From the NCBI GenBank assembly GCA_017449975.1, contig JAFSYK010000072.1, positions 1 to 55,616 of the forward strand: a stretch of 55,616 nucleotides of DNA, written 5' to 3'. The translations under genes and the position numbers were made by a program. This DNA is from Bacteroidales bacterium (GTDB taxonomy: Bacteria > Bacteroidota > Bacteroidia > Bacteroidales > P3). Positions 1 to 55,616 of the stretch are shown here, one piece after another. The notes under the pieces were generated by a model. It searched no databases. It was not told the DNA's origin and saw only the letters and a program-made list of their open reading frames with translations. Numbering within the stretch: position 1 is the stretch's first letter; every line of letters starts with the position of its first letter.

Positions 1-2
1 AC

Positions 3-737
3 ATCTACAACGCCATCAAGCGCAACTCGCTGCTGGAGAACGTCACCGTTGACGCCAACGGCAAGATTGACTTCAAAGACAAGAGTGTGACGGAGAACAC
101 CCGTCTGAGCTATCCCATCGACCACATCGAGAAGATTGTGCAGCCCATCCACGGCAAGAGCGCCGGCCCCGCCGCCGAGAACGTCATCTTCCTTTCGGCC
201 GACGCCTTTGGCGTGTTGCCTCCGGTCAGCATCTTGACTGCCGAGCAGTGCAAGTACTACTTCCTGAGCGGTTTTACCGCCAAGTTGGCGGGTACGGAGC
301 GCGGCATCACCGAGCCTACGCCCACCTTCAGCGCCTGCTTTGGCCAGGCTTTCCTCGAGCTGCACCCCACCAAGTATGCCGAGGAGCTGGTGAAGCGTAT
401 GGAGAAGAGCGGTGCCAAAGCCTATCTGGTCAACACCGGCTGGAACGGCACCGGCAAGCGTATCTCCATCAAGGACACCCGCGGCATCATCGACGCCATC
501 CTTGACGGCAGCATCCTGAAAGCCGACACCAAGAAGATTCCGTATTTCGATTTCGAGGTGCCCACGTCGCTGCCCGGCGTGGATCCGAAGATTCTCGACC
601 CGCGCGACACCTACGCTGCCGCCGCCGAGTGGGAGACCAAGGCCAAGGACCTCGCCGCCCGCTTTATCAAGAACTTCGAGAAGTTCACCTACAATGCCGC
701 CGGCAAAGCTCTGGTGGCCGCTGGTCCGAAACTGTAA
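3..737 (+). CDS. pckA: Phosphoenolpyruvate carboxykinase (ATP), C-terminal part
   Basis: The gene is cut by the left edge; the frame is open from base 3, so the N-terminal half, including the nucleotide-binding P-loop, lies outside. The visible part carries typical C-terminal PEPCK blocks: [41 protein letters not shown] and [19 protein letters not shown]. The enzyme interconverts oxaloacetate plus ATP with PEP, CO2 and ADP in the cytosol; in anaerobic Bacteroidetes it often runs in the carboxylating direction towards succinate. The protein ends GPKL. Its last ten codons, stop and terminator are duplicated about 1 kb downstream behind a zeta-toxin gene, so this copy is the intact one. A hairpin terminator follows directly. 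Confidence 0.95.
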
Positions 738-795
738 TCACAGTTGTCTGATAATAAAACAAAAACACTCCCGAGGCTTCGGGAGTGTTTTTGTT
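705..795 (+). repeat. 91-bp direct repeat, copy 1 (pckA 3' end plus terminator)
   Basis: It covers the last ten codons and stop of pckA, the short spacer and the hairpin terminator. It recurs at 1742-1832 with only two visible differences (710 T versus 1747 C; 749 T versus 1786 A). The two copies bracket the zeta-toxin module, giving a 1037-bp repeat-to-repeat unit. Confidence 0.95.
761..792. terminator. Rho-independent terminator after pckA
   Basis: A perfect 14-bp inverted repeat (AAAAACACTCCCGA / TCGGGAGTGTTTTT) with a GGCT loop. A-run and T-run flanks make it usable in both directions. It lies within the 91-bp repeat, and its second copy sits at 1798-1829. Confidence 0.9.
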
Positions 796-940
796 TATGC
801 TTTACTACGTCATCGCTCTTTGCATGCTGCGGGCATGCCCCAATAGCGGGAAGGAATATACGTGGAGATTGTCTGAATGAGATAAATGCTTTTCTTTGCT
901 ATATGATACAATTTTTTTTCTTTAGCCACGTTATAGAGAT

Positions 941-1135
941 ATGTCAGAAAAGGAACTTAATTCTTATCGACTCACATCGATGCAGGAGCCAAGTGATGAA
1001 ATGCTCTCAGCCATCATGCGCGAGGCTGCTGAGGATGCCAAACAGTCCACAGATGCTGCAGAGAATCGATTTTTTGGTGAAATAAGCCAAATGGTGGAGG
1101 ATGCTCTGCGGAGATACAACGTCGCTGTGCAATGA
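941..1135 (+). CDS. Small acidic protein, putative antitoxin of the zeta module
   Basis: A 64-residue, strongly helical and acidic protein (MREAAEDAKQSTDAAENRFF). Its stop overlaps the start of the zeta-toxin gene by four bases (ATGA at 1132-1135), a classic translationally coupled toxin-antitoxin arrangement. It is too short to be a canonical epsilon antitoxin and I recognise no DNA-binding fold. The antitoxin role is inferred only from size, charge, order and overlap. The upstream spacer (796-940) is AT-rich and shows no exact TAnnTTTG promoter. A longer overlapping frame at 744-1085 is less convincing because it begins inside the pckA terminator. Confidence 0.65.
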   Translation: MSEKELNSYRLTSMQEPSDEMLSAIMREAAEDAKQSTDAAENRFFGEISQMVEDALRRYNVAVQ

Positions 1136-1743
1136 ATGACAATATCCATAGGCCCGTGTTGATTGTCATTGCCGGTCCGAATGGATCTGGCAAGACTACT
1201 GTTACTTCCAAAATCCTAAAGCATGAATGGTTAGAGGATTCGGTTTACATCAACCCCGACCAAGTGGCGCAAGAACGATTTGGCGATTGGAATTCACCGG
1301 ATGCAGTGAGACAGGCGGCTATATATTGCGCGAAATGGCGAGAGCAAAGTTTGTCGGATAGGCAAAGCATGATATTTGAGAGTGTGTTTTCGGCGGAAGA
1401 CAAATTGGATTTTCTTCTCCGTGCAAAAGAGGCAGGATTTTTTGTGCGATTCTTCTTCGTTTGCACCTCTTCGCCAAAGATAAATGCTTCGAGAATTGCT
1501 GGACGCGTGATGAAAGGAGGCCACGATGTGCCCATCACAAAGATTATTTCGCGCTATCAAAAGTCTATCGCTAATTGCATGGTGGCCTCGTATTTTGCCG
1601 ACAGAACATATATTTACGACAATTCGGAGGATGGTAGGGAGGCACAGTTGCTATTTCGTATGGTAGAGGGAAAACTCACTAAGCAGTATATCTCTAACAT
1701 TCCGAAATGGGCGTTGCCTATTTATAACCATGCAAAAAAGTAA
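1132..1743 (+). CDS. Zeta-toxin family kinase
   Basis: A 203-residue P-loop protein. The Walker A motif GPNGSGKTT is at residues 15-23, followed by the zeta-like YINPDQVAQERFG block (an acidic site near residue 42) and IFESVFS. Zeta toxins phosphorylate UDP-N-acetylglucosamine or related sugar nucleotides and poison wall synthesis; the Bacteroidetes proteins are largely uncharacterised, so the substrate is unknown. Start ATG 1132 overlaps the upstream small ORF. The last two bases of its TAA stop are the first bases of the second pckA 3'-end repeat, so the gene stops exactly at the recombination junction and could have lost a few C-terminal codons. Length is still usual for the short zeta-like family. 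Confidence 0.85.
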   Translation: MNDNIHRPVLIVIAGPNGSGKTTVTSKILKHEWLEDSVYINPDQVAQERFGDWNSPDAVRQAAIYCAKWREQSLSDRQSMIFESVFSAEDKLDFLLRAKEAGFFVRFFFVCTSSPKINASRIAGRVMKGGHDVPITKIISRYQKSIANCMVASYFADRTYIYDNSEDGREAQLLFRMVEGKLTKQYISNIPKWALPIYNHAKK

Positions 1744-1832
1744 AGCCCTGGTGGCCGCTGGTCCGAAACTGTAATCACAGTTGTCAGATAATAAAACAAA
1801 AACACTCCCGAGGCTTCGGGAGTGTTTTTGTT
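1742..1832 (+). repeat. 91-bp direct repeat, copy 2 (orphan pckA 3' end plus terminator)
   Basis: It matches 705-795 at 89 of 91 positions. It starts within the zeta stop codon and ends two bases into the stop codon of the convergent WYL gene. This copy has no pckA body in front of it. It now serves as terminator for the zeta module (hairpin 1798-1829) and, on the other strand, for the WYL gene. Confidence 0.95.
1798..1829. terminator. Bidirectional terminator between zeta module and WYL gene
   Basis: A copy of the pckA hairpin, with the same 14-bp arms and GGCT loop. It terminates the zeta gene from the left and the WYL regulator (stop at 1831) from the right. Confidence 0.88.
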
Positions 1833-2739
1833 ATTCTTCTTCGTAGATTTGTGACATTTTCAGCACCTCTTCGCGGAGGGTTTGGCGGAGACTTTCGGGT
1901 TTGAGAACCTCGATGGTGCTGCCGAGCGAGAGCAGTTTCTGTCGAAAGTCGATGTTGGGCCGCACCCGTAGGGCGAAGATGGGGCAGCCCTCTTTTTCGC
2001 CAATCTCCATCTGGCTTTCGTGCAGCTTGGGTGAGCGCAGATAGTTGGCCTGTAGCGGAGTGGCTTTTATCCAAACGCTCTCCACGGGCGTCTCCTCGTC
2101 GATGGTGACGCCATAGATGCCGTCGTACATCTGTTCGATGTCGAAAGCGGGGTCGCGCTGGTAGGTCTCCTCCTGCAACTCGCAATGACTCATGCGGTCG
2201 AGTGCGAAACAGCGGTAGGGCTTGTTGTCGTTGTAGCGTCCGATGAGGTACCAGCGACGCTCGAACATCTTGAGGGCGTGCGGCATGAAGTTGTAGAACA
2301 GCACTGGTTCTTTCATCCAGTAGGAGCCGTAGGTGAAGCTGACCATGCGTTGATCTTTCAGTGCTTCGAGCAGGAGGGGCAGGGGAGTGTTGGCGTTGGC
2401 CCGCGGAATGTCGATATACTGTGCCACTTGCTGGCTGTCGGTGACAATGCGGTTGACGGAGATGGAGTTCAGCAGCCAATGTCGGAAGAAGTCGCTCTTG
2501 CCGTTGTCGGCAATACGGTAACGGAACTCTTGTCCGATGCTGTGGCTTTCGATAGTGATGCCGAAAAGTTCCGCTATCTCGTTGCGGTGCCGGTAGAAGC
2601 TACGTTTGGAGAAGGCGCCGTTGCTGCGCATCTCGTCGTCGGCATCCCATTTGTTGCCAATCTGTTCGATGGTGAGGCCCAACTCGCCGCCGCGCATGAT
2701 AGCGTCCACCAGCCAGATGTATTTTTTCAAAGGAGACAT
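1831..2739 (-). CDS. WYL-domain transcriptional regulator 1
   Basis: A 302-residue protein with an N-terminal winged-helix-like region (residues 1-75) and a WYL domain from about residue 125. The W-Y-L triplet itself is at 163-165 (RRWYLIG), and a C-terminal WCX-like extension follows. WYL proteins sense nucleic acid or nucleotide ligands and frequently repress phage-defence loci (BrxR and CapW types). A close paralogue lies at 8834-9745, also on the minus strand; the two bracket the accessory genes. Start ATG 2739 matches the paralogue's MxPLKKYIWLVD start. It ends in the shared terminator. The target is unknown; control of the island is inference. Confidence 0.88.
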   Translation of the reverse strand: MSPLKKYIWLVDAIMRGGELGLTIEQIGNKWDADDEMRSNGAFSKRSFYRHRNEIAELFGITIESHSIGQEFRYRIADNGKSDFFRHWLLNSISVNRIVTDSQQVAQYIDIPRANANTPLPLLLEALKDQRMVSFTYGSYWMKEPVLFYNFMPHALKMFERRWYLIGRYNDNKPYRCFALDRMSHCELQEETYQRDPAFDIEQMYDGIYGVTIDEETPVESVWIKATPLQANYLRSPKLHESQMEIGEKEGCPIFALRVRPNIDFRQKLLSLGSTIEVLKPESLRQTLREEVLKMSQIYEEE

Positions 2740-3233
2740 GATAGGGTAGGGTTAAGAGTTAATGGATTGAATTGAAATTGGGGCAAAAATACACCATGTG
2801 AACGCCAAATCATGTCACAGCGAAAAAATTCTTTATCACAGATGCCTTATATACTCCCTTAGTTACTAGTGAATAAACAGAGAATAGTCATGCAAAAGTA
2901 CATCTTTTTTTTAATTTATATTATTTTAAGAAGTTAATTGATGTTTGAATATAGTTTAGTTTTGTTCTAAATAACCTCTAATAATTAGTTGTGAACACGA
3001 ATCTAACGAATTACTATTCGTGTTATTCGTGCAATTCGTGTTCAAATAAAACGAATAATTAGTGGTTACCTCTAATTGTTCTTTCCACTCATGAGTGCCG
3101 CCGGTGGCGGCACGAGCCGCCGCCCTGCAAGTGCCCACTTGCAGGGAAAAGCGGCGGACTTGGGAATGCGGTATGTGTCAAGGCAGAACGTTTGAAGCAT
3201 CAAAAAAAAGCCGTCCTTGAAATAGACGCGATC
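2740..3233. other. Intergenic region with dispersed-repeat remnants and GC hairpins
   Basis: No convincing gene. 2740-2990 is AT-rich. 2992-3067 carries reiterated TTCGTG words (ATTCGTG-CAATTCGTG-TTC) resembling the 139-bp leader repeat at 7481 and 8393. 3097-3157 is a sharp GC-rich island of hairpins. A 60-aa minus frame at 2956-3138 is composed of this repeat sequence and is not supported. Confidence 0.7.
3097..3157. repeat. GC-rich hairpin cluster (REP-like)
   Basis: Two stem-loops lie side by side in AT-rich DNA: GCCGCC-GGT-GGCGGC near 3098-3112, then a perfect 10-bp stem CCCTGCAAGT / ACTTGCAGGG (3123-3146) inside an outer CCGCCG / CGGCGG pair. The start of the first (3091-3110) recurs inverted at 8601-8620 with one mismatch, so it is a dispersed element. 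Confidence 0.7.
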
Positions 3234-3587
3234 TCAAACACTTATAGTAGCGACCTCTTGCACAATTTGTCGCAGACATTTCAGCCGCTCCATCTGGCGA
3301 TTGTATTCTTCTTTGAAGAAATACAGCGGTGATTCACATAGTGGCAGCCTCTGTGCCAGCAGAGCCTGGTCCCGGCTTACATGATATCGTTCCATCAATG
3401 CCTGGGTGCGCTCCTCCGCGGATGAAAACTCCATAACTAGGTCTGCCAGCACCTGCGGGTCAAAGTTGATTTTCTCAAACACTTTTGCATTGTCAATAAA
3501 AGAATCCAGAAACTCCGGCGTCAGCGCCATGAGTTCTTCATTCCCTGTGTCAATTCCCCACATTCGAGGTTCAAAGTATAGTTTCAT
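3234..3587 (-). CDS. Hypothetical protein, 117 aa
   Basis: I do not recognise the family. The 117 residues have no signal peptide or membrane segment. The second half is helical and charged (EFSSAEERTQALMERYHVSR, then EEYNRQMERLKCLRQIV), suggesting a small soluble alpha-helical protein. It follows the Trp-repeat gene on the same strand but has its own hairpin-plus-promoter module just upstream: hairpin 3627-3653 and TAATTTTG at 3614-3621, leaving a leader of only about 25 nt. Expression as a single-gene unit is therefore likely. The island position hints at an accessory role; no function is claimed. Confidence 0.6.
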   Translation of the reverse strand: MKLYFEPRMWGIDTGNEELMALTPEFLDSFIDNAKVFEKINFDPQVLADLVMEFSSAEERTQALMERYHVSRDQALLAQRLPLCESPLYFFKEEYNRQMERLKCLRQIVQEVATISV

Positions 3588-3613
3588 GTTTTTGCTAGTT
3601 TTTTATTCAACCA

Positions 3614-3621
3614 CAAAATTA
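3614..3621 (-). promoter_or_regulatory. Promoter -7 box for the 117-aa gene
   Basis: Minus-strand TAATTTTG fits the Bacteroidetes -7 consensus TAnnTTTG. It lies directly downstream of the 3627-3653 hairpin. No clear -33 TTTG at standard spacing is visible. Confidence 0.5.
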
Positions 3622-3626
3622 CAAAA

Positions 3627-3653
3627 CGGGAGTGCCACATCGTAACACTCCCG
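3627..3653 (-). terminator. Hairpin module a: terminator of the Trp-repeat gene
   Basis: Arms CGGGAGTG / CACTCCCG with an 11-nt loop, followed on the minus strand by a T-rich run. It shares the core GTGCCACATCGT with the elements at 4262, 7604 and 8516. Each of these is followed, in minus-strand reading, by TTTGTA and a -7-like box. Confidence 0.75.
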
Positions 3654-3679
3654 CAAAGTTTTTTCTTTATTTAAACCAA

Positions 3680-4210
3680 TCAATTGCTTGCCATTTCTTT
3701 TTCTATGCGGTCAACCTCTTTGTTTCGTAAAGCCCACAGTAAAGAGGAGTTATCCAAAAAATCAGAAAGTGGTATATATTCTCGGTAGCGAATAAAGAAG
3801 TCTCGATTAAATATTTTATCATCATCGTCAATATATCTGTTTATAAGTTCGTGCCAATCCCAACGGTCAATATATTTATCAATAATATCGTAATCCAACT
3901 TAAAGTCTGAATTGCCAGACAATGCACTCCAATTCCAACGGTCGGCAAAGTGTTCGACCACTTCAGGAGTAAATAACGATTCATTTCTGTTGCGAGAAAT
4001 CCATTCCCAATCGATCCGGTTGGCCCATTTCTCTAGGAGTTTTTCTATCCATTGTATGCTGCCGTTTCGCGATACATCTTGCCAATTCAATTTATCGGCA
4101 TATTTCTCCAACACTTCCTCATTCAATTCACTGTTTCCGGAAATATAGTCCCATGCTTCTTTGGCGATGATGACGTCAAGCATCTCATCAGTTAATGAAT
4201 TGCAATTCAT
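3680..4210 (-). CDS. Trp-rich tandem-repeat protein, 176 aa
   Basis: A soluble acidic protein built of about four degenerate repeats of roughly 27-32 residues. Each ends with W-x-x-(I/L)-S-x-N or a close variant: WDYISGNSEL, WQDVSRNGSI, WEWISRNRNE, WNWSALSGNSDF, WDWHELI. Between them lie amphipathic helices such as EEVLEKYADKLNW and PEVVEHFADRWNW. This suggests a right-handed helical-repeat or scaffold fold. Similar W..LS.N repeats occur in hypothetical proteins of bacteria and giant viruses, without known function as far as I recall. It is AT-richer than the core genes. It has its own promoter box (4248-4256) and is isolated from the nuclease operon by hairpin 4262-4288. Confidence 0.7.
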   Translation of the reverse strand: MNCNSLTDEMLDVIIAKEAWDYISGNSELNEEVLEKYADKLNWQDVSRNGSIQWIEKLLEKWANRIDWEWISRNRNESLFTPEVVEHFADRWNWSALSGNSDFKLDYDIIDKYIDRWDWHELINRYIDDDDKIFNRDFFIRYREYIPLSDFLDNSSLLWALRNKEVDRIEKEMASN

Positions 4211-4247
4211 AATGATTCCTTTCTTTATGTTAAGTTGTTATTTAGTT

Positions 4248-4256
4248 GCAAAAATA
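4248..4256 (-). promoter_or_regulatory. Promoter -7 box for the Trp-repeat gene
   Basis: Minus-strand TATTTTTGC is a perfect TAnnTTTGC match, about 38 nt before the ATG at 4210 and directly after hairpin module b. Confidence 0.6.
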
Positions 4257-4261
4257 CAAAG

Positions 4262-4288
4262 CGGGAGTGCCACATCGTGACACTCCCG
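4262..4288 (-). terminator. Hairpin module b: terminator of the nuclease operon
   Basis: Arms CGGGAGTG / CACTCCCG and the same loop core (CCACATCGTGA) as module a. It lies 36 bp beyond the stop of the PD-(D/E)XK gene, on the minus strand. Confidence 0.75.
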
Positions 4289-4323
4289 AAAAAGGAATCA
4301 AATCGTTGGAGTACAAATTTTTA

Positions 4324-5445
4324 TTATTTTTTGTGTTTGATCGGTATAGTTAGTTCGACTTTGGCATTCTTTACATCGTCAAGCATTCTCGTGACAATTT
4401 CAATAACCTCTTTTGAGAACTCTTTTTTTATCATTTTAGGAAATAATGATGGCTCCTTCCAATCATTGAAAAGATGTCCATCAAAATAACCATATGGCCA
4501 CCACTCATTAGGATAATCCCATATTTTTCTTTGAACTTCCACCGGTTCATCATATGAAATGCCATACGTGGCCTTGGTTTTTGATATATAAATACCCAAT
4601 CTTGCCCCTTGCCATTCATCCTTGGTGAAAAATAATGGCGGATCGTATTTAAGCCCGTTTTTCTTTGAAAATTCAAGCAAATCTGGTTTTACGAATTTGT
4701 CGAATAAATAATCAAAATAACCGTCATTTGCTGCATTAATAATAGCATCGACTTCTTCGTGTTTTTTGACCATTATTTCAAATAGTTCATTCTTTGATTG
4801 TTCATTCATGTCCTGTTGTGTTAATTGTTTAATATGGTTTCTATATTGAACAAGAGTTTCTCTAACTAAAGGTAATTGGGAGGATTTTTCTATACACAAT
4901 TCCATCCATTTTATAATGTGTTCAGAGTATGACATCCTAATATAATCAATACCTTCTCCACTATCAGGAGATGCATCATCCCCCCAAAGAGTCAGGTAAA
5001 TTATTTCGGATTGAACCGATCCTCTCTGAATGGCATCTTTTCTATATTTTTTTAATTGAGCACCTTGGTCTCCAGCAAATATTTTGTTTTCAATTATGAC
5101 GATTGGTTTTCCTTGATATTCAACGTAAATATCCATGCGACCGTCGTAATCAGTTGTCCATTCCTCTCTTTTGACACGGATGCTCTTTTCATCCAAGTTT
5201 GCTACATCAATGGACGAGCCATAGGTCTCCATGAAAAGTTTTAAGTATAAGCACCCTTGACCATGTGAACCTTCCGGATTTAACAATTCTGCTATGATTT
5301 TTGAATGTTGTAATTCATAGTGGTCGACACCACATACCTTAAAGATGTTGAATTGTTCACCGCGAAGTCGACTCTCTTCCTTGGCGACTTTCGCTTGCTG
5401 AACAATTTGGCTCACCGCCTTGAATAGTTGTTCGTACTGTTCCAT
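4324..5445 (-). CDS. PD-(D/E)XK nuclease superfamily protein
   Basis: A 373-residue protein. The core is in the first half: YELQHSKIIAELLNP (residues 43-57), then GRMDIYVEY with Asp105, and IVIIENKI with Glu119-x-Lys121, which together form the PD-(D/E)XK metal site. A conserved GDQGAQLKKY follows. This resembles the PDDEXK_4 group of uncharacterised Bacteroidetes and Clostridia nucleases. The C-terminal half (about 220-373) is a separate domain with aromatic-rich blocks such as WDYPNEWWPYGYFDGH. It is the last gene of the minus-strand run PLD, Mrr-like, coiled-coil, PDDEXK, 23 bp after the coiled-coil gene. Defence against foreign DNA is plausible but inferred. Codon use is clearly AT-richer than the core genes. 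Confidence 0.8.
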   Translation of the reverse strand: MEQYEQLFKAVSQIVQQAKVAKEESRLRGEQFNIFKVCGVDHYELQHSKIIAELLNPEGSHGQGCLYLKLFMETYGSSIDVANLDEKSIRVKREEWTTDYDGRMDIYVEYQGKPIVIIENKIFAGDQGAQLKKYRKDAIQRGSVQSEIIYLTLWGDDASPDSGEGIDYIRMSYSEHIIKWMELCIEKSSQLPLVRETLVQYRNHIKQLTQQDMNEQSKNELFEIMVKKHEEVDAIINAANDGYFDYLFDKFVKPDLLEFSKKNGLKYDPPLFFTKDEWQGARLGIYISKTKATYGISYDEPVEVQRKIWDYPNEWWPYGYFDGHLFNDWKEPSLFPKMIKKEFSKEVIEIVTRMLDDVKNAKVELTIPIKHKK

Positions 5446-5468
5446 GTTAATAATATTGTAGTACTATG

Positions 5469-5786
5469 TTAGAAATCAAAGTCTGGATTATTTATGTCAT
5501 CAGTATACATCATTCTTCTTTCCGCAGAAGGATCAGGAAAATCAAATTCATCTTTTACTCGTTGGATTAATTGAATAGTTTTTTTATAAATCTTTCGTAT
5601 TTCATTGTTATTATGTGATGGTACACTAATTTCTTCCAGATATTGGTCCAAATCATCTATCTCATGTTTTATCTCAATTACTTCATGTTCTATCTCATTC
5701 ATTACAGAAATGGCCTCTTCCTGGGTAGCATTGCTATCCATCAATTCATGCATTTTCTTTTGTAATTGCAGTAACTGTGCTTTCAT
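5469..5786 (-). CDS. Small coiled-coil protein in the nuclease operon
   Basis: A 105-residue, highly charged protein that looks almost entirely helical to residue 85. Heptad-like runs (QLLQLQKKMHELMD, EIEHEVIEIKHEIDDLDQYL) predict a coiled coil. It has no signal peptide and an acidic tail ending NNPDFDF. The stop is 23 bp from the PD-(D/E)XK gene, so the two are almost surely co-transcribed; the 79-bp gap to the upstream Mrr-like gene is AT-rich. It could be an oligomerisation partner or inhibitor of a neighbouring nuclease. I recognise no family. Confidence 0.7.
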   Translation of the reverse strand: MKAQLLQLQKKMHELMDSNATQEEAISVMNEIEHEVIEIKHEIDDLDQYLEEISVPSHNNNEIRKIYKKTIQLIQRVKDEFDFPDPSAERRMMYTDDINNPDFDF

Positions 5787-5865
5787 TTTTTTTATCTTTT
5801 AGTTCCTAATGGTTACTTTGTTCAACACAATGAGTTATCTTTTGGGTTATTTATACTTTCTAATT

Positions 5866-6906
5866 CTATAAGCTCAATCCCTCTAATCCTGCATTCAGTA
5901 TCATAGTGGCAAATTCAATACCTGTGATTAGACGAACACCTGCTTGGTCTGCCTCATTCATCGCTCTCAGGCTGTAATGCTCGCACGACGAGATTACCCA
6001 CATCTGAGTATGATAATCGTCATAAGTATGATTGGTCTTATAGGCTTTGATTTGCTGAATAGCCCATTCATCTGTTACACCGTCATTTTTTTTTACTTGA
6101 ACCATGATGGCAGTCTTGATGTTCTCAAAGTATCCTATCACATCAGCATCACCTTCACCTTCGCCTTTGTCAGGGGCATTCTTACTTGGGATTTCAGTCC
6201 TCGCTCCTATCGATTTTAAATACCTTTCAACAAGATTCTCGAAACTGTCTGCACTTGTTAGATTTTCAATCAATGTCAACAGCTTTGGGGCCGTTTCTTC
6301 TATGATTTTCTCCTTCAGATTGATGGGTTTGTGTTCTTCGTATGCCTTTCGGGCATTCTCTATAGAATCCTTCATGTCAGAAATATCCGCATTGGTCTGT
6401 CGGATTTTCATTCTTGAAATCAGTTTTTGATCGGCAAACCCCATCCGAGGTATGTTATATAGAATTGGCTTCACCTTTCTATAGAAACCCAAATCTATTG
6501 GCTGACCGTCTTCATTGTAATAATAACCGTCTTCATGCAGAATGGCTTTCTTGTCATTCCAATCCATGAATACCGAAGAATCTATGGATTCGTTTGAAAA
6601 GATAACGTCGTCTTCAATTTCAAATAGACTGAATTCCTGGCTTGTGGGAACGAGAACAATGTCCCCCTTCTTCATCTCCATAATAAAACGCCACAGGTTC
6701 CATCTGTTTTTAGGCAAACCCCATCCTTCAGCTTGCATTGCGCCTTCTAATGCAGCTTCTCCTCCTGTCTGCACTTGCTTCACAAAGGCATCTGAGGAGA
6801 AATCACTCCAACCGATGGATAAGAAGTGGTGGGTAAACAATAGCGGATGAGCGAACCCCAAAGCATTATCTCCACCTGTAATCCTGTGTAACCAGTACTT
6901 TTTCAT
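5866..6906 (-). CDS. Mrr-like restriction endonuclease with N-terminal reader-like domain
   Basis: A 346-residue, two-part protein. The N-terminal 150 residues (YWLHRITGGDNALGFAHPLL, then KKGDIVLVPTSQEFSLFEI) resemble EVE/PUA-like folds that read modified bases; this is my inference from pattern, not a firm match. The C-terminal 130 residues are a Mrr-type catalytic domain: FENLVERYLKSIG (Glu223 region), GDADVIGYF (Asp255) and IMVQVKK (Gln270-x-Lys272), the D...QxK form of the PD-(D/E)XK core. The architecture suggests a type IV, modification-dependent restriction enzyme. It begins 17 bp after the PLD gene, so they share a transcript. AT-rich composition suggests horizontal acquisition. Confidence 0.8.
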   Translation of the reverse strand: MKKYWLHRITGGDNALGFAHPLLFTHHFLSIGWSDFSSDAFVKQVQTGGEAALEGAMQAEGWGLPKNRWNLWRFIMEMKKGDIVLVPTSQEFSLFEIEDDVIFSNESIDSSVFMDWNDKKAILHEDGYYYNEDGQPIDLGFYRKVKPILYNIPRMGFADQKLISRMKIRQTNADISDMKDSIENARKAYEEHKPINLKEKIIEETAPKLLTLIENLTSADSFENLVERYLKSIGARTEIPSKNAPDKGEGEGDADVIGYFENIKTAIMVQVKKNDGVTDEWAIQQIKAYKTNHTYDDYHTQMWVISSCEHYSLRAMNEADQAGVRLITGIEFATMILNAGLEGLSL

Positions 6907-6923
6907 AATTCTTCCATTATTTA

Positions 6924-7439
6924 TTACCCAATCTTATCCCCACAATACTCCTTCCGTTTGCAACTCTTGCAATGGCGGCCTTGCCAGACGGAGTCGAGGT
7001 GGTCGGCGGCGGCATCGACGAGCGATGGCTCGTCGGTGAGTATGCCAGCTTCGAAGTTGCGGTTGCCTTCACCCTTCATGCCGATACCGGCACCGGTGAG
7101 ATTGGCGGAGCCGATGTAAGCAACGGCGCAGTCGAAAATCATCAGCTTGAAATGCACTCGCGGACATAGTCGCCGCTCAAGACGTGTCCACAACCCGGGA
7201 TATTGGTCGAAATCCTCACGGAAGTTCTCGCCAGGCTCTTTGGCATGCAGCAGTCGAACCTCGACGCCGCGTTTCAACAGCCGGTCGAGGACGGCGAGGA
7301 ACGGCTCCACTTTGCCAGCCGCTTTCCCGACATATAAATCTTTCAGGTCGGCGGTGCCAATCCACAGGTCGTGCTTCACCTGCGAACAGCGGGCCAACAC
7401 TTCAGTATAATGTTCTTTATCTGCGATATACTTTACCAT
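6924..7439 (-). CDS. Phospholipase D-like nuclease/phosphodiesterase
   Basis: A 171-residue protein with one HKD motif: H96-F-K98 followed by D103 (VHFKLMIFD), then IGSANLTGAG and an acidic residue (FEAG, Glu130). Single-HKD proteins of this size, such as Nuc and BfiI-type catalytic domains, work as homodimers on phosphodiester bonds. It ends with a small cysteine cluster, C157-x-x-C160-x5-C166 (HCKSCKRKEYC), that could bind metal. It heads the four-gene minus-strand run. Its leader is one of the two copies of the 139-bp repeat (7481-7619). Unlike the genes behind it, it is GC-rich and core-like in codon use, so the operon is compositionally mosaic. Confidence 0.8.
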   Translation of the reverse strand: MVKYIADKEHYTEVLARCSQVKHDLWIGTADLKDLYVGKAAGKVEPFLAVLDRLLKRGVEVRLLHAKEPGENFREDFDQYPGLWTRLERRLCPRVHFKLMIFDCAVAYIGSANLTGAGIGMKGEGNRNFEAGILTDEPSLVDAAADHLDSVWQGRHCKSCKRKEYCGDKIG

Positions 7440-7480
7440 ATAACGACTGCAAGATACGAATAATTAGAGAATCTTCATTA

Positions 7481-7619
7481 TTTTTTGACCACGGATTTCA
7501 CTAATCCACACGGATTATCCGTTTTATTCGTGCAATCCGTGTTCTATTTACAGATTTTTCGTGGTTGCTTAATTGTTTTTGGCTGCGAAGATACAAAACA
7601 TGTGTGCCACATCGTGGCA
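7481..7619 (-). repeat. 139-bp direct repeat, copy 1 (leader of the PLD operon)
   Basis: Matches 8393-8531 at a constant offset of 912 bp with about six or seven differences. In minus-strand reading it contains hairpin module c (GTGCCAC / GTGGCAC, 7604-7620), then TTTTGTATCTTCGC (a near TAnnTTTGC box), then reiterated CGTG/CACG words, and ends about 40 bp before the PLD start codon. Confidence 0.9.
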
Positions 7620-7620
7620 C
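7604..7620 (-). terminator. Hairpin module c, end of the 227-aa gene unit
   Basis: A perfect 7-bp stem GTGCCAC / GTGGCAC with an ATC loop, continued by CTCCCG as in modules a and b. It lies 65 bp beyond the stop of the 227-aa gene and is followed by a short T-run on the minus strand. Confidence 0.6.
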
Positions 7621-7685
7621 TCCCGTCTTAAAAGTTAATATTCCTTATTCTGCTATTCTCTTTATCGCATCTTGCACATTTTCTC

Positions 7686-8369
7686 TCATACGCTGTGGGT
7701 ACGACAGGTGTCAACGGTATGGCTGATGCGGTAGGATTTAAGGCGGAGGAGGTCGGGGACGGAGTAGTTCTTGTGGGTGCAGAGGTCGTGGACGGCGAAG
7801 CAAACGATGAAGCCTTTGAATTGTGGTATATCCAGACACTCTTCAGCCCAGGTTGTTCCGTCATCAAGATTGTCGGCCTCTGGCTTTTCTCCTATATATG
7901 TTGAACAGAAGCGTATCTCCAGGTCTTCGGTCCAGGCAATGGCTTCGGTCATTTTACTGAAGTCCGACCCATAGTCGGCATCGTCGTCGAACAGAAGTAT
8001 TTCTCCGCCTTCATCAACATCCAGTTTGCTCTCCACTTGAACTACACAGCTGGGGGCTATGGTCTCGATGAAATTGGCACTGAGGAAATCCATCAGGTTG
8101 CGATGTGTGGCGAACATATCCCGGGTGAGTTCCAATAGCTGGTCATTCACTTTGCGGAAGCGTGCCACCTCTTGCTCTGTGATGTGCAGTCTGAACATCC
8201 CGTTCATTATATAATGGCGATTATGGAGCAGTTCTTTTACCTGTCCGTAGAGGCATTTATCACTTGTCCAGCCATCTAAGTTCATGATATGTATTATCTT
8301 TTCCTCGACAAACTGTAGCTTGGCTTTCAGTTTAATCCATTCATGATTTGATATCAATTCGTGTTTCAT
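7686..8369 (-). CDS. Hypothetical protein, 227 aa, in a repeat-bounded unit
   Basis: The frame stays open upstream to 8423, but that extension runs into the 139-bp repeat, so ATG 8369 (MKHELISNHEWIKLK) is preferred. The protein is soluble. The first 110 residues are helical (LKAKLQFVEEKII, then VNDQLLELTRDMF). The second half has an acidic strand-rich region (EGGEILLFDDDADYGSDF) and a C-terminal block (FKGFIVCFAVHDLCTHKNYS) that I associate with uncharacterised Bacteroidetes proteins. The unit between the two 139-bp repeats consists of this gene alone, so it could move or be lost as a 912-bp cassette. No function is assigned. Confidence 0.65.
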   Translation of the reverse strand: MKHELISNHEWIKLKAKLQFVEEKIIHIMNLDGWTSDKCLYGQVKELLHNRHYIMNGMFRLHITEQEVARFRKVNDQLLELTRDMFATHRNLMDFLSANFIETIAPSCVVQVESKLDVDEGGEILLFDDDADYGSDFSKMTEAIAWTEDLEIRFCSTYIGEKPEADNLDDGTTWAEECLDIPQFKGFIVCFAVHDLCTHKNYSVPDLLRLKSYRISHTVDTCRTHSV

Positions 8370-8392
8370 AATGTTAATAAGAACTTCCAATA

Positions 8393-8531
8393 TTTTTTGA
8401 CCACGGATTTCACTAATCCACAAGGATTATCCGTTTTATCCGTGCAATCCATGTTCTATTTGCAGATTTTTCGTGGTTGCTTAATTGTTTTCGGCTGCGA
8501 AGATACAAAACATGTGTGCCATATCGTGGCA
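8393..8531 (-). repeat. 139-bp direct repeat, copy 2 (leader of the 227-aa gene)
   Basis: Same organisation as copy 1: hairpin (GTGCCAT / GTGGCAT region near 8516-8532), TTTTGTATCTTCGC box, then reiterated CACG/CGTG words ending 23 bp before ATG 8369. Differences from copy 1 are scattered single bases, so the duplication is fairly recent or under selection. Confidence 0.9.
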
Positions 8532-8833
8532 TAGGCAAAAGGCTTTTTACAGCTGCTGCTTTTTGAGGGCAGTGAGGGACTTTCAAGGCAGCGGTTAGCA
8601 CCGCCACTGGCGGCACTCATATTCGTGGGTCTTTTCTTGCCGGTTTCGGCAAAAAAAAGGTATGTCTTCGTATGAAGACTTGTCGATAGTTATGGGGTAT
8701 GTTATCGGGGCATACCTTGTTTTTGGCAAGGCAATGATATGCGCGGCAAGAGGGTGGTGCCAGGTGATGGTACCACGGTTGAGGGCGGCGCGTCGATGGG
8801 GTTGGGACGCGCGGGGAGGGGGCGGGCGGTGTG
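8532..8833. other. Intergenic region with a chain of small hairpins
   Basis: No supported gene. 8601-8620 is an inverted copy (one mismatch) of 3091-3110. Successive stem-loops follow: TGCCG-GTTT-CGGCA, GTCTTC-GTAT-GAAGAC, GGTATG ... CATACC and CCTTG ... CAAGG (about 8639-8733). An 82-aa plus frame at 8662-8910 is low-complexity and overlaps the WYL gene, so it is rejected. Confidence 0.6.
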
Positions 8834-9745
8834 TTATTCGGATGCTTGGTATAGCAGGGCCATTTTTTGCGTTTCGGCTTGCAGCGCCTGGCGTAGGCTT
8901 CGGGGTTTGAGTACCTCGACGCCGCTGCCGAGCGAGAGTAGCCGCTGACGGAATTCGCTGCCGGGCCGCAGCCGCAGGGCGAAGATGGGGTAGCCGTCCT
9001 GGTGACCTATCTCGGTTTGGCTGTCGTGCAATTTGTTGGCACGCAGACTGCCGGCGATGGAGGGGGAGACTTTGAGCCAGATGTTTTTGGCGGGGATGTT
9101 TTCTTCGATCAGGGTGCCATAGACGCCGAGGAAGAGCCGCTGGATGTCGAAATTGGGGTCGCGCTGGAAGGTCTGTTCCTGCAGTTCGCAGTGGTGTATG
9201 CGGTCGAGCGGAAGGCAGCGGTAGGGTTTGCGGGTGTCGTTGCGGCCGACGAGGTGCCAGCGATGGTTGAAGCGTTTGAGGGCGTGCGGCATGAAGTCGT
9301 TGCAGGTGATGGGCTCGGTTGCGGTGTCGGGGTCGAGGGTGAAGCTGACTTTGCGTTGCTCGATTAAGGCCTCGATCAGGAGCGCCAGTGGTGAATGGGT
9401 GGGGTTTTGCGGTAGGTCGATGAGCTGTGTGACATGCTGGTTGTCGGTGACGATGCGGTTGACGGCGATGGCGTTGAGGAGCCAGTGGCGGAAGTAGTCG
9501 TTTTTGCCTTTGTTGGCGATGCGGTAGTGGAAGGAATGGCCGGATCCGTGGCTTTCGATTTTGATGTCGAAGAGTTCTTCGATTTCGTTACGGTGCCGAT
9601 GGAAGCTGCGAACGGAGAAGGCGCCGTTGCTGTACATGTCGTCGTCGGCATCCCATTGGAGGCCGATTTGTTCGAGGGTGAGGCCTTCGTCGCCGCTGCG
9701 CATGAGTGTGTCCACCAGCCAGATGTATTTCTTCAGAGGGGTCAT
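8834..9745 (-). CDS. WYL-domain transcriptional regulator 2 (WHL variant)
   Basis: A 303-residue paralogue of the regulator at 1831-2739, alignable end to end (MTPLKKYIWLVDTLMRSG; RSFHRHRNEIEELF; YFRHWLLNAI) with well over half of residues identical by eye. The open frame reaches 9835, but the paralogue shows that ATG 9745 is the start. At the diagnostic triplet it has W163-H164-L165 instead of W-Y-L, while the surrounding RWxLxGRxxxxKPYRC is kept. The Tyr-to-His change sits in the presumed ligand pocket, so ligand specificity may differ. It is the right-hand border gene of the accessory island, and its composition is core-like GC-rich. Confidence 0.87.
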   Translation of the reverse strand: MTPLKKYIWLVDTLMRSGDEGLTLEQIGLQWDADDDMYSNGAFSVRSFHRHRNEIEELFDIKIESHGSGHSFHYRIANKGKNDYFRHWLLNAIAVNRIVTDNQHVTQLIDLPQNPTHSPLALLIEALIEQRKVSFTLDPDTATEPITCNDFMPHALKRFNHRWHLVGRNDTRKPYRCLPLDRIHHCELQEQTFQRDPNFDIQRLFLGVYGTLIEENIPAKNIWLKVSPSIAGSLRANKLHDSQTEIGHQDGYPIFALRLRPGSEFRQRLLSLGSGVEVLKPRSLRQALQAETQKMALLYQASE

Positions 9746-10146
9746 GATTGTATGTCGGTTCCCGGTTATAGAGCATCGGTGCGTCGCTTTTGGTGAAAGA
9801 AGAAGGGGGCTGTCAGTGCGATGACATGTGCACATAAAAAAAGCGTGGCACTTTTATGTTTTCGTTGGCTTCCTGAGGTCTTCGACTACCTAATCTACCC
9901 AATTACAACATATAGTTCCACGCCAATTGGCGAGAACGCGTAACGCAATTCTGGGGCAGATTCGTGAAGTTGTCGAAGTTTCAGGAAGGCCAGATTGTTT
10001 TTTCGCTTTTTTCTATTCTGCGATGTGCATATGTGGTTATGCGCTATACTTCATTGGCACTTGTTTTTAGTTAATAATACGGTTGATTTTTGTACAAAGT
10101 TACAAATAAAAAATGAAAAAGAGGTGTAGGGGGGTGGAATTCATTG
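9746..10146. other. Intergenic region with a long inverted repeat
   Basis: No gene seen. It contains a roughly 20-bp inverted repeat (9866-9886 with 9972-9992; arms CTTCCTGA..CTTCGAC / GTCGAAG..TCAGGAAG) enclosing about 85 bp, and a perfect 12-bp palindrome CGCCAATTGGCG at 9921-9932 inside it. It could be a structured RNA, a decayed mobile element or a regulator site. Confidence 0.5.
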
Positions 10147-10155
10147 TATCTTTGC
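10147..10155 (+). promoter_or_regulatory. Promoter -7 box for the carbonic anhydrase gene
   Basis: TATCTTTGC, a perfect TAnnTTTGC match, 21 bp before ATG 10177. Its position rules out the upstream TTG at 10144 as start codon. Confidence 0.75.
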
Positions 10156-10176
10156 ACTGTAAAAATACTTTTAACT

Positions 10177-10680
10177 ATGGCTTTGATTAAAACCTATAAG
10201 GGACATACGCCCCGGTGGGGCAAGGATTGCTATTTCAGCGAGAATGCGACGATAGTGGGCGATGTGACGATGGGCGACCAGTGCTCGGTGTGGTTCAACG
10301 CGGTGGTGCGGGGCGATGTGGCGCCGATCACTATCGGCGACCGTACCAATGTGCAGGATGGCGCGTGTGTGCATGTGACTTTCGATACGGGCCCCACGCA
10401 TATAGGCAGCGATGTGACGATAGGTCACAATGTCACGGTGCATGCCTGCACGGTGCACGACGGCGCCCTCATCGGGATGGGGGCGACGCTGCTTGACGAC
10501 TGCGAGGTGGGGGAGGGTGCCATTGTGGCGGCCGGCGCCCGGGTGCTGCAGGGTACCAAGATACCGCCCCACGAGATATGGGGCGGTGTGCCGGCCAAGT
10601 ATATCAAACCCACCCGTCCCGGCCAGACCGACAACGCGGCGCACTATGTGGAGTATGCCAAAGAGTATATGAAAGGGTAG
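10177..10680 (+). CDS. Gamma-class carbonic anhydrase family protein
   Basis: A 167-residue left-handed beta-helix protein made of hexapeptide repeats (ATIVGDVTMG, VTIGHNVTVH, GALIGMGATL, AIVAAGARVL). The three zinc-ligand histidines of the gamma-CA fold are present at H66, H84 and H89 in the usual ACVHVT and GHNVTVHAC contexts. Members (YrdA, PaaY, Cam-like) form trimers with metal sites between subunits; many show weak or no CO2 hydration, so activity is unproven. The start is set by the promoter box just upstream. It is followed 94 bp later by gcvP on the same strand. Confidence 0.88.
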   Translation: MALIKTYKGHTPRWGKDCYFSENATIVGDVTMGDQCSVWFNAVVRGDVAPITIGDRTNVQDGACVHVTFDTGPTHIGSDVTIGHNVTVHACTVHDGALIGMGATLLDDCEVGEGAIVAAGARVLQGTKIPPHEIWGGVPAKYIKPTRPGQTDNAAHYVEYAKEYMKG

Positions 10681-10774
10681 GGTGAAAGATTTTTACCTGC
10701 ACTTTTCATTTTTTTTCGTACTTTTATACTTTCCAAGTTAAGTGGAATTATTGTAATATTTAATTGACTATTAT

Positions 10775-13624
10775 ATGATTAGCAAGAATTTTACCGCTCG
10801 GCACAATGGTGTTTCCGCTGCTGCCGACGAGAAGAAGATGCTGGAAACCATCGGCGTGGCGTCGATGGACGAATTGATTGACAAGGCAGTGCCTGCCGCC
10901 ATCCGTTTGAAGGAGCCGATGCCGCTGGGAGAAGGATTGAGTGAATACCAGTTCCTGAACCGCTGCCGCAGCCTGGCCCAGAAGAACAAGATGTACAAGA
11001 CCTATATCGGTATGGGCTACTATGGCACGGTGACGCCGGCCGTGATTCTGCGCAATGTGTTTGAGAATCCGGGCTGGTATACGAGCTATACGCCGTATCA
11101 GACCGAGATTAGCCAGGGCCGTTTGGAGGCTTTGATGAACTACCAGACCATGGTGGCCGAGATGACGGGTATGCCGCTGAGCAACGCTTCGTTGCTGGAC
11201 GAGGCGACGGCCGCCGGCGAGGCGATGATTATGTTCTACAACAGCCGCTCGCGCCAGGCCGTGAAGGATGGCGTGTGCAAGATGTTTGTGGACGAGGGTG
11301 TGCTGCCGCAGACTTTGGCCGTGATGCAGACCAACGCCGCTCCGCGCGGCATCGAGATTGTGACGGGCAAAGCGGCCCAGACGGAGCTCGACGCCAGCTA
11401 TTTTGCCGCTTTTGTGCAGTACCCGAACCAGTTTGGCGAGGCGCAGGATTGGACATCGTTTATCGCCAAGTGCCACGAGAAGGGTATCTTTGTGGGTATG
11501 GCCACCGACCTGATGGCGCTGGCGCTGATGAAGACCCCGGGCGAGATGGGTGCCGACTGTGCGGTGGGCAATGCCCAGCGTTTCGGTCTGCCGATGGGAT
11601 TCGGCGGCCCGCATGCCGGATTCTTCGCTTTCACCGAGACTTTCAAGCGTGCGTTCCCGGGCCGTATCATCGGCTGGAGCGTCGATGTGAAGGGCAATCC
11701 CGCCCTGCGTATGGCGTTGGGTATGCGAGAACAGCATATCAAGCGCGACAAGGCTACGTCGAATATTTGCACCGCCGCCGCCCTGGTGGCCAATATGAGC
11801 GGTTTCTATGCCGTGTGGCACGGTCCCGAAGGCATCCGCGAGATTGCGACGCGTATCTGCGCCCGCGCCCACCGTTTGGCCATGGAGCTGGAGCAGTATG
11901 GCTACAAGCAGCACAACCGCGTCTATTTCGACACGCTGGCGCTGCAGTGCCCCGTGCCGACCGCCAAGGTGCGCGAGGTGGCGCTGAAACATGAAATCAA
12001 TTTCCGCTATATCTGCGACGAGTGCATCGGCATCAGCATCGACGAGACGACCGAGAAGTGTGACCTCGACGCTATTGTGGCCTGCCTGGCCGAAGCCGCC
12101 GGCAAGAAGGCCGCCGCGCTGGAGTGCAAGGGCTGCTGTGGTAAGTTTGCCGACGAGGCTATCCCCGCCGAGCTGAAGCGCCAGAGCGCCTATCTGACCA
12201 AGAAGGTGTTCAACAGCTACCACGACGAGACCTCGATGATGCGCTATATCAAGCGTCTGGAGGAGAAAGACTTGTCGCTGAACCGCGCCATGATTCCGCT
12301 GGGCAGCTGCACGATGAAGCTGAACGCCGCCGCCGAGATGCTGCCGCTGAGCTGGAGCAAGTTTGGCGGTCTGCATCCCTTTGTGCCCGCCGATCAGGCC
12401 GAGGGCTATCTGGAGATGATCCACGACATTGAGAAGCAGTTGGCGGTGGTGACCGGTTTTGCCGGTTGCTCGCTGCAGCCTAACTCGGGTGCCTTTGGCG
12501 AGTACAGCGGTCTGACGGTTATCCGCAACTACCACATTGCCAACGGTCAGCCGCAGCGCAATGTGTGCCTGATTCCGGCTTCGGCCCACGGCACCAACCC
12601 CGCCAGCGCCGCCAAGGCCGGCATGACGGTGGTGGTGGTGAAGTGCAACGACAAGGGCGATGTGGACATCGACGACCTGCGTGCCAAAGCGACCGAATAC
12701 AAGGATACCCTCAGCTGCTTGATGATTACCTATCCCTCGACGCACGGTGCTTTCGAGGAGGGTATTCTGGAGATTATCGATATTATCCACAGCATGGGCG
12801 CCCTCGTCTATATGGACGGTGCGAACATGAACGCCCAGGTGGGCATCACGAGCCCCGGCCACATGGGTGCCGACGTGTGCCACCTGAACCTGCACAAGAC
12901 CTTCGCGATGCCTCACGGCGGCGGCGGTCCCGGTGTGGGTCCGATCTGCGTCAGCGAGAAGCTGGTCGACTTCCTGCCCACGCACCCCGTGGTGGAAGTG
13001 GGCGGCAGCAAGGGCAACACGATGGCGGCAGCCCCCTACGGCAGCGCGATGTTGCTGCCGATCACCTACGGCTATCTGCTGATGCTGGGTGGCGAGGGTC
13101 TGCGCGAGGCTACGACGCACGCCATCCTCAACGCCAACTACCTGCGCGCCCGTCTGCAGAAGTACTACAAGATTCTCTATACGAACCGCAACGGTATGTG
13201 CGGTCACGAGATGATTGTCGATTTCAACGAGTTCAGCCTGAAGATTGGCGTGGGCGACATTGCCCGCCGTCTCGACGACTATGGCTTTCACGCTCCGACG
13301 GTGGCTTTCCCGGTGCACAACACCTTGATGGTGGAGCCCACCGAGAGCGAGCCGCTGAGCGAGCTTGACCGTTTCTGCGACGCCATGATTGCCATCCGTC
13401 AGGAGATTGACGATGTGATGACCGGCAAGTATGAGGAGAAGAACAACCCCATCGCCAACGCACCGCACACGATGCAGGTGGTCTGCGCCGACGAGTGGAG
13501 CTATCCCTACAGCCGCCAGAAGGCCGCTTTCCCGCAGCCGCACTGCGAGAAGTACTGGCCGACCATCAGCAAGATTGACGACGCATACGGCGACCGCAAC
13601 CTGCAGGCCGTGTGGGCTGAATAA
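10775..13624 (+). CDS. gcvP: Glycine dehydrogenase (decarboxylating), P-protein
   Basis: A 949-residue single-chain P-protein of the glycine cleavage system. The N-terminal half has YIGMGYYGTVTPAVILRN, YTPYQTEISQGRLEALMNYQ and the LLDEATAAGEAM block. The C-terminal half has NRAMIPLGSCTMKLNAAAEM and the PLP site NLHKTFAMPHGGGGPG with Lys708. It decarboxylates glycine and passes the aminomethyl group to lipoyl-GcvH, encoded separately at 38584; gcvT is not in the window. Single-chain length (about 950) is normal. No glycine riboswitch is evident in the 94-bp upstream spacer. A strong terminator follows. The 973-codon open frame on the opposite strand is a codon-bias artefact. Confidence 0.97.
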   Translation: MISKNFTARHNGVSAAADEKKMLETIGVASMDELIDKAVPAAIRLKEPMPLGEGLSEYQFLNRCRSLAQKNKMYKTYIGMGYYGTVTPAVILRNVFENPGWYTSYTPYQTEISQGRLEALMNYQTMVAEMTGMPLSNASLLDEATAAGEAMIMFYNSRSRQAVKDGVCKMFVDEGVLPQTLAVMQTNAAPRGIEIVTGKAAQTELDASYFAAFVQYPNQFGEAQDWTSFIAKCHEKGIFVGMATDLMALALMKTPGEMGADCAVGNAQRFGLPMGFGGPHAGFFAFTETFKRAFPGRIIGWSVDVKGNPALRMALGMREQHIKRDKATSNICTAAALVANMSGFYAVWHGPEGIREIATRICARAHRLAMELEQYGYKQHNRVYFDTLALQCPVPTAKVREVALKHEINFRYICDECIGISIDETTEKCDLDAIVACLAEAAGKKAAALECKGCCGKFADEAIPAELKRQSAYLTKKVFNSYHDETSMMRYIKRLEEKDLSLNRAMIPLGSCTMKLNAAAEMLPLSWSKFGGLHPFVPADQAEGYLEMIHDIEKQLAVVTGFAGCSLQPNSGAFGEYSGLTVIRNYHIANGQPQRNVCLIPASAHGTNPASAAKAGMTVVVVKCNDKGDVDIDDLRAKATEYKDTLSCLMITYPSTHGAFEEGILEIIDIIHSMGALVYMDGANMNAQVGITSPGHMGADVCHLNLHKTFAMPHGGGGPGVGPICVSEKLVDFLPTHPVVEVGGSKGNTMAAAPYGSAMLLPITYGYLLMLGGEGLREATTHAILNANYLRARLQKYYKILYTNRNGMCGHEMIVDFNEFSLKIGVGDIARRLDDYGFHAPTVAFPVHNTLMVEPTESEPLSELDRFCDAMIAIRQEIDDVMTGKYEEKNNPIANAPHTMQVVCADEWSYPYSRQKAAFPQPHCEKYWPTISKIDDAYGDRNLQAVWAE

Positions 13625-13640
13625 TCGAATGATGAACCGC

Positions 13641-13668
13641 AAGGCACCCGCTCGACAGCGGGTGCCTT
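13641..13668 (+). terminator. Rho-independent terminator after gcvP
   Basis: 12-bp arms AAGGCACCCGCT / AGCGGGTGCCTT, loop CGAC, followed by TTTTTATT; 16 bp beyond the stop codon. Confidence 0.93.
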
Positions 13669-13753
13669 TTTTATTAACCAATTAAGTAATGGTTTAATAA
13701 TAAAGTGTAACAATGCTTTATTGCAAAAATAATAGAATATCAAACCAGAAACA

Positions 13754-13786
13754 CATTAAACGTTAAACCTTAAACCTTAAACGTTA
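13754..13786 (+). repeat. Short-word array A in the leader of the DUF4838 gene
   Basis: Four imperfect copies of TTAAACGTTAAACCT-like words directly before the start codon at 13793. One of many locus-specific arrays in this window. Confidence 0.75.
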
Positions 13787-13792
13787 CGAGAT

Positions 13793-16105
13793 ATGCCTGT
13801 TTTCGCTGTCCGAATGAGAAGGTGTCTGCTGCTGGCGCTGCTGTTGACGGTGGCTGCCGTGGGACAAGCCCAGCAAGCGTGGCGTGTGGTGAGTGCGGAG
13901 GCCGACCGCTATGCGGCCGACGAACTCTGCAGGCTGCTGCGTGCCGGCGGGGTGGAGACCCTGCGCGTTGGGATAGACGACGGTGCGGTGGACACCGCAT
14001 CCGCGCCCACTCTATTTTTGGGACGAATGGCTGCGATACACCACGGACCGCTGGCAGTACGGCAGGCGAAGGATTCGCTGCGCGACGACGGCTATCTCAT
14101 CATCGGCGACGGCAACCGTCTGTATCTGATGGGCAAAGGGGAGAAGGGGACGCTGTATGCCGTCTACGCTTTCTTGGAGCAGTTGGGCTATCGGCTCTAC
14201 ACCCCCACGGCGTTGGTTGTCCCCGATATTGACGGGACGATGCAATCCGCCATTCCCGATTTTCATATTATAGAAAATCCCGCATTCGCTTATCGCGAGG
14301 TGGCCTACTACTATCCCAACCACAGCCGGCGCTATGCCGACTGGCACCATCTGCACACCGAGGCCGACCGCGAGGCGCAATGGGGCATGTATGTGCACAC
14401 GTTCAAAGATCTGCTTCCTCCCGCCCAGTATTTCGACAGCCACCCCGAGTGGTACTCGCTGAACAACGGTCGCCGCAGCCGCGACGGCCAGCTGTGTCTC
14501 TCCAACCCCGAGGTGCTGGAGGCGCTCTGTCAGCGGCTGGCCGACACGATGGCGGCGTTTCCGCAGAAGCGGATATGGGCGGTGTCGCCCAACGACAACT
14601 ACAACGCCTGCCAGTGCGACGATTGCCGGCGGATGGACAGCCTCTATGGCGGACAGAGCGGCACACTGCTGCATTTTGTCAACCAGGTGGCGCGTCGGTT
14701 TCCCGATAAGACCATCGCCACGTTGGCCTACCAGTACACCCGTCAGGCTCCGACCCATAGGATAGTCCCCGACAGCAATGTGATGGTTATGCTTTGTCCT
14801 ATCGAGGTAGGTCGGGAGCAGTCTATCGCCTCCTCGTCCCATGCCGCTGATTTCCGCAAGGATATGGAGGACTGGCACCGCCTGACGTCGGGACCGGCCC
14901 ACGCACAACTGTATCTTTGGGATTATGTCGTACAGTTCCGCAATTTCTGGAATCCCTTTCCCAACCTCCACGTGCTGCAGCCCAACCTGCAGTTTTTCCG
15001 CGACAACGGGGTGGGTATGATGTTTGAGCAGGCCAGCGGCGCCGATAATGTCACCTCGTGGATGGATATCCGCTGCTACATGATAGCGAAGCTGTTATGG
15101 AATCCGGATGTCGACATCGACTCCGTAATGGCCGATTTTTATCAAGGCTACTACGGTACGGCAGGCCGCTATGTCAAGGCAATTGTCGACACCATGACCA
15201 CAGCGCTCCTGCAAAGCGGACAACGGCTGGATATTTATGGCTTTCCTGTCGATGCTGCCGACAGCTACCTCTCCGCGGAGCGGATGCAGCAATACGACAC
15301 GCTGATGCACCAGGCTTTTGCGGTGGCCAATTACGTCACGGTGGACCGGCTCAAGTTTTTCAATATGGCGCTGCAGTTTGCCCGGATAGAACTGGCGGCG
15401 GGATATGACCTGTATCGCTACACGGGCAGGGACAGCCTGCAGGCGGCGTTGGAGGTGCTGCTGTTTGTGTATTTGGATTCCATTATTACCGATTTGCATC
15501 ATTTCGAGGTTCCGCAGATGATGGAGATGGGTATCTCGCCGGACGACTACTATGCCACCATCCATGCCTATATCGAAAAACTGGACTACAACAACAAGTC
15601 GGTTTATCCGCCGGTAACGCTCCGCAAGCCCGCAACGGCGCCCTACGACAAGACCGGCATTGCCGACGGGAAGGTGGGTATCATGGACTACCGCCACAAC
15701 TGGATGGGGCTCTGGGGCGACACGCTGGATGCGGTGATGGATTTCGGTGAGCCAACGGAGCTGGAGAGCGTGTCGATGGATTTTTATTTCTATCCGCTAT
15801 CTTGGATTTTCCTGCCGCGACGTGTGGCTTTTTATGCCTCGAACGACGGCGAGCAGTGGCAGTTGCTGAACGAGGAATTTCCCGAGAATCCAGAGATATT
15901 GGCCACACCCAGTATCCGGACTTTCTTTTTCTGGTTTCCCGATTGGGTACGTTCCGCTGTGCAACCGTCTGACGAAAGCGGCGACCAGGTGTTCACAACC
16001 CGCTATCTGCGCGTGGTGGCCGAGCCGTTGCCCGAAATACCCGCCTGGCACCGTGCCGCCGGTCAGAAGGCCTGGATTTTTACCGACGAAATGATTGTTC
16101 ACTAA
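13793..16105 (+). CDS. Secreted DUF4838-domain protein (GH67-like fold)
   Basis: A 770-residue exported protein. A signal peptide (RRCLLLALLLTVAAVGQAQQ) ends near residue 27; ATG 13814 (MRRCLLL) is a possible alternative start. Residues about 30-150 resemble the N-terminal domain of glycoside hydrolase 67/20-type enzymes. Residues about 155-420 carry the DUF4838 signature: AYREVAYYYPNHSRRYADW, ISNDNYNACQC-like SPNDNYNACQCDDC, and ATLAYQYTR. The C-terminus (about 625-760) looks like a discoidin/F5-8C-type sandwich (VAFYASNDGEQWQLL). Related proteins are presumed polysaccharide-active enzymes of Bacteroidetes; no substrate is known to me. Only 9 bp separate it from the ATP-grasp gene, so they form an operon. 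Confidence 0.85.
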   Translation: MPVFAVRMRRCLLLALLLTVAAVGQAQQAWRVVSAEADRYAADELCRLLRAGGVETLRVGIDDGAVDTASAPTLFLGRMAAIHHGPLAVRQAKDSLRDDGYLIIGDGNRLYLMGKGEKGTLYAVYAFLEQLGYRLYTPTALVVPDIDGTMQSAIPDFHIIENPAFAYREVAYYYPNHSRRYADWHHLHTEADREAQWGMYVHTFKDLLPPAQYFDSHPEWYSLNNGRRSRDGQLCLSNPEVLEALCQRLADTMAAFPQKRIWAVSPNDNYNACQCDDCRRMDSLYGGQSGTLLHFVNQVARRFPDKTIATLAYQYTRQAPTHRIVPDSNVMVMLCPIEVGREQSIASSSHAADFRKDMEDWHRLTSGPAHAQLYLWDYVVQFRNFWNPFPNLHVLQPNLQFFRDNGVGMMFEQASGADNVTSWMDIRCYMIAKLLWNPDVDIDSVMADFYQGYYGTAGRYVKAIVDTMTTALLQSGQRLDIYGFPVDAADSYLSAERMQQYDTLMHQAFAVANYVTVDRLKFFNMALQFARIELAAGYDLYRYTGRDSLQAALEVLLFVYLDSIITDLHHFEVPQMMEMGISPDDYYATIHAYIEKLDYNNKSVYPPVTLRKPATAPYDKTGIADGKVGIMDYRHNWMGLWGDTLDAVMDFGEPTELESVSMDFYFYPLSWIFLPRRVAFYASNDGEQWQLLNEEFPENPEILATPSIRTFFFWFPDWVRSAVQPSDESGDQVFTTRYLRVVAEPLPEIPAWHRAAGQKAWIFTDEMIVH

Positions 16106-16114
16106 AGGAGTACC

Positions 16115-17203
16115 ATGTTCGCAATCGTTAAAAATATCATTGGCAAAGCGCGTTACGATAGTTGGTACTTCGGACGCTACTACCGTCGGTTGCTGCAGCG
16201 CGACGGCTGCGACTGCGGCCAGGCGGAAGGGGAGGAGGCTTATCTGAACCGCTGGCGACAACTGTCGCAACATGTGGAGCCATACAGCTATCGTTACTAC
16301 AGTCGCTTCTGCGGTCCGACGGCCGATATTGTGCCGGAATACATCCTGCACAACCAGATAGAGCCCTGCATCAATCCGCTGGCGTTGTGGGACGAATATG
16401 AGGACAAGAACCGTTTTGCGCTGTATCTGGGCGACGGCTGTCTGCCGGCAACGGTGCTATGTCGCATGAAGGGCGGCGAAATCAGCGATGTGTGTCGCCG
16501 ACCGCTGGTGGGAACCGTGGAGGCGGCGCTGGTGGACTGCCACTACACTTCGCTGATACTGAAACCCGCCATGGGCAGCTCCTGCGGCGAACGTGTTATG
16601 AAGTTCGACAGGGTGGGGGATGGCTACCGTGATGCGGGCGGACAAATGCTCGACAAGGCTTTTCTGCTGGGATATGGCACCGATTGGATCCTGCAGGAGT
16701 GTATCGTGCCGCATCCTTTTATGCAGCAGTTCTGTTCGACGGCCGTCAGTACGTTGCGGCTGGCGGTCTACCGATCGGTGGTCGACGGACAAAGCACGGT
16801 GACAGGCGCTGTGCTGCGTGTGGGGCCTGAGGGGGCGGTGGTCGACAACACTTCCGCCGGCGGCTGCTATGTGGGCGTCGATCTGGAGAGTGGCACCCTG
16901 CATCGCACGTTCTTCGATGTGCAGGGCCGTGGTCGCAGCGTATGGAATGGGGTGGATGTAAGCCGACAGACGTTTACTGTCCCCCATTGGCAGGAGGTGC
17001 TGGCGCTGGCGCACCGTGTGGCGGCGACGATACCCGACCACCACCTGCTGGCATTGGATATTACCCTTGACGAAAAGGGTAAACCCGTCGTGTTGGAGTA
17101 CAACATCGGCGGGTTCAGTGCCTATTTTTTTCACCAAGTGGGACAACCGCCGTTGGCGAACCACACGGATGAGGTGATAGCGTTCTGTCTTCGGAAACGA
17201 TAA
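16115..17203 (+). CDS. ATP-grasp protein, sugar-transfer-associated type
   Basis: A 362-residue cytosolic protein. ATP-grasp elements appear in order: SLILKPAMGSSCGERVMKF (nucleotide-binding lysine), DWILQECIVPHP, STLRLAVYR, DNTSAGGCYVGVDLESG, and the catalytic LALDITLDEKGKPVVLEYN. This is the pattern of the ATPgrasp_ST family found in capsule and glycan clusters, which probably ligate an amino acid or similar carboxylate to a sugar nucleotide or glycan. It follows the DUF4838 gene by 9 bp. The pairing of an exported glycan-type enzyme with a cytosolic ligase is the only context. It converges on clpC with a 15-bp gap. Confidence 0.78.
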   Translation: MFAIVKNIIGKARYDSWYFGRYYRRLLQRDGCDCGQAEGEEAYLNRWRQLSQHVEPYSYRYYSRFCGPTADIVPEYILHNQIEPCINPLALWDEYEDKNRFALYLGDGCLPATVLCRMKGGEISDVCRRPLVGTVEAALVDCHYTSLILKPAMGSSCGERVMKFDRVGDGYRDAGGQMLDKAFLLGYGTDWILQECIVPHPFMQQFCSTAVSTLRLAVYRSVVDGQSTVTGAVLRVGPEGAVVDNTSAGGCYVGVDLESGTLHRTFFDVQGRGRSVWNGVDVSRQTFTVPHWQEVLALAHRVAATIPDHHLLALDITLDEKGKPVVLEYNIGGFSAYFFHQVGQPPLANHTDEVIAFCLRKR

Positions 17204-17218
17204 GGTGGTTTGGTCAGT

Positions 17219-19813
17219 CTAAACCTCGGCCACTTCCTCTTCCAGTTCGGAGGCCACCTCTTTGGGGGCGTCGTTGACGGCCTGCATCAAGTTTTGCGAC
17301 ATCTCGCCTTTCTCGATATCGAAGACAACTTCGTCGTTGGCGGCGGAGATTTTCACATTGTCGCCGGGCAGCAGGGCGGCACGGATGATGTAGTCGGCCA
17401 GCGGGTCTTCGATGTAGCGCTGGATGGCGCGGCGCAGCGGACGGGCGCCATACTGTTCGTCCCAGCCTTTCTGGAGGATGAAGTCTTTGGCGGATTCGTC
17501 CATCTCGACACCGTGGCCCATCTTCTTGATGCGTCCGAACAGTCCCTTTAACTCAATGTCGATAATCTTGTGGATGTCTTCACGTTGCAGCGTGTTGAAG
17601 TAGATGATGTCGTCGATGCGGTTGAGGAATTCCGGCGCAAAAGTTTTCTTCAGCGATTTCTCGATGACGTCGCGCTGCAGGGCCTCTTTCTCGGCGATGC
17701 GGGCCGAGGTGGCGAAGCCGACGCCGGTGCCGAAGTCTTTCAGCTGACGGCTGCCGATGTTGGAGGTCATAATGATGATGGTGTTCTTGAAGTCCACCTT
17801 GCGACCCGTTCCGTCGGTGAGCATGCCATCGTCGAGCACCTGCAGCAGCACGTTGAAGACGTCGGGATGCGCCTTCTCAATCTCGTCGAGCAGCACGATG
17901 CTGTAGGGTTTGCGGCGCACGCGCTCGGTGAGCTGGCCGCCCTCTTCGTAGCCCACATATCCCGGAGGCGCTCCTATCAGACGGCTGACGGCGAATTTCT
18001 CCATGTATTCGCTCATGTCGATGCGCACCATGGCGGCTTCACTGTCAAAGAGATAGCGCGCAAGCACTTTGGTCAGGTAGGTTTTGCCGACACCGGTAGG
18101 ACCCAGGAACAGGAAGCTGCCGATGGGTCGGTTGGGGTCTTTCAGTCCGGCGCGACTGCGTCGGATGGCTTTGGCTATCTGCTCGATGGCGTTGTCTTGT
18201 CCCACCACCACACCGCGCAGCTCGCTCTCCATGGAGAGCAGTCGGGTGCTTTCGCTTTCGGCGATGCGCTGCACGGGGACGCCAGTCATCATGGCGACTA
18301 CCTCGGCGACGTCGTTCTCGGTGATATTGGGACGGTTGCGTTCTTCTTCCTCCTCCCAGTGTTTTTTTCGTTCCTCGATGCGGGCCGACAACGCCCGGGC
18401 GGCGTCGCGCAACTCTTTTGCCTCGTTGTAGAGCCGTTGGCTCTTGGCAGCCTCTTTGCGGCTGTTGATGTCGTCGAGCTCATGCTCCATCTGCACCAGG
18501 TCATCGGGTGTCTCGACGTGGGCCAGGCGCACACGGGCACCCACCTCGTCCAAAGCGTCGATGGCTTTGTCGGGCAGCAAACGCTCGCTGATGTAGCGTT
18601 CGGTGAGGTCGACACAGGCTTTCAGCGCCTCGTCGGTATAACGTACCAGATGGTGGTCTTCGTAGCGGTCCTTGACCTGCTGCAGAATTTGCAGGGTCTC
18701 TTCGGGGGTGGCGGGTTCGACGAGTATCTTCTGGAAGCGGCGTTCCAGTGCGCCGTCTTTTTCGATATACTGGCGGTATTCGTCGAGGGTTGTGGTACCG
18801 ATGCACTGTATTTCGCCACGTGCCAGTGCCGGTTTGAACATGTTGGAGGCGTCCAGCGATCCACTGGCGCTGCCGGCGCCGACAATGGTGTGGATTTCGT
18901 CGATGAAGAGGATAATGTCGTCGTGGCTCTCCAACTCGTTCAGGATGGCTTTCATGCGTTCCTCGAACTGGCCGCGGTATTTGGTGCCGGCCACCAGCGA
19001 GGCCAAATCCAGAGCGATGACGCGCTTGTGGTAGAGCGAGCGGGGCACCTTCTCCTCGATAATGCGCAACGCCAGCCCTTCGGCGATGGCCGATTTGCCC
19101 ACGCCGGGCTCGCCAATCAAGATGGGGTTGTTCTTCTTGCGGCGGGAGAGAATCTGGGCGATGCGCTGCAACTCTTTCTCCCGTCCCACGATGGGATCCA
19201 ACTTACCTTTGCGGGCCGCATCGGTGAGGTCGCGTCCGAAGTTTTCCAAAGCCGGCGTCTTGGGCGCCTGTCCCTGTGCGGCGTTGGCGGCTTCGCGTTC
19301 CGGGTCAGGGTAGGGCGAGTACTCGTCGTCGTCATCAACGTTGTTCATCGAGTCCGACACATTCTCCTCGGGTAGGCCGTTCATGTTGCGCACCTGACGG
19401 GCGAAACGCTCGTAGTCGACGTTTTCCCGTTCCAGCAGTTGCGACACCAGGTTGTCGCGCTCGGTCAGAATGGCGAGCATCAGATGTTCGGTGAAGATTT
19501 CCTTCGACTTCATCTTGATGGACTCCAGATAGCTGCGACGGTACACCGTCTCCGTCTGTCGGAGCAGCGGCAGTTCGCTGTCGGGCGTGAAACGGATGTC
19601 GGAGTTGACTTGTCCGATGGAGTTCTCGATGCGTACCCGGATGGCCGATAGGTCGACACCCAACTCTTCGAGTGCGTGTACGGCAGTGCAGTCGGTCTCG
19701 CGCAGCAGACCTAAAAAGATGTGCTCGACTCCAATGGAGCCGTTTTTCAGCCGGATGGCTTCGTCGCGCGCATTGGTGACAACGCGTTTGACGTCTTCGC
19801 TTACATTATCCAT
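17219..19813 (-). CDS. clpC: ATP-dependent Clp protease ATPase subunit ClpC
   Basis: An 864-residue AAA+ unfoldase. It has an N-terminal double Clp-N domain (1-145), an acidic linker ([16 protein letters not shown], 157-172), a first AAA module with Walker A GEPGVGKS (234-241) and Walker [10 protein letters not shown], a UVR-type middle domain (about 425-470, [13 protein letters not shown]), a second AAA module with GPTGVGKT, and an acidic C-terminus. It works with ClpP to degrade unfolded or tagged proteins. A TACTTTTGC promoter box lies only three bases before the ATG, implying a nearly leaderless mRNA or a second start. It converges with the ATP-grasp gene. Confidence 0.96.
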
Positions 19814-19816
19814 GCT

Positions 19817-19825
19817 GCAAAAGTA
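19817..19825 (-). promoter_or_regulatory. Promoter -7 box abutting the clpC start codon
   Basis: Minus-strand TACTTTTGC, perfect TAnnTTTGC, separated from ATG 19813 by only three bases (AGC). If used, transcription starts at or within the start codon. Confidence 0.55.
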
Positions 19826-19999
19826 GACAGAAATGCATTGGGAACGGTGCTCCCTTGCCCCTTATTTTCAACACCCTAATGTTTAATTCACCATGATTGT
19901 AGGTTTTCCGAACCCTTGCGTGGGAAAAGTGTGGAAAAATGTTAATAAAATAGGTTCTATTTAATATTATATAAAGGCTCCTGTAACGGCATTTTTTCG

Positions 20000-20008
20000 T
20001 AACTTTGC
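20000..20008 (+). promoter_or_regulatory. Promoter -7 box for gyrA
   Basis: TAACTTTGC, perfect TAnnTTTGC, 48 bp before ATG 20057. The 19826-19999 stretch holds no gene. Confidence 0.75.
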
Positions 20009-20056
20009 ATCTTAATCCCCGGACAGGGGATGTGTCTCAACTAAACTTACTGAAGA

Positions 20057-22603
20057 ATGATATCAGAAAACGAAAGAATCACGAAAGTAGACATCGAAAC
20101 CACGATGAAAACCGCCTACATTGACTATGCAATGTCGGTTATTGTTGCACGTGCACTCCCCGATGTTCGTGATGGTCTCAAACCTGTCCACCGTCGTATC
20201 CTCTATGCGATGAACGACATGGGACTGTTCTACAATACTGCCTATAAGAAGTCGGCTTCTGTCGTCGGTGAAGTGCTGGGTAAGTATCACCCCCACGGCG
20301 ACTCGTCGGTTTACGGCGCACTGGTGCGTCTGGCTCAGGACTGGGCGATGCGCTACTGCCTGGTCGACGGCCAAGGTAACTTCGGTTCCATCGACGGCGA
20401 CGGCGCGGCGGCTATGCGTTACACGGAGGTCCGTATGGCGCAGATGGCCAACGAACTTTTGGCTGACATCAAGAAGGACACGGTGGACATGGTGCCCACC
20501 TACGACAACGACCGCGAGGAGCCTTCGGTGCTGCCGACCCGTTTCCCCAACCTGTTGGTGAACGGTTCCAACGGTATCGCCGTCGGTATGGCTACCAATA
20601 TGCCGACCCACAACCTGCGTGAGGTGATGGACGGCTGTCTGGCCTACATCAAGAATCCCGATATTGCCATCGAGGAGTTGATGAAGTATGTCAAAGCACC
20701 CGACTTCCCGACGGGTGGCATCATCTATGGCTACAATGGCGTGCGCGAGGCTTTCATGACGGGTCGAGGCAGCGTGATTATGCGTGCCGAGACAACCATC
20801 GAAACCGACTCGAAGGACCGCAATATCATCGTCGCCCACTCGGTGCCTTATGGCGTCAACAAGGCGGAGATGATCAAGAAGCAGGCTCAGCTGGTGAAGG
20901 ACGGAAAGATTGTCGGCATCACCGACATCCGCGACGAGTCGGACAAGGACGGTATCCGTGTGGTCTACTTCCTGCGTCACGATGTGATGCCGAAGGTGAT
21001 TCTCAACAAGCTGTTCCAGCTCTCCGAGCTGCAGAGCTCCTTTGCAGTCAACAACATCGCCTTGGTCCATGGCCGTCCGATGTTGCTCAACCTGAAGGAT
21101 CTTATCCGCAATTTCATCGAGCACCGCGAGGAGGTGGTCACCCGTCGCACCCGTTTCGACATGGCCGAGGCCGAGAAACGTGCCCACATCTTGGAAGGCT
21201 TCCTCAAAGCACTCGACATTATTGATCAGATTATCGCGCTGATCCGTGCTTCCGAGACCGTCGAACAGGCCCGCAGCGGCTTGATGGAGAAGTTCGGCTT
21301 TTCTGAGATTCAGGCCCAGGCTATCGTCGAGATGCGTCTGCGTCAGCTGACCGGTCTCGAGCGTCAAAAGCTGCAGGACGAATACGACGAGAAGATGCGC
21401 TTCATCGCTCGTTGCAAGGAGATTTTAGCCAACCATGATGTCCTGATGCAGGTGATTGCCGACGAGTTGGTGGAAGTCCGCGAGAAATACGGCGACGAGC
21501 GTAAGAGCCGTATCGAATACGATGCTGCCAATTTCCGTATCGAGGACACCATCCCCGACGACCAGGTTGTTATCACCATCTCCCACATGGGCTATATCAA
21601 GCGCACACTGCTCTCCGAATATCGCACGCAGAGTAGGGGAGGTGTCGGCTCCAAGGGTTCTTCGGTCCGCAACGAGGATTTTGTGGAGCATATCTTTACG
21701 GCCACCAACCACAATTACATCCTCTTCTTCACCGAGAAGGGTCGCTGCTACTGGCTGCGTACCTTCGAGATTCCAGAAGGGGAGAAGAACTCCAAAGGTC
21801 GCGCCATCCTCAACCTTATCAATCTGGAACCGGGCGACAAGGTGAAGGCCTATGTCAATGTGAAGACGTTGACCGATGCGGAGTATATCCAGAATCACTA
21901 CATCGTCATGTGCACCAAGCGCGGTATCATTAAGAAGACCACGCTCGAAGCCTATTCGCGTCCTCGTGTCAACGGTATCATCGCCGTGGGCATCCGCGAA
22001 GGCGACGAGCTGATTACCGCCCGTTTGACCGACGGCAACAACGAGATTTTGGTGGCGTCGAGCAAGGGTAAGGTGATGCGTTGTCCGGAGGAAGAGTTCC
22101 GCGAGATGGGACGTGGCGCGTCGGGTGTCAAGGGTATCACCCTCGATGGCGACGACGATTTCGTTATCAATATGCTCTGTGTCGATAATCCCGACAGCGA
22201 CATCCTCGTGGTTTCGGAACAGGGTTATGGAAAACGCTCGGCTTTGGACGACTACCGTACCACACACCGTGGCGGCAAGGGCGTGAAAACCATGCAGATT
22301 ACCGAGAAGACGGGCGACCTTATCGCCATTGCCAATGTCAACGACGAGAACGACATCATGATTATCAACCGTTCGGGTATCGCTATCCGCATGAAGGTTG
22401 AAGAGTTGCGTGTGATGGGTCGCGCCACCCAGGGTGTGAAACTGATTAACCTCCGTGGCAAGGACAACATCGCCTCCATCGTGTCGGTTCCCGCCGACCC
22501 GCAGGACGATGAGGAGTCTGCCGAAGCAATGGATGCCGTCGACGGTGTGACGGAGGGCAATCCCGAGAACACGGCCGACAATGCTCCTGAAGCGCAAGAA
22601 TAA
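20057..22603 (+). CDS. gyrA: DNA gyrase subunit A
   Basis: An 848-residue type IIA topoisomerase subunit. The catalytic tyrosine is Y122 in GAAAMRYTEVRM. N-terminal numbering coincides with E. coli: HPHGDSSVYG spans 78-87, so Ser83 is kept but the Asp87 position is Gly. The C-terminal beta-pinwheel is present (MGRGASGVKG, YRTTHRGGKGVKT as GyrA-box-like element, MGRATQGVKLI), followed by an acidic tail. Together with GyrB it introduces negative supercoils. GyrA rather than ParC is preferred because of the GyrA-box-like motif and length, but the paralogues are similar. It is followed 51 bp later by the TPR gene. Confidence 0.93.
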   Translation: MISENERITKVDIETTMKTAYIDYAMSVIVARALPDVRDGLKPVHRRILYAMNDMGLFYNTAYKKSASVVGEVLGKYHPHGDSSVYGALVRLAQDWAMRYCLVDGQGNFGSIDGDGAAAMRYTEVRMAQMANELLADIKKDTVDMVPTYDNDREEPSVLPTRFPNLLVNGSNGIAVGMATNMPTHNLREVMDGCLAYIKNPDIAIEELMKYVKAPDFPTGGIIYGYNGVREAFMTGRGSVIMRAETTIETDSKDRNIIVAHSVPYGVNKAEMIKKQAQLVKDGKIVGITDIRDESDKDGIRVVYFLRHDVMPKVILNKLFQLSELQSSFAVNNIALVHGRPMLLNLKDLIRNFIEHREEVVTRRTRFDMAEAEKRAHILEGFLKALDIIDQIIALIRASETVEQARSGLMEKFGFSEIQAQAIVEMRLRQLTGLERQKLQDEYDEKMRFIARCKEILANHDVLMQVIADELVEVREKYGDERKSRIEYDAANFRIEDTIPDDQVVITISHMGYIKRTLLSEYRTQSRGGVGSKGSSVRNEDFVEHIFTATNHNYILFFTEKGRCYWLRTFEIPEGEKNSKGRAILNLINLEPGDKVKAYVNVKTLTDAEYIQNHYIVMCTKRGIIKKTTLEAYSRPRVNGIIAVGIREGDELITARLTDGNNEILVASSKGKVMRCPEEEFREMGRGASGVKGITLDGDDDFVINMLCVDNPDSDILVVSEQGYGKRSALDDYRTTHRGGKGVKTMQITEKTGDLIAIANVNDENDIMIINRSGIAIRMKVEELRVMGRATQGVKLINLRGKDNIASIVSVPADPQDDEESAEAMDAVDGVTEGNPENTADNAPEAQE

Positions 22604-22654
22604 TTATTAATTGGATACTAATATCACAAATAACCTATTTAAAACATCCTTAAT

Positions 22655-23914
22655 ATGAAAAAACTCACCATGATTGTGGCCTGTCTGGCTTTCGGTTTTT
22701 CGACGATGGCTCAGACGCTGAACGTCCAGAGTGCCGCACAGGACATGAAAAAAGGATACCTCGACAAGGCTATGAAAGAGATTGATGCCGCATGCGAGCA
22801 TGAGAGCACCAAGAACGATGCCAAGACCTGGTATTATGCCGGACTGATCTACAGCCAGATTGGTGCGGACATCTCAACCAACAAGAAATCCAAATTCAAC
22901 AAGCTGGCCGACGATCCCACTTCGGTCTACCACACTTGGCTGGAGAAGGCCTTGAACGCCGCCATGCGTTGCAAGGAGCTCGACACCGACAACGAATATG
23001 CCGACCGCAACAACTCGGTGCTGCGTTATGTTGGTAACGAGTATTACACCCGTGCCGTGTCCGCTTATAACGATAACAACGACTTCGAGAAAGCCATCCA
23101 GCTCTGCGAGGAGTCCATCAAGGTTTTTAACGCCTCCGGTGACCGCAAGTTTGTCATGGATGCTTATTATCTGGCCGGTCTCTCGTCCAAGAATCTCAAG
23201 AACAACGAAAATGTGCTGAAATATTTCAAGCCGCTGGTCCGCACCAAGACCGACAAGCAGGTTGTTTATCGCACGCTGTTTGACCTCTACAAGGAGCAGA
23301 AGGACACCGTTGAGGCCATGAAGCTGGCCAAGACTTATGCCAAGAACTGCCCGAACGACTACAACTCGTCGTTGATGATGGCTGAGGCCTATCTGCTGAC
23401 GGGCAATGTGGAGAATGGTCGTGAGGAGATTAACAAGGCCATCAACCTCAGCAAGGATAATCCCGCTGTCTATGAGGGTCTGTTGAGCGCTGCTGCTGGT
23501 ATTCTCGTCGAGACCCAGGACTATGACGGCGCCAAAGCCAAGTATGAAGAGTCGCTGTCTCTGCGTCCCAATCAGTTCGAAGCCAACTTCGGTCTGGGTT
23601 CGATGATCTACAACCGTGGCGTCGACAAACTGGATGCCGCCAATGCAGTGCCCATCGACGACGAGTCCGGTTTGTCTGAGAAACTCAATGAGGAATCCAA
23701 GGAATTCTTCCGTCAGTCGATTCAGTATTTCAACGCAGCCATCACGTACATCGACGGCCTGGATGCTGAAGCACAGAAGATGCAGCGTGCCAATCTGTAC
23801 AACTGCTTGAATGCACTCAAGAACATCTACGTTCGTCTGGAAATGTATGAGGACCTGAAACCCATCAACGCCCGCATCAGCCAGATCCAAGCCCAAGCCA
23901 ACAGCAACAACTAA
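22655..23914 (+). CDS. Exported tetratricopeptide-repeat protein
   Basis: A 419-residue protein with a signal peptide (MKKLTMIVACLAFGFSTMAQ, cleavage near residue 20). A run of TPR-like helix pairs follows from about residue 28 to 330 (YLDKAMKEID, WYYAGLIYSQIG, DFEKAIQLCEESIKVF, YNSSLMMAEAYLLTGNVENG, YDGAKAKYEESLSLRPNQFEANFGLG). It is likely periplasmic, in protein interaction or envelope assembly. It lies 51 bp behind gyrA without an intervening terminator and may be read from the gyrA promoter. A strong terminator closes the unit. The specific role is unknown. Confidence 0.85.
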   Translation: MKKLTMIVACLAFGFSTMAQTLNVQSAAQDMKKGYLDKAMKEIDAACEHESTKNDAKTWYYAGLIYSQIGADISTNKKSKFNKLADDPTSVYHTWLEKALNAAMRCKELDTDNEYADRNNSVLRYVGNEYYTRAVSAYNDNNDFEKAIQLCEESIKVFNASGDRKFVMDAYYLAGLSSKNLKNNENVLKYFKPLVRTKTDKQVVYRTLFDLYKEQKDTVEAMKLAKTYAKNCPNDYNSSLMMAEAYLLTGNVENGREEINKAINLSKDNPAVYEGLLSAAAGILVETQDYDGAKAKYEESLSLRPNQFEANFGLGSMIYNRGVDKLDAANAVPIDDESGLSEKLNEESKEFFRQSIQYFNAAITYIDGLDAEAQKMQRANLYNCLNALKNIYVRLEMYEDLKPINARISQIQAQANSNN

Positions 23915-23937
23915 ATAGTTATTCAATAATAATCCTC

Positions 23938-23966
23938 AAAAATGCCAGCGGTTGGCTGGCATTTTT
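23938..23966 (+). terminator. Rho-independent terminator after the TPR gene
   Basis: 12-bp arms AAAAATGCCAGC / GCTGGCATTTTT, 5-nt loop, T-rich tail; 23 bp after the stop codon. Confidence 0.92.
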
Positions 23967-24028
23967 GTTATTTTTATATAATTCAGAATGCGGGTTATGT
24001 TAAATAAAAGATGCAAAATATACCCCAC

Positions 24029-24165
24029 TAGATAACCTAATCCAAAATAATCTAGAACTACCTAGTTAATCTAGAATTTCTAGATAATCTAGAAAATCTA
24101 GAATTCCTAGAACTTCTAGAATTTCTAGAATTTCTAGAACATCTAGAACTACTAGAACTTCTAGC
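24029..24165. repeat. Short-word array B: CTAG/TCTAGAA tandem words
   Basis: Fourteen CTAG tetranucleotides in 137 bp, most as TCTAGAA(T/C)T repeated every 9-12 bp. CTAG is rare in many bacterial genomes, so the density is striking. It sits between convergent genes (TPR gene and thioesterase). A smaller relative with four CTAGs is at 43093-43160. Confidence 0.9.
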
Positions 24166-24175
24166 CCCACCTATC

Positions 24176-24901
24176 TCAAATCCCCCAAACCTTGGCTACA
24201 ACCGAAACTCCCTGAGAGTTGCTTATTTGGAACCAGGTCGTCTTCTCGACTTGTTTACGGAAAACTGATAACGTGTCGCCTTGGGCGGTCTCCTGGATGT
24301 AATCAATCTGGATGCACAGGTTCTGCACGTTAAATGAGTCAAACGGCAGATAGTCGGAAATGATACGCAAATACTCGGCGTTGTTGACGTGATGTGTGTG
24401 ATCAATGAACGAGGGTTCGGCGATAATCCGTGCCACCAAATCTGAATCCTGAAATTCTGGATGACGTAACTTGTCCAGCGAATCCATGTCAGTGGCTTGG
24501 CGCGATTCAAGCGTATAACGGCCCATCATATCATCGCGGAAACGTTCTACCCTACGGGTTTGGAAATTGATAACGGCCCAATACGCTGTTCCGGAAACCA
24601 TCAGTGCCCCCTGGTCGTCGCACAGTTCATAGTCACGCACCGCAAACAGTCCCGTGTTCTTCCTTGGCCATGTATTTAACATAACCGAATCGTTCAATTT
24701 GGGCATCTGTTTGATCTGCAGGTACATTCTGCAGATAACCCAGGCTCTGCCGGTGTGTATCAGAGCATCGTAACCATTGTCAAGCGATGAGGCGTGACCT
24801 TCGGCTACATCCTGAAAATAACGTGCCAATGCCTTGATACTAAGGTGGTCAGTGGCATCGCACTCCATCGAACGAACGGTCTGCTGTGCTGTAAAAGGCA
24901 T
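24176..24901 (-). CDS. Acyl-ACP thioesterase
   Basis: A 241-residue double-hotdog thioesterase of the plant FatA/FatB-like bacterial family. It shows the N-terminal hotdog (LARYFQDVAEGHASSL, WVICRMYLQI, WPRKNTGLFAVRDYEL) and the second hotdog with the catalytic Asn/His region HTHHVNNAEYLRII. It hydrolyses acyl-ACP, releasing free fatty acids and ending or tuning fatty-acid synthesis; Bacteroidales carry such a gene widely. It is read from the same strand as argS, 124 bp downstream, and the spacer is filled by the TTGGTCTAA word array. No promoter box is obvious between them. Confidence 0.88.
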   Translation of the reverse strand: MPFTAQQTVRSMECDATDHLSIKALARYFQDVAEGHASSLDNGYDALIHTGRAWVICRMYLQIKQMPKLNDSVMLNTWPRKNTGLFAVRDYELCDDQGALMVSGTAYWAVINFQTRRVERFRDDMMGRYTLESRQATDMDSLDKLRHPEFQDSDLVARIIAEPSFIDHTHHVNNAEYLRIISDYLPFDSFNVQNLCIQIDYIQETAQGDTLSVFRKQVEKTTWFQISNSQGVSVVAKVWGI

Positions 24902-24924
24902 GAGTAAATGGGTTGGCGGTTATT

Positions 24925-25025
24925 GTTTGGTTGGTTTTATTGGACTAATTGGTCTTATTGGTCTAATTGGACTAATTGGTTCTATTAGTCCAATTGGTCT
25001 AATTAGTCTAATGGGTCCAATTCCT
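24925..25025. repeat. Short-word array C: TTGGTCTAA / TTAGTCCAA words
   Basis: About ten imperfect 9-10-bp words (TTGGACTAA, TTGGTCTTA, TTGGTCTAA) that switch midway to the complementary orientation (TTAGTCCAA). The spacer transcript can therefore fold back on itself. It fills the argS-thioesterase spacer. Related words occur at 35209-35230 and 39527-39565. Confidence 0.88.
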
Positions 25026-26816
25026 TTACATTCTTTCCGGGACTTCGATGCCCAGAATTTTCATCGTGTTCTTCAAGGCGTTGGCCACCATGGCGCAGAG
25101 TACCACGCGGAACTGCTTGAGTGCCGTGTTCTCTTCACGCAAGATGGGCGTATCTTGATAGAAACTGTTGAAGTTCTTGGCCAAATCGTAGGCGTAGTTG
25201 GCAATCATGGCCGGACTGTGGGCGGCTGCAGCCTGTCCCACCACGTCGGGCAGGTCGTGGAGCGATTTGATAACCTCGCGCTCCTTGGCGGTCAGCGCAA
25301 GGCTCCCCTCCCCTATCTCCAGTTTGATTTGCGAAGCCTCGGCCTTGCGCACAATGCTGCGGATGCGGGCGTGAGTATACTGGATAAACGGACCCGTGTT
25401 GCCGTTGAAATCGATACTCTCGGCGGGGTTGAACAGCATGTTCTTGGTGGGGTCCACCTTCAAAATAAAGTATTTGAGTGCTCCCAAAGCCAGGATATGG
25501 AACAGATGTTGCTGCTCCGTTTCGCTCATGTCGTCCAACTTGCCTTTTTCGCGGCACATCTCGGCGGCGTCCTGCTCCATCTCGGCAATCAGGTCGTCGG
25601 CGTCGACGACAGTACCCTCGCGCGATTTCATCTTGCCGTTGGGCAGCTCCACCATGCCGTAAGAGAGGTGATAGACCTGGTCGGCCCAGTCGAATCCCAG
25701 TTTTCCCAGGATGAGTTTCAATACTTTGAAATGGTAGTCCTGCTCGTTGCCCACCACATAAATCAGTCGGTCGGCACCGAAATCGTTGTGACGCAGCAGC
25801 GCCGTACCCAAATCCTGGGTCATATAGACCGATGTGCCGTCTTTGCGCAGCAACAATTTCTGATCCAGTCCGTCGGCGGTGAGGTCACACCACACGCTGC
25901 CGTCCTCCTTGCGGAACAGCACACCCATATCCAAACCTTTCTGCACCAGCTCCTTGCCCAGCAGATAGGTGTTGGACTCGTAATAGACTTTGTCGAAGCC
26001 GACACCCAGTTTGCGGTAGGTCTCGTCGAAACCTTCGTAGACCCAGCCGTTCATGGTCTTCCACAGCTCACGCACCTCGGCATCGCCCTCTTCCCACAAC
26101 TTGAGCATCCGCTGTGCCTCCTGCATCAGCGGCGCCTGTTGCTTGGCTTCCTCCTCAGTGCGGCCTTCGGACATCAGCTGCGACACCTCTTCTTTATAAT
26201 GTTTGTCGAACTCGACATAATATTTGCCCACCAGATGGTCGCCCTTCATGCCGCTCGACGCCGGTGTCTCACCGTTGCCGTAGCGCTGCCAGGCCAGCAT
26301 CGACTTGCAGATATGTATGCCGCGGTCGTTGACCAGATTCACTCGCTTCACATTCATGCCGTTGGCATCCAGCAGCTCACTCACCGCCCAGCCCAGCAGG
26401 TTGTTGCGGATGTGTCCGAGGTGCAGCGGCTTGTTGGTGTTGGGCGACGAATATTCCACCACCACCGGTTTGGCATCGGCGGCGGCATTCTTCATTCCAT
26501 AACGCTCCTCACGACAGTGCTCGTCCACAAAGTGGACCCAGTAGTCGTTGGCTACCGAAAAATTGAGGAAGCCTTTGACAACGTTGTAGTTGTCGATGCC
26601 GGGCATCTGCTCTTTCACGGCGGCGCCTACCTCGTTGGCCAGTGCTTCGGGGGCTTTGCGCGCCTTCTTCACAAAGGGGAACACCACCCAGGTGTAGTCG
26701 CCCTCAAATTCTTTCTTTGTGGCCTGGATAACCACCTCCTTGGCGGGAGTATCTATATTATATAATGTGTGGAGCGCGTTGGCAATGTTTTCTTGAAGTT
26801 GAGCGCAGATGTCCAT
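25026..26816 (-). CDS. argS: Arginyl-tRNA synthetase
   Basis: A 596-residue class I synthetase. The N-terminal Add-1 domain is followed by the signature PNTNKPLHLGHIRNN (HLGH at 132-135), and the KMSKS region is degenerate (KMKSREGTVV). The C-terminal anticodon-binding helical bundle carries PALIANYAYDLAKNFNSFY-like IANYAYDLAKNFNSFYQ and ends RVVLCAMVANALKNTMKILG. It charges tRNA-Arg. The promoter TAAATTTGC lies 62 bp upstream, back to back with the hppA promoter. The long plus-strand frame here is a shadow. Confidence 0.97.
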   Translation of the reverse strand: MDICAQLQENIANALHTLYNIDTPAKEVVIQATKKEFEGDYTWVVFPFVKKARKAPEALANEVGAAVKEQMPGIDNYNVVKGFLNFSVANDYWVHFVDEHCREERYGMKNAAADAKPVVVEYSSPNTNKPLHLGHIRNNLLGWAVSELLDANGMNVKRVNLVNDRGIHICKSMLAWQRYGNGETPASSGMKGDHLVGKYYVEFDKHYKEEVSQLMSEGRTEEEAKQQAPLMQEAQRMLKLWEEGDAEVRELWKTMNGWVYEGFDETYRKLGVGFDKVYYESNTYLLGKELVQKGLDMGVLFRKEDGSVWCDLTADGLDQKLLLRKDGTSVYMTQDLGTALLRHNDFGADRLIYVVGNEQDYHFKVLKLILGKLGFDWADQVYHLSYGMVELPNGKMKSREGTVVDADDLIAEMEQDAAEMCREKGKLDDMSETEQQHLFHILALGALKYFILKVDPTKNMLFNPAESIDFNGNTGPFIQYTHARIRSIVRKAEASQIKLEIGEGSLALTAKEREVIKSLHDLPDVVGQAAAAHSPAMIANYAYDLAKNFNSFYQDTPILREENTALKQFRVVLCAMVANALKNTMKILGIEVPERM

Positions 26817-26877
26817 AAATCGGTCGTTTGAAGAGTGTTAGAAAAATAAAGATGGATAAAAAATCTTGAACAAAATG

Positions 26878-26886
26878 CAAATTTAC
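26878..26886 (-). promoter_or_regulatory. Promoter -7 box for argS
   Basis: Minus-strand TAAATTTGC fits TAnnTTTGC; it diverges from the hppA promoter 30 bp away. Confidence 0.6.
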
Positions 26887-26916
26887 TATTTTTTTTCATT
26901 TTTTCTCAAAAAGTCT

Positions 26917-26925
26917 TACCTTTGC
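26917..26925 (+). promoter_or_regulatory. Promoter -7 box for hppA
   Basis: TACCTTTGC, perfect TAnnTTTGC, 50 bp before ATG 26976. Confidence 0.75.
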
Positions 26926-26975
26926 AAATTAATTACGTCTGAACTTGTATTGACGGACATTCTAATACTTTTAAT

Positions 26976-29378
26976 ATGAAAAAACTTTTTGCAACTCTTC
27001 TCACGATGGCATTGCCCTTGGTTAGCTTTGCCAGTGAGGCGGATTTGGAAATGCCGGAGGGTTTTGCCTCGTCCGGTGACGCGCGAATCCTTTATTGGGG
27101 ATTTCTGGTCGTAGTCTTGGGTCTTATCTTCGGCTTCTGGCAGTTTGGCCAGGTCCGCAAACTGAAGGCCCACCGATCAATGCTGGAAATCGGCAACGTG
27201 ATTTTCAAGACCTGCTCCACCTACCTGAAGCAGCAGGGTAAGTTTCTCATCCTGCTTTTTGTCTTCATCGGTGCAGCCATGGCCCTTTATTTTGGTGTGC
27301 TGCAGCACATGCCGCTGGGTTCCGTCCTGCTGGTTCTGCTGTGGACTGTCATCGGCATCCTGGGCTCCTACGGTGTGGCTTGGTTTGGTGTGCGTATGAA
27401 CACCTTTGCCAACGCCCGCATGGCCTTTGCCTCTCTGCGTCGCAAACCGCTCGACCTGCTCAACATCCCGCTGCGTGCCGGTATGAGCATCGGTATTGTG
27501 CTTATCTGCATCGAGTTGGTGCTGATGCTGTTCATCCTGTTGTTCATGCCCGAGCATCTGGCTGGCAGCTGCTTCATCGGCTTCGCTATCGGTGAGAGCC
27601 TCGGTGCCAGCGCCCTGCGTATCGCTGGCGGTATCTTCACCAAGATTGCCGACATCGGAAGCGACCTGATGAAGGTTGTCTTCAAGATTGGCGAGGATGA
27701 CCCCCGCAATCCGGGCGTTATCGCCGACTGTACGGGTGACAATGCCGGCGACAGCATTGGACCCACCGCCGATGGTTTTGAGACCTACGGTGTGACCGGT
27801 GTGGCGCTGGTGAGCTTCATCCTCCTGGCTGTGGCCAATCCTGTCATGCAGGTCAAGCTGCTGGTTTGGATTTTCGTCATGCGTATTCTCGGTATCGTTG
27901 CTTCTGTGTTGGCCTACTACATCAACCAGCTCATCGCCAAGGTGCGCTACAGCAACGCCGACGACATCGACTTTGAGAAACCCCTCACCTCTTTGGTTTG
28001 GATCACTTCTATTCTCTCCATCTGTGGTACCTTTGCCGCCAGCTACTTCATTTTGGGTGGCGTCGAGGGTAACCTTTGGTTGGCACTTTCCATCATCATC
28101 AGCTGTGGTACGCTGGGTGCCGCTCTGATTCCCGAGTTCACCAAGCTCTTCACCTCCCCCACCTCCAAGCATGTGAAGGAAGTGGTCAAGGCTTCCGACC
28201 AGGGCGGTGCTTCGCTCAACATCCTGTCGGGTATCGTTGCCGGTAACTTCGGCGGATTCTGGACGGGTCTCGTCTTCTTCGTGCTGATGATCATCGCCTA
28301 CTTCGCCTCCACCTATTTTGGTATCGGTGAGGTGTTTGGCAGTTACTACTCCATCTTCGCTTTTGGCTTGGTGGCCTTCGGTATGCTGGGTATGGGTCCT
28401 GTCACCATCGCTGTCGACAGCTATGGTCCTGTGACCGACAACGCCCAGAGCGTCTACGAACTCTCTCTCATTGAAGATGACATCGAGAAGAGCCGCAAAG
28501 AAATCGAGAGCGAGTTTGGTTTCAAACCCGACTTTGAGAAAGCCAAATATTATCTGGAAGCCAACGACGGCGCTGGCAACACCTTCAAGGCTACTGCCAA
28601 GCCCGTGCTGATTGGTACGGCTGTTGTGGGTGCCACCACCATGATTTTCTCCCTCATCCTCATGATCGAGAAGACCCTCGGCATCGAGCCCGCCAGCATC
28701 CTCAACCTGCTGAACCCCTATAGCATCCTCGGCTTCATCCTCGGTGGCTGCGTCATCTACTGGTTCACCGGTGCCTCCATGCAGGCTGTTACCACGGGTG
28801 CCAACCGTGCTGTGGGTTATATCAAGGACAACATCAAGCTCGATCCCAATGCTCCCAAGAAGGCTGACATTGAGAAATCGCAGGAAGTGGTGAAGATCTG
28901 CACCAACTACGCACAGAAAGGTATGATCAACATCTTCATCGCCATCTTCTGCTTCGCTTTGGCTTTTGCCTGCTTCTCCAGCCCGGCCAGTATCGGTGGT
29001 CAGAACGCTGTCTGCCTCTTCATCAGCTACCTCATCAGCATCGCAGTGTTTGGTCTCTTCCAGGCTGTCTATATGGCCAACGCCGGTGGCGCTTGGGACA
29101 ACGCCAAGAAGGTTGTCGAGGTTGACATGCAGGCCAAGGGTACGCCGCTGCACGATGCCAGTGTCGTGGGCGACACGGTGGGCGACCCCTTCAAGGACAC
29201 CTCGTCGGTGGCACTGAACCCCATCATCAAGTTCACCACCCTCTTCGGTGTGTTGGCTATGGAGATTGCCATCAGTGCTGGATTCCAGAAGCTGGCCCCC
29301 TGGTTTGGTGTCGTCTTCCTGCTGATCGCGCTGCTCTTTGTCTATCGCTCCTTCTACAAAATGCGTATCGACAAGTAG
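26976..29378 (+). CDS. hppA: Membrane-bound proton-translocating pyrophosphatase
   Basis: An 800-residue, many-pass inner-membrane pump. It opens with a signal-like segment (MKKLFATLLTMALPLVSFAS). Catalytic motifs: ADIGSDLMKVV, EDDPRNPGVIADCTGDNAGD, and near the end ASVVGDTVGDPFKDTSS. It couples PPi hydrolysis to ion transport. In the ionic-specificity motif GNTFKATAK, residue 538 is Lys where K+-dependent enzymes have Ala, so a K+-independent, most likely H+-pumping type is predicted. SIGPTADGFETYG marks a divergent bacterial subgroup. A periplasmic or cytosolic insert near 500-530 (KEIESEFGFKPDFEKAKYYL) adds length beyond the usual 700. Own promoter and terminator. Confidence 0.96.
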   Translation: MKKLFATLLTMALPLVSFASEADLEMPEGFASSGDARILYWGFLVVVLGLIFGFWQFGQVRKLKAHRSMLEIGNVIFKTCSTYLKQQGKFLILLFVFIGAAMALYFGVLQHMPLGSVLLVLLWTVIGILGSYGVAWFGVRMNTFANARMAFASLRRKPLDLLNIPLRAGMSIGIVLICIELVLMLFILLFMPEHLAGSCFIGFAIGESLGASALRIAGGIFTKIADIGSDLMKVVFKIGEDDPRNPGVIADCTGDNAGDSIGPTADGFETYGVTGVALVSFILLAVANPVMQVKLLVWIFVMRILGIVASVLAYYINQLIAKVRYSNADDIDFEKPLTSLVWITSILSICGTFAASYFILGGVEGNLWLALSIIISCGTLGAALIPEFTKLFTSPTSKHVKEVVKASDQGGASLNILSGIVAGNFGGFWTGLVFFVLMIIAYFASTYFGIGEVFGSYYSIFAFGLVAFGMLGMGPVTIAVDSYGPVTDNAQSVYELSLIEDDIEKSRKEIESEFGFKPDFEKAKYYLEANDGAGNTFKATAKPVLIGTAVVGATTMIFSLILMIEKTLGIEPASILNLLNPYSILGFILGGCVIYWFTGASMQAVTTGANRAVGYIKDNIKLDPNAPKKADIEKSQEVVKICTNYAQKGMINIFIAIFCFALAFACFSSPASIGGQNAVCLFISYLISIAVFGLFQAVYMANAGGAWDNAKKVVEVDMQAKGTPLHDASVVGDTVGDPFKDTSSVALNPIIKFTTLFGVLAMEIAISAGFQKLAPWFGVVFLLIALLFVYRSFYKMRIDK

Positions 29379-29412
29379 TCCGAACAGGTATAAAAAACAG
29401 ATTTCCAAAAAG

Positions 29413-29443
29413 TCGCATCGATTTTTTTCGGTGCGATTTTTTT
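29413..29443 (+). terminator. Rho-independent terminator after hppA
   Basis: 8-bp stem TCGCATCG / CGGTGCGA (one G-U pair), T-rich loop and a run of seven T. Confidence 0.85.
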
Positions 29444-29464
29444 GTTATTATCAGAAATATTTGC

Positions 29465-29472
29465 TACTTTTG
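29465..29472 (+). promoter_or_regulatory. Promoter -7 box for the type B T9SS cargo gene
   Basis: TACTTTTG fits TAnnTTTG, 39 bp before ATG 29512. Confidence 0.65.
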
Positions 29473-29511
29473 TAGCGCAGATTATACTGCATACTCTGTA
29501 TATTATTGAAA

Positions 29512-31809
29512 ATGAATAATATCAATATGAAGAAACTATTTCTATCATTGTTATTGGCAGTCTGTTTCATGTCCATTGGACATGCGCAGTGCCCCAATGT
29601 CACCATTCAAGAGCGTATGCACACGCCCTGTCCTGAATATGCAGCACATGGTTGGGACACGGCCGTCAACTGCGGAGTGACACAGCTGAAGTTAAATGCT
29701 GAGGCTTTTATTACTACGCAGCATTTCAATGGAACCTACTTGGTGGAATCAATCCCCTACGATCCGCCAGAGCCTTTCACGGCGGGTATCCACTTGCCCA
29801 TCAGCAGTGATGACATTTGGGACGCCCAGGGTGGTTTGAATATTGATTTCCCGTTCCAGTTCTTTGGTGTGACGCAGAACCACGTCACCTTGGCCGCCAA
29901 TGGCTTGGTGTCGTTCAACACGGCCATTACACCGGAACAGGGTTCTGGATATGCGTGGGATTCTTATTATCCACTCAATCCTTCTGTGCAAAATCCAACT
30001 GCATTTCCTTGGCCCAACTCTATCTTGGCCTGTGCCAGCGATATGGACCCCTCCTACATCCCTTCCAGTGAGTCCTCTGTTCGCGGCGTCTTCAAGTACT
30101 CGGGCGGAGAGGCCCCTTGTCGTCACATTACGGTGAGCTGGAACCAGGTTCCTGTCTTTGGCCATTCCTCCGAGCAGTCCACATACAACTGCACGCATCA
30201 GGTGGTTCTTTGGGAGGGTACCAATGTGATTGAGGTGCATGTGAAGAAACACCGCAGTCACGGTACGGCAAGTGGTGGTAACTGGAGCGCCATCGGTATT
30301 CTCAACGACAATGGCACCTCCGCTTTCATGGCTCCGGGACGCAACCCCTTCCAGGACAACATCGACACGCCGGAAGCCTGGCGTTTCACCCCGCTCGGAA
30401 CAACGGTGAAGACCATCAACTGGTACCGACTGACTGAGAGCGGCGACTCCATCGAGGTTGGTGTCAACGCCAACGATTCCCGTGCCCAACAGGCTGAGGG
30501 CTATTATGGCAGTTCGGACCACATGACTTGCTATGTCTATCCCACGGAGACGGCCACCTACAAGGTTACCATCCGTTATAATGGTGCCACGGGTTATTTC
30601 TACTACCTTACCGACACCATCCGCATTGGTGTGGATACCAACACCGTGTATGAGATTGCTACCCCGCAGTCCATTGGCAACCGCCATGCCGCCGCTTGCT
30701 ATGGTACGCAAGGTCAGTTCAATATTTCATTCCCCACGCCACGCAATGACGTGGAAAACTACACTTGGGAGGTGACCCACACGCAGAATGGACAAACCAC
30801 CATGGTGCCGGAGAACCAGTATGTTATTAGTAACGGTGGCGCCTCGTTGCTGTTCCCTGCCACCACGTCGATGCGGGAAGACAAAACCGATACCTTCCAT
30901 ATTTATACAACGGTTATCTTCAACAATGGCTGCATCCGTAGCGACAGCCTTATCTATGAGGTCTATCCGAATTATTCGATAGCTTACGCCGGTGCCATCT
31001 GCAACAACCAGATTTTCGAAAAATGGGATGAGCAGTTTGTTGCCGCTGGCGACTATACCCGTCATTTCCATACCATTCATGGATGCGACAGTGTGGAAAC
31101 GCTCCACCTAGAGGTGTCGCCCGTAAGCACCACCATTGACCAAATCATCGACTGCAAGCCGCTCACATGGCGCAACGGAACGACCTATTATGAGAGCAAC
31201 ACCGCCACCGCCTCTGTCGACACGGTAGTGGTGCAGAATCAGTATGGATGCGATAGCATCATTCAGCTGAACTTTACCTTGATGCCGTTGGAGGCTCGAA
31301 TTGAAGCCACTCCCTCTTCCGCATCCATTGATCAGTTGAACATCAAGTTGGTGGACGTCAGTATCGGCGCCAATCGTCGCGAATGGCTCTTCCCCAATGG
31401 CAATGTCAGCATGAGTCAGATGACCAATTACAACTTCGACCCCAGCGAGGATTCGGCGATTATCGGCCTGCATGTCTATAGTCCTTATGGCTGCACGGAC
31501 GATACCACCATCACGCTGCACTTGTTGAAGGAGAATATCTGGATTCCCAATGCTTTCACTCCGGGCGAGGAGACCAACAACCGCTTCTTTGTCTCGACGG
31601 TCGGCATTGTCTATCTCCAGATGTACATCTACGATCGTCGTGGCGAATTGGTGTGCCATTTCGAAGAGCTCGACGGCTACTGGGATGGCAATGACACCAA
31701 GGGTGAACCTTGCAAGACCGGCGCCTATACTTATGTGTGCCGCTATGCCAATATCATCCATCCCAACGCCATTCAGACCAAGCGTGGCACTATTACGCTG
31801 ATTAGATAA
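29512..31809 (+). CDS. Secreted protein with type B T9SS sorting domain (CHU_C-like)
   Basis: About 765 residues. A signal peptide (MKKLFLSLLLAVCFMSIGHA) precedes a large beta-rich extracellular region. ATG 29512 is chosen; ATG 29527 (MKKLFLS) is equally possible, and the frame's first codon (TTG 29506) is not needed. The last 85 residues are the gliding-associated C-terminal domain: IWIPNAFTPGEETNNRFFV, MYIYDRRGELVCHFEELDGYWDG, CKTGAYTYVCRY and RGTITLIR. Such domains direct type IX export and SprF/PorP-linked surface attachment. The middle holds repeated motifs like GCDSVETLHLEVSP and GCDSIIQLNFTL typical of these adhesin-like proteins. Only 6 bp separate it from asd, an unusual operon partner. 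Confidence 0.88.
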   Translation: MNNINMKKLFLSLLLAVCFMSIGHAQCPNVTIQERMHTPCPEYAAHGWDTAVNCGVTQLKLNAEAFITTQHFNGTYLVESIPYDPPEPFTAGIHLPISSDDIWDAQGGLNIDFPFQFFGVTQNHVTLAANGLVSFNTAITPEQGSGYAWDSYYPLNPSVQNPTAFPWPNSILACASDMDPSYIPSSESSVRGVFKYSGGEAPCRHITVSWNQVPVFGHSSEQSTYNCTHQVVLWEGTNVIEVHVKKHRSHGTASGGNWSAIGILNDNGTSAFMAPGRNPFQDNIDTPEAWRFTPLGTTVKTINWYRLTESGDSIEVGVNANDSRAQQAEGYYGSSDHMTCYVYPTETATYKVTIRYNGATGYFYYLTDTIRIGVDTNTVYEIATPQSIGNRHAAACYGTQGQFNISFPTPRNDVENYTWEVTHTQNGQTTMVPENQYVISNGGASLLFPATTSMREDKTDTFHIYTTVIFNNGCIRSDSLIYEVYPNYSIAYAGAICNNQIFEKWDEQFVAAGDYTRHFHTIHGCDSVETLHLEVSPVSTTIDQIIDCKPLTWRNGTTYYESNTATASVDTVVVQNQYGCDSIIQLNFTLMPLEARIEATPSSASIDQLNIKLVDVSIGANRREWLFPNGNVSMSQMTNYNFDPSEDSAIIGLHVYSPYGCTDDTTITLHLLKENIWIPNAFTPGEETNNRFFVSTVGIVYLQMYIYDRRGELVCHFEELDGYWDGNDTKGEPCKTGAYTYVCRYANIIHPNAIQTKRGTITLIR

Positions 31810-31815
31810 GAAGCG

Positions 31816-32808
31816 ATGAAGATTGCTGTTGTGGGCGCTACCGGACTTGTCGGTAGTGTGATGTTGAAAGTGCTGCAGGAGCGCGGCCTTGACCAGCATG
31901 AGATTCTTGTTGCCGCATCAGAACGGTCGGTAGGTCGCTCCATCTCCTTTGCCGGACGCACATTGCAGGTGATGTCGGTCGACGATGCCATTGCGGCGCA
32001 TCCCGACTACGCTGTTTTCTCGGCGGGTGCCGCCGCCTCGCGGCAGTACGCACCGCGTTTCGCCGAGGTGGGCACCACGGTCATCGACAACTCGTCGGCA
32101 TGGCGCAAGGATCCGAACATTCCCTTGGTGGTTCCGGAAATCAATATGGAGGTGGTCGCCGACCGAGATCGCATCATTGCCAATCCCAACTGCTCGACCA
32201 TACAGATGGTGCTGGCCTTGTCGGCATTGCAGCGTACCTATGGTATCCGTCGCCTTGTCGTCTCTACCTACCAGAGCGTTACAGGCACCGGTATGAAAGC
32301 CATTCGTCAGCTGGAAGCTGAAGAGGCGGGAGAGACCCCCGAAACAATGGCCTACCCCTACCCCATCCACCGCAACCTCTTTCCCCACGGCGGCGACTTT
32401 CAAACCGACGGCTACACCACTGAGGAGCAGAAGCTGGTGGACGAGACCCGCAAGATTTTGCGTGACGACAGCATCGCCATCACCGCCACCGTGGCGCGTG
32501 TGCCGGTGGTGGGCGGACACAGCGAGTCGGTCAATGTTGAGTTGCGATGCGACTACGACCTGGACGACGTGCGTCGGCTGTTGGCGGAGACACCCGGCAT
32601 CGTGCTATGCGACGACCCCTCGCAGCAGCAATACCCCATGCCCATGATGGCCGAGGGGCGCGACGAGGTGTTTGTGGGTCGTCTACGGCGCGACTTCAGT
32701 CAGCCCAACACACTTAACATGTGGGTGGTGGGCGACAATCTGCGGAAAGGTGCCGCCACCAATGCTATCCAGATTCTACAAGAATTAATCAAAAGAAAAA
32801 AGGAATAA
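31816..32808 (+). CDS. asd: Aspartate-semialdehyde dehydrogenase
   Basis: A 330-residue enzyme. The NADP-binding start is MKIAVVGATGLVGSVML (GATGxVG). The active-site cysteine is C126 in NPNCSTIQM, and the substrate region has RVPVVGGHSESVNVEL. It reduces aspartyl phosphate to the semialdehyde, the branch point to lysine/diaminopimelate, threonine and methionine. It starts 6 bp after the T9SS cargo gene and is followed after a 51-bp spacer by gldH; one transcript through uvrC is likely. Confidence 0.96.
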   Translation: MKIAVVGATGLVGSVMLKVLQERGLDQHEILVAASERSVGRSISFAGRTLQVMSVDDAIAAHPDYAVFSAGAAASRQYAPRFAEVGTTVIDNSSAWRKDPNIPLVVPEINMEVVADRDRIIANPNCSTIQMVLALSALQRTYGIRRLVVSTYQSVTGTGMKAIRQLEAEEAGETPETMAYPYPIHRNLFPHGGDFQTDGYTTEEQKLVDETRKILRDDSIAITATVARVPVVGGHSESVNVELRCDYDLDDVRRLLAETPGIVLCDDPSQQQYPMPMMAEGRDEVFVGRLRRDFSQPNTLNMWVVGDNLRKGAATNAIQILQELIKRKKE

Positions 32809-32850
32809 TCGGAATCATCGGAATATTCAGAATACTCAGATTACTCAGAT
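32801..32850. repeat. Short-word array D between asd and gldH
   Basis: Imperfect 8-9-bp words (AATCGGAATCATCGGAATA, then CAGAATACTCAGATTACTCAGA) fill the spacer within an operon, starting over the asd stop codon. Confidence 0.7.
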
Positions 32851-32859
32851 CTCCCCCAC

Positions 32860-33354
32860 ATGCCTGTTATGAAAAGAACTGTTCTTTCACTCCTGCTGTT
32901 ATGCGGCCTTGCCCTGCTTACAGCCTGCGGCAATAAAGCTGTCTTCGACGAGAGCCATGCTATCACGGGCGCCTGGAACCGTTTTGAACCCGAGAACTTT
33001 ACTGTGGACATCCAAAACGCCGAAGAGTTGTACGATTTGTTTCTTTGTGTGTCGGTCGACACCGCTCGCTATCGTGAGAACTCGCTGCCGATACATGTCA
33101 ACGTTATCTCGCCTGTCGGCGAACGTCGTATGTTCCCGTGCTCCATTACCTTGCGTGACCGAACGGGCGCGTGGAAAGGTGAATGGCGTGACGGACTGCT
33201 CGTCGTCGACAAGCGTGTGCGCGAATGCTTCAGCTTCAATCGTGAAGGCGAACACAGCATTACCGTGGGACAGGGTACGCACTACTATGATATCAATGGC
33301 ATCCGCTCGCTGCGTCTGCGTCTGTCGCCCACCGAGATAGAATATCCTGAATAA
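32860..33354 (+). CDS. gldH: Gliding motility lipoprotein GldH-like
   Basis: A 164-residue lipoprotein: hydrophobic leader and lipobox LLTAC with Cys23 (start 32860, or ATG 32869 giving MKRTVLS). The mature part is a beta-sandwich-like domain with the GldH-type C-terminal block THYYDINGIRSLRLRLS. GldH is required for gliding and T9SS function in Flavobacteria and is kept in non-gliding Bacteroidales that have T9SS, in line with the two cargo genes nearby. The gap to uvrC is 11 bp. Confidence 0.78.
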   Translation: MPVMKRTVLSLLLLCGLALLTACGNKAVFDESHAITGAWNRFEPENFTVDIQNAEELYDLFLCVSVDTARYRENSLPIHVNVISPVGERRMFPCSITLRDRTGAWKGEWRDGLLVVDKRVRECFSFNREGEHSITVGQGTHYYDINGIRSLRLRLSPTEIEYPE

Positions 33355-33365
33355 GACAGTATGCC

Positions 33366-35213
33366 GTGATAGATGTCTCCATCAATAAGAACATAGAGAG
33401 CATCAAGCTCAAATTGAAGACCATCCCCGAAGCCCCCGGTGTATACCAGCACCTCGACGCTTCGGGGCGTGTTATCTATGTGGGCAAGGCCCGCAACCTG
33501 CAGCGGCGTGTCAGTTCTTATTTCTCGCATTACGACGAGAAGAGTCCCAAAATCAAAATGTTGGTGCGCAACATTTTCGACATTCATGTCACCGTCGTTG
33601 CCACCGAGGTCGACGCCTTGCTGTTGGAGAACAACCTCATCAAGCGCTACCAGCCGCGCTACAACAGCATGCTGAAGGATGACAAGACCTACCCTTACCT
33701 CTGCATCACGCAGGAGGACTATCCGCGCATCCTTTTCACCCGCAACCGGCAGCATAAGGGACAGTATTTCGGCCCCTATCCCAACCAGCGCATCCTGCGT
33801 GAACTGGAAGCCATCATCCGGCAACTCTTCACCTACCGCACCTGCAACCGCAAGCTGACACGTCCGACCGACGACAGCGTGCAGTTGGCCGAGCGCCCCT
33901 GCATGAAACATCAGATCGGACTTTGCAAGGCACCCTGTGCCGGACTGCAGCGCTACGAGGAGTACAACGCCGACATTGAGAATATCCGTCGCATCCTGCG
34001 GGGTGAATTTGCCGACATTACGCGGGAGCTGAAGACGAAGATGCTGCAGCTGGCCAAAGCGTTGCGCTTCGAGGAGGCCGAGGAGGTCAAACGCAAGCTG
34101 CAACTGCTCGAGGCCTACCAGAGTCGGTCGGCAGTCGTCAACACCAACGTCAAAGATGTCGACGTGGTCAGTATCGTCTCCGACGACAAGATAGCCTACG
34201 TCAACATGATGCGTATCAAAAACGGCAGTGTCATCTATAGCTTCTCGAGCGAGGTACACAAGCAGCTCGACGAGAGCGACGAAGAAATTCTGGCCACCGT
34301 CATCCCCTCCCTGCACAGCCAGACCGAGAGCACGGCACAGGAGGTGGTGGTACCCATGCCGGTGCCCGACTTGCCCGAGGCCTGGCTCAAACAGACAGTG
34401 CCCACACGTGGCGACCGCTTGCAGCTGTTGCAGCTGTCTCAGCGCAATGTCGAGGCTTACCGCGCACAGTGCGAACACCGACGTGCGCTGCTCAACCCCG
34501 ACGAGGCGTCGCTGTCGCGCGCCAAAGGGCATGCCCTTGAACGCATACAGAAGATGTTGCAGCTGCCCGAGCTGCCGGTCCATATCGAGTGTTTCGACAA
34601 CAGTCATATCCAGGGCGCCTACGCCGTCGCCGCCATGGTGCGTTTCACCAACGGAAAGCCCAACCGCAGCGCCTATCGCAAATTCAATATCAAAGGTGGT
34701 GAAGGTGGCGACGACTACGCCTCGATGGCCGAGGTGCTGCAACGTCGCTACAGCAAGTTGGACGAAGCGGATCGGCCGCAGCTGGTCGTCGTCGATGGCG
34801 GCAAGGGTCAGATGGAGGTGGCGCACCGTGTCATTCACGGAGAGCTGGGACTGGATATTCCCATCGCCGGACTGGCCAAGGACGACCGGCACCATACTTC
34901 GGAACTGCTCTACGGTTTTCCGCCACAGGTGGTTGGACTGAAACCCACCGACCCGTTGTTTCATCTGTTGGAACAGATGCAGGACGAGGTGCATCGCTTC
35001 GCCATTACCTTCCACAAACAGAAACGCAGTAAGGGCACTTTCCGCACCCAGCTCACCGATATTCCCGGCATAGGTGAAAAGACGGCCCGCGACCTACTGC
35101 TGCATTTCGGCTCCGTCAAGCAGCTGCGGCTGCAGACCGAAGCCGACATTGCACAAGTCATCGGACCTGCCAAGGCCCGTCAGGTGTGGCAATATTTAGT
35201 GGGATTGGAATAA
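33366..35213 (+). CDS. uvrC: Excinuclease ABC subunit C
   Basis: A 615-residue repair nuclease. An N-terminal GIY-YIG domain (APGVYQHLDASGRVIYVGKA, residues 19-40) makes the 3' cut, and a Cys-rich linker (CMKHQIGLCKAPCAG) follows. A UVR motif (LAKALRFEEAEEVKRKLQLL) binds UvrB. The RNase H-like half (ECFDNSHIQG, VVDGGKGQ) makes the 5' cut, and a helix-hairpin-helix ends the protein (IPGIGEKTARDLLLHFGS). No ATG lies in frame near the start; GTG 33366 gives a full-length N-terminus. It is last in the T9SS cargo-asd-gldH-uvrC run and converges on the threonine aldolase gene. Confidence 0.96.
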   Translation: MIDVSINKNIESIKLKLKTIPEAPGVYQHLDASGRVIYVGKARNLQRRVSSYFSHYDEKSPKIKMLVRNIFDIHVTVVATEVDALLLENNLIKRYQPRYNSMLKDDKTYPYLCITQEDYPRILFTRNRQHKGQYFGPYPNQRILRELEAIIRQLFTYRTCNRKLTRPTDDSVQLAERPCMKHQIGLCKAPCAGLQRYEEYNADIENIRRILRGEFADITRELKTKMLQLAKALRFEEAEEVKRKLQLLEAYQSRSAVVNTNVKDVDVVSIVSDDKIAYVNMMRIKNGSVIYSFSSEVHKQLDESDEEILATVIPSLHSQTESTAQEVVVPMPVPDLPEAWLKQTVPTRGDRLQLLQLSQRNVEAYRAQCEHRRALLNPDEASLSRAKGHALERIQKMLQLPELPVHIECFDNSHIQGAYAVAAMVRFTNGKPNRSAYRKFNIKGGEGGDDYASMAEVLQRRYSKLDEADRPQLVVVDGGKGQMEVAHRVIHGELGLDIPIAGLAKDDRHHTSELLYGFPPQVVGLKPTDPLFHLLEQMQDEVHRFAITFHKQKRSKGTFRTQLTDIPGIGEKTARDLLLHFGSVKQLRLQTEADIAQVIGPAKARQVWQYLVGLE

Positions 35214-35230
35214 GACCAGTTGGTCTTATT
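35209..35230. terminator. Bidirectional palindromic terminator-like hairpin
   Basis: 10-bp arms AATAAGACCA / TGGTCTTATT around GT. It contains the TAA stop of uvrC in one arm and the TAA stop of the convergent threonine aldolase gene in the other. Confidence 0.65.
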
Positions 35231-36254
35231 GCTCTTTCAGCAAACTTTGTAGTTTGGCGACAAACAGGTCTATGTCCTCCTGTGTGGTGTCGAAAGAGCA
35301 CATCCAGCGCACGATGTTGTCGTCCTCAATCCAATCGTAGAAGAAATAGTCCTCCTGCAGCTTGGTCCAGATGGGACGTGCCAGTTGCACAAATACGCTG
35401 TTGGCCTCGACGGGGTAAACGATTCTTATGCCGGGCAGGTCTTTGACTGCCTGGTATAGCCGTTGCGCCATGGCGTTGCTGTGTTCGGCGTTGCGTCGCC
35501 ACAGGTCGTCCTGCAGATAGCGATCCATCTGTGCCGCCATGTAGCGCATCTTGCTACCCAACTGTGCCATTTGTTTGCGACGATAAGGCAGTTGGTTGTC
35601 AAGTTCGGGATTGAGGATGACGGCGCACTCACCCATCAGCAGTCCGTTCTTGGTGCCGCCCAGCGACATACAGTCGGCGCCGGCGTCGGTCGTCAGTGCG
35701 CGCAGCGAACAGTTCAGTGTCGCTGCCGCGTTGGCCAGACGGGCGCCGTCGATATGGAGGTACATATTGTATTCGTGTGCCAGGTCTGCCAGCGCACGAA
35801 TCTCGTCAAGGGTATAGCAGGTACCCAACTCCGTGGGTTGGGTGATGCTGATGGCCCGTGGCTGCGAGTGGTGCTGGAAGCCGAAGCCGTGGAGACGGGT
35901 GCGTACCAGTGCCGGCGTCAGCTTGCCGTCGGGGGTGTCGACGGTGAGCAGGCGGCAGCCCACGATGCGTTGCGGGGCACCACACTCGTCGACATTGATA
36001 TGTGCTGTCTCGGCACAGACCACCGCCTCATGTGAACGACACATAGCATCGATGCAGAGCATGTTGGCACCTGTGCCGTTGAATACCAGATAGGGACTCG
36101 CCGTCTCCCCAAAATGGGTACGGATGCGTGCGGTGAGTCGTTGCGTGTATTCGTCGTCGCCATAGGCCAACGCATGGTCGGCGTTGGCATCGGCGATGGC
36201 TTTCAATATCTCGGGACAGATACCCGAATGGTTGTCGCTTCCGAAACTTCGCAT
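35226..36254 (-). CDS. ltaE: Low-specificity L-threonine aldolase
   Basis: A 342-residue fold-type I PLP enzyme. SFGSDNHSG opens the chain, FNGTGANML binds cofactor phosphate, LHIDGARLANAA (169-180 region) holds the Asp that contacts PLP, and the Schiff-base lysine is K202 in SLGGTKNG. It splits threonine/allo-threonine to glycine and acetaldehyde, feeding the glycine cleavage system whose P and H genes are also in this window. It follows rho by 9 bp on the same strand, so the two are probably co-transcribed from the rho promoter. Confidence 0.88.
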   Translation of the reverse strand: MRSFGSDNHSGICPEILKAIADANADHALAYGDDEYTQRLTARIRTHFGETASPYLVFNGTGANMLCIDAMCRSHEAVVCAETAHINVDECGAPQRIVGCRLLTVDTPDGKLTPALVRTRLHGFGFQHHSQPRAISITQPTELGTCYTLDEIRALADLAHEYNMYLHIDGARLANAAATLNCSLRALTTDAGADCMSLGGTKNGLLMGECAVILNPELDNQLPYRRKQMAQLGSKMRYMAAQMDRYLQDDLWRRNAEHSNAMAQRLYQAVKDLPGIRIVYPVEANSVFVQLARPIWTKLQEDYFFYDWIEDDNIVRWMCSFDTTQEDIDLFVAKLQSLLKEQ

Positions 36255-36263
36255 GGCTATCCC

Positions 36264-38228
36264 CTATTTGTCCATCGTCATCAGGAACTCCTCGTTGTCG
36301 CGCGTGTATTGGATGTGCTTCATCAAGAAGTCCATAGCCTCGATGGGGTTGAGATCGGTGAGGTGGTTGCGTAGCACCAGTGTGCGGCTCAGTATCTTGG
36401 GTTCCACCAGTAGCTCGTCGCGACGGGTGCTGGAAGCCACCAGGTCGATGGAGGGGAAGATGCGTTTGTTGGAGAGACGACGGTCGAGTTGCAGCTCCAT
36501 GTTGCCGGTGCCTTTGAACTCCTCGAAGATGACGTCATCCATTTTCGAACCGGTCTCGGTCAGTGCCGTGGCGAGGATGGTGAGCGAACCGCCGTTCTCG
36601 ATGTTACGGGCTGCACCGAAGAAACGCTTGGGTTTCTGCAGTGCGTTGGCCTCCACGCCACCCGACAGCACCTTGCCCGATGCGGGCTGCACGGTGTTGA
36701 AGGCGCGAGCCAGACGGGTGATGGAGTCGAGCACGATGACCACGTCGTGGCCGCATTCGGTCATACGTTTGGCTTTCTCCAGCACAATGTTGGCGATGCG
36801 CACATGGCGGTCGGCAGGTTCGTCGAAGGTCGAGGCGATGACTTCGGCACGCACGCTGCGCTGCATGTCGGTTACCTCTTCGGGACGCTCGTCGATAAGT
36901 AAAACCATAAGGTATACCTCCGGATGGTTGTAGGCGATGGCGTTGGCTATCTCCTTCAGCAGCGTGGTTTTACCGGTCTTGGGCTGAGCCACAATCAAGC
37001 CGCGCTGTCCCTTTCCGATGGGGGTGAATAGGTCGACCAGACGTGTGGAGAGACTCTCTGTCGGATGTCCCGTCAGCTTGAATTTCTCCTGCGGGAAGAG
37101 CGGTGTCAGCGACTCGAAGGGAATGCGGTCGCGCACCCGGTCGGGGGTCAGTCCGTTGACATCGAGCACCTTGACGGCGATGAAATATTTCTCATGGTCG
37201 CGCGGCGGACGCACGCGTGCGGTAACGGTGTCGCCGGTTTTCAGTCCGTGGTTGCGGATGAGCTGCTGCGACACCAGAATGTCGTCGGGCGACGCCAGGT
37301 AGTTGTAGTCCGACGAGCGCAGAAAACCCACGCCTTCGGGCATGACCTCCAGCACACCTTCCGCCGAGATGACGCCCTCCATGTCGAAGGGGTACTCTTT
37401 CCGACGCTCCTGTTGCTGGTTCTGTCCCGCATGGTTGTTGTTCTCCTGCGGACGACCCTGCTGGTTGTTGCGGTTCTTGTTGCGCTGGAAGTTGTTATTG
37501 TTCTGGAAGTTATTGTTGTTATTGTTGTGGCCGTTATGGTTGTTGTACTGGCCGTTGTTGTTCGACTGGGCAGCGTTGTCGTTCCTTTCGTCCTGGGTAG
37601 CGACTTCGCCGGTGTTCTCCCTATTCTGCTCAGGTTCTGCAGTGGAAGCAGCCACCGGTTCTTCCTTGGCGGGCGCCGTTTCAGTGGTCTGGGCGGTCTC
37701 CTCGACAGGATTTTTGCGCGGACGGCCACGGCGGCGCGGTGCGTTCTGCTTCTCCTCGGAGGGGGATGTCGCCACAGACGCCTCGGGTGCGGGGGTAGTC
37801 TCCTTGGAGATGCTTTCCCCTATTGTGGTAGGACGCAGCAGGATGTCGGGCACCGCAGGGATGACCGGCACCTCGACACCGGAGATATCGATATGATGGA
37901 CCAACGACACATTTTCCGTTTTTTCTGCCATGGGGGCCGGTGTGGGCTGTGGCTTGGCGGGGAGTTGTGCGTTTTTGGGTTTGCGACCTCTCTTCTTGCG
38001 CTCGTGCAGCTCGGGGTTGTTGTTGCTGGATTCGGCAATCAGCTGCGGACGAAGATGGGTGCGCTGGCGCGGTGCGGAAGAATTGTCGGGACTGGTGGCT
38101 TGTTTGTCCAATATTTTATATATCAGTTCCTTTTGTTCGGTTCTTTTGGCGCCACGGATGCCCATCTCTTCAGCCATTTTGATCAAATCAAGATACGGTT
38201 TGGCCAAGAGGTCGTTAATACTATACAT
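36264..38228 (-). CDS. rho: Transcription termination factor Rho with long disordered insert
   Basis: A 654-residue hexameric RNA helicase. Residues 1-43 form the N-terminal SAP-like helix bundle ([20 protein letters not shown]). Residues 44-278 are low-complexity: two basic AT-hook-like clusters (KKRGRKPKN at 78-86, [10 protein letters not shown] near 165-174) and an extreme Asn/Gln stretch at 215-273. The RNA-binding domain starts at about 283 ([20 protein letters not shown]). The ATPase part has [24 protein letters not shown] and [16 protein letters not shown]. In Bacteroides thetaiotaomicron the equivalent disordered region drives Rho condensation; the same is likely here. Promoter TACCTTTGC at 38380. 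Confidence 0.95.
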
Positions 38229-38231
38229 GAG

Positions 38232-38305
38232 AAGAGTTTGAGGGTTTGGTTGTTTAGTGGTTTGTTTTAGGATGAACCTATAAACAGTAAACCGTAAACA
38301 TTAAT
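38232..38305. repeat. Short-word array in the rho leader
   Basis: GTTTG(A/G)GGGTTTGG-like words followed by complementary TAAACAGTAAACCGTAAAC words, between the rho promoter box and start codon. Confidence 0.6.
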
Positions 38306-38379
38306 AATACAAAGAATAAAAAATCAAATTTGGGGGAATAATGGGTGATGACCGCTATCGTTATCACCTCTTTTGCGAT

Positions 38380-38388
38380 GCAAAGGTA
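38380..38388 (-). promoter_or_regulatory. Promoter -7 box for rho
   Basis: Minus-strand TACCTTTGC, perfect TAnnTTTGC, about 150 nt before ATG 38228, so the mRNA has a long leader. Confidence 0.7.
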
Positions 38389-38439
38389 GTATATTTTTTG
38401 AGAATGCAAAAATAATTTTGTCGAAAGCCGCAAAAAATG

Positions 38440-38448
38440 TACTTTTGC
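38440..38448 (+). promoter_or_regulatory. Promoter -7 box for gcvH
   Basis: TACTTTTGC, perfect TAnnTTTGC, 135 bp before ATG 38584; the intervening leader is the word array 38480-38575. Confidence 0.65.
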
Positions 38449-38479
38449 AAATGGAAAAAGGGAGTTGGTGAATGTTGAT

Positions 38480-38575
38480 TAGTGATTAGACAATACTAAC
38501 GCAATAACACACTAACGCATTCAAAACCGATTTTCAAATTAACAAATTAACGAATTCTCGAATTCATTTAAAATA
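38480..38575. repeat. Short-word array F in the gcvH leader
   Basis: Imperfect words GATTAG, ACTAACGCA (twice) and AAATTAACAAATTAACGAATTCTCGAATTC, the latter partly palindromic. It lies between promoter and start codon. Confidence 0.65.
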
Positions 38576-38583
38576 ATCAAATT

Positions 38584-38961
38584 ATGAACATTCCTCAAAA
38601 TTTGAAGTACACCCAGGATGACGAATGGGTGCGCGTTGAAGGCGACATGGCCTTTGTGGGTATTACCGACTATGCTCAGCACGAGTTGGGCGACATCGTT
38701 TTTGTTGACGTCACCTGCGAGGGTGAGACCATCGAGGCTGGAGAGGCTTTCGGTTCGGTTGAGGCCGTCAAGACGGTGGCTGACCTGTTGATGCCTGTCA
38801 CTGGCGAGGTCGTGGAGTTCAACACCGCGCTGGAAGACGCTTCCGCTGTCAACGCCGATCCTTATGGCAATGGCTGGATTATCAAGATCAAACCCGCCAA
38901 CATGGCCGACATCGACGGTCTGCTGGATGCCGCCGCTTACACTGCCAAGATTGGTGCCTAA
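38584..38961 (+). CDS. gcvH: Glycine cleavage system H protein
   Basis: A 125-residue lipoyl carrier. The lipoylated lysine is K63 in [13 protein letters not shown], inside the usual beta-hairpin ([21 protein letters not shown]). The C-terminus has [15 protein letters not shown]. It shuttles the aminomethyl group from GcvP (10775-13624) to GcvT. It is encoded alone with its own promoter and terminator, 25 kb from gcvP, so the system is not an operon here. Confidence 0.97.
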
Positions 38962-38977
38962 GCACAGTCGCATGAAT

Positions 38978-39011
38978 AAAAAAAAGCCGCTTCATCGAAG
39001 CGGCTTTTTTT
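38978..39011. terminator. Bidirectional terminator between gcvH and the TPR lipoprotein gene
   Basis: Arms AAAAAAAGCCGCTTC / GAAGCGGCTTTTTTT with an ATC loop. A/T runs on both sides serve both convergent genes; it overlaps the stop of the minus-strand gene at 39010. Confidence 0.93.
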
Positions 39012-39510
39012 ATTTCGTTATCTCTTCCAACTGTTGTTCGGGGTCCATGCCCTGTCGCACCATCGGCAGCAGTGCGTTGATGTCCTTTGCCAAAAAATGG
39101 TCGGGAAACTGCTGCAGGAAGGCTTCGTAGGTCGCCGCCGCTTCGTCGGGACGTTGTGCCTGTTCGAGTGCCATCCCTTTAAAGACATAGCACAGCGGCA
39201 GGTCGCCGAAATCGGGATAGCTCTCAATCACACGGTCGAACATATCAATGGCTTTGTCGGTATTGCCAACACCGATCATCAGATTGGCGCCTTTGAAGAG
39301 GTAGACGGGCGACAAGGTGTCGTCGGGGAAACGGTCGGCAAACTGCATATATTTGTCCAGCAGCTGGTTGGCGGCCAGTGTGTCGGCTTCGTTTTGTATG
39401 GTCATCAGCGGTTGCTCGGCCTGCTCAATCTCGGCCTGCAGTTTGTCACGACTGGGGCCGCAGGCTGCCAACAATGCGGCGGCCGCTATAATAATAAAGG
39501 AATGCTTCAT
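39010..39510 (-). CDS. TPR-like lipoprotein
   Basis: A 166-residue lipoprotein. ATG 39510 (MKHSFIIIAAAALLAAC) is the start; the longer frame to 39528 needs a TTG inside a word array. The lipobox LLAAC gives an acylated Cys17. The mature part is helical with two to three TPR-like units (ANQLLDKYMQFADRFPDD, DKAIDMFDRVIESYPDFGD, PDEAAATYEAFLQQFPDHF), resembling YfgC/BamD-like outer-membrane lipoproteins. It is the last gene of ruvX-def-lipoprotein; each spacer of that operon contains a word array. Confidence 0.82.
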   Translation of the reverse strand: MKHSFIIIAAAALLAACGPSRDKLQAEIEQAEQPLMTIQNEADTLAANQLLDKYMQFADRFPDDTLSPVYLFKGANLMIGVGNTDKAIDMFDRVIESYPDFGDLPLCYVFKGMALEQAQRPDEAAATYEAFLQQFPDHFLAKDINALLPMVRQGMDPEQQLEEITK

Positions 39511-39526
39511 GTTTTTTGAGTTTTTC

Positions 39527-39565
39527 AAATTGGACTAATTTGTCTAATTGGACCAATTGGTCTTA
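39527..39565. repeat. Short-word array G between def and the TPR lipoprotein gene
   Basis: Words TTGGACTAATTTG, TCTAATTGGACC and AATTGGTCTTA, the same family as array C. It overlaps the def stop codon. Confidence 0.75.
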
Positions 39566-40123
39566 TTTTGTTGCCTTCATCTTGTAGGCGGTCTTCACTT
39601 TGCCCGAGGAGACATCGCCAAGTTTTCTTTTCACCATCGCTTTGCGCAGCGGACTGAGGCGGTCGGTGAATACCTTGCCGTTGAGGTGATCGATCTCGTG
39701 CTGGGCGATACGGGCATACATGCCGTGGATCTCTTCTGTATGTTCCTGGAAGTCGGTGTCGAGGTAGCGCACCACGATGCCTTCGGGACGCAGCACATCC
39801 TCGTGGATGCCGGGCAGACTCAGGCAACCCTCATTATAATATTGTTCTTTGCCCTTGGCTTCGAGAATCTCGGGGTTGATCATCACGTGCTCTTCTAGCG
39901 TGTCGTTGTATTCTTTTGTTTCTTCGTTGAAGATGGGCACGCCGATGACAATAACCTGTATGGGCAGGTCGACCTGCGGGGCTGCCAACCCCACACCGTC
40001 GGCACCATACATCGTTTCAAACATATCAGCCACCAGCTGTTTGATGTTGGGGTAATTGCTGTCGATGGGTTCCGCCACCTTGCGTAATGTGGGATGTCCG
40101 TAACCAACAATAGGTAGTATCAT
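39563..40123 (-). CDS. def: Peptide deformylase
   Basis: A 186-residue metalloenzyme with all three motifs: GVGLAAPQ (43-50), EGCLS (98-102; Cys100 is a metal ligand) and QHEIDH (141-146; His142 and His146 ligands, Glu143 catalytic). It removes the formyl group from nascent proteins. A basic tail (KAMVKRKLGDVSSGKVKTAYK) may aid ribosome contact. It sits between ruvX and the TPR lipoprotein on one strand, with spacers of 113 bp and 52 bp that are almost wholly short-word arrays. Confidence 0.97.
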   Translation of the reverse strand: MILPIVGYGHPTLRKVAEPIDSNYPNIKQLVADMFETMYGADGVGLAAPQVDLPIQVIVIGVPIFNEETKEYNDTLEEHVMINPEILEAKGKEQYYNEGCLSLPGIHEDVLRPEGIVVRYLDTDFQEHTEEIHGMYARIAQHEIDHLNGKVFTDRLSPLRKAMVKRKLGDVSSGKVKTAYKMKATK

Positions 40124-40129
40124 ATAGAA

Positions 40130-40236
40130 TGTGTTAATGCTTAAATGCGTTAATAAATGAATTGTGAAAACGTGAAGTTGTGAAAACGTGAAGTTGTGAA
40201 AATCTTAACACCTTAACATCTTAACATTTTAACATC
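40130..40236. repeat. Short-word array H between ruvX and def
   Basis: Two blocks: GTGAA(A)ACGTGAAGTT words repeated four times, then CTTAACACCTTAACATCTTAACA words. The same two blocks recur in array K (46816-46970), so these words are dispersed. Confidence 0.85.
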
Positions 40237-40650
40237 TTAGCCCTTACTTCTCATATAGTCTTGCAGCATAATGGTGGCGCTGATTTCATCGATGAGCGCC
40301 TTGTTTTGACGCTGTTTGCGGTGCAGTCCACCGTCAATCATGGTCTGGAACGCCATTTTGGAGGTGAAACGCTCGTCGATGCGGGCAATCTCCTTGTCGG
40401 GGAAACGGGCTGCCAGCATCGCCACAAAGGGTTCGATGTACTGGGCCGACTCCGACGGGGTGTTGTTCATCTGTTTGGGCTCTCCTATCAAAAAGCAGTC
40501 CACCTCTTCCCTTTTGCAGTACTCTTCCAGGTAGCGCATCAGTCGTGGCGTCTCAACAGTGGTCAGTCCCGTGGCGATAATCCGCTCGGGGTCGGTGACG
40601 GCCAGTCCGGTACGCCGCACACCGTAGTCTATAGCCATGATGCGTCCCAT
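40237..40650 (-). CDS. ruvX: Holliday junction resolvase-like protein / YqgF family
   Basis: A 137-residue RNase H-fold nuclease of the YqgF/RuvX family. Conserved acidic sites are Asp8 in AIDYGVRRTGLA, Glu in FLIGEPKQMNNTPSE and Asp in LIDEISATIMLQDY; RIDERFTSKMA is typical. The role is in 16S rRNA 5' maturation and/or recombination intermediates. The promoter box TACTTTTGC lies 9 nt before ATG, back to back with the tRNA promoter. Confidence 0.92.
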   Translation of the reverse strand: MGRIMAIDYGVRRTGLAVTDPERIIATGLTTVETPRLMRYLEEYCKREEVDCFLIGEPKQMNNTPSESAQYIEPFVAMLAARFPDKEIARIDERFTSKMAFQTMIDGGLHRKQRQNKALIDEISATIMLQDYMRSKG

Positions 40651-40659
40651 AATTTGTGT

Positions 40660-40668
40660 GCAAAAGTA
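40660..40668 (-). promoter_or_regulatory. Promoter -7 box for ruvX
   Basis: Minus-strand TACTTTTGC, perfect TAnnTTTGC; very short leader (about 5 nt). Confidence 0.65.
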
Positions 40669-40690
40669 CGAAAATTCTCATTTTATTTCG

Positions 40691-40699
40691 TATCTTTGC
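40691..40699 (+). promoter_or_regulatory. Promoter -7 box for the tRNA gene
   Basis: TATCTTTGC, perfect TAnnTTTGC, 23 bp before the tRNA 5' end. Confidence 0.75.
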
Positions 40700-40722
40700 A
40701 CACGATTTCGCCAGAAAGATCG

Positions 40723-40796
40723 GGTCCCTTAGCTCAGTCGGTTAGAGCAGCTGACTCATAATCAGCGGGTCCTTGGTTCGAGCCCAAGAGGGACCA
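40723..40796 (+). tRNA. tRNA with CAT anticodon (elongator Met, or Ile2)
   Basis: A 74-nt cloverleaf. Acceptor GGTCCCT / AGGGACC plus A73; D arm from GCTC to GAGC; anticodon stem GCTGA / TCAGC with loop CTCATAA; T arm CTTGG-TTCGAGC-CCAAG. CCA is not encoded. The paired 1-72 end and the lack of three G-C pairs in the anticodon stem exclude initiator tRNA. CAT can be elongator Met or lysidine-modified Ile2; I cannot decide between them by eye. Confidence 0.95.
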
Positions 40797-40802
40797 CTTC
40801 TT

Positions 40803-40919
40803 TTGTTGAATTGTTGAGGTGTTGTGTTGTTAAGAGTTTATAACAAATCAACACATTAACAAATCAACAAATCAACAACAAAACAAATCAACAAATCAAC
40901 AACTAAACAATACATCAAC
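40803..40919. repeat. Short-word array I between tRNA and ilvE
   Basis: The left half has GTTGAATTGTTGAGGTGTTG words; the right half has AACAAATCAAC repeated about eight times. The halves are complementary, so the transcript can form a long imperfect hairpin ending at the ilvE start codon. Confidence 0.88.
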
Positions 40920-41933
40920 ATGAATATAGATTGGCAAAACCTACCGTTTGGTTACATGAAAACGGATTATAATGTACGCTGCTGGTATCGCAACGGCCAG
41001 TGGGGCGAGATTGAAGTCAGCTCCTCTGAACATATCGAGATGCACATGGCTGCATCGAGCCTGCACTACGGTCAGGAGGCTTTCGAGGGTTTGAAAGCCT
41101 ATCGCTGCAAGGATGGTAAAATTCGCATGTTCCGTCCCGAGGCCAACGCCGAGCGTCTGCAGAGCACCTGCCGCGGCATTATGATGCCCGAGCTCTCGAC
41201 CGAGAAATTTATCGAGATGTGCAAGAAAGTCATCAAGCTCAACGAGCGCTTCATTCCTCCCTACGGCACCGGCGCCAGCCTCTACCTGCGTCCGCTGCTG
41301 ATCGGTACCGGTATCACCGTGGGTGTGAAGCCCGCCGACGAGTACCTGTTCATGATTTTCGTCACCCCCGTTGGACCTTACTTCAAGGGCGGTTTCAAGG
41401 CCAACCCCTATGTCATCACCCGCAAGTACGACCGTAGCGCTCCGCTCGGTACGGGTGTCTACAAGGTCGGTGGCAACTACGCTGCTTCGCTGCGCGCTCA
41501 CGTCGAGGCTTGCCACGGCGGTCAGTACGCTTGCGAGTTCTATCTCGACGCCAAGGAGAAGAAGTATGTCGACGAGGCTGGTGCTGCCAACTTCTTCGGT
41601 ATCAAGAATGACACCTATATCACGCCGAAGTCGACCTCTATCCTGCCCTCCATCACCAACAAGAGCCTTATGCAGTTGGCCGAGGATATGGGTATGAAGG
41701 TGGAGCGTCGTCCCATCGCCGTCGATGAGCTGGCCGAGTTCCAGGAGGCCGGTGCCTGCGGTACCGCCGCCGTCATCAGTCCCATCGAGCGTCTCGATGA
41801 TCCCGAGACCGGCAAGAGCTATGAGTTTGGCAAGGAGCCGGGTCCGTGGAGCAAGAAACTCTACGAGCGTCTGCGTGCCATCCAGCTGGGCGAGTGCGAA
41901 GATGTCCACAACTGGAACACCATCGTTGAATAA
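40920..41933 (+). CDS. ilvE: Branched-chain amino acid aminotransferase
   Basis: A 337-residue fold-type IV PLP enzyme. LHYGQEAFEGLKAY and GTGASLYLRPLLIG are class IV signatures. The Schiff-base lysine is K182 in GTGVYKVGGNYAAS, and EAGAANFFGI with AGACGTAAVISPI contacts the cofactor phosphate. It catalyses the last step of Val, Leu and Ile synthesis. No promoter box lies between it and the tRNA, so it may be read through from the tRNA promoter via the array. Confidence 0.96.
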   Translation: MNIDWQNLPFGYMKTDYNVRCWYRNGQWGEIEVSSSEHIEMHMAASSLHYGQEAFEGLKAYRCKDGKIRMFRPEANAERLQSTCRGIMMPELSTEKFIEMCKKVIKLNERFIPPYGTGASLYLRPLLIGTGITVGVKPADEYLFMIFVTPVGPYFKGGFKANPYVITRKYDRSAPLGTGVYKVGGNYAASLRAHVEACHGGQYACEFYLDAKEKKYVDEAGAANFFGIKNDTYITPKSTSILPSITNKSLMQLAEDMGMKVERRPIAVDELAEFQEAGACGTAAVISPIERLDDPETGKSYEFGKEPGPWSKKLYERLRAIQLGECEDVHNWNTIVE

Positions 41934-41949
41934 TTGAAACGATAGCAAT

Positions 41950-41980
41950 AAAAAAGCCAGTCAAATTGACTGGCTTTTTT
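41950..41980. terminator. Bidirectional terminator between ilvE and the XRE gene
   Basis: Arms AAAAAAGCCAGTCA / TGACTGGCTTTTTT around a short loop, 16 bp after ilvE and just beyond the stop (41984) of the convergent XRE gene. Confidence 0.93.
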
Positions 41981-41983
41981 TAT

Positions 41984-42622
41984 TTACTGTGGTCGGTATT
42001 CTACAAATGTGTGGTCGTCATAGAAGGCCAACAGCTTAATTAACTTCCGTTCTGGTTTGGTAGCCTCTTCTGTTGGGGTGACGTTGCCAGTGGGCATTGT
42101 TGTCGACGGGATGGCTGCCGCTTGTGCGGGAGGAGCGACGGGAGTCGCTGCTATCGGCGCTGCCGGTGCTGCAACAGCCGGCTGTTCTACCGGAACGGAG
42201 GCCACTGGAGCTTGTTGCACGAGAGTGGGCTGTTCAAGGGTAGGTTGCAGCGGCATTTCATTTATGGGATTCTCGTCGGGTTGACTGAAGAGGTCCTGTT
42301 GGACTGCCTCCACCGGTTGCGGAGCAACACGCGGAGCGGTAACAGTCTTTTTTATTGTTGTCGGAGCGGGTGTAGGAGTCGGTGCACTTTGCATGGCCTG
42401 TGCGTAGGGGTGCGCCTCATACATTTCACCTTTTCCAAACATCAGCCAGTTGATGTCGATTTCTGGATAGCGACGGATGACTTTCATCACGAAATCCAGA
42501 CTGGGGTTGTTGCGGCCCGACAGGATGTGCGACATGCCGCTGGGCTGTATGCCAATCTCCTCAGCAAACTGTCGCGCTGTAATATTCTTTGCCTTTAATA
42601 ATAAATTGATGCGGTTGACCAT
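41984..42622 (-). CDS. XRE-family HTH regulator with Pro/Ala-rich tail
   Basis: A 212-residue protein. Residues 1-65 are a Cro/C1-type helix-turn-helix (LKAKNITARQFAEEIGIQ, then SGMSHILSGRNNPSLDFVMK). Residues 75-190 are a Pro/Ala/Gln-rich low-complexity linker. A short C-terminal block (KLIKLLAFYDDHTFVEYRPQ) looks like a terminal strand motif that may dimerise or bind partners. This layout occurs in uncharacterised Bacteroidetes regulators that are not phage repressors. The upstream region carries six copies of an ACATTTGT-type motif, two of them bracketing the promoter, so autoregulation is likely. Confidence 0.85.
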   Translation of the reverse strand: MVNRINLLLKAKNITARQFAEEIGIQPSGMSHILSGRNNPSLDFVMKVIRRYPEIDINWLMFGKGEMYEAHPYAQAMQSAPTPTPAPTTIKKTVTAPRVAPQPVEAVQQDLFSQPDENPINEMPLQPTLEQPTLVQQAPVASVPVEQPAVAAPAAPIAATPVAPPAQAAAIPSTTMPTGNVTPTEEATKPERKLIKLLAFYDDHTFVEYRPQ

Positions 42623-42641
42623 AATCGTTGTAACAAGTAGT

Positions 42642-42900
42642 AATTACAAATGCAAAGATACAGAAATAAATAATCACATTTGTAATTGAATTATAAATAT
42701 ACATTTGTAATTATTTCAGAGTGACCAATTAAATATAAAGCATAGAATTAAATGATAGTTGTTTATAAATTGAGTATTAAATATTTATACTAGTATATTT
42801 ATTTTGAGATATACTATATTTACATCTGTATTTATACTTAAATTTACTTTTATAATTTTTATTCACTTTACATTTGTATTGATAAATATATTACAAATGT
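42642..42900. promoter_or_regulatory. Candidate operator cluster of the XRE regulator
   Basis: Six copies of ACATTTGTAATT or its complement: 42642-42652 (inverted), 42676-42687, 42701-42712, 42822-42832 (ACATCTGTATT), 42870-42880 and 42890-42900 (inverted). The last two form a dyad with 9-bp spacing; the first overlaps the promoter box. Surrounding DNA is very AT-rich, so some chance matches are possible. Confidence 0.6.
42652..42660 (-). promoter_or_regulatory. Promoter -7 box for the XRE gene
   Basis: Minus-strand TATCTTTGC, perfect TAnnTTTGC, 29 nt before ATG 42622 and overlapping the first operator-like motif. Confidence 0.7.
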
Positions 42901-43377
42901 TATATAAATTGATCTCAAATATTATAGATGCAATCACTTTAATTTCTCATTAAAATAACTCGCCGCTGAACCGCTAACACTCCCATTTAACCGCCAAGCG
43001 CTATCCCCCCTACCCTAATTTTTAACCTTTTTCCATTCCCCTTCCAGAATTGCATATTTGATGTTCTTCGTATATTTGTATAAGAATATCGGATTCTAAG
43101 AAGCTATAGGATGATCTAGGAAATTCTAGAATACTCTAGGAGTTTCTAGGAATCCTAAATCCTCCTACCCCACCCTCCAACCCATTCCCCCTTTAACTCT
43201 CTTCCCTCCAACTTAAACACTAAATCTCTCCAACCCTCTAACCCTCTAACCCATGAACTACGACACCCGTGGAAAAGTATTGAAAAAGGCTGTCGTATGG
43301 TAGAGCTTTTAATTTTATCGTAAAAGCGATGCCATCTTTCAGCTGACGGTGGAATTCCTAGTGCCTTCCAAAAAATC
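42901..43377. other. Intergenic region with short-word arrays
   Basis: No gene seen. 42901-42960 is AT-rich. 43075-43160 carries TCTAGG/TTCTAGAA words related to array B. 43160-43255 is pyrimidine-rich with CCTCCAACCC/CTCTAACCC words. 43256-43377 shows nothing recognisable before the terminator. Confidence 0.6.
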
Positions 43378-43407
43378 AGCGGGGCTTGGAATTCTCCAAG
43401 CCCCGCT
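43378..43407 (-). terminator. Terminator of the type A T9SS cargo gene
   Basis: 13-bp arms AGCGGGGCTTGGA / TCCAAGCCCCGCT, loop ATTC, followed on the minus strand by GATTTTTT; 27 bp beyond the stop. Confidence 0.9.
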
Positions 43408-43433
43408 GCGGGTTTCAGTTGTCTCTGATTGTC

Positions 43434-46400
43434 TTATTTCACCACGGCGATGCGTCTGGCGGGCTGTTCGTCCACGCGCAGCAGATAGACGCCGGTCTCG
43501 GGGATGTCGATGGTGAGTGTCTCTTTGGCGGTGCCGCTGTAGAGCATGCGACCCAGCGCGTCGACCAGCGCCACATGGCGACCTTCGGCGCCGCTGACCA
43601 GGAGGCGACCGTTGCGCACAACCAACGTCACGCCGTCCTCAACGATATCTTCGATGCCCTGTGTCGGAATGAAGTAAGCGATGTAGGTTACGTCGAACCT
43701 TACCACGACATCGCGCGGGTTGTCTCTATTGTTGTCGTTCCAACGATCAAACTGGTAGCCTGGGTTCGGATAGGCCTGGATCTGAATTGTGTCGCCAGAC
43801 ACGTATGTGTTGCTGCCCGACACGGTGCCACGGTTGATGTCGGAACTCTGCACGGTTATCGTGTAGTACTCGGTGACACTTCCGCCGCCCGCGCAGGGGG
43901 TGTCGGTCTCGTAGAACTCGGCGGGCAGACCCATGGCGCTGTACGGCGTGGCATAGAGAGTGTCGCCGTTGGAGTTGATGACCTCGAACGAGCAGACCTC
44001 GTCGGCGTTGCCCGACAGCCAGTTGAGTTCCATGTGCATGTTGGCGCAGATGCGCTCGGTGTGGGTGTTGTAGCTGCCCTGTCTGAGGGTGAAGACGCAG
44101 AGCGTGCTGTTGGCAGCCACCAGTTCCAGTCGGCCGCCGTTCCAGCCGTCGCCGCTGGAGGAATGGCCCACGATGTCGATATAGCACTCGTCGCCGGCGC
44201 AGCCGGTCTTGAAGCGCTCTGTCACGGCCTCGCCGGTGTCACCGACTCCGCAGATGGGACGCACCGTGATGTCGTAGTTGGTGAAGGGCTGCAGACCCGT
44301 GACCGTGTAGTTGGGGGTGTTGCTGGTGCCCTTCAGCACATTGTTGGCGTAGATGGCCCACTGCGTGCCGCCGCGCGGTGCCCAGTGGCAGGTGATGCTG
44401 CTGGCGTCGGAGCTGTCGTAGGTCAGCTCGGCGATGGGACGGCAGTCGGGGATGGCCTCCACGTGGAAGTCGAAGAAATAGATAAAGTGGAAAGCGTTGT
44501 TGACGATGGGGCTCACCACCACACGGTTACCTGTTCCGGTGTAAGTGTCCAGATAGCTGATATACTCGTCGTGCGATGTGTTGGGGTTGCCGGCGGGCAC
44601 GGCGACCGTGTCGACCCACACCACATCGGAGCAGTCGTCCAGGCTGGCGATACCCACGGCAAAGGAACCCTCGTCGGACGAGGCAACCCAGGTGCGCAGA
44701 CGGGCGCCGTTCAGCGGTTCGGCGATGGCGGGCAGCATGAACCACTGGTTCTGGGCACCGTTGCGCACATAGCCGCGGTGGCTGTCGGTGAGACGACCTC
44801 TCAAAAAGACTGACGAGAAACTCCAGCATTCGGCGAAGCCGTTCTCGGCGGCGGCAATCATATCGGTCTGTGTGAAGTCAAACGGCAGGTGGAACAGTGC
44901 GCACTCTGTCGAAAAGTTGATGGGCGAACTGTAGCGTACCGTCGTGCCACATACCACGCCGAGGCGCACCTCGTAGTAGGTGGCGGGAGTGAGGTTCTGG
45001 ATGGTGTAGCTGCTGACATTGGTCATGCTGCTCGAGGTGGTCCAGGTGGTGCCACCCTGTTCGCGGTATTCCACATAGTAGGTCATCGTGTTGTCGCCAT
45101 ACCAGGTGATGGTGGCCTGGTCGCTGCTGGTGGAGCTGACCACCACTGCCGGCGGCTCGCAGGTCAGTTCGCTGTTGCAGGCGCCCACAAAACGGATATC
45201 GGGCTGCTTGTAGGTGCCGGTGATGGAGCTGGTGCCGAACTTGTAGTAGGTCTTGCTCTCGGTGCTGTGCCACCACCAGTTGGCGGCGGCGCTGAGCGAT
45301 GTGCCCACCTGGGTGCTGTCCTCGACGACGACCAGCACATTCGAGTGGCCGTCATAGACAAAGGGTGTAGTGAACAGCAGCGTGTCCCACTCCTGTGCCG
45401 GCAGCTGGTAGAGCACATGCTGGGCGACCATCTGCAGGCCCGTCGTGCTCACCGACGAGGTCAGCGAGTCAAGGGTGCTGTGGCCGATGAAGATAGTCAG
45501 GTAGCGGTTCAGCGCGCTGGTGTTCTCGCTGAGAAGACGGTGGTAGGCGATGCCGCGGATGGTGTCCATGCTGTAAAGCACATCGGAATCGTAGAGCACC
45601 TGGCTGAAGCTGGTGCCGTAGGCGGTGGAGAAAGGTATCTCACCCATATACTGACTGGTGCTCGAGTGAAGCGCGCTCTCGCCGCAGTGGCGGAAGTTGA
45701 CCGTGATGGTCAGCGCCTCCGAGGTGTCGCCAGCACCGCAGACGGTGTAGAACGTAGCCGTGTACTCGTGCGAGCGGTCCAGGCCGGTGAAGATGTGCGA
45801 CGTGGCACCCGTACTCATCTCTGCCACATCGGGTACCGACGGGTCAGTGAGGTCGTGCAGCACCGTCCATACGCCAGTCGCCGTGTTGCCACGACCGTCC
45901 ATCTCCCACTGGTAGGAGGCGGCGTCGAGGCCGCTGCCCACCTGCACCAGGTTGCGGATGCTGTAGCAGCTCAGCTCGGTGGTAAAGGTGTTGGAACGGG
46001 TGTCGCTGGTGTCGCCCGCGCGGCAGATGGTGCGCACCCACACCGTGTAGTCGGTATTGGGCGTGAGGTTGGTCAGTGTCGTGTTGTTGTTGGACACCAC
46101 CACATGCTGGCTGCCAGCCATCGTGCCTGTGGTGCTATAGTTCACCGCATAGCCCTGAGCGCCGTTGATGGAGCTCCAGGCGATGTGGGCGCTCGAGGGA
46201 CCCACCTGCGACACGTTCACTATCGCCGGCTTCTCGCAGCTGTTGATGGTAGTGATGTTCACATTGTCGATGTAGGCGTTGCTATACTGTCCGTAGGTAC
46301 TGCTCGAGGTGCCTTGGAAGATGATGTAGCCCTGCGATGTGATGGTCGTCAGGGTGTCGGTATGCACCTCGTATGTTTGCCACACATATCCGGGGCTGTA

Positions 46401-46802
46401 GGAGCCCACAAAGATATAGGTGCTGACATCCGTGGGGTCGGTGGCGATGTAGACACGCAGACCACTCTTGTAGGCCGAGAAAGAGAACTCCAGGCTGTTG
46501 AGCGGAGCGGGAATCAGCGGCGTGGCGACGGAGATGACGCCCGACGGAGTCGATGAGGGGCACTGTCCGTTAAAGTTCAGAACTTTTCCGTAGCTGCTAC
46601 CATAGTTGTAGACATTTGGGTAGGTGGCGTTGCCGTTTACCATCGATGCAACACGTGTCCAGCAGTCGGGCAGACTGTTGCCGCCTACATCGGTGCAGCT
46701 CTCAAAATCATCGTTCCACGGCAGCGAGGTGATGCAACCGCCCTGTGCGTGGAGTGCCATCGGCAGCAAAGCCAACAGCATAAGAGTAAAAATCTTTCTC
46801 AT
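43434..46802 (-). CDS. Large secreted multidomain protein with type A T9SS sorting domain
   Basis: A 1122-residue surface or secreted protein. Signal peptide MRKIFTLMLLALLPMALHAQ. An N-terminal jellyroll resembling MAM/choice-of-anchor domains (SLPWNDDFESC ... LPDCWTRV ... AYIDNVNI) follows. Several fibronectin type III repeats recur (CEKPAIVNVSQVGPSSAHIAW, LTPNTDYTVWVRTICRAGDT; LTPATYYEVRLGVVCG; LQPFTNYDITVRPICGVGDTGEA). An InlB-B-like repeat (GTVSGSNTYVSGDTIQIQAY, PGYQFDRWND) comes before the last 70 residues, a type A T9SS domain (LVVRNGRLLVSG, VALVDALGRMLYSG, GVYLLRVDEQPARRIAVVK). No catalytic module is recognisable; adhesion is the likely role. Own promoter at 47005. Confidence 0.9.
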   Translation of the reverse strand: MRKIFTLMLLALLPMALHAQGGCITSLPWNDDFESCTDVGGNSLPDCWTRVASMVNGNATYPNVYNYGSSYGKVLNFNGQCPSSTPSGVISVATPLIPAPLNSLEFSFSAYKSGLRVYIATDPTDVSTYIFVGSYSPGYVWQTYEVHTDTLTTITSQGYIIFQGTSSSTYGQYSNAYIDNVNITTINSCEKPAIVNVSQVGPSSAHIAWSSINGAQGYAVNYSTTGTMAGSQHVVVSNNNTTLTNLTPNTDYTVWVRTICRAGDTSDTRSNTFTTELSCYSIRNLVQVGSGLDAASYQWEMDGRGNTATGVWTVLHDLTDPSVPDVAEMSTGATSHIFTGLDRSHEYTATFYTVCGAGDTSEALTITVNFRHCGESALHSSTSQYMGEIPFSTAYGTSFSQVLYDSDVLYSMDTIRGIAYHRLLSENTSALNRYLTIFIGHSTLDSLTSSVSTTGLQMVAQHVLYQLPAQEWDTLLFTTPFVYDGHSNVLVVVEDSTQVGTSLSAAANWWWHSTESKTYYKFGTSSITGTYKQPDIRFVGACNSELTCEPPAVVVSSTSSDQATITWYGDNTMTYYVEYREQGGTTWTTSSSMTNVSSYTIQNLTPATYYEVRLGVVCGTTVRYSSPINFSTECALFHLPFDFTQTDMIAAAENGFAECWSFSSVFLRGRLTDSHRGYVRNGAQNQWFMLPAIAEPLNGARLRTWVASSDEGSFAVGIASLDDCSDVVWVDTVAVPAGNPNTSHDEYISYLDTYTGTGNRVVVSPIVNNAFHFIYFFDFHVEAIPDCRPIAELTYDSSDASSITCHWAPRGGTQWAIYANNVLKGTSNTPNYTVTGLQPFTNYDITVRPICGVGDTGEAVTERFKTGCAGDECYIDIVGHSSSGDGWNGGRLELVAANSTLCVFTLRQGSYNTHTERICANMHMELNWLSGNADEVCSFEVINSNGDTLYATPYSAMGLPAEFYETDTPCAGGGSVTEYYTITVQSSDINRGTVSGSNTYVSGDTIQIQAYPNPGYQFDRWNDNNRDNPRDVVVRFDVTYIAYFIPTQGIEDIVEDGVTLVVRNGRLLVSGAEGRHVALVDALGRMLYSGTAKETLTIDIPETGVYLLRVDEQPARRIAVVK

Positions 46803-46815
46803 AGTTGAGTTTTTT

Positions 46816-46970
46816 TAGGGTTTTATAGGTTAAAAAGGTTTGAGGGTTTAAAAGGTTCAAGGGTTTGAATATGTGAAGTTGTGAAAATGTGAAGTTGTGA
46901 ACTTAACATCTTAACACCTTCTCATCTTAACATCTTAACATTTTACCGCTAACCGCTAACTGCTAACTGC
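46816..46970. repeat. Short-word array K in the leader of the large T9SS cargo gene
   Basis: Blocks in order: AAGGTTTGAGGGTTTAAAAG words, GTGAAGTTGTGAAAATG words, CTTAACATCTTAACA words, CCGCTAACCGCTAACTGCTA words. The second and third blocks match array H. It lies between promoter (47005) and start codon (46802). Confidence 0.85.
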
Positions 46971-47004
46971 TTTTTTATTTGGTATTATATATAATTTATA
47001 AATT

Positions 47005-47013
47005 GCAAAGATA
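47005..47013 (-). promoter_or_regulatory. Promoter -7 box for the large T9SS cargo gene
   Basis: Minus-strand TATCTTTGC, perfect TAnnTTTGC, about 200 nt upstream of ATG 46802. Confidence 0.65.
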
Positions 47014-47095
47014 AATTTTTTTCCCTTAACCGCTATTCACTTTTCCCTGTTGACAATAAATCAACCACTTTTCCGTTTATACAATGAAAGTTCTC

Positions 47096-47104
47096 TACCT
47101 TTGC
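47096..47104 (+). promoter_or_regulatory. Promoter -7 box for the 37-aa lipoprotein gene
   Basis: TACCTTTGC, perfect TAnnTTTGC, 28 bp before ATG 47133. Confidence 0.75.
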
Positions 47105-47132
47105 ATTATTAATTGAATCAATATTTCCTATT

Positions 47133-47246
47133 ATGAAAAAGACATTGTTTATTGTTTTGGGTCTGATGCTGGCCAGCATTGCTATCTCGGCCTGCTCCCA
47201 CCACACTTGTCCCGCCTACCGTGGGTCTATCTCCATGGCGGAATAA
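47133..47246 (+). CDS. Tiny lipoprotein, 37 aa
   Basis: A complete 37-codon gene. MKKTLFIVLGLMLASIAISA is a lipoprotein signal peptide with lipobox ISAC, leaving a 17-residue mature peptide CSHHTCPAYRGSISMAE anchored at Cys21. A good promoter box lies 28 bp upstream and a hairpin with a T-run (47267-47294) follows, so it is a stand-alone transcription unit. The CPAY-type core recalls other very small Bacteroidales lipoproteins of unknown role. Two further features, His-His and a second Cys, could bind metal. The DUF389 gene follows 74 bp later. Confidence 0.75.
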   Translation: MKKTLFIVLGLMLASIAISACSHHTCPAYRGSISMAE

Positions 47247-47266
47247 CGACATGACCAACCATTGAC

Positions 47267-47294
47267 AAGCCACCCGTTCAGGATGGCTTTTTTT
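47267..47294 (+). terminator. Hairpin terminator after the 37-aa lipoprotein gene
   Basis: Stem AAGCCA / TGGCTT with partial extension and a run of seven T, 20 bp after the stop. Confidence 0.8.
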
Positions 47295-47320
47295 GTAATT
47301 TAAATCTTGATCCAAGCAAT

Positions 47321-48502
47321 ATGAAAAATCATTCCCCGCGTTTCTCGTCGCTGATTAAGCGATTGTCGCTGCAAGGTCACATCGATGTGGATGCCGCCGC
47401 ACGTGACATTGAGAGCAACATCTATTTCACCGGCCCCAACACCTACATTTTGGCTTTCGCCATCATCGTGGCCTCCATCGGATTGAATGTCAACTCTATC
47501 CCTGTGATAATCGGTGCCATGTTGATTTCCCCGTTGATGGGTCCCATCATTGGCTTTGGCATGTCGTTGGGCACCAATAATTTCAAGATGTTGCGTGAGT
47601 CGCTGAAGAACTTGGCGGTGATGGTGGCCATCAGTATCATCACCTCTACCCTTTACTTCCTACTCACGCCGCTGCAGCTCGACAACCCCACCGAGCTGCT
47701 GGCGCGTACCAACCCCACCATCTACGATGTGCTGATTGCCACGGTCAGTGGTCTGGCGGGCATCCTTGAGACCAGCCGCAAAAGCAAGGGCACCGTTATC
47801 GCTGGTGTAGCTATCGCCACGGCACTGATGCCGCCGCTGTGTACCATCGGTTTCGGCATCGCCACCCTCAACCTGCACTATGCGCTCGGCGCACTCTACC
47901 TCTTCTTCATCAACAGTGTCTTCATCGCTTTTGCCACCTTTGCCGGTGTGAAATATTTGGGCTTCAAGACCGTTCAGGAGCTCGATCCTATCCAGCAGCG
48001 TCGCAACCGCCGTCGGCTGGCTTTGTTGGTGACGGTAATCATCATCCCCAGCATCATCTCCGCTGTGAACATGGTGCAGCGCAACAATTTCGAGCGCAAC
48101 GCCGATGCCTTTGTCAAAGGTTGCAGCAGCCTTGAGCGCAATTATATCTACGACCACCGCATCGACCACGAGACCTCGCCGTCGACCGTGGAACTGATGC
48201 TGCTGACCGACGAAATCGACAGCGTTGCCAAGGAGCAGATTTTTGCATTGGCCGATATGAACAACATCGCCCGCGGCCAGGTGCGTTTCAAAGTCAACGT
48301 GTCTGGGCTGGGCGTGAACAACAAACTGCTGGAGGAGGTGTTGCAACGCGAGGCCAATCAGATGGAGTATAAAGACAGCATCATCGCCCGACTGCAACGA
48401 GAAAACGACTTGCTGCGAGAACGCGAACAGAAGTATATCGAAAACATGTCCGTCATTGTAGAGCAATGGGCCCAGGAGGGCAAGACCAAAAAACGTAAAT
48501 AA
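47321..48502 (+). CDS. DUF389 family membrane protein
   Basis: A 393-residue inner-membrane protein. The conserved DUF389 core spans about residues 40-245: TYILAFAIIVASIGLNVNS, IIGAMLISPLMGPIIGFG, TVSGLAGILETSRKSKGTV, VIAGVAIATALMPPLCTIG, with roughly five to six membrane spans. After residue 265 comes a soluble region, and residues 340-390 form a charged coiled coil (IARLQRENDLLREREQKYI). The biochemical function of the family is unknown to me. Its spacer to the tiny lipoprotein gene contains that gene's terminator and no clear -7 box. Confidence 0.88.
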   Translation: MKNHSPRFSSLIKRLSLQGHIDVDAAARDIESNIYFTGPNTYILAFAIIVASIGLNVNSIPVIIGAMLISPLMGPIIGFGMSLGTNNFKMLRESLKNLAVMVAISIITSTLYFLLTPLQLDNPTELLARTNPTIYDVLIATVSGLAGILETSRKSKGTVIAGVAIATALMPPLCTIGFGIATLNLHYALGALYLFFINSVFIAFATFAGVKYLGFKTVQELDPIQQRRNRRRLALLVTVIIIPSIISAVNMVQRNNFERNADAFVKGCSSLERNYIYDHRIDHETSPSTVELMLLTDEIDSVAKEQIFALADMNNIARGQVRFKVNVSGLGVNNKLLEEVLQREANQMEYKDSIIARLQRENDLLREREQKYIENMSVIVEQWAQEGKTKKRK

Positions 48503-48532
48503 AAAAAAGGGGATTTCAAAATCCCCTTTTTT
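48503..48532. terminator. Bidirectional terminator between DUF389 and AsmA genes
   Basis: 12-bp arms AAAAAAGGGGAT / ATCCCCTTTTTT, loop TTCAAA; it serves both convergent genes. Confidence 0.93.
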
Positions 48533-48534
48533 AT

Positions 48535-51500
48535 TTATCGCACGTTGCGTTCCAGGGCTTGTCGCACCTGGCGTTTGATTTCCATTGTGCGTTCCTGCAC
48601 CTTGTTCTGCTTCTCGGGCTTGAAGAGTTCGGCATAGCGCACCTTGCCCAGTGAGATCTTGGGCTTCTTCAGATCGCCCTTCACGTCGACCGCCAAACGC
48701 ACGGGCAACGGACATTTGAGCAACTCGAGGTGGTAGTTGCAGTTGTTGTCGAGGGTGTGGCGACCGGCCACGCAAACCTGATACTTGTCCATGCTCAGCA
48801 GGAACGGGAAGACCTCCAGCTCGTTGCGGAAGACGGTCATCTCGACATCGAGGCTGTCAATCTTGTTCTCGGTCTTCTTCTTGAACATGAGCAGCGACGA
48901 AATCTTGTCGAAGGTCTCGTTGTCGAGCACCACGAGGTCCTTGCCGCTGATGGCGGCGGCACCGAGCATGGTGCTGTATTTGGGCTTGTAGTCGGCAAAG
49001 AGATAGGTTTCGGCTGCCAGGTGGAAGTCGGCGTTGCCCTTGAACGACTTGAGCATAGGCACCAGCGTGTCGATGGTGGGTATCATGTCGATGAGCTCGT
49101 CGATCTGTATGTCGAGCAGGTGGAAGTCCAGTCCCACAAAGAGGTGGTTGAAGCGCGGCGTTTTGTAGACGCCGGTCAGCTGCATGCGTGCCGCCTTGCA
49201 GACAAAACCCATCTGGTCGAGCACCACGACGCCGTCGTTGACGGTGAGTCCGCCGCCCACGTGCGACAGCTTGTTGCCGAATGCCAGGCAGTTGTCGATG
49301 TGGGTGTTGAAGGCAATGTCGACGTTCTTGGGCACGATGAAGGGGTTGGCTGTGGCGGGAGCCTCCAGTTTCTGGGCCTCGAGCGTGTCCTTGTCGGTGC
49401 CCAGTCCGCTGAACATCGTCATCAGCTGGTCGACATCGGTATAGGTGGAATGGAAGTCCAGCCGGCCCCGCAGCATCTGTTTGCGCACCAGGTAATCCTC
49501 CACGCCGTCGATGTGACCGGTGAGGTGATAGTCGGAGAGTCCGCACACCAGGCTGATGTCGACGGTGTCGCAGCGACCGTCGGCGTAGTTCATCTTCATA
49601 TCGTTGACGCGCATCACCTGCTGGATGCTGGGGGTGTAGACCGTGGCCTCGTGCAGGTCGATCCGGACGGCAGGCTTCAGCATGTCGAACAGATTCTCCT
49701 TGCTGCTGTCGTAGTTGGCCTGACCTCGCACCGACAGGCGGTTCACGTTGCCGCCGACAGCTCCGTAGTGGCCGTCCATCAAGGCGGTGGCCAGATTGAA
49801 AGCCACAGCGGGGGCCGTGCCGCCGTCGACAAGGCGGGCGTTGAGCGAGATGCTGGGCGTGGTGGCGTGGATGCTGTCGTAGCGCACGTCGAGGTCGGCC
49901 AGCTGCAGCTGCAACTGCGCCTGCATACGTTGCCAGTCCTGTTGCCGCACCTGCGATAAGGTGGCGTTGGCATACGCCTCCAGATGCGCCGTGCCGGCAA
50001 AGGTCAGCGGCAGGGTGTCGGGCAGGAAGAGCGCGGCATCGTCGGCGGTGGTGTTGGCCTTGAGGTGGGCCTGGAACGGCATCCGGCCCAGCACATCGGT
50101 GGCCGACGCGTCGACAGCGACATCGGTGTGCTGCCACTGCGCCTGCAGTTGCTGCACCTGCGCGTTAACGACAAAGGGGTTCTTCTTATTGTGGGTGGGC
50201 TTCATCTGGGCGCGCACCGTGCCGGCAATGTTGCGCACCGCTCCGGGCAGCTTGCGGGCATCGGCCCAGTGGCCGTTGATGAGGCGCAGCGTGGCGTCGA
50301 CGTTGGGCATCACGCTGTCGGACACCTCTCCCCTACACGTTCCGTTGAGCTGGACGGCGGCGCCCAGGTCCATGCCTTTCTTCCACGAGGTGAACTCGGC
50401 GGGCAGCAGTGCCAGCAGCGGCACCACGTTCCAGCGGTTGGTGGAGAAAGCCACATCGGTGTGCAGCGGCTGTTGCTCAGAGGGCAGATTGACCGCACCA
50501 TTCAGGTTCAGCCGATAGGTGCCGTCGAGTGTCAGCGCGGCGGTGTCCAACTGTATCTGCTGCTTGTCGAGATTGACCGAGAAGGGCACGTTGAGGGCCA
50601 CCAGGTCACCGTGCTTGGCTGTATTGGCATTGCAATATTCCTTGCCGGCCATGCGTACCAGTGCCTGAGGCAGCGTGGTCGCCAGCTGTCCAGCCAGCGT
50701 GTGTTGGTTGCCGTTGGCGTCGAGACGTAAATCAAAGTCGTTGACATTGAAAACCATCTGCTTCTCGTTGTTGCCGCCACGGTAGCCCATCTCACGGCAA
50801 CTCAGTTTCACGGCTGCCTGCATCTTGTCGAGCGACAGCTGTTTGTCCATCGAAATGTTGTCACCTTTGGCGTCGAGGTTCAGTGTCAGTCCGTTGACAT
50901 TGACCTGCATGGATTTCTCTCCACTGCCGTTGTGCATATCCAGTTGCTGACAGGCCAGCATGAGGTCGGCTTGCAAATCGCCGTTGGTCAGGTCGCCTTC
51001 GACGGTCAGGTCGAGGTCGTCAGCCAGTGCCTCCATCCCGTTTTTCCGGTCGGTCCAAGTGGCCGACAGGTTGTTGATGGCGATGGAATGCAGCCGGATG
51101 CTGTCGGGCAGCTTGAAGGTGCTGGATGTGGTGTCTTCCGACTTGGGAAAGATGTCGAAATTGCTCTTGCCATCGGAGGCGACATAGAGGTTGGCTTTCA
51201 TGTCGTTGAGCTGCAACTGCTTGACGATGATGTTGCCGCCATTGAGGAGCGCCTTCAGGTCGAGGCCCACCACCAGTCTGCCCACCTGCAGCAGTGTGTC
51301 GCTGGGGGCACCCTCCATCGGGTTGACCAGTGCCACGTCGTGAATCTCCAGTCCCACGTCGGGATAGGTGGAGAAAAGTGTGAGGTCTACCGATTCAAAG
51401 TGGCTCTCGCAGTCGATATACTTGTTCGACAAGTTGTTGACGATGCTGGTGAGCCGCGACGGCGTGAAGACCAGCCAGAGCGCCACCCCCACCACAATCA

Positions 51501-51558
51501 GTATCAGGCCCAGCAGCGAGCCCACCGAGATTAATGTTATTTTAACACCTTTCTTCAT
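48535..51558 (-). CDS. AsmA-family envelope protein
   Basis: A 1007-residue protein anchored by one N-terminal membrane helix (residues about 4-31, VKITLISVGSLLGLILIVVG). It is followed by the AsmA N-terminal domain (TPSRLTSIVNNLSNKYIDCE, TYPDVGLEIHDVALVNP) and a very long beta-rich periplasmic stretch of repeated strands. Its C-terminal AsmA-like block has FLLSMDKYQVCVAGRH and LPVRLAVDVKGDLKKPKISLG. Such proteins are thought to form bridge-like grooves carrying phospholipids between membranes. It is last in the operon ftcD, small lipoprotein, AsmA, with a 25-bp gap to the lipoprotein gene. Confidence 0.87.
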   Translation of the reverse strand: MKKGVKITLISVGSLLGLILIVVGVALWLVFTPSRLTSIVNNLSNKYIDCESHFESVDLTLFSTYPDVGLEIHDVALVNPMEGAPSDTLLQVGRLVVGLDLKALLNGGNIIVKQLQLNDMKANLYVASDGKSNFDIFPKSEDTTSSTFKLPDSIRLHSIAINNLSATWTDRKNGMEALADDLDLTVEGDLTNGDLQADLMLACQQLDMHNGSGEKSMQVNVNGLTLNLDAKGDNISMDKQLSLDKMQAAVKLSCREMGYRGGNNEKQMVFNVNDFDLRLDANGNQHTLAGQLATTLPQALVRMAGKEYCNANTAKHGDLVALNVPFSVNLDKQQIQLDTAALTLDGTYRLNLNGAVNLPSEQQPLHTDVAFSTNRWNVVPLLALLPAEFTSWKKGMDLGAAVQLNGTCRGEVSDSVMPNVDATLRLINGHWADARKLPGAVRNIAGTVRAQMKPTHNKKNPFVVNAQVQQLQAQWQHTDVAVDASATDVLGRMPFQAHLKANTTADDAALFLPDTLPLTFAGTAHLEAYANATLSQVRQQDWQRMQAQLQLQLADLDVRYDSIHATTPSISLNARLVDGGTAPAVAFNLATALMDGHYGAVGGNVNRLSVRGQANYDSSKENLFDMLKPAVRIDLHEATVYTPSIQQVMRVNDMKMNYADGRCDTVDISLVCGLSDYHLTGHIDGVEDYLVRKQMLRGRLDFHSTYTDVDQLMTMFSGLGTDKDTLEAQKLEAPATANPFIVPKNVDIAFNTHIDNCLAFGNKLSHVGGGLTVNDGVVVLDQMGFVCKAARMQLTGVYKTPRFNHLFVGLDFHLLDIQIDELIDMIPTIDTLVPMLKSFKGNADFHLAAETYLFADYKPKYSTMLGAAAISGKDLVVLDNETFDKISSLLMFKKKTENKIDSLDVEMTVFRNELEVFPFLLSMDKYQVCVAGRHTLDNNCNYHLELLKCPLPVRLAVDVKGDLKKPKISLGKVRYAELFKPEKQNKVQERTMEIKRQVRQALERNVR

Positions 51559-51583
51559 TGCTTCTTAAATAACATCTACCATC

Positions 51584-51961
51584 TTACTGCTTGTAGTACG
51601 TGGTCTGCGTATCGTAGTTGGCATCTTTCAGCACCAGCTTCGACGAAGTGAGCTCCACAATCTCATAGTCGCGCGGCACCTCCTGCCCCATCTCGCCCAC
51701 GTAAGTGATGCGCAGATCGGCATCGGAGAGCGACCAGCGGAAATGGGTGCCCTCGCCCTCGTGGACATCCTCGTCCTCGTCCCAGAAGTCGCCCGTGGCG
51801 TCGGCATTGTAGCGCCAATACTCGTTGGAACTGGCTTTCTTCCACTTGCCCACAACCTGGGATGCCGAATAGGACTTCTTCTCATCCTTATCTTTGCCGC
51901 AGGAAGTGAAGATCAGCGAGGCTGCCGCTATGAGCAGCAGACTAAAGATTAATTTTTTCAT
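51584..51961 (-). CDS. Small lipocalin-like lipoprotein
   Basis: 125 residues from ATG 51961 (MKKLIFSLLLIAAASLIF, lipobox FTSC with acylated Cys21); the frame extends to 52036 but that part is inside ftcD and lacks a signal. The mature protein starts with a charged stretch (GKDKDEKKSYSASQ). It then reads VVGKWKKASSNEYWRYN and FRWSLSDADLRITYVG, a pattern seen in Bacteroidetes lipocalin-like domains. Its start overlaps the end of ftcD by 20 bp, pointing to translational coupling. Ligand unknown. Confidence 0.82.
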   Translation of the reverse strand: MKKLIFSLLLIAAASLIFTSCGKDKDEKKSYSASQVVGKWKKASSNEYWRYNADATGDFWDEDEDVHEGEGTHFRWSLSDADLRITYVGEMGQEVPRDYEIVELTSSKLVLKDANYDTQTTYYKQ

Positions 51962-53639
51962 TGACGATGCGGATGATTTCATTTTCTTCGCGGATGGCGT
52001 CGGCCTCGATCTGTGCGGCGCGTGCCAGGATTTCATTCTTGAAAGCTTCGTCCTTCAGCGACGAGGCGTTGATTTTGACATTCAGATGAGCACCCATCAC
52101 AGCGCTGCGGGCAGCCAAAGCTCCCACGCCGCCGTCGGTGACGCTGGCGGGGTTGCCCCACTCTACCATGGCGCGGCAGACGGCGAAAGCCTCGTATGCG
52201 CGCTGCATGGTGCGGAACGGTACCTCGGTGGCGAACTTGGTGGCCTCCTGGATGGCGGCGCTGCGGGCGGCCTTCTCCTCGTCGGTCTTCTTGGGCAGAC
52301 CGAAGGCTTCCATAATCTTATTGAAAGCGGCGGTGTCCTCGTCGACGAGGTGCAGCAGTTCCTCTTTCAGCGCCTGACCCTTGACGGCGATGTCGCTGAA
52401 CTTCTCCCACTCGTCATCGTAGGCAGCCTTGCCGCCGGTGAGGTTGGCAACCATGGTGCCCAGCGAGGCGGCCATGGCGCCCATCATGGCGCTGACGCTG
52501 CCGCCGCCGGGGGCGGGACTCTCGGAGGCCGTCTCGTCGCAGAAACCACGGCAGGTCAGGTCGACCAGCTTCTTCTGGCTGTGGTCCTCGATGAGGTATT
52601 CAATAACTTTCTCTTTGGGATCGAAGGGTTTCAGGTCGTCGAGACCCATGCTCTTGACAGCCACCTTCATAATCTCCTCCTCGCTGACGCCGAGGCTGCG
52701 CTGCTGTTTGGCCAGATAGTATTTTCCGGCATCAATCAGCACGCTCTTGGGGATGAGACCCACAATCTCGCAGCCGGTGACACGCAGGCCACGGTTGGCG
52801 GCGCAGCGGCACACCTCATCGAAACAGAGGTGTACGGGGGCCACCTTGATGGAGGTGATGTTCATCGAGACCTGGGCGATGCCGTAGTCCTCGATGTACC
52901 AGCCGATGGCTTTGGTGCCCTTCAGCGTGCCGGGAATCATAACGGGCTTGCCGTTTTCGTCTTTGATGGGCTTGCCGCTGGGTTTGCCACCCTCGCGGGC
53001 GGGACGACCCTTCTCGCGCACGTCGAAGGCGATGGCGTTGGCGCGACGGGTGCTGGTGGTGTTCAGGTTGTAGTTGATGGCCACGAGGAAGTCGCGGGCA
53101 CCCACCTGGGTGGCGCCGGTGTGGGCCACATGGTCGTTCCAGGCGTTGGGACCGAAGTCGGGCTTCCACTGCTCGCTGCCCAGACGGCTGCTGAGGCTCT
53201 CGTATTCGCCGGTGCGGCAGTAGGCCAGGTTGCGACGCTCGGGACGGAAGGCGGCACTCTCGTAGCAATAGATGGGGATGTCGAGTTCCTCGCCCAGACG
53301 CTTGCCCAGCTTGTGGGCGTATTCCACCACCTCGTCCATGGTGATGTTGCTCACGGGGATGAGGGGGCAGACATCGGTGGCACCCTGACGCGGGTGGGCA
53401 CCGTGGTGCTGGCTCATGTCGATGAGCTCGGCGGCTTTCTTCACCACGCGGAACGCGGCCTCGAGTACGGGCTCGGGCTCACCGACAAAGGTGATGACGG
53501 TACGGTTGGTGGTCTGACCCGGGTCGACGTCGAGCAGTTTGACACCGTCTACATGTTCGATCTCGGCGGTAACCTGGTTGATGATATTCATGTCGCGGCC
53601 CTCGCTGATATTGGGCACACATTCAATAAGTTGTTTCAT
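51942..53639 (-). CDS. ftcD: Glutamate formimidoyltransferase / formimidoyl-THF cyclodeaminase
   Basis: A 565-residue bifunctional enzyme. The transferase half (1-330) shows LIECVPNISEGRD, HHGAHPRQGATDVCPLIP and VGARDFLVAINYNLNT. The cyclodeaminase half (about 350-565) shows ESPAPGGGSVSAMMGAMAAS, and the linker has the usual IGLIPK-like CEIVGLIPKSVLIDAG. It converts formiminoglutamate from histidine breakdown plus THF to glutamate, ammonia and methenyl-THF. No hut genes are within the window. It starts the operon with the lipoprotein and AsmA genes, and has its own promoter at 53754. Confidence 0.95.
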   Translation of the reverse strand: MKQLIECVPNISEGRDMNIINQVTAEIEHVDGVKLLDVDPGQTTNRTVITFVGEPEPVLEAAFRVVKKAAELIDMSQHHGAHPRQGATDVCPLIPVSNITMDEVVEYAHKLGKRLGEELDIPIYCYESAAFRPERRNLAYCRTGEYESLSSRLGSEQWKPDFGPNAWNDHVAHTGATQVGARDFLVAINYNLNTTSTRRANAIAFDVREKGRPAREGGKPSGKPIKDENGKPVMIPGTLKGTKAIGWYIEDYGIAQVSMNITSIKVAPVHLCFDEVCRCAANRGLRVTGCEIVGLIPKSVLIDAGKYYLAKQQRSLGVSEEEIMKVAVKSMGLDDLKPFDPKEKVIEYLIEDHSQKKLVDLTCRGFCDETASESPAPGGGSVSAMMGAMAASLGTMVANLTGGKAAYDDEWEKFSDIAVKGQALKEELLHLVDEDTAAFNKIMEAFGLPKKTDEEKAARSAAIQEATKFATEVPFRTMQRAYEAFAVCRAMVEWGNPASVTDGGVGALAARSAVMGAHLNVKINASSLKDEAFKNEILARAAQIEADAIREENEIIRIVNEKINL

Positions 53640-53648
53640 GGTATGTTT

Positions 53649-53721
53649 GGGAATTTAAAGGTTTAAAAGTTAAAGGGTTTAAGGGTTTTAGGGTTGTGAC
53701 AATGGGACCGATGGACCCAAT
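53649..53721. repeat. Short-word array L in the ftcD leader
   Basis: Words AAAGGTTTAAAAGTTAAAGG, GTTTAAGGGTTTTAGGGTT, then GGGACCGATGGACCC; between promoter 53754 and start codon 53639. Confidence 0.75.
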
Positions 53722-53753
53722 TATACTATTTGTCGTATTTATTTAATAAGATT

Positions 53754-53762
53754 GCAAAAATA
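53754..53762 (-). promoter_or_regulatory. Promoter -7 box for ftcD
   Basis: Minus-strand TATTTTTGC, perfect TAnnTTTGC; 12 bp from the divergent box of the next gene. Confidence 0.6.
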
Positions 53763-53773
53763 CAAAAAAAACG

Positions 53774-53782
53774 TAACTTTGC
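53774..53782 (+). promoter_or_regulatory. Promoter -7 box for the outer-membrane-like protein gene
   Basis: TAACTTTGC, perfect TAnnTTTGC, 18 bp before ATG 53801. Confidence 0.75.
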
Positions 53783-53800
53783 AGCCAAATACTTATCACC

Positions 53801-54601
53801 ATGAAACGTTTTTTGACTCCCTTGTTTTTGTTGTCCGTCATGTTTTTGGCAACCCCCACCACCCAGGCGCAGCGGGCGAAAGATAACATCCGTCCCATCG
53901 CCGTTGGCATCGGTGCTGACATTGATGGTAGTTTCGGAGCCTTCAACTGGGGCATCCCCATCGAGGTGCGACTGGGACGCGCCAGCGACCCCTTCACGCT
54001 GCATATCGGTGAACGTATCTCTTTCCACCGTGGCGGCGGCGACTCGTCGGACTACTGGGATCCCGGTTACGGCATGTGGCTCTTTGAACCTACGATTTCC
54101 TTCACCCAGTTTTCGACCTATATCAACGGCCGCTGGAACTGCTATCGTTCGTCTGAATTCACTGCCTTTGTCGGTGCGGGTTACTATATGAATATCAACT
54201 CCAACCCGCGTCTCAATCTCGACATTCCCAACATCTCGCTCATCAACAACAACATTGTCTATACCTACCATGATGGAAGACGTCGTTTCTATTGCGACGA
54301 CTTGGTGAACCGCATTTCGCACAGCATGCGTATCGAGGTGGGCGTCGGTAGTCCGGTGTTTGAGATCACGGCCTTCCTGTCATTCGACCTGACGCGCAAC
54401 TTCAAGCGCAGTGTGATTCGCAACAATGTCTACTACGATCCCTACTGCATCGACCGCAATGTGGGTCTCTACCCTGTCGACGCCAGCTACTCTGCCATCA
54501 ACCTGGCCTCGCTGGAGGACATCAACAATGCCACCCGCGACATTGTCTTCGTCGGGTGTGGCCTCAAATTCTTCCTCTTCAGTGGTTACTTTAATAAATA
54601 G
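53801..54601 (+). CDS. Putative outer-membrane beta-barrel-like protein
   Basis: A 266-residue exported protein of unknown family. Signal peptide MKRFLTPLFLLSVMFLATP, cleaved after QAQ near residue 26. The rest is a run of alternating amphipathic strands (AVGIGADIDGSFGAFNWGIP, FTAFVGAGYYMNIN, RIEVGVGSPVFEITAFLSFD) ending in an aromatic strand FVGCGLKFFLFSGYF. This fits a small 8-10-strand outer-membrane barrel. It has its own promoter, and a strong 16-bp hairpin follows. No partner is evident. Confidence 0.75.
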   Translation: MKRFLTPLFLLSVMFLATPTTQAQRAKDNIRPIAVGIGADIDGSFGAFNWGIPIEVRLGRASDPFTLHIGERISFHRGGGDSSDYWDPGYGMWLFEPTISFTQFSTYINGRWNCYRSSEFTAFVGAGYYMNINSNPRLNLDIPNISLINNNIVYTYHDGRRRFYCDDLVNRISHSMRIEVGVGSPVFEITAFLSFDLTRNFKRSVIRNNVYYDPYCIDRNVGLYPVDASYSAINLASLEDINNATRDIVFVGCGLKFFLFSGYFNK

Positions 54602-54635
54602 ATGAGGGAATTTCAGAAGCGTTGATACAATTTAT

Positions 54636-54670
54636 AGTGGGTGCATTGGCAGTCTGCCAATGCACCCACT
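54636..54670 (+). terminator. Long perfect hairpin after the barrel gene
   Basis: 16-bp arms AGTGGGTGCATTGGCA / TGCCAATGCACCCACT with a GTC loop. There is no strong T-run, so it may be a transcript-stabilising hairpin rather than a classic terminator. Confidence 0.7.
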
Positions 54671-54689
54671 TACTTTATCACTGCCAAAG

Positions 54690-54721
54690 TGTCAGTGTGA
54701 CAGTTTTGGCACGGTAGTTGA
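54690..54721 (+). promoter_or_regulatory. Sigma-54-like promoter with upstream dyad before groES
   Basis: TTGGCACGGTAGTTGA at 54706-54721 fits the -24/-12 pattern TGGCAC-N5-TTGC except for the final C. A perfect dyad TGTCA-GTG-TGACA lies just upstream at 54690-54702. No TAnnTTTG box and no CIRCE element (TTAGCACTC-type) is seen ahead of groES. Confidence 0.5.
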
Positions 54722-54793
54722 AGAAAAGAGGTCGAAATCTAGCCTATCTAGAAACAAAAGAAAAGAATCAATAAACAATAAAAATCCAAAACT

Positions 54794-55066
54794 ATGATGA
54801 ACATCAAACCTTTAGCAGACCGAGTCCTCGTGCGTCCCGCCGAGGCTGAACAGAAGACCGCCAGCGGTATCATCATCCCCGACACCGCCAAGGAGAAACC
54901 GCAGCGTGGCGAGGTGCTGGCCGTGGGCAAAGGCACCAAGGATCACGAGATGACTGTCAAGGTGGGCGACAATGTCCTCTATGGCAAATACAGCGGCACT
55001 GAGATCGAGATCGACGGCGAGAAGCTGATGATCATGAAAGAAAGTGACATCTACGCTATCATTTAA
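54794..55066 (+). CDS. groS: Co-chaperonin GroES
   Basis: A 90-residue co-chaperonin. [20 protein letters not shown] is the roof and barrel start, the mobile loop is [17 protein letters not shown], and [45 protein letters not shown] complete the family pattern. Two ATGs in tandem (54794, 54797) are possible starts. It caps the GroEL cage. The 134-bp spacer to groEL is occupied by a short-word array, an unusual break in this operon. Confidence 0.97.

Positions 55067-55616
<550 letters not shown>

Follow-up and report, generated by a model that had tools for sequence, protein, structure and literature searches.

The window, by which we mean the whole 55,616-nt stretch of Bacteroidales DNA analysed here, carries the following genes in and around a four-gene run:

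1132-1743, plus strand: zeta toxin
1831-2739, minus strand: WYL1, a WYL/WCX regulator (WYL 6.1e-12, WCX 9.9e-8) and the proposed dyad-acting factor
3234-3587, minus strand: HYP117, a protein without assigned function behind its own dyad promoter
3680-4210, minus strand: HYP176, behind its own dyad promoter, with no Pfam match and with PHROG matches without assigned function
4324-5445, minus strand: PDDEXK4, 373 aa, a predicted PD-(D/E)XK nuclease and the last gene of the unit
5469-5786, minus strand: CC105, a small protein of 105 aa, probably a coiled coil
5866-6906, minus strand: MRR, 346 aa, a predicted YTH/EVE-type reader fold (residues 1-192) followed by an Mrr nuclease domain (201-346), candidate type IV restriction enzyme
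6924-7439, minus strand: PLD, 171 aa, the first gene of the unit, a predicted phospholipase-D-like nuclease that has a single HKD motif and, at its C-terminus, a Cys cluster
7686-8423, minus strand: HYP245, 227 aa from the ATG at 8369, of a family without assigned function
8834-9835, minus strand: WYL2, a WYL1 paralogue (about 60% identity) at the opposite end of the island

A sequence-only reading had described four same-strand genes at 4324-7439, three of them with intact nuclease signatures from different families. Both descriptions hold: the genes are minus-strand ORFs separated by 17, 79 and 23 bp (ORFs used in our computed counts were called mechanically), and the nuclease genes match PLDc_2 (PLD, 3e-11), Mrr_cat (MRR, 6.8e-9) and PDDEXK_4 (PDDEXK4, 4.8e-36), with intact active-site patterns H96xK98x4D103 (HxKx4D at 96-103), D253/D255...Q270xK272 and D105...E119xK121, respectively. 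As for CC105, the Pfam search returned no family above cut-off, and several of its sub-threshold matches are coiled-coil proteins. The AT-rich setting that had been reported is confirmed at 4001-6000 (GC 0.357) and weaker at 6001-8000 (0.458), with 0.457-0.619 in the remaining 2-kb steps of the window. The zeta module and WYL regulators said to lie nearby are all present, but the zeta gene is on the strand opposite to the run, beyond WYL1. These features support a set of defence-type genes that likely forms one transcription unit.

The reader-like domain proposed for MRR is confirmed at the level of fold, as a predicted modified-base reader of the YTH/EVE type. In 14 sequences W5, W33 and W116 are invariant, and W62 and W72 nearly so. 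All five Foldseek matches of MRR at E <= 0.001 are MspJI or AspBHI, and a partial alignment to the PDC-S02 profile covers residues 168-338 (7.2e-14). With this predicted reader joined to a PD-(D/E)XK-type nuclease domain with an intact active site, MRR is a plausible type IV enzyme of the EVE/YTH-Mrr type. The EVE-PD(D/E)XK modification-dependent restriction enzymes (PMC7641849), like VcaM4I, also have a PUA/EVE/YTH-fold reader fused to a nuclease. MRR differs from the former in its Mrr-type QxK nuclease domain, and sequence identity is low. No match to MRR was found in 72,556 plasmid records.

PDDEXK4 matches the PADLOC candidate PDC-S26 over its full length (9.4e-86, residues 1-362 to profile positions 1-386 of 389), although here PLD, MRR and CC105 precede it in the probable operon. 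The literature searched contained no paper that mentions PDC-S26 by name, and PDDEXK4 has no PDB sequence relative at E <= 0.1. PLD homologues are widespread, with variable neighbours, in 72 of the 191 genomes of the family that we surveyed. At that threshold the only PDB sequence match of PLD is 7e0m (E 0.0039), and it had no match in 50,697 phage records. DISARM DrmC is also a PLD-like single-HKD protein, but PLD scored 46.1 bits against a cut-off of 133 and was rejected as DrmC; no DISARM partner (DrmA/DrmB, methylase) was recognised among the 10 window proteins scanned.

Part of the run has been exchanged. The closest relative, whose flanking proteins are 94-99% identical, retains an intact PLD-MRR pair at this site, but downstream of it other genes stand in place of CC105, PDDEXK4 and HYP176. 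Aligned with locus L018, window positions 5802-10200 are 96% identical, the match ending some 64 bp beyond the MRR stop; it returns at 3603, inside the HYP117 leader, and between 5802 and 3603 the dyad-element stretches alone match. It is conceivable that CC105 and PDDEXK4 are a two-gene unit, a nuclease and its small coiled-coil partner or antitoxin, that arrived behind PLD-MRR: they are 23 bp apart, and the exchanged segment, with its edge some 15 bp ahead of the CC105 start, includes both. We nevertheless consider such a unit somewhat unlikely, since CC105 matches occur in five of the 191 genomes and a PDDEXK4 match accompanies them in the window's own genome only. Elsewhere CC105 homologues adjoin an MRR homologue (L013) or lie near HYP245 and PLD (L126), with no PDDEXK4 seen alongside.

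Regulation by a shared dyad promoter is an aspect absent from the earlier reading of the run. The layout consists of a GTGYCAYGATGTGGCRC-like dyad, 10 nt and a TATnTTTGC-like box. Five copies are found on one strand, and a matrix scan of the window revealed no sixth:

8496-8535, minus strand: dyad promoter of HYP245 (PWM 44.7 bits; no stable hairpin, z -0.20)
7584-7623, minus strand: dyad promoter of the PLD-MRR-CC105-PDDEXK4 unit (PWM 54.7 bits; RNA fold -15.7 kcal/mol, z -2.99)
4247-4286, minus strand: dyad promoter of HYP176, 37 nt past the PDDEXK4 stop (PWM 60.9 bits; -21.2 kcal/mol, z -5.62)
3612-3651, minus strand: dyad promoter of HYP117 (PWM 40.9 bits; -22.3 kcal/mol, z -6.66)
2782-2821, minus strand: weaker dyad promoter, that of WYL1, whose ATG lies 42 nt downstream (PWM 33.1 bits; no stable hairpin, z 0.21)

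The four-gene run is thus flanked by two copies, and the hairpin and T-rich tract at 4247-4286 may also end the four-gene transcript. From the PLD start to the HYP176 promoter there is no dyad, and the only exact TAnnTTTG box is at 6497, in the MRR coding region. As the exact scan misses PLD's own box, TATCTTCGC, a weak internal promoter might still be present in the run. A known RNA family was rejected for the element, the lone match being over the HYP117 leader on the opposite strand at 24.6 bits against a gathering threshold of 50.

Beyond the window, the full motif was found at 96 places in 51 of the 191 genomes, using a pattern drawn from the same dyad sites, and nowhere in the reversed control. 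One genus accounts for 46 of these genomes and two other genera for five. The PWM, trained on 37 of 53 non-redundant sites, gave 123 matches at >= 10 bits and none in the reversed control, but the loci scanned are the source loci of those sites, so that the whole-genome search gives the cleaner count. Another dyad search yielded 75 places against 13 in the reversed control (counted by eye); several of the 75 look like chance matches without a promoter box (e.g. L239, L242, L244 and L245). At all 74 sites, the box starts exactly 10 nt after the dyad, starts from 5 to 23 nt having been allowed. In the literature searched, we recognised no title or abstract start describing a Bacteroidales promoter with a dyad or hairpin linked to WYL.

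HYP245 is the commonest gene behind a dyad in the fetched loci, being the next gene within 260 nt at 14 of 82 sites; its structure model (pLDDT 81.7) has no PDB match at E <= 0.001. Elsewhere, dyad-led genes include those for GmrSD, FtsK/SspH-like, AAA IetA-like and PDC-S26-like proteins. GyrB-like and DUF932 genes are also found behind dyads, and the cargo is thus not all defence.

Alternatively, the dyad might serve chiefly to end transcription of the gene upstream, as an intrinsic terminator that adjoins an ordinary promoter and is bound by no regulator. Its outer arm pairs covary (53 of the 74 sites were kept in this analysis, near-identical ones being removed), G-T outnumbers A-C at the dyad pairs by 94 to 21 (56 to 21 once the T-G pair 3/13 is left out), folding is more stable for the sense than for the antisense strand (MFE -13.8 vs -9.7, 42 sites), and a T-rich tract follows. 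Furthermore, 62 of the 74 sites have a co-directional upstream neighbour, neighbours shorter than 80 aa being excluded. Given the outer-arm covariation and the better sense-strand folding, an RNA hairpin fits as well as an operator does. However, the inner 17 bp are conserved in sequence beyond what pairing alone would need, the distance from the dyad to the -7 box is invariant, and folding is equal (-13.2) at 10 sites whose upstream gene is divergent. The copies ahead of HYP245 and WYL1 fold no better than chance, and the element is strongly linked to WYL genes. We therefore hold a mere terminator to be unlikely.

As for that link, 65 of the 96 dyad sites have a WYL1 orthologue no more than 15 kb away, and 35 of the 46 orthologues have a site within that distance, 11 having none (46 of 59 WYL places were taken as orthologues, the other 13 being weaker). 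For 27 of the 96 sites no listed WYL gene, strong or weak, lies within 15 kb, with contig ends uncorrected. Over genomes the association is 34/17/9/131 (p 5.6e-17), and among 79 loci a WYL1-type gene, the top-linked family, is found in 20 of the 32 with a dyad site and in none of the 47 without (p 8.5e-11); the genomes are related, so that both p values overstate independence. These loci comprise 78 picked for PLD and one (L192) for CC105/HYP245, and some share a genome. From this genomic association we infer that the WYL protein binds the dyad. Autoregulation is possible in the case of WYL1; most WYL genes lack a dyad of their own (5 of 36 have one at >= 8 bits), and none was found in the region upstream of WYL2.

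A different regulator might use the dyads as its operators, be it the RhuM-Fic protein (family C6) or a factor encoded elsewhere, but we regard this as very unlikely. C6 comes close to WYL in its linkage, being present in 16 of the 32 loci with a site and in none of the 47 without, but WYL is better linked, and C6 is absent from the window and L018 stretches, which bear five and four dyad copies, respectively.

Regulated islands of related kinds have been described. In the account of BrxR-type WYL regulators (PMC9122601), a WYL regulator resides in a defence island that has inverted repeats at promoters, two binding sites in a single island and a restriction gene of type IV (GmrSD family). The present locus likewise has a WYL/WCX regulator within the island and inverted repeats at its putatively controlled promoters, here five. 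It differs from what is presented there in that the -33 region is covered by a short dyad core whose distance to a Bacteroidetes -7 box is constant, that a fetched island may have the dyad at as many as five promoters, and that the dyad is mostly confined to one genus (46 of the 51 motif genomes). No BREX genes were recognised among the window proteins scanned. According to its abstract, the RptR-controlled island (PMC12255303) is also governed by one regulator through short repeated palindromic sites at the defence island promoter, with site and regulator conserved across genomes. There, in contrast, direct repeats of TAGCTA at the island promoter form the site, and the abstract does not name RptR as a WYL protein.

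The run had been proposed as a new four-gene defence system whose genes should co-occur across genomes. They do so in one of 191 genomes, the window's own, which is an outcome that the earlier reading had named as refuting its proposal; PDDEXK4 already belongs to a listed candidate, and parts are replaced in a relative. We accordingly reject the four genes as a conserved module. A single co-evolved system, with MRR as the sensor of modified DNA, CC105 as a bridge and PLD and PDDEXK4 as the cutting enzymes, would suit the common strand, short gaps and single dyad promoter, and PLD is present in 9 of 10 MRR genomes of the genus versus 68 of 121 overall (p 0.04; the two on one contig in G000 and G115 only), but it is highly improbable given the single co-occurrence, the replacement of CC105-PDDEXK4 in the closest relative and the mostly different neighbours of MRR homologues elsewhere.

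The explanation that we favour, as reasonably probable, is that a single operon, transcribed from a dyad promoter, comprises the four genes and is interchangeable cargo of a chromosomal island, encoding separate effectors behind dyads switched by WYL1. Transcription would start from the promoter at 7623-7584 and end at the next dyad element, 4286-4247, and the operon would be one of the swappable units that a chromosomal defence island carries in this Bacteroidales genus. Its enzymes would act as independent effectors, not as parts of a single machine. As a type IV, modification-dependent endonuclease, MRR would recognise a modified base in invading DNA through its YTH/EVE-type pocket and cleave with its Mrr domain. 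PLD and PDDEXK4 (PDC-S26) would be nucleases, each with its own trigger, and CC105 a possible accessory of PDDEXK4 or MRR. Presumably the genes of the island respond as a group: by binding the dyad over the -33 region, WYL1 or an orthologue would hold each promoter quiet, a repressing role being preferred here to an activating one. A signal generated during infection would lift this repression, probably a nucleic acid or nucleotide, as reported in PMC10693628 for WYL proteins elsewhere.

More broadly, and tentatively, we propose that the swappable islands of this genus share one promoter code, in which unrelated cargo carries a dyad covering the -33 region, the island's WYL protein reads it, and a common phage-triggered response follows. 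If so, new genes would enter the common response by arriving with the 40-bp element or by recombining next to it, and the element could itself be a place of exchange. It would also mark HYP245, HYP117, HYP176 and C14 as candidate defence families. Although these four genes do not make up a new system, the promoter that the island's genes share may lead to defence genes as yet unrecognised. With a signature this rigid, nearly free of false positives (96 places versus none in the reversed control) and tied to WYL, defence genes might be found through their promoter, as an alternative to finding them by neighbours or sequence. The coordination of unrelated defences within an island would then become a directly testable question in Bacteroidales.

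The four genes that the sequence-only reading had proposed as a candidate new defence operon are present as it described, as minus-strand ORFs with gaps of 17, 79 and 23 bp. Pfam recognises the PLD, Mrr and PD-(D/E)XK nuclease families in three of them, with intact active-site patterns, and the 105-aa protein gave no profile match above cut-off. These genes and their neighbours are as follows.

941-1743, plus strand: zeta-toxin-like kinase (Zeta_toxin, 3.5e-12), outside the island and preceded by a small overlapping ORF
1831-2739, minus strand: WYL1, WYL protein
3234-3587, minus strand: HYP117
3680-4210, minus strand: HYP176
4324-5445, minus strand: PDDEXK4, PD-(D/E)XK nuclease
5469-5786, minus strand: CC105, the 105-aa protein
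5866-6906, minus strand: MRR, Mrr-like nuclease
6924-7439, minus strand: PLD, PLD-family nuclease
7686-8423, minus strand: HYP245
8834-9835, minus strand: WYL2, WYL protein

In profile searches, PDDEXK4 matched the PADLOC candidate PDC-S26 over the full length, MRR matched PDC-S02 in part, and the match of PLD to DrmC was below threshold. The C-terminus of PLD carries a Cys cluster, CKSCKRKEYC (residues 157-166, window 6942-6971), a possible zinc site. The N-terminal part of MRR recurs in a 1028-aa ORF of another fetched locus (L017:8001-11087; 31% identity over 1-185), where, by sequence, the reader domain seems to be joined to a different partner.

The idea that the four genes form one conserved system had to be abandoned. 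Among the 191 genomes of the family, MRR was found in 11, PLD in 72, PDDEXK4 in 20 and CC105 in 5, and all four in a single one, the window's own; a further genome (G111) has three of them, each on a different contig. In the closest relative of the window, G115, whose shared proteins are 94-99% identical and whose locus (L018) has the order WYL2, HYP245, PLD, MRR, HYP117, WYL1 in common with it, a 3.4-kb stretch of other genes stands in place of CC105, PDDEXK4 and HYP176. DNA identity between the two stops about 64 bp past the MRR stop and restarts in the HYP117 leader. The neighbours of the remaining MRR homologues are mostly unrelated, the exceptions being L013, where CC105 adjoins MRR, and L014, where PLD lies 3.3 kb away. 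Those of PLD vary by genome (PDDEXK_4, GmrSD, zinc-ribbon, exonuclease or unrelated genes).

On reading the island DNA, a common palindrome, the dyad, was noticed before several genes. A scan of the whole 55.6 kb at a threshold of 8 bits, with a position matrix whose training set included in part these window copies, returned exactly five dyads, all on the minus strand, preceding HYP245, PLD, HYP176, HYP117 and WYL1. Exactly 10 nt after each comes a TATnTTTGC-like box (TATCTTCGC for PLD and HYP245, TAATTTTGT for HYP117), a distance found in 74/74 sites of fetched loci in a search that permitted 5 to 23 nt. As the Bacteroidetes promoter consensus, as given in PMC7366714, has TAnnTTTG at -7 and TTTG near -33, the dyad would cover the -33 region. 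From the PLD start to the HYP176 promoter no dyad was found, and the sole exact TAnnTTTG falls within the coding sequence of MRR; since PLD's own box departs from exact TAnnTTTG, there may still be a weak internal promoter. The simplest reading of these sequences is that the four genes would form one transcript, bounded by two dyad elements. A 152-nt leader, longer than those of HYP176 and HYP117, is duplicated with 93% identity upstream of PLD (7468-7619) and HYP245 (8380-8531).

Some features of the dyad point to an RNA hairpin, maybe the terminator of the preceding gene. Its outer arms covary in 53 non-redundant sites, with pairs -3/19, -5/21 and -6/22 exceeding all 2000 shuffles and pairs -1/17 and -2/18 reaching p 0.002. 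G-T outnumbers A-C at paired positions by 94 to 21 (56 to 21 without pair 3/13), and therefore the sense strand folds better than the antisense (-13.8 vs -9.7 kcal/mol in 42 sites whose upstream gene lies on the same strand). However, the fold is equally good (-13.2) where the upstream gene is divergent (10 sites), two of the window's five copies fold no better than chance, and a terminator requires neither a conserved core nor a fixed spacing. An element combining hairpin and operator is possible.

The full motif, at two mismatches, occurs at 96 places in 51/191 genomes, 46 of the window's genus and 5 from two other genera, and the reversed pattern in none; the short core, at one mismatch, occurs at 75 places in 47/191. 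The window's own genome has four full-motif matches, all in this island. In a sample of 393 genomes from the order, matches were found in 6, 2 of them, including the window's own, in its genus, and the remaining four at one place each with two mismatches.

As to the regulator, 65/96 sites lie within 15 kb of a WYL1 orthologue, and 35 of the 46 close orthologues (out of 59 WYL places) have a site that near. By genome, 34 have site and WYL, 17 the site only, 9 WYL only and 131 neither (p 5.6e-17); such linkage p values are optimistic because the genomes are related. Across 79 loci, 78 of them picked because they hold PLD, irrespective of the dyad, WYL proteins of at least 50% identity were found in 20/32 loci with a site vs 0/47 without, the strongest link of all families. 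A RhuM-Fic protein (cluster C6, a PDC-S23 match; L185:2-964 and 15 other loci) also accompanies dyad islands, in 16/32 vs 0/47, and is absent from the stretches of the window and L018. WYL1's own dyad is a weaker site; most other WYL genes lack one (5/36 have a dyad of their own at 8 bits or more). WYL regulators acting on defence islands through inverted repeats are described for BrxR (PMC9122601). The window island resembles that case in its WYL regulator and inverted repeats, the WYL-dyad link here being a genomic association, and would be a variant of this known kind of regulation.

Dyads elsewhere precede GmrSD, FtsK/SspH-like, AAA IetA-like and PDC-S26-like genes, GyrB-like and DUF932 genes, and several commoner families without known function (HYP245, C14, HYP117, HYP176). 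One GyrB-like gene (632 aa; L232:2386-4284, G025) lies behind two dyad promoters, near a WYL gene. L019 (G045) holds a 66% MRR homologue in another dyad island, in which the next dyad precedes a GmrSD gene and a WYL gene lies at the end. HYP245 is a paralogue family with 30 members in fetched loci, including a tandem pair (L018:8888-9574 and 9583-10251); two members scanned gave no Pfam family above cut-off, and no PDB match was found at E <= 0.001.

Given this range of genes, the cargo behind the dyads is, judging by the families recognised, partly of known defence types and partly of families without assigned function. The operon would be a single unit of cargo in an exchangeable island under coordinated control; in it, MRR may be a modification-dependent cutter, PDDEXK4 and PLD may be nucleases acting separately, and the WYL protein would switch the operon together with the other island genes.
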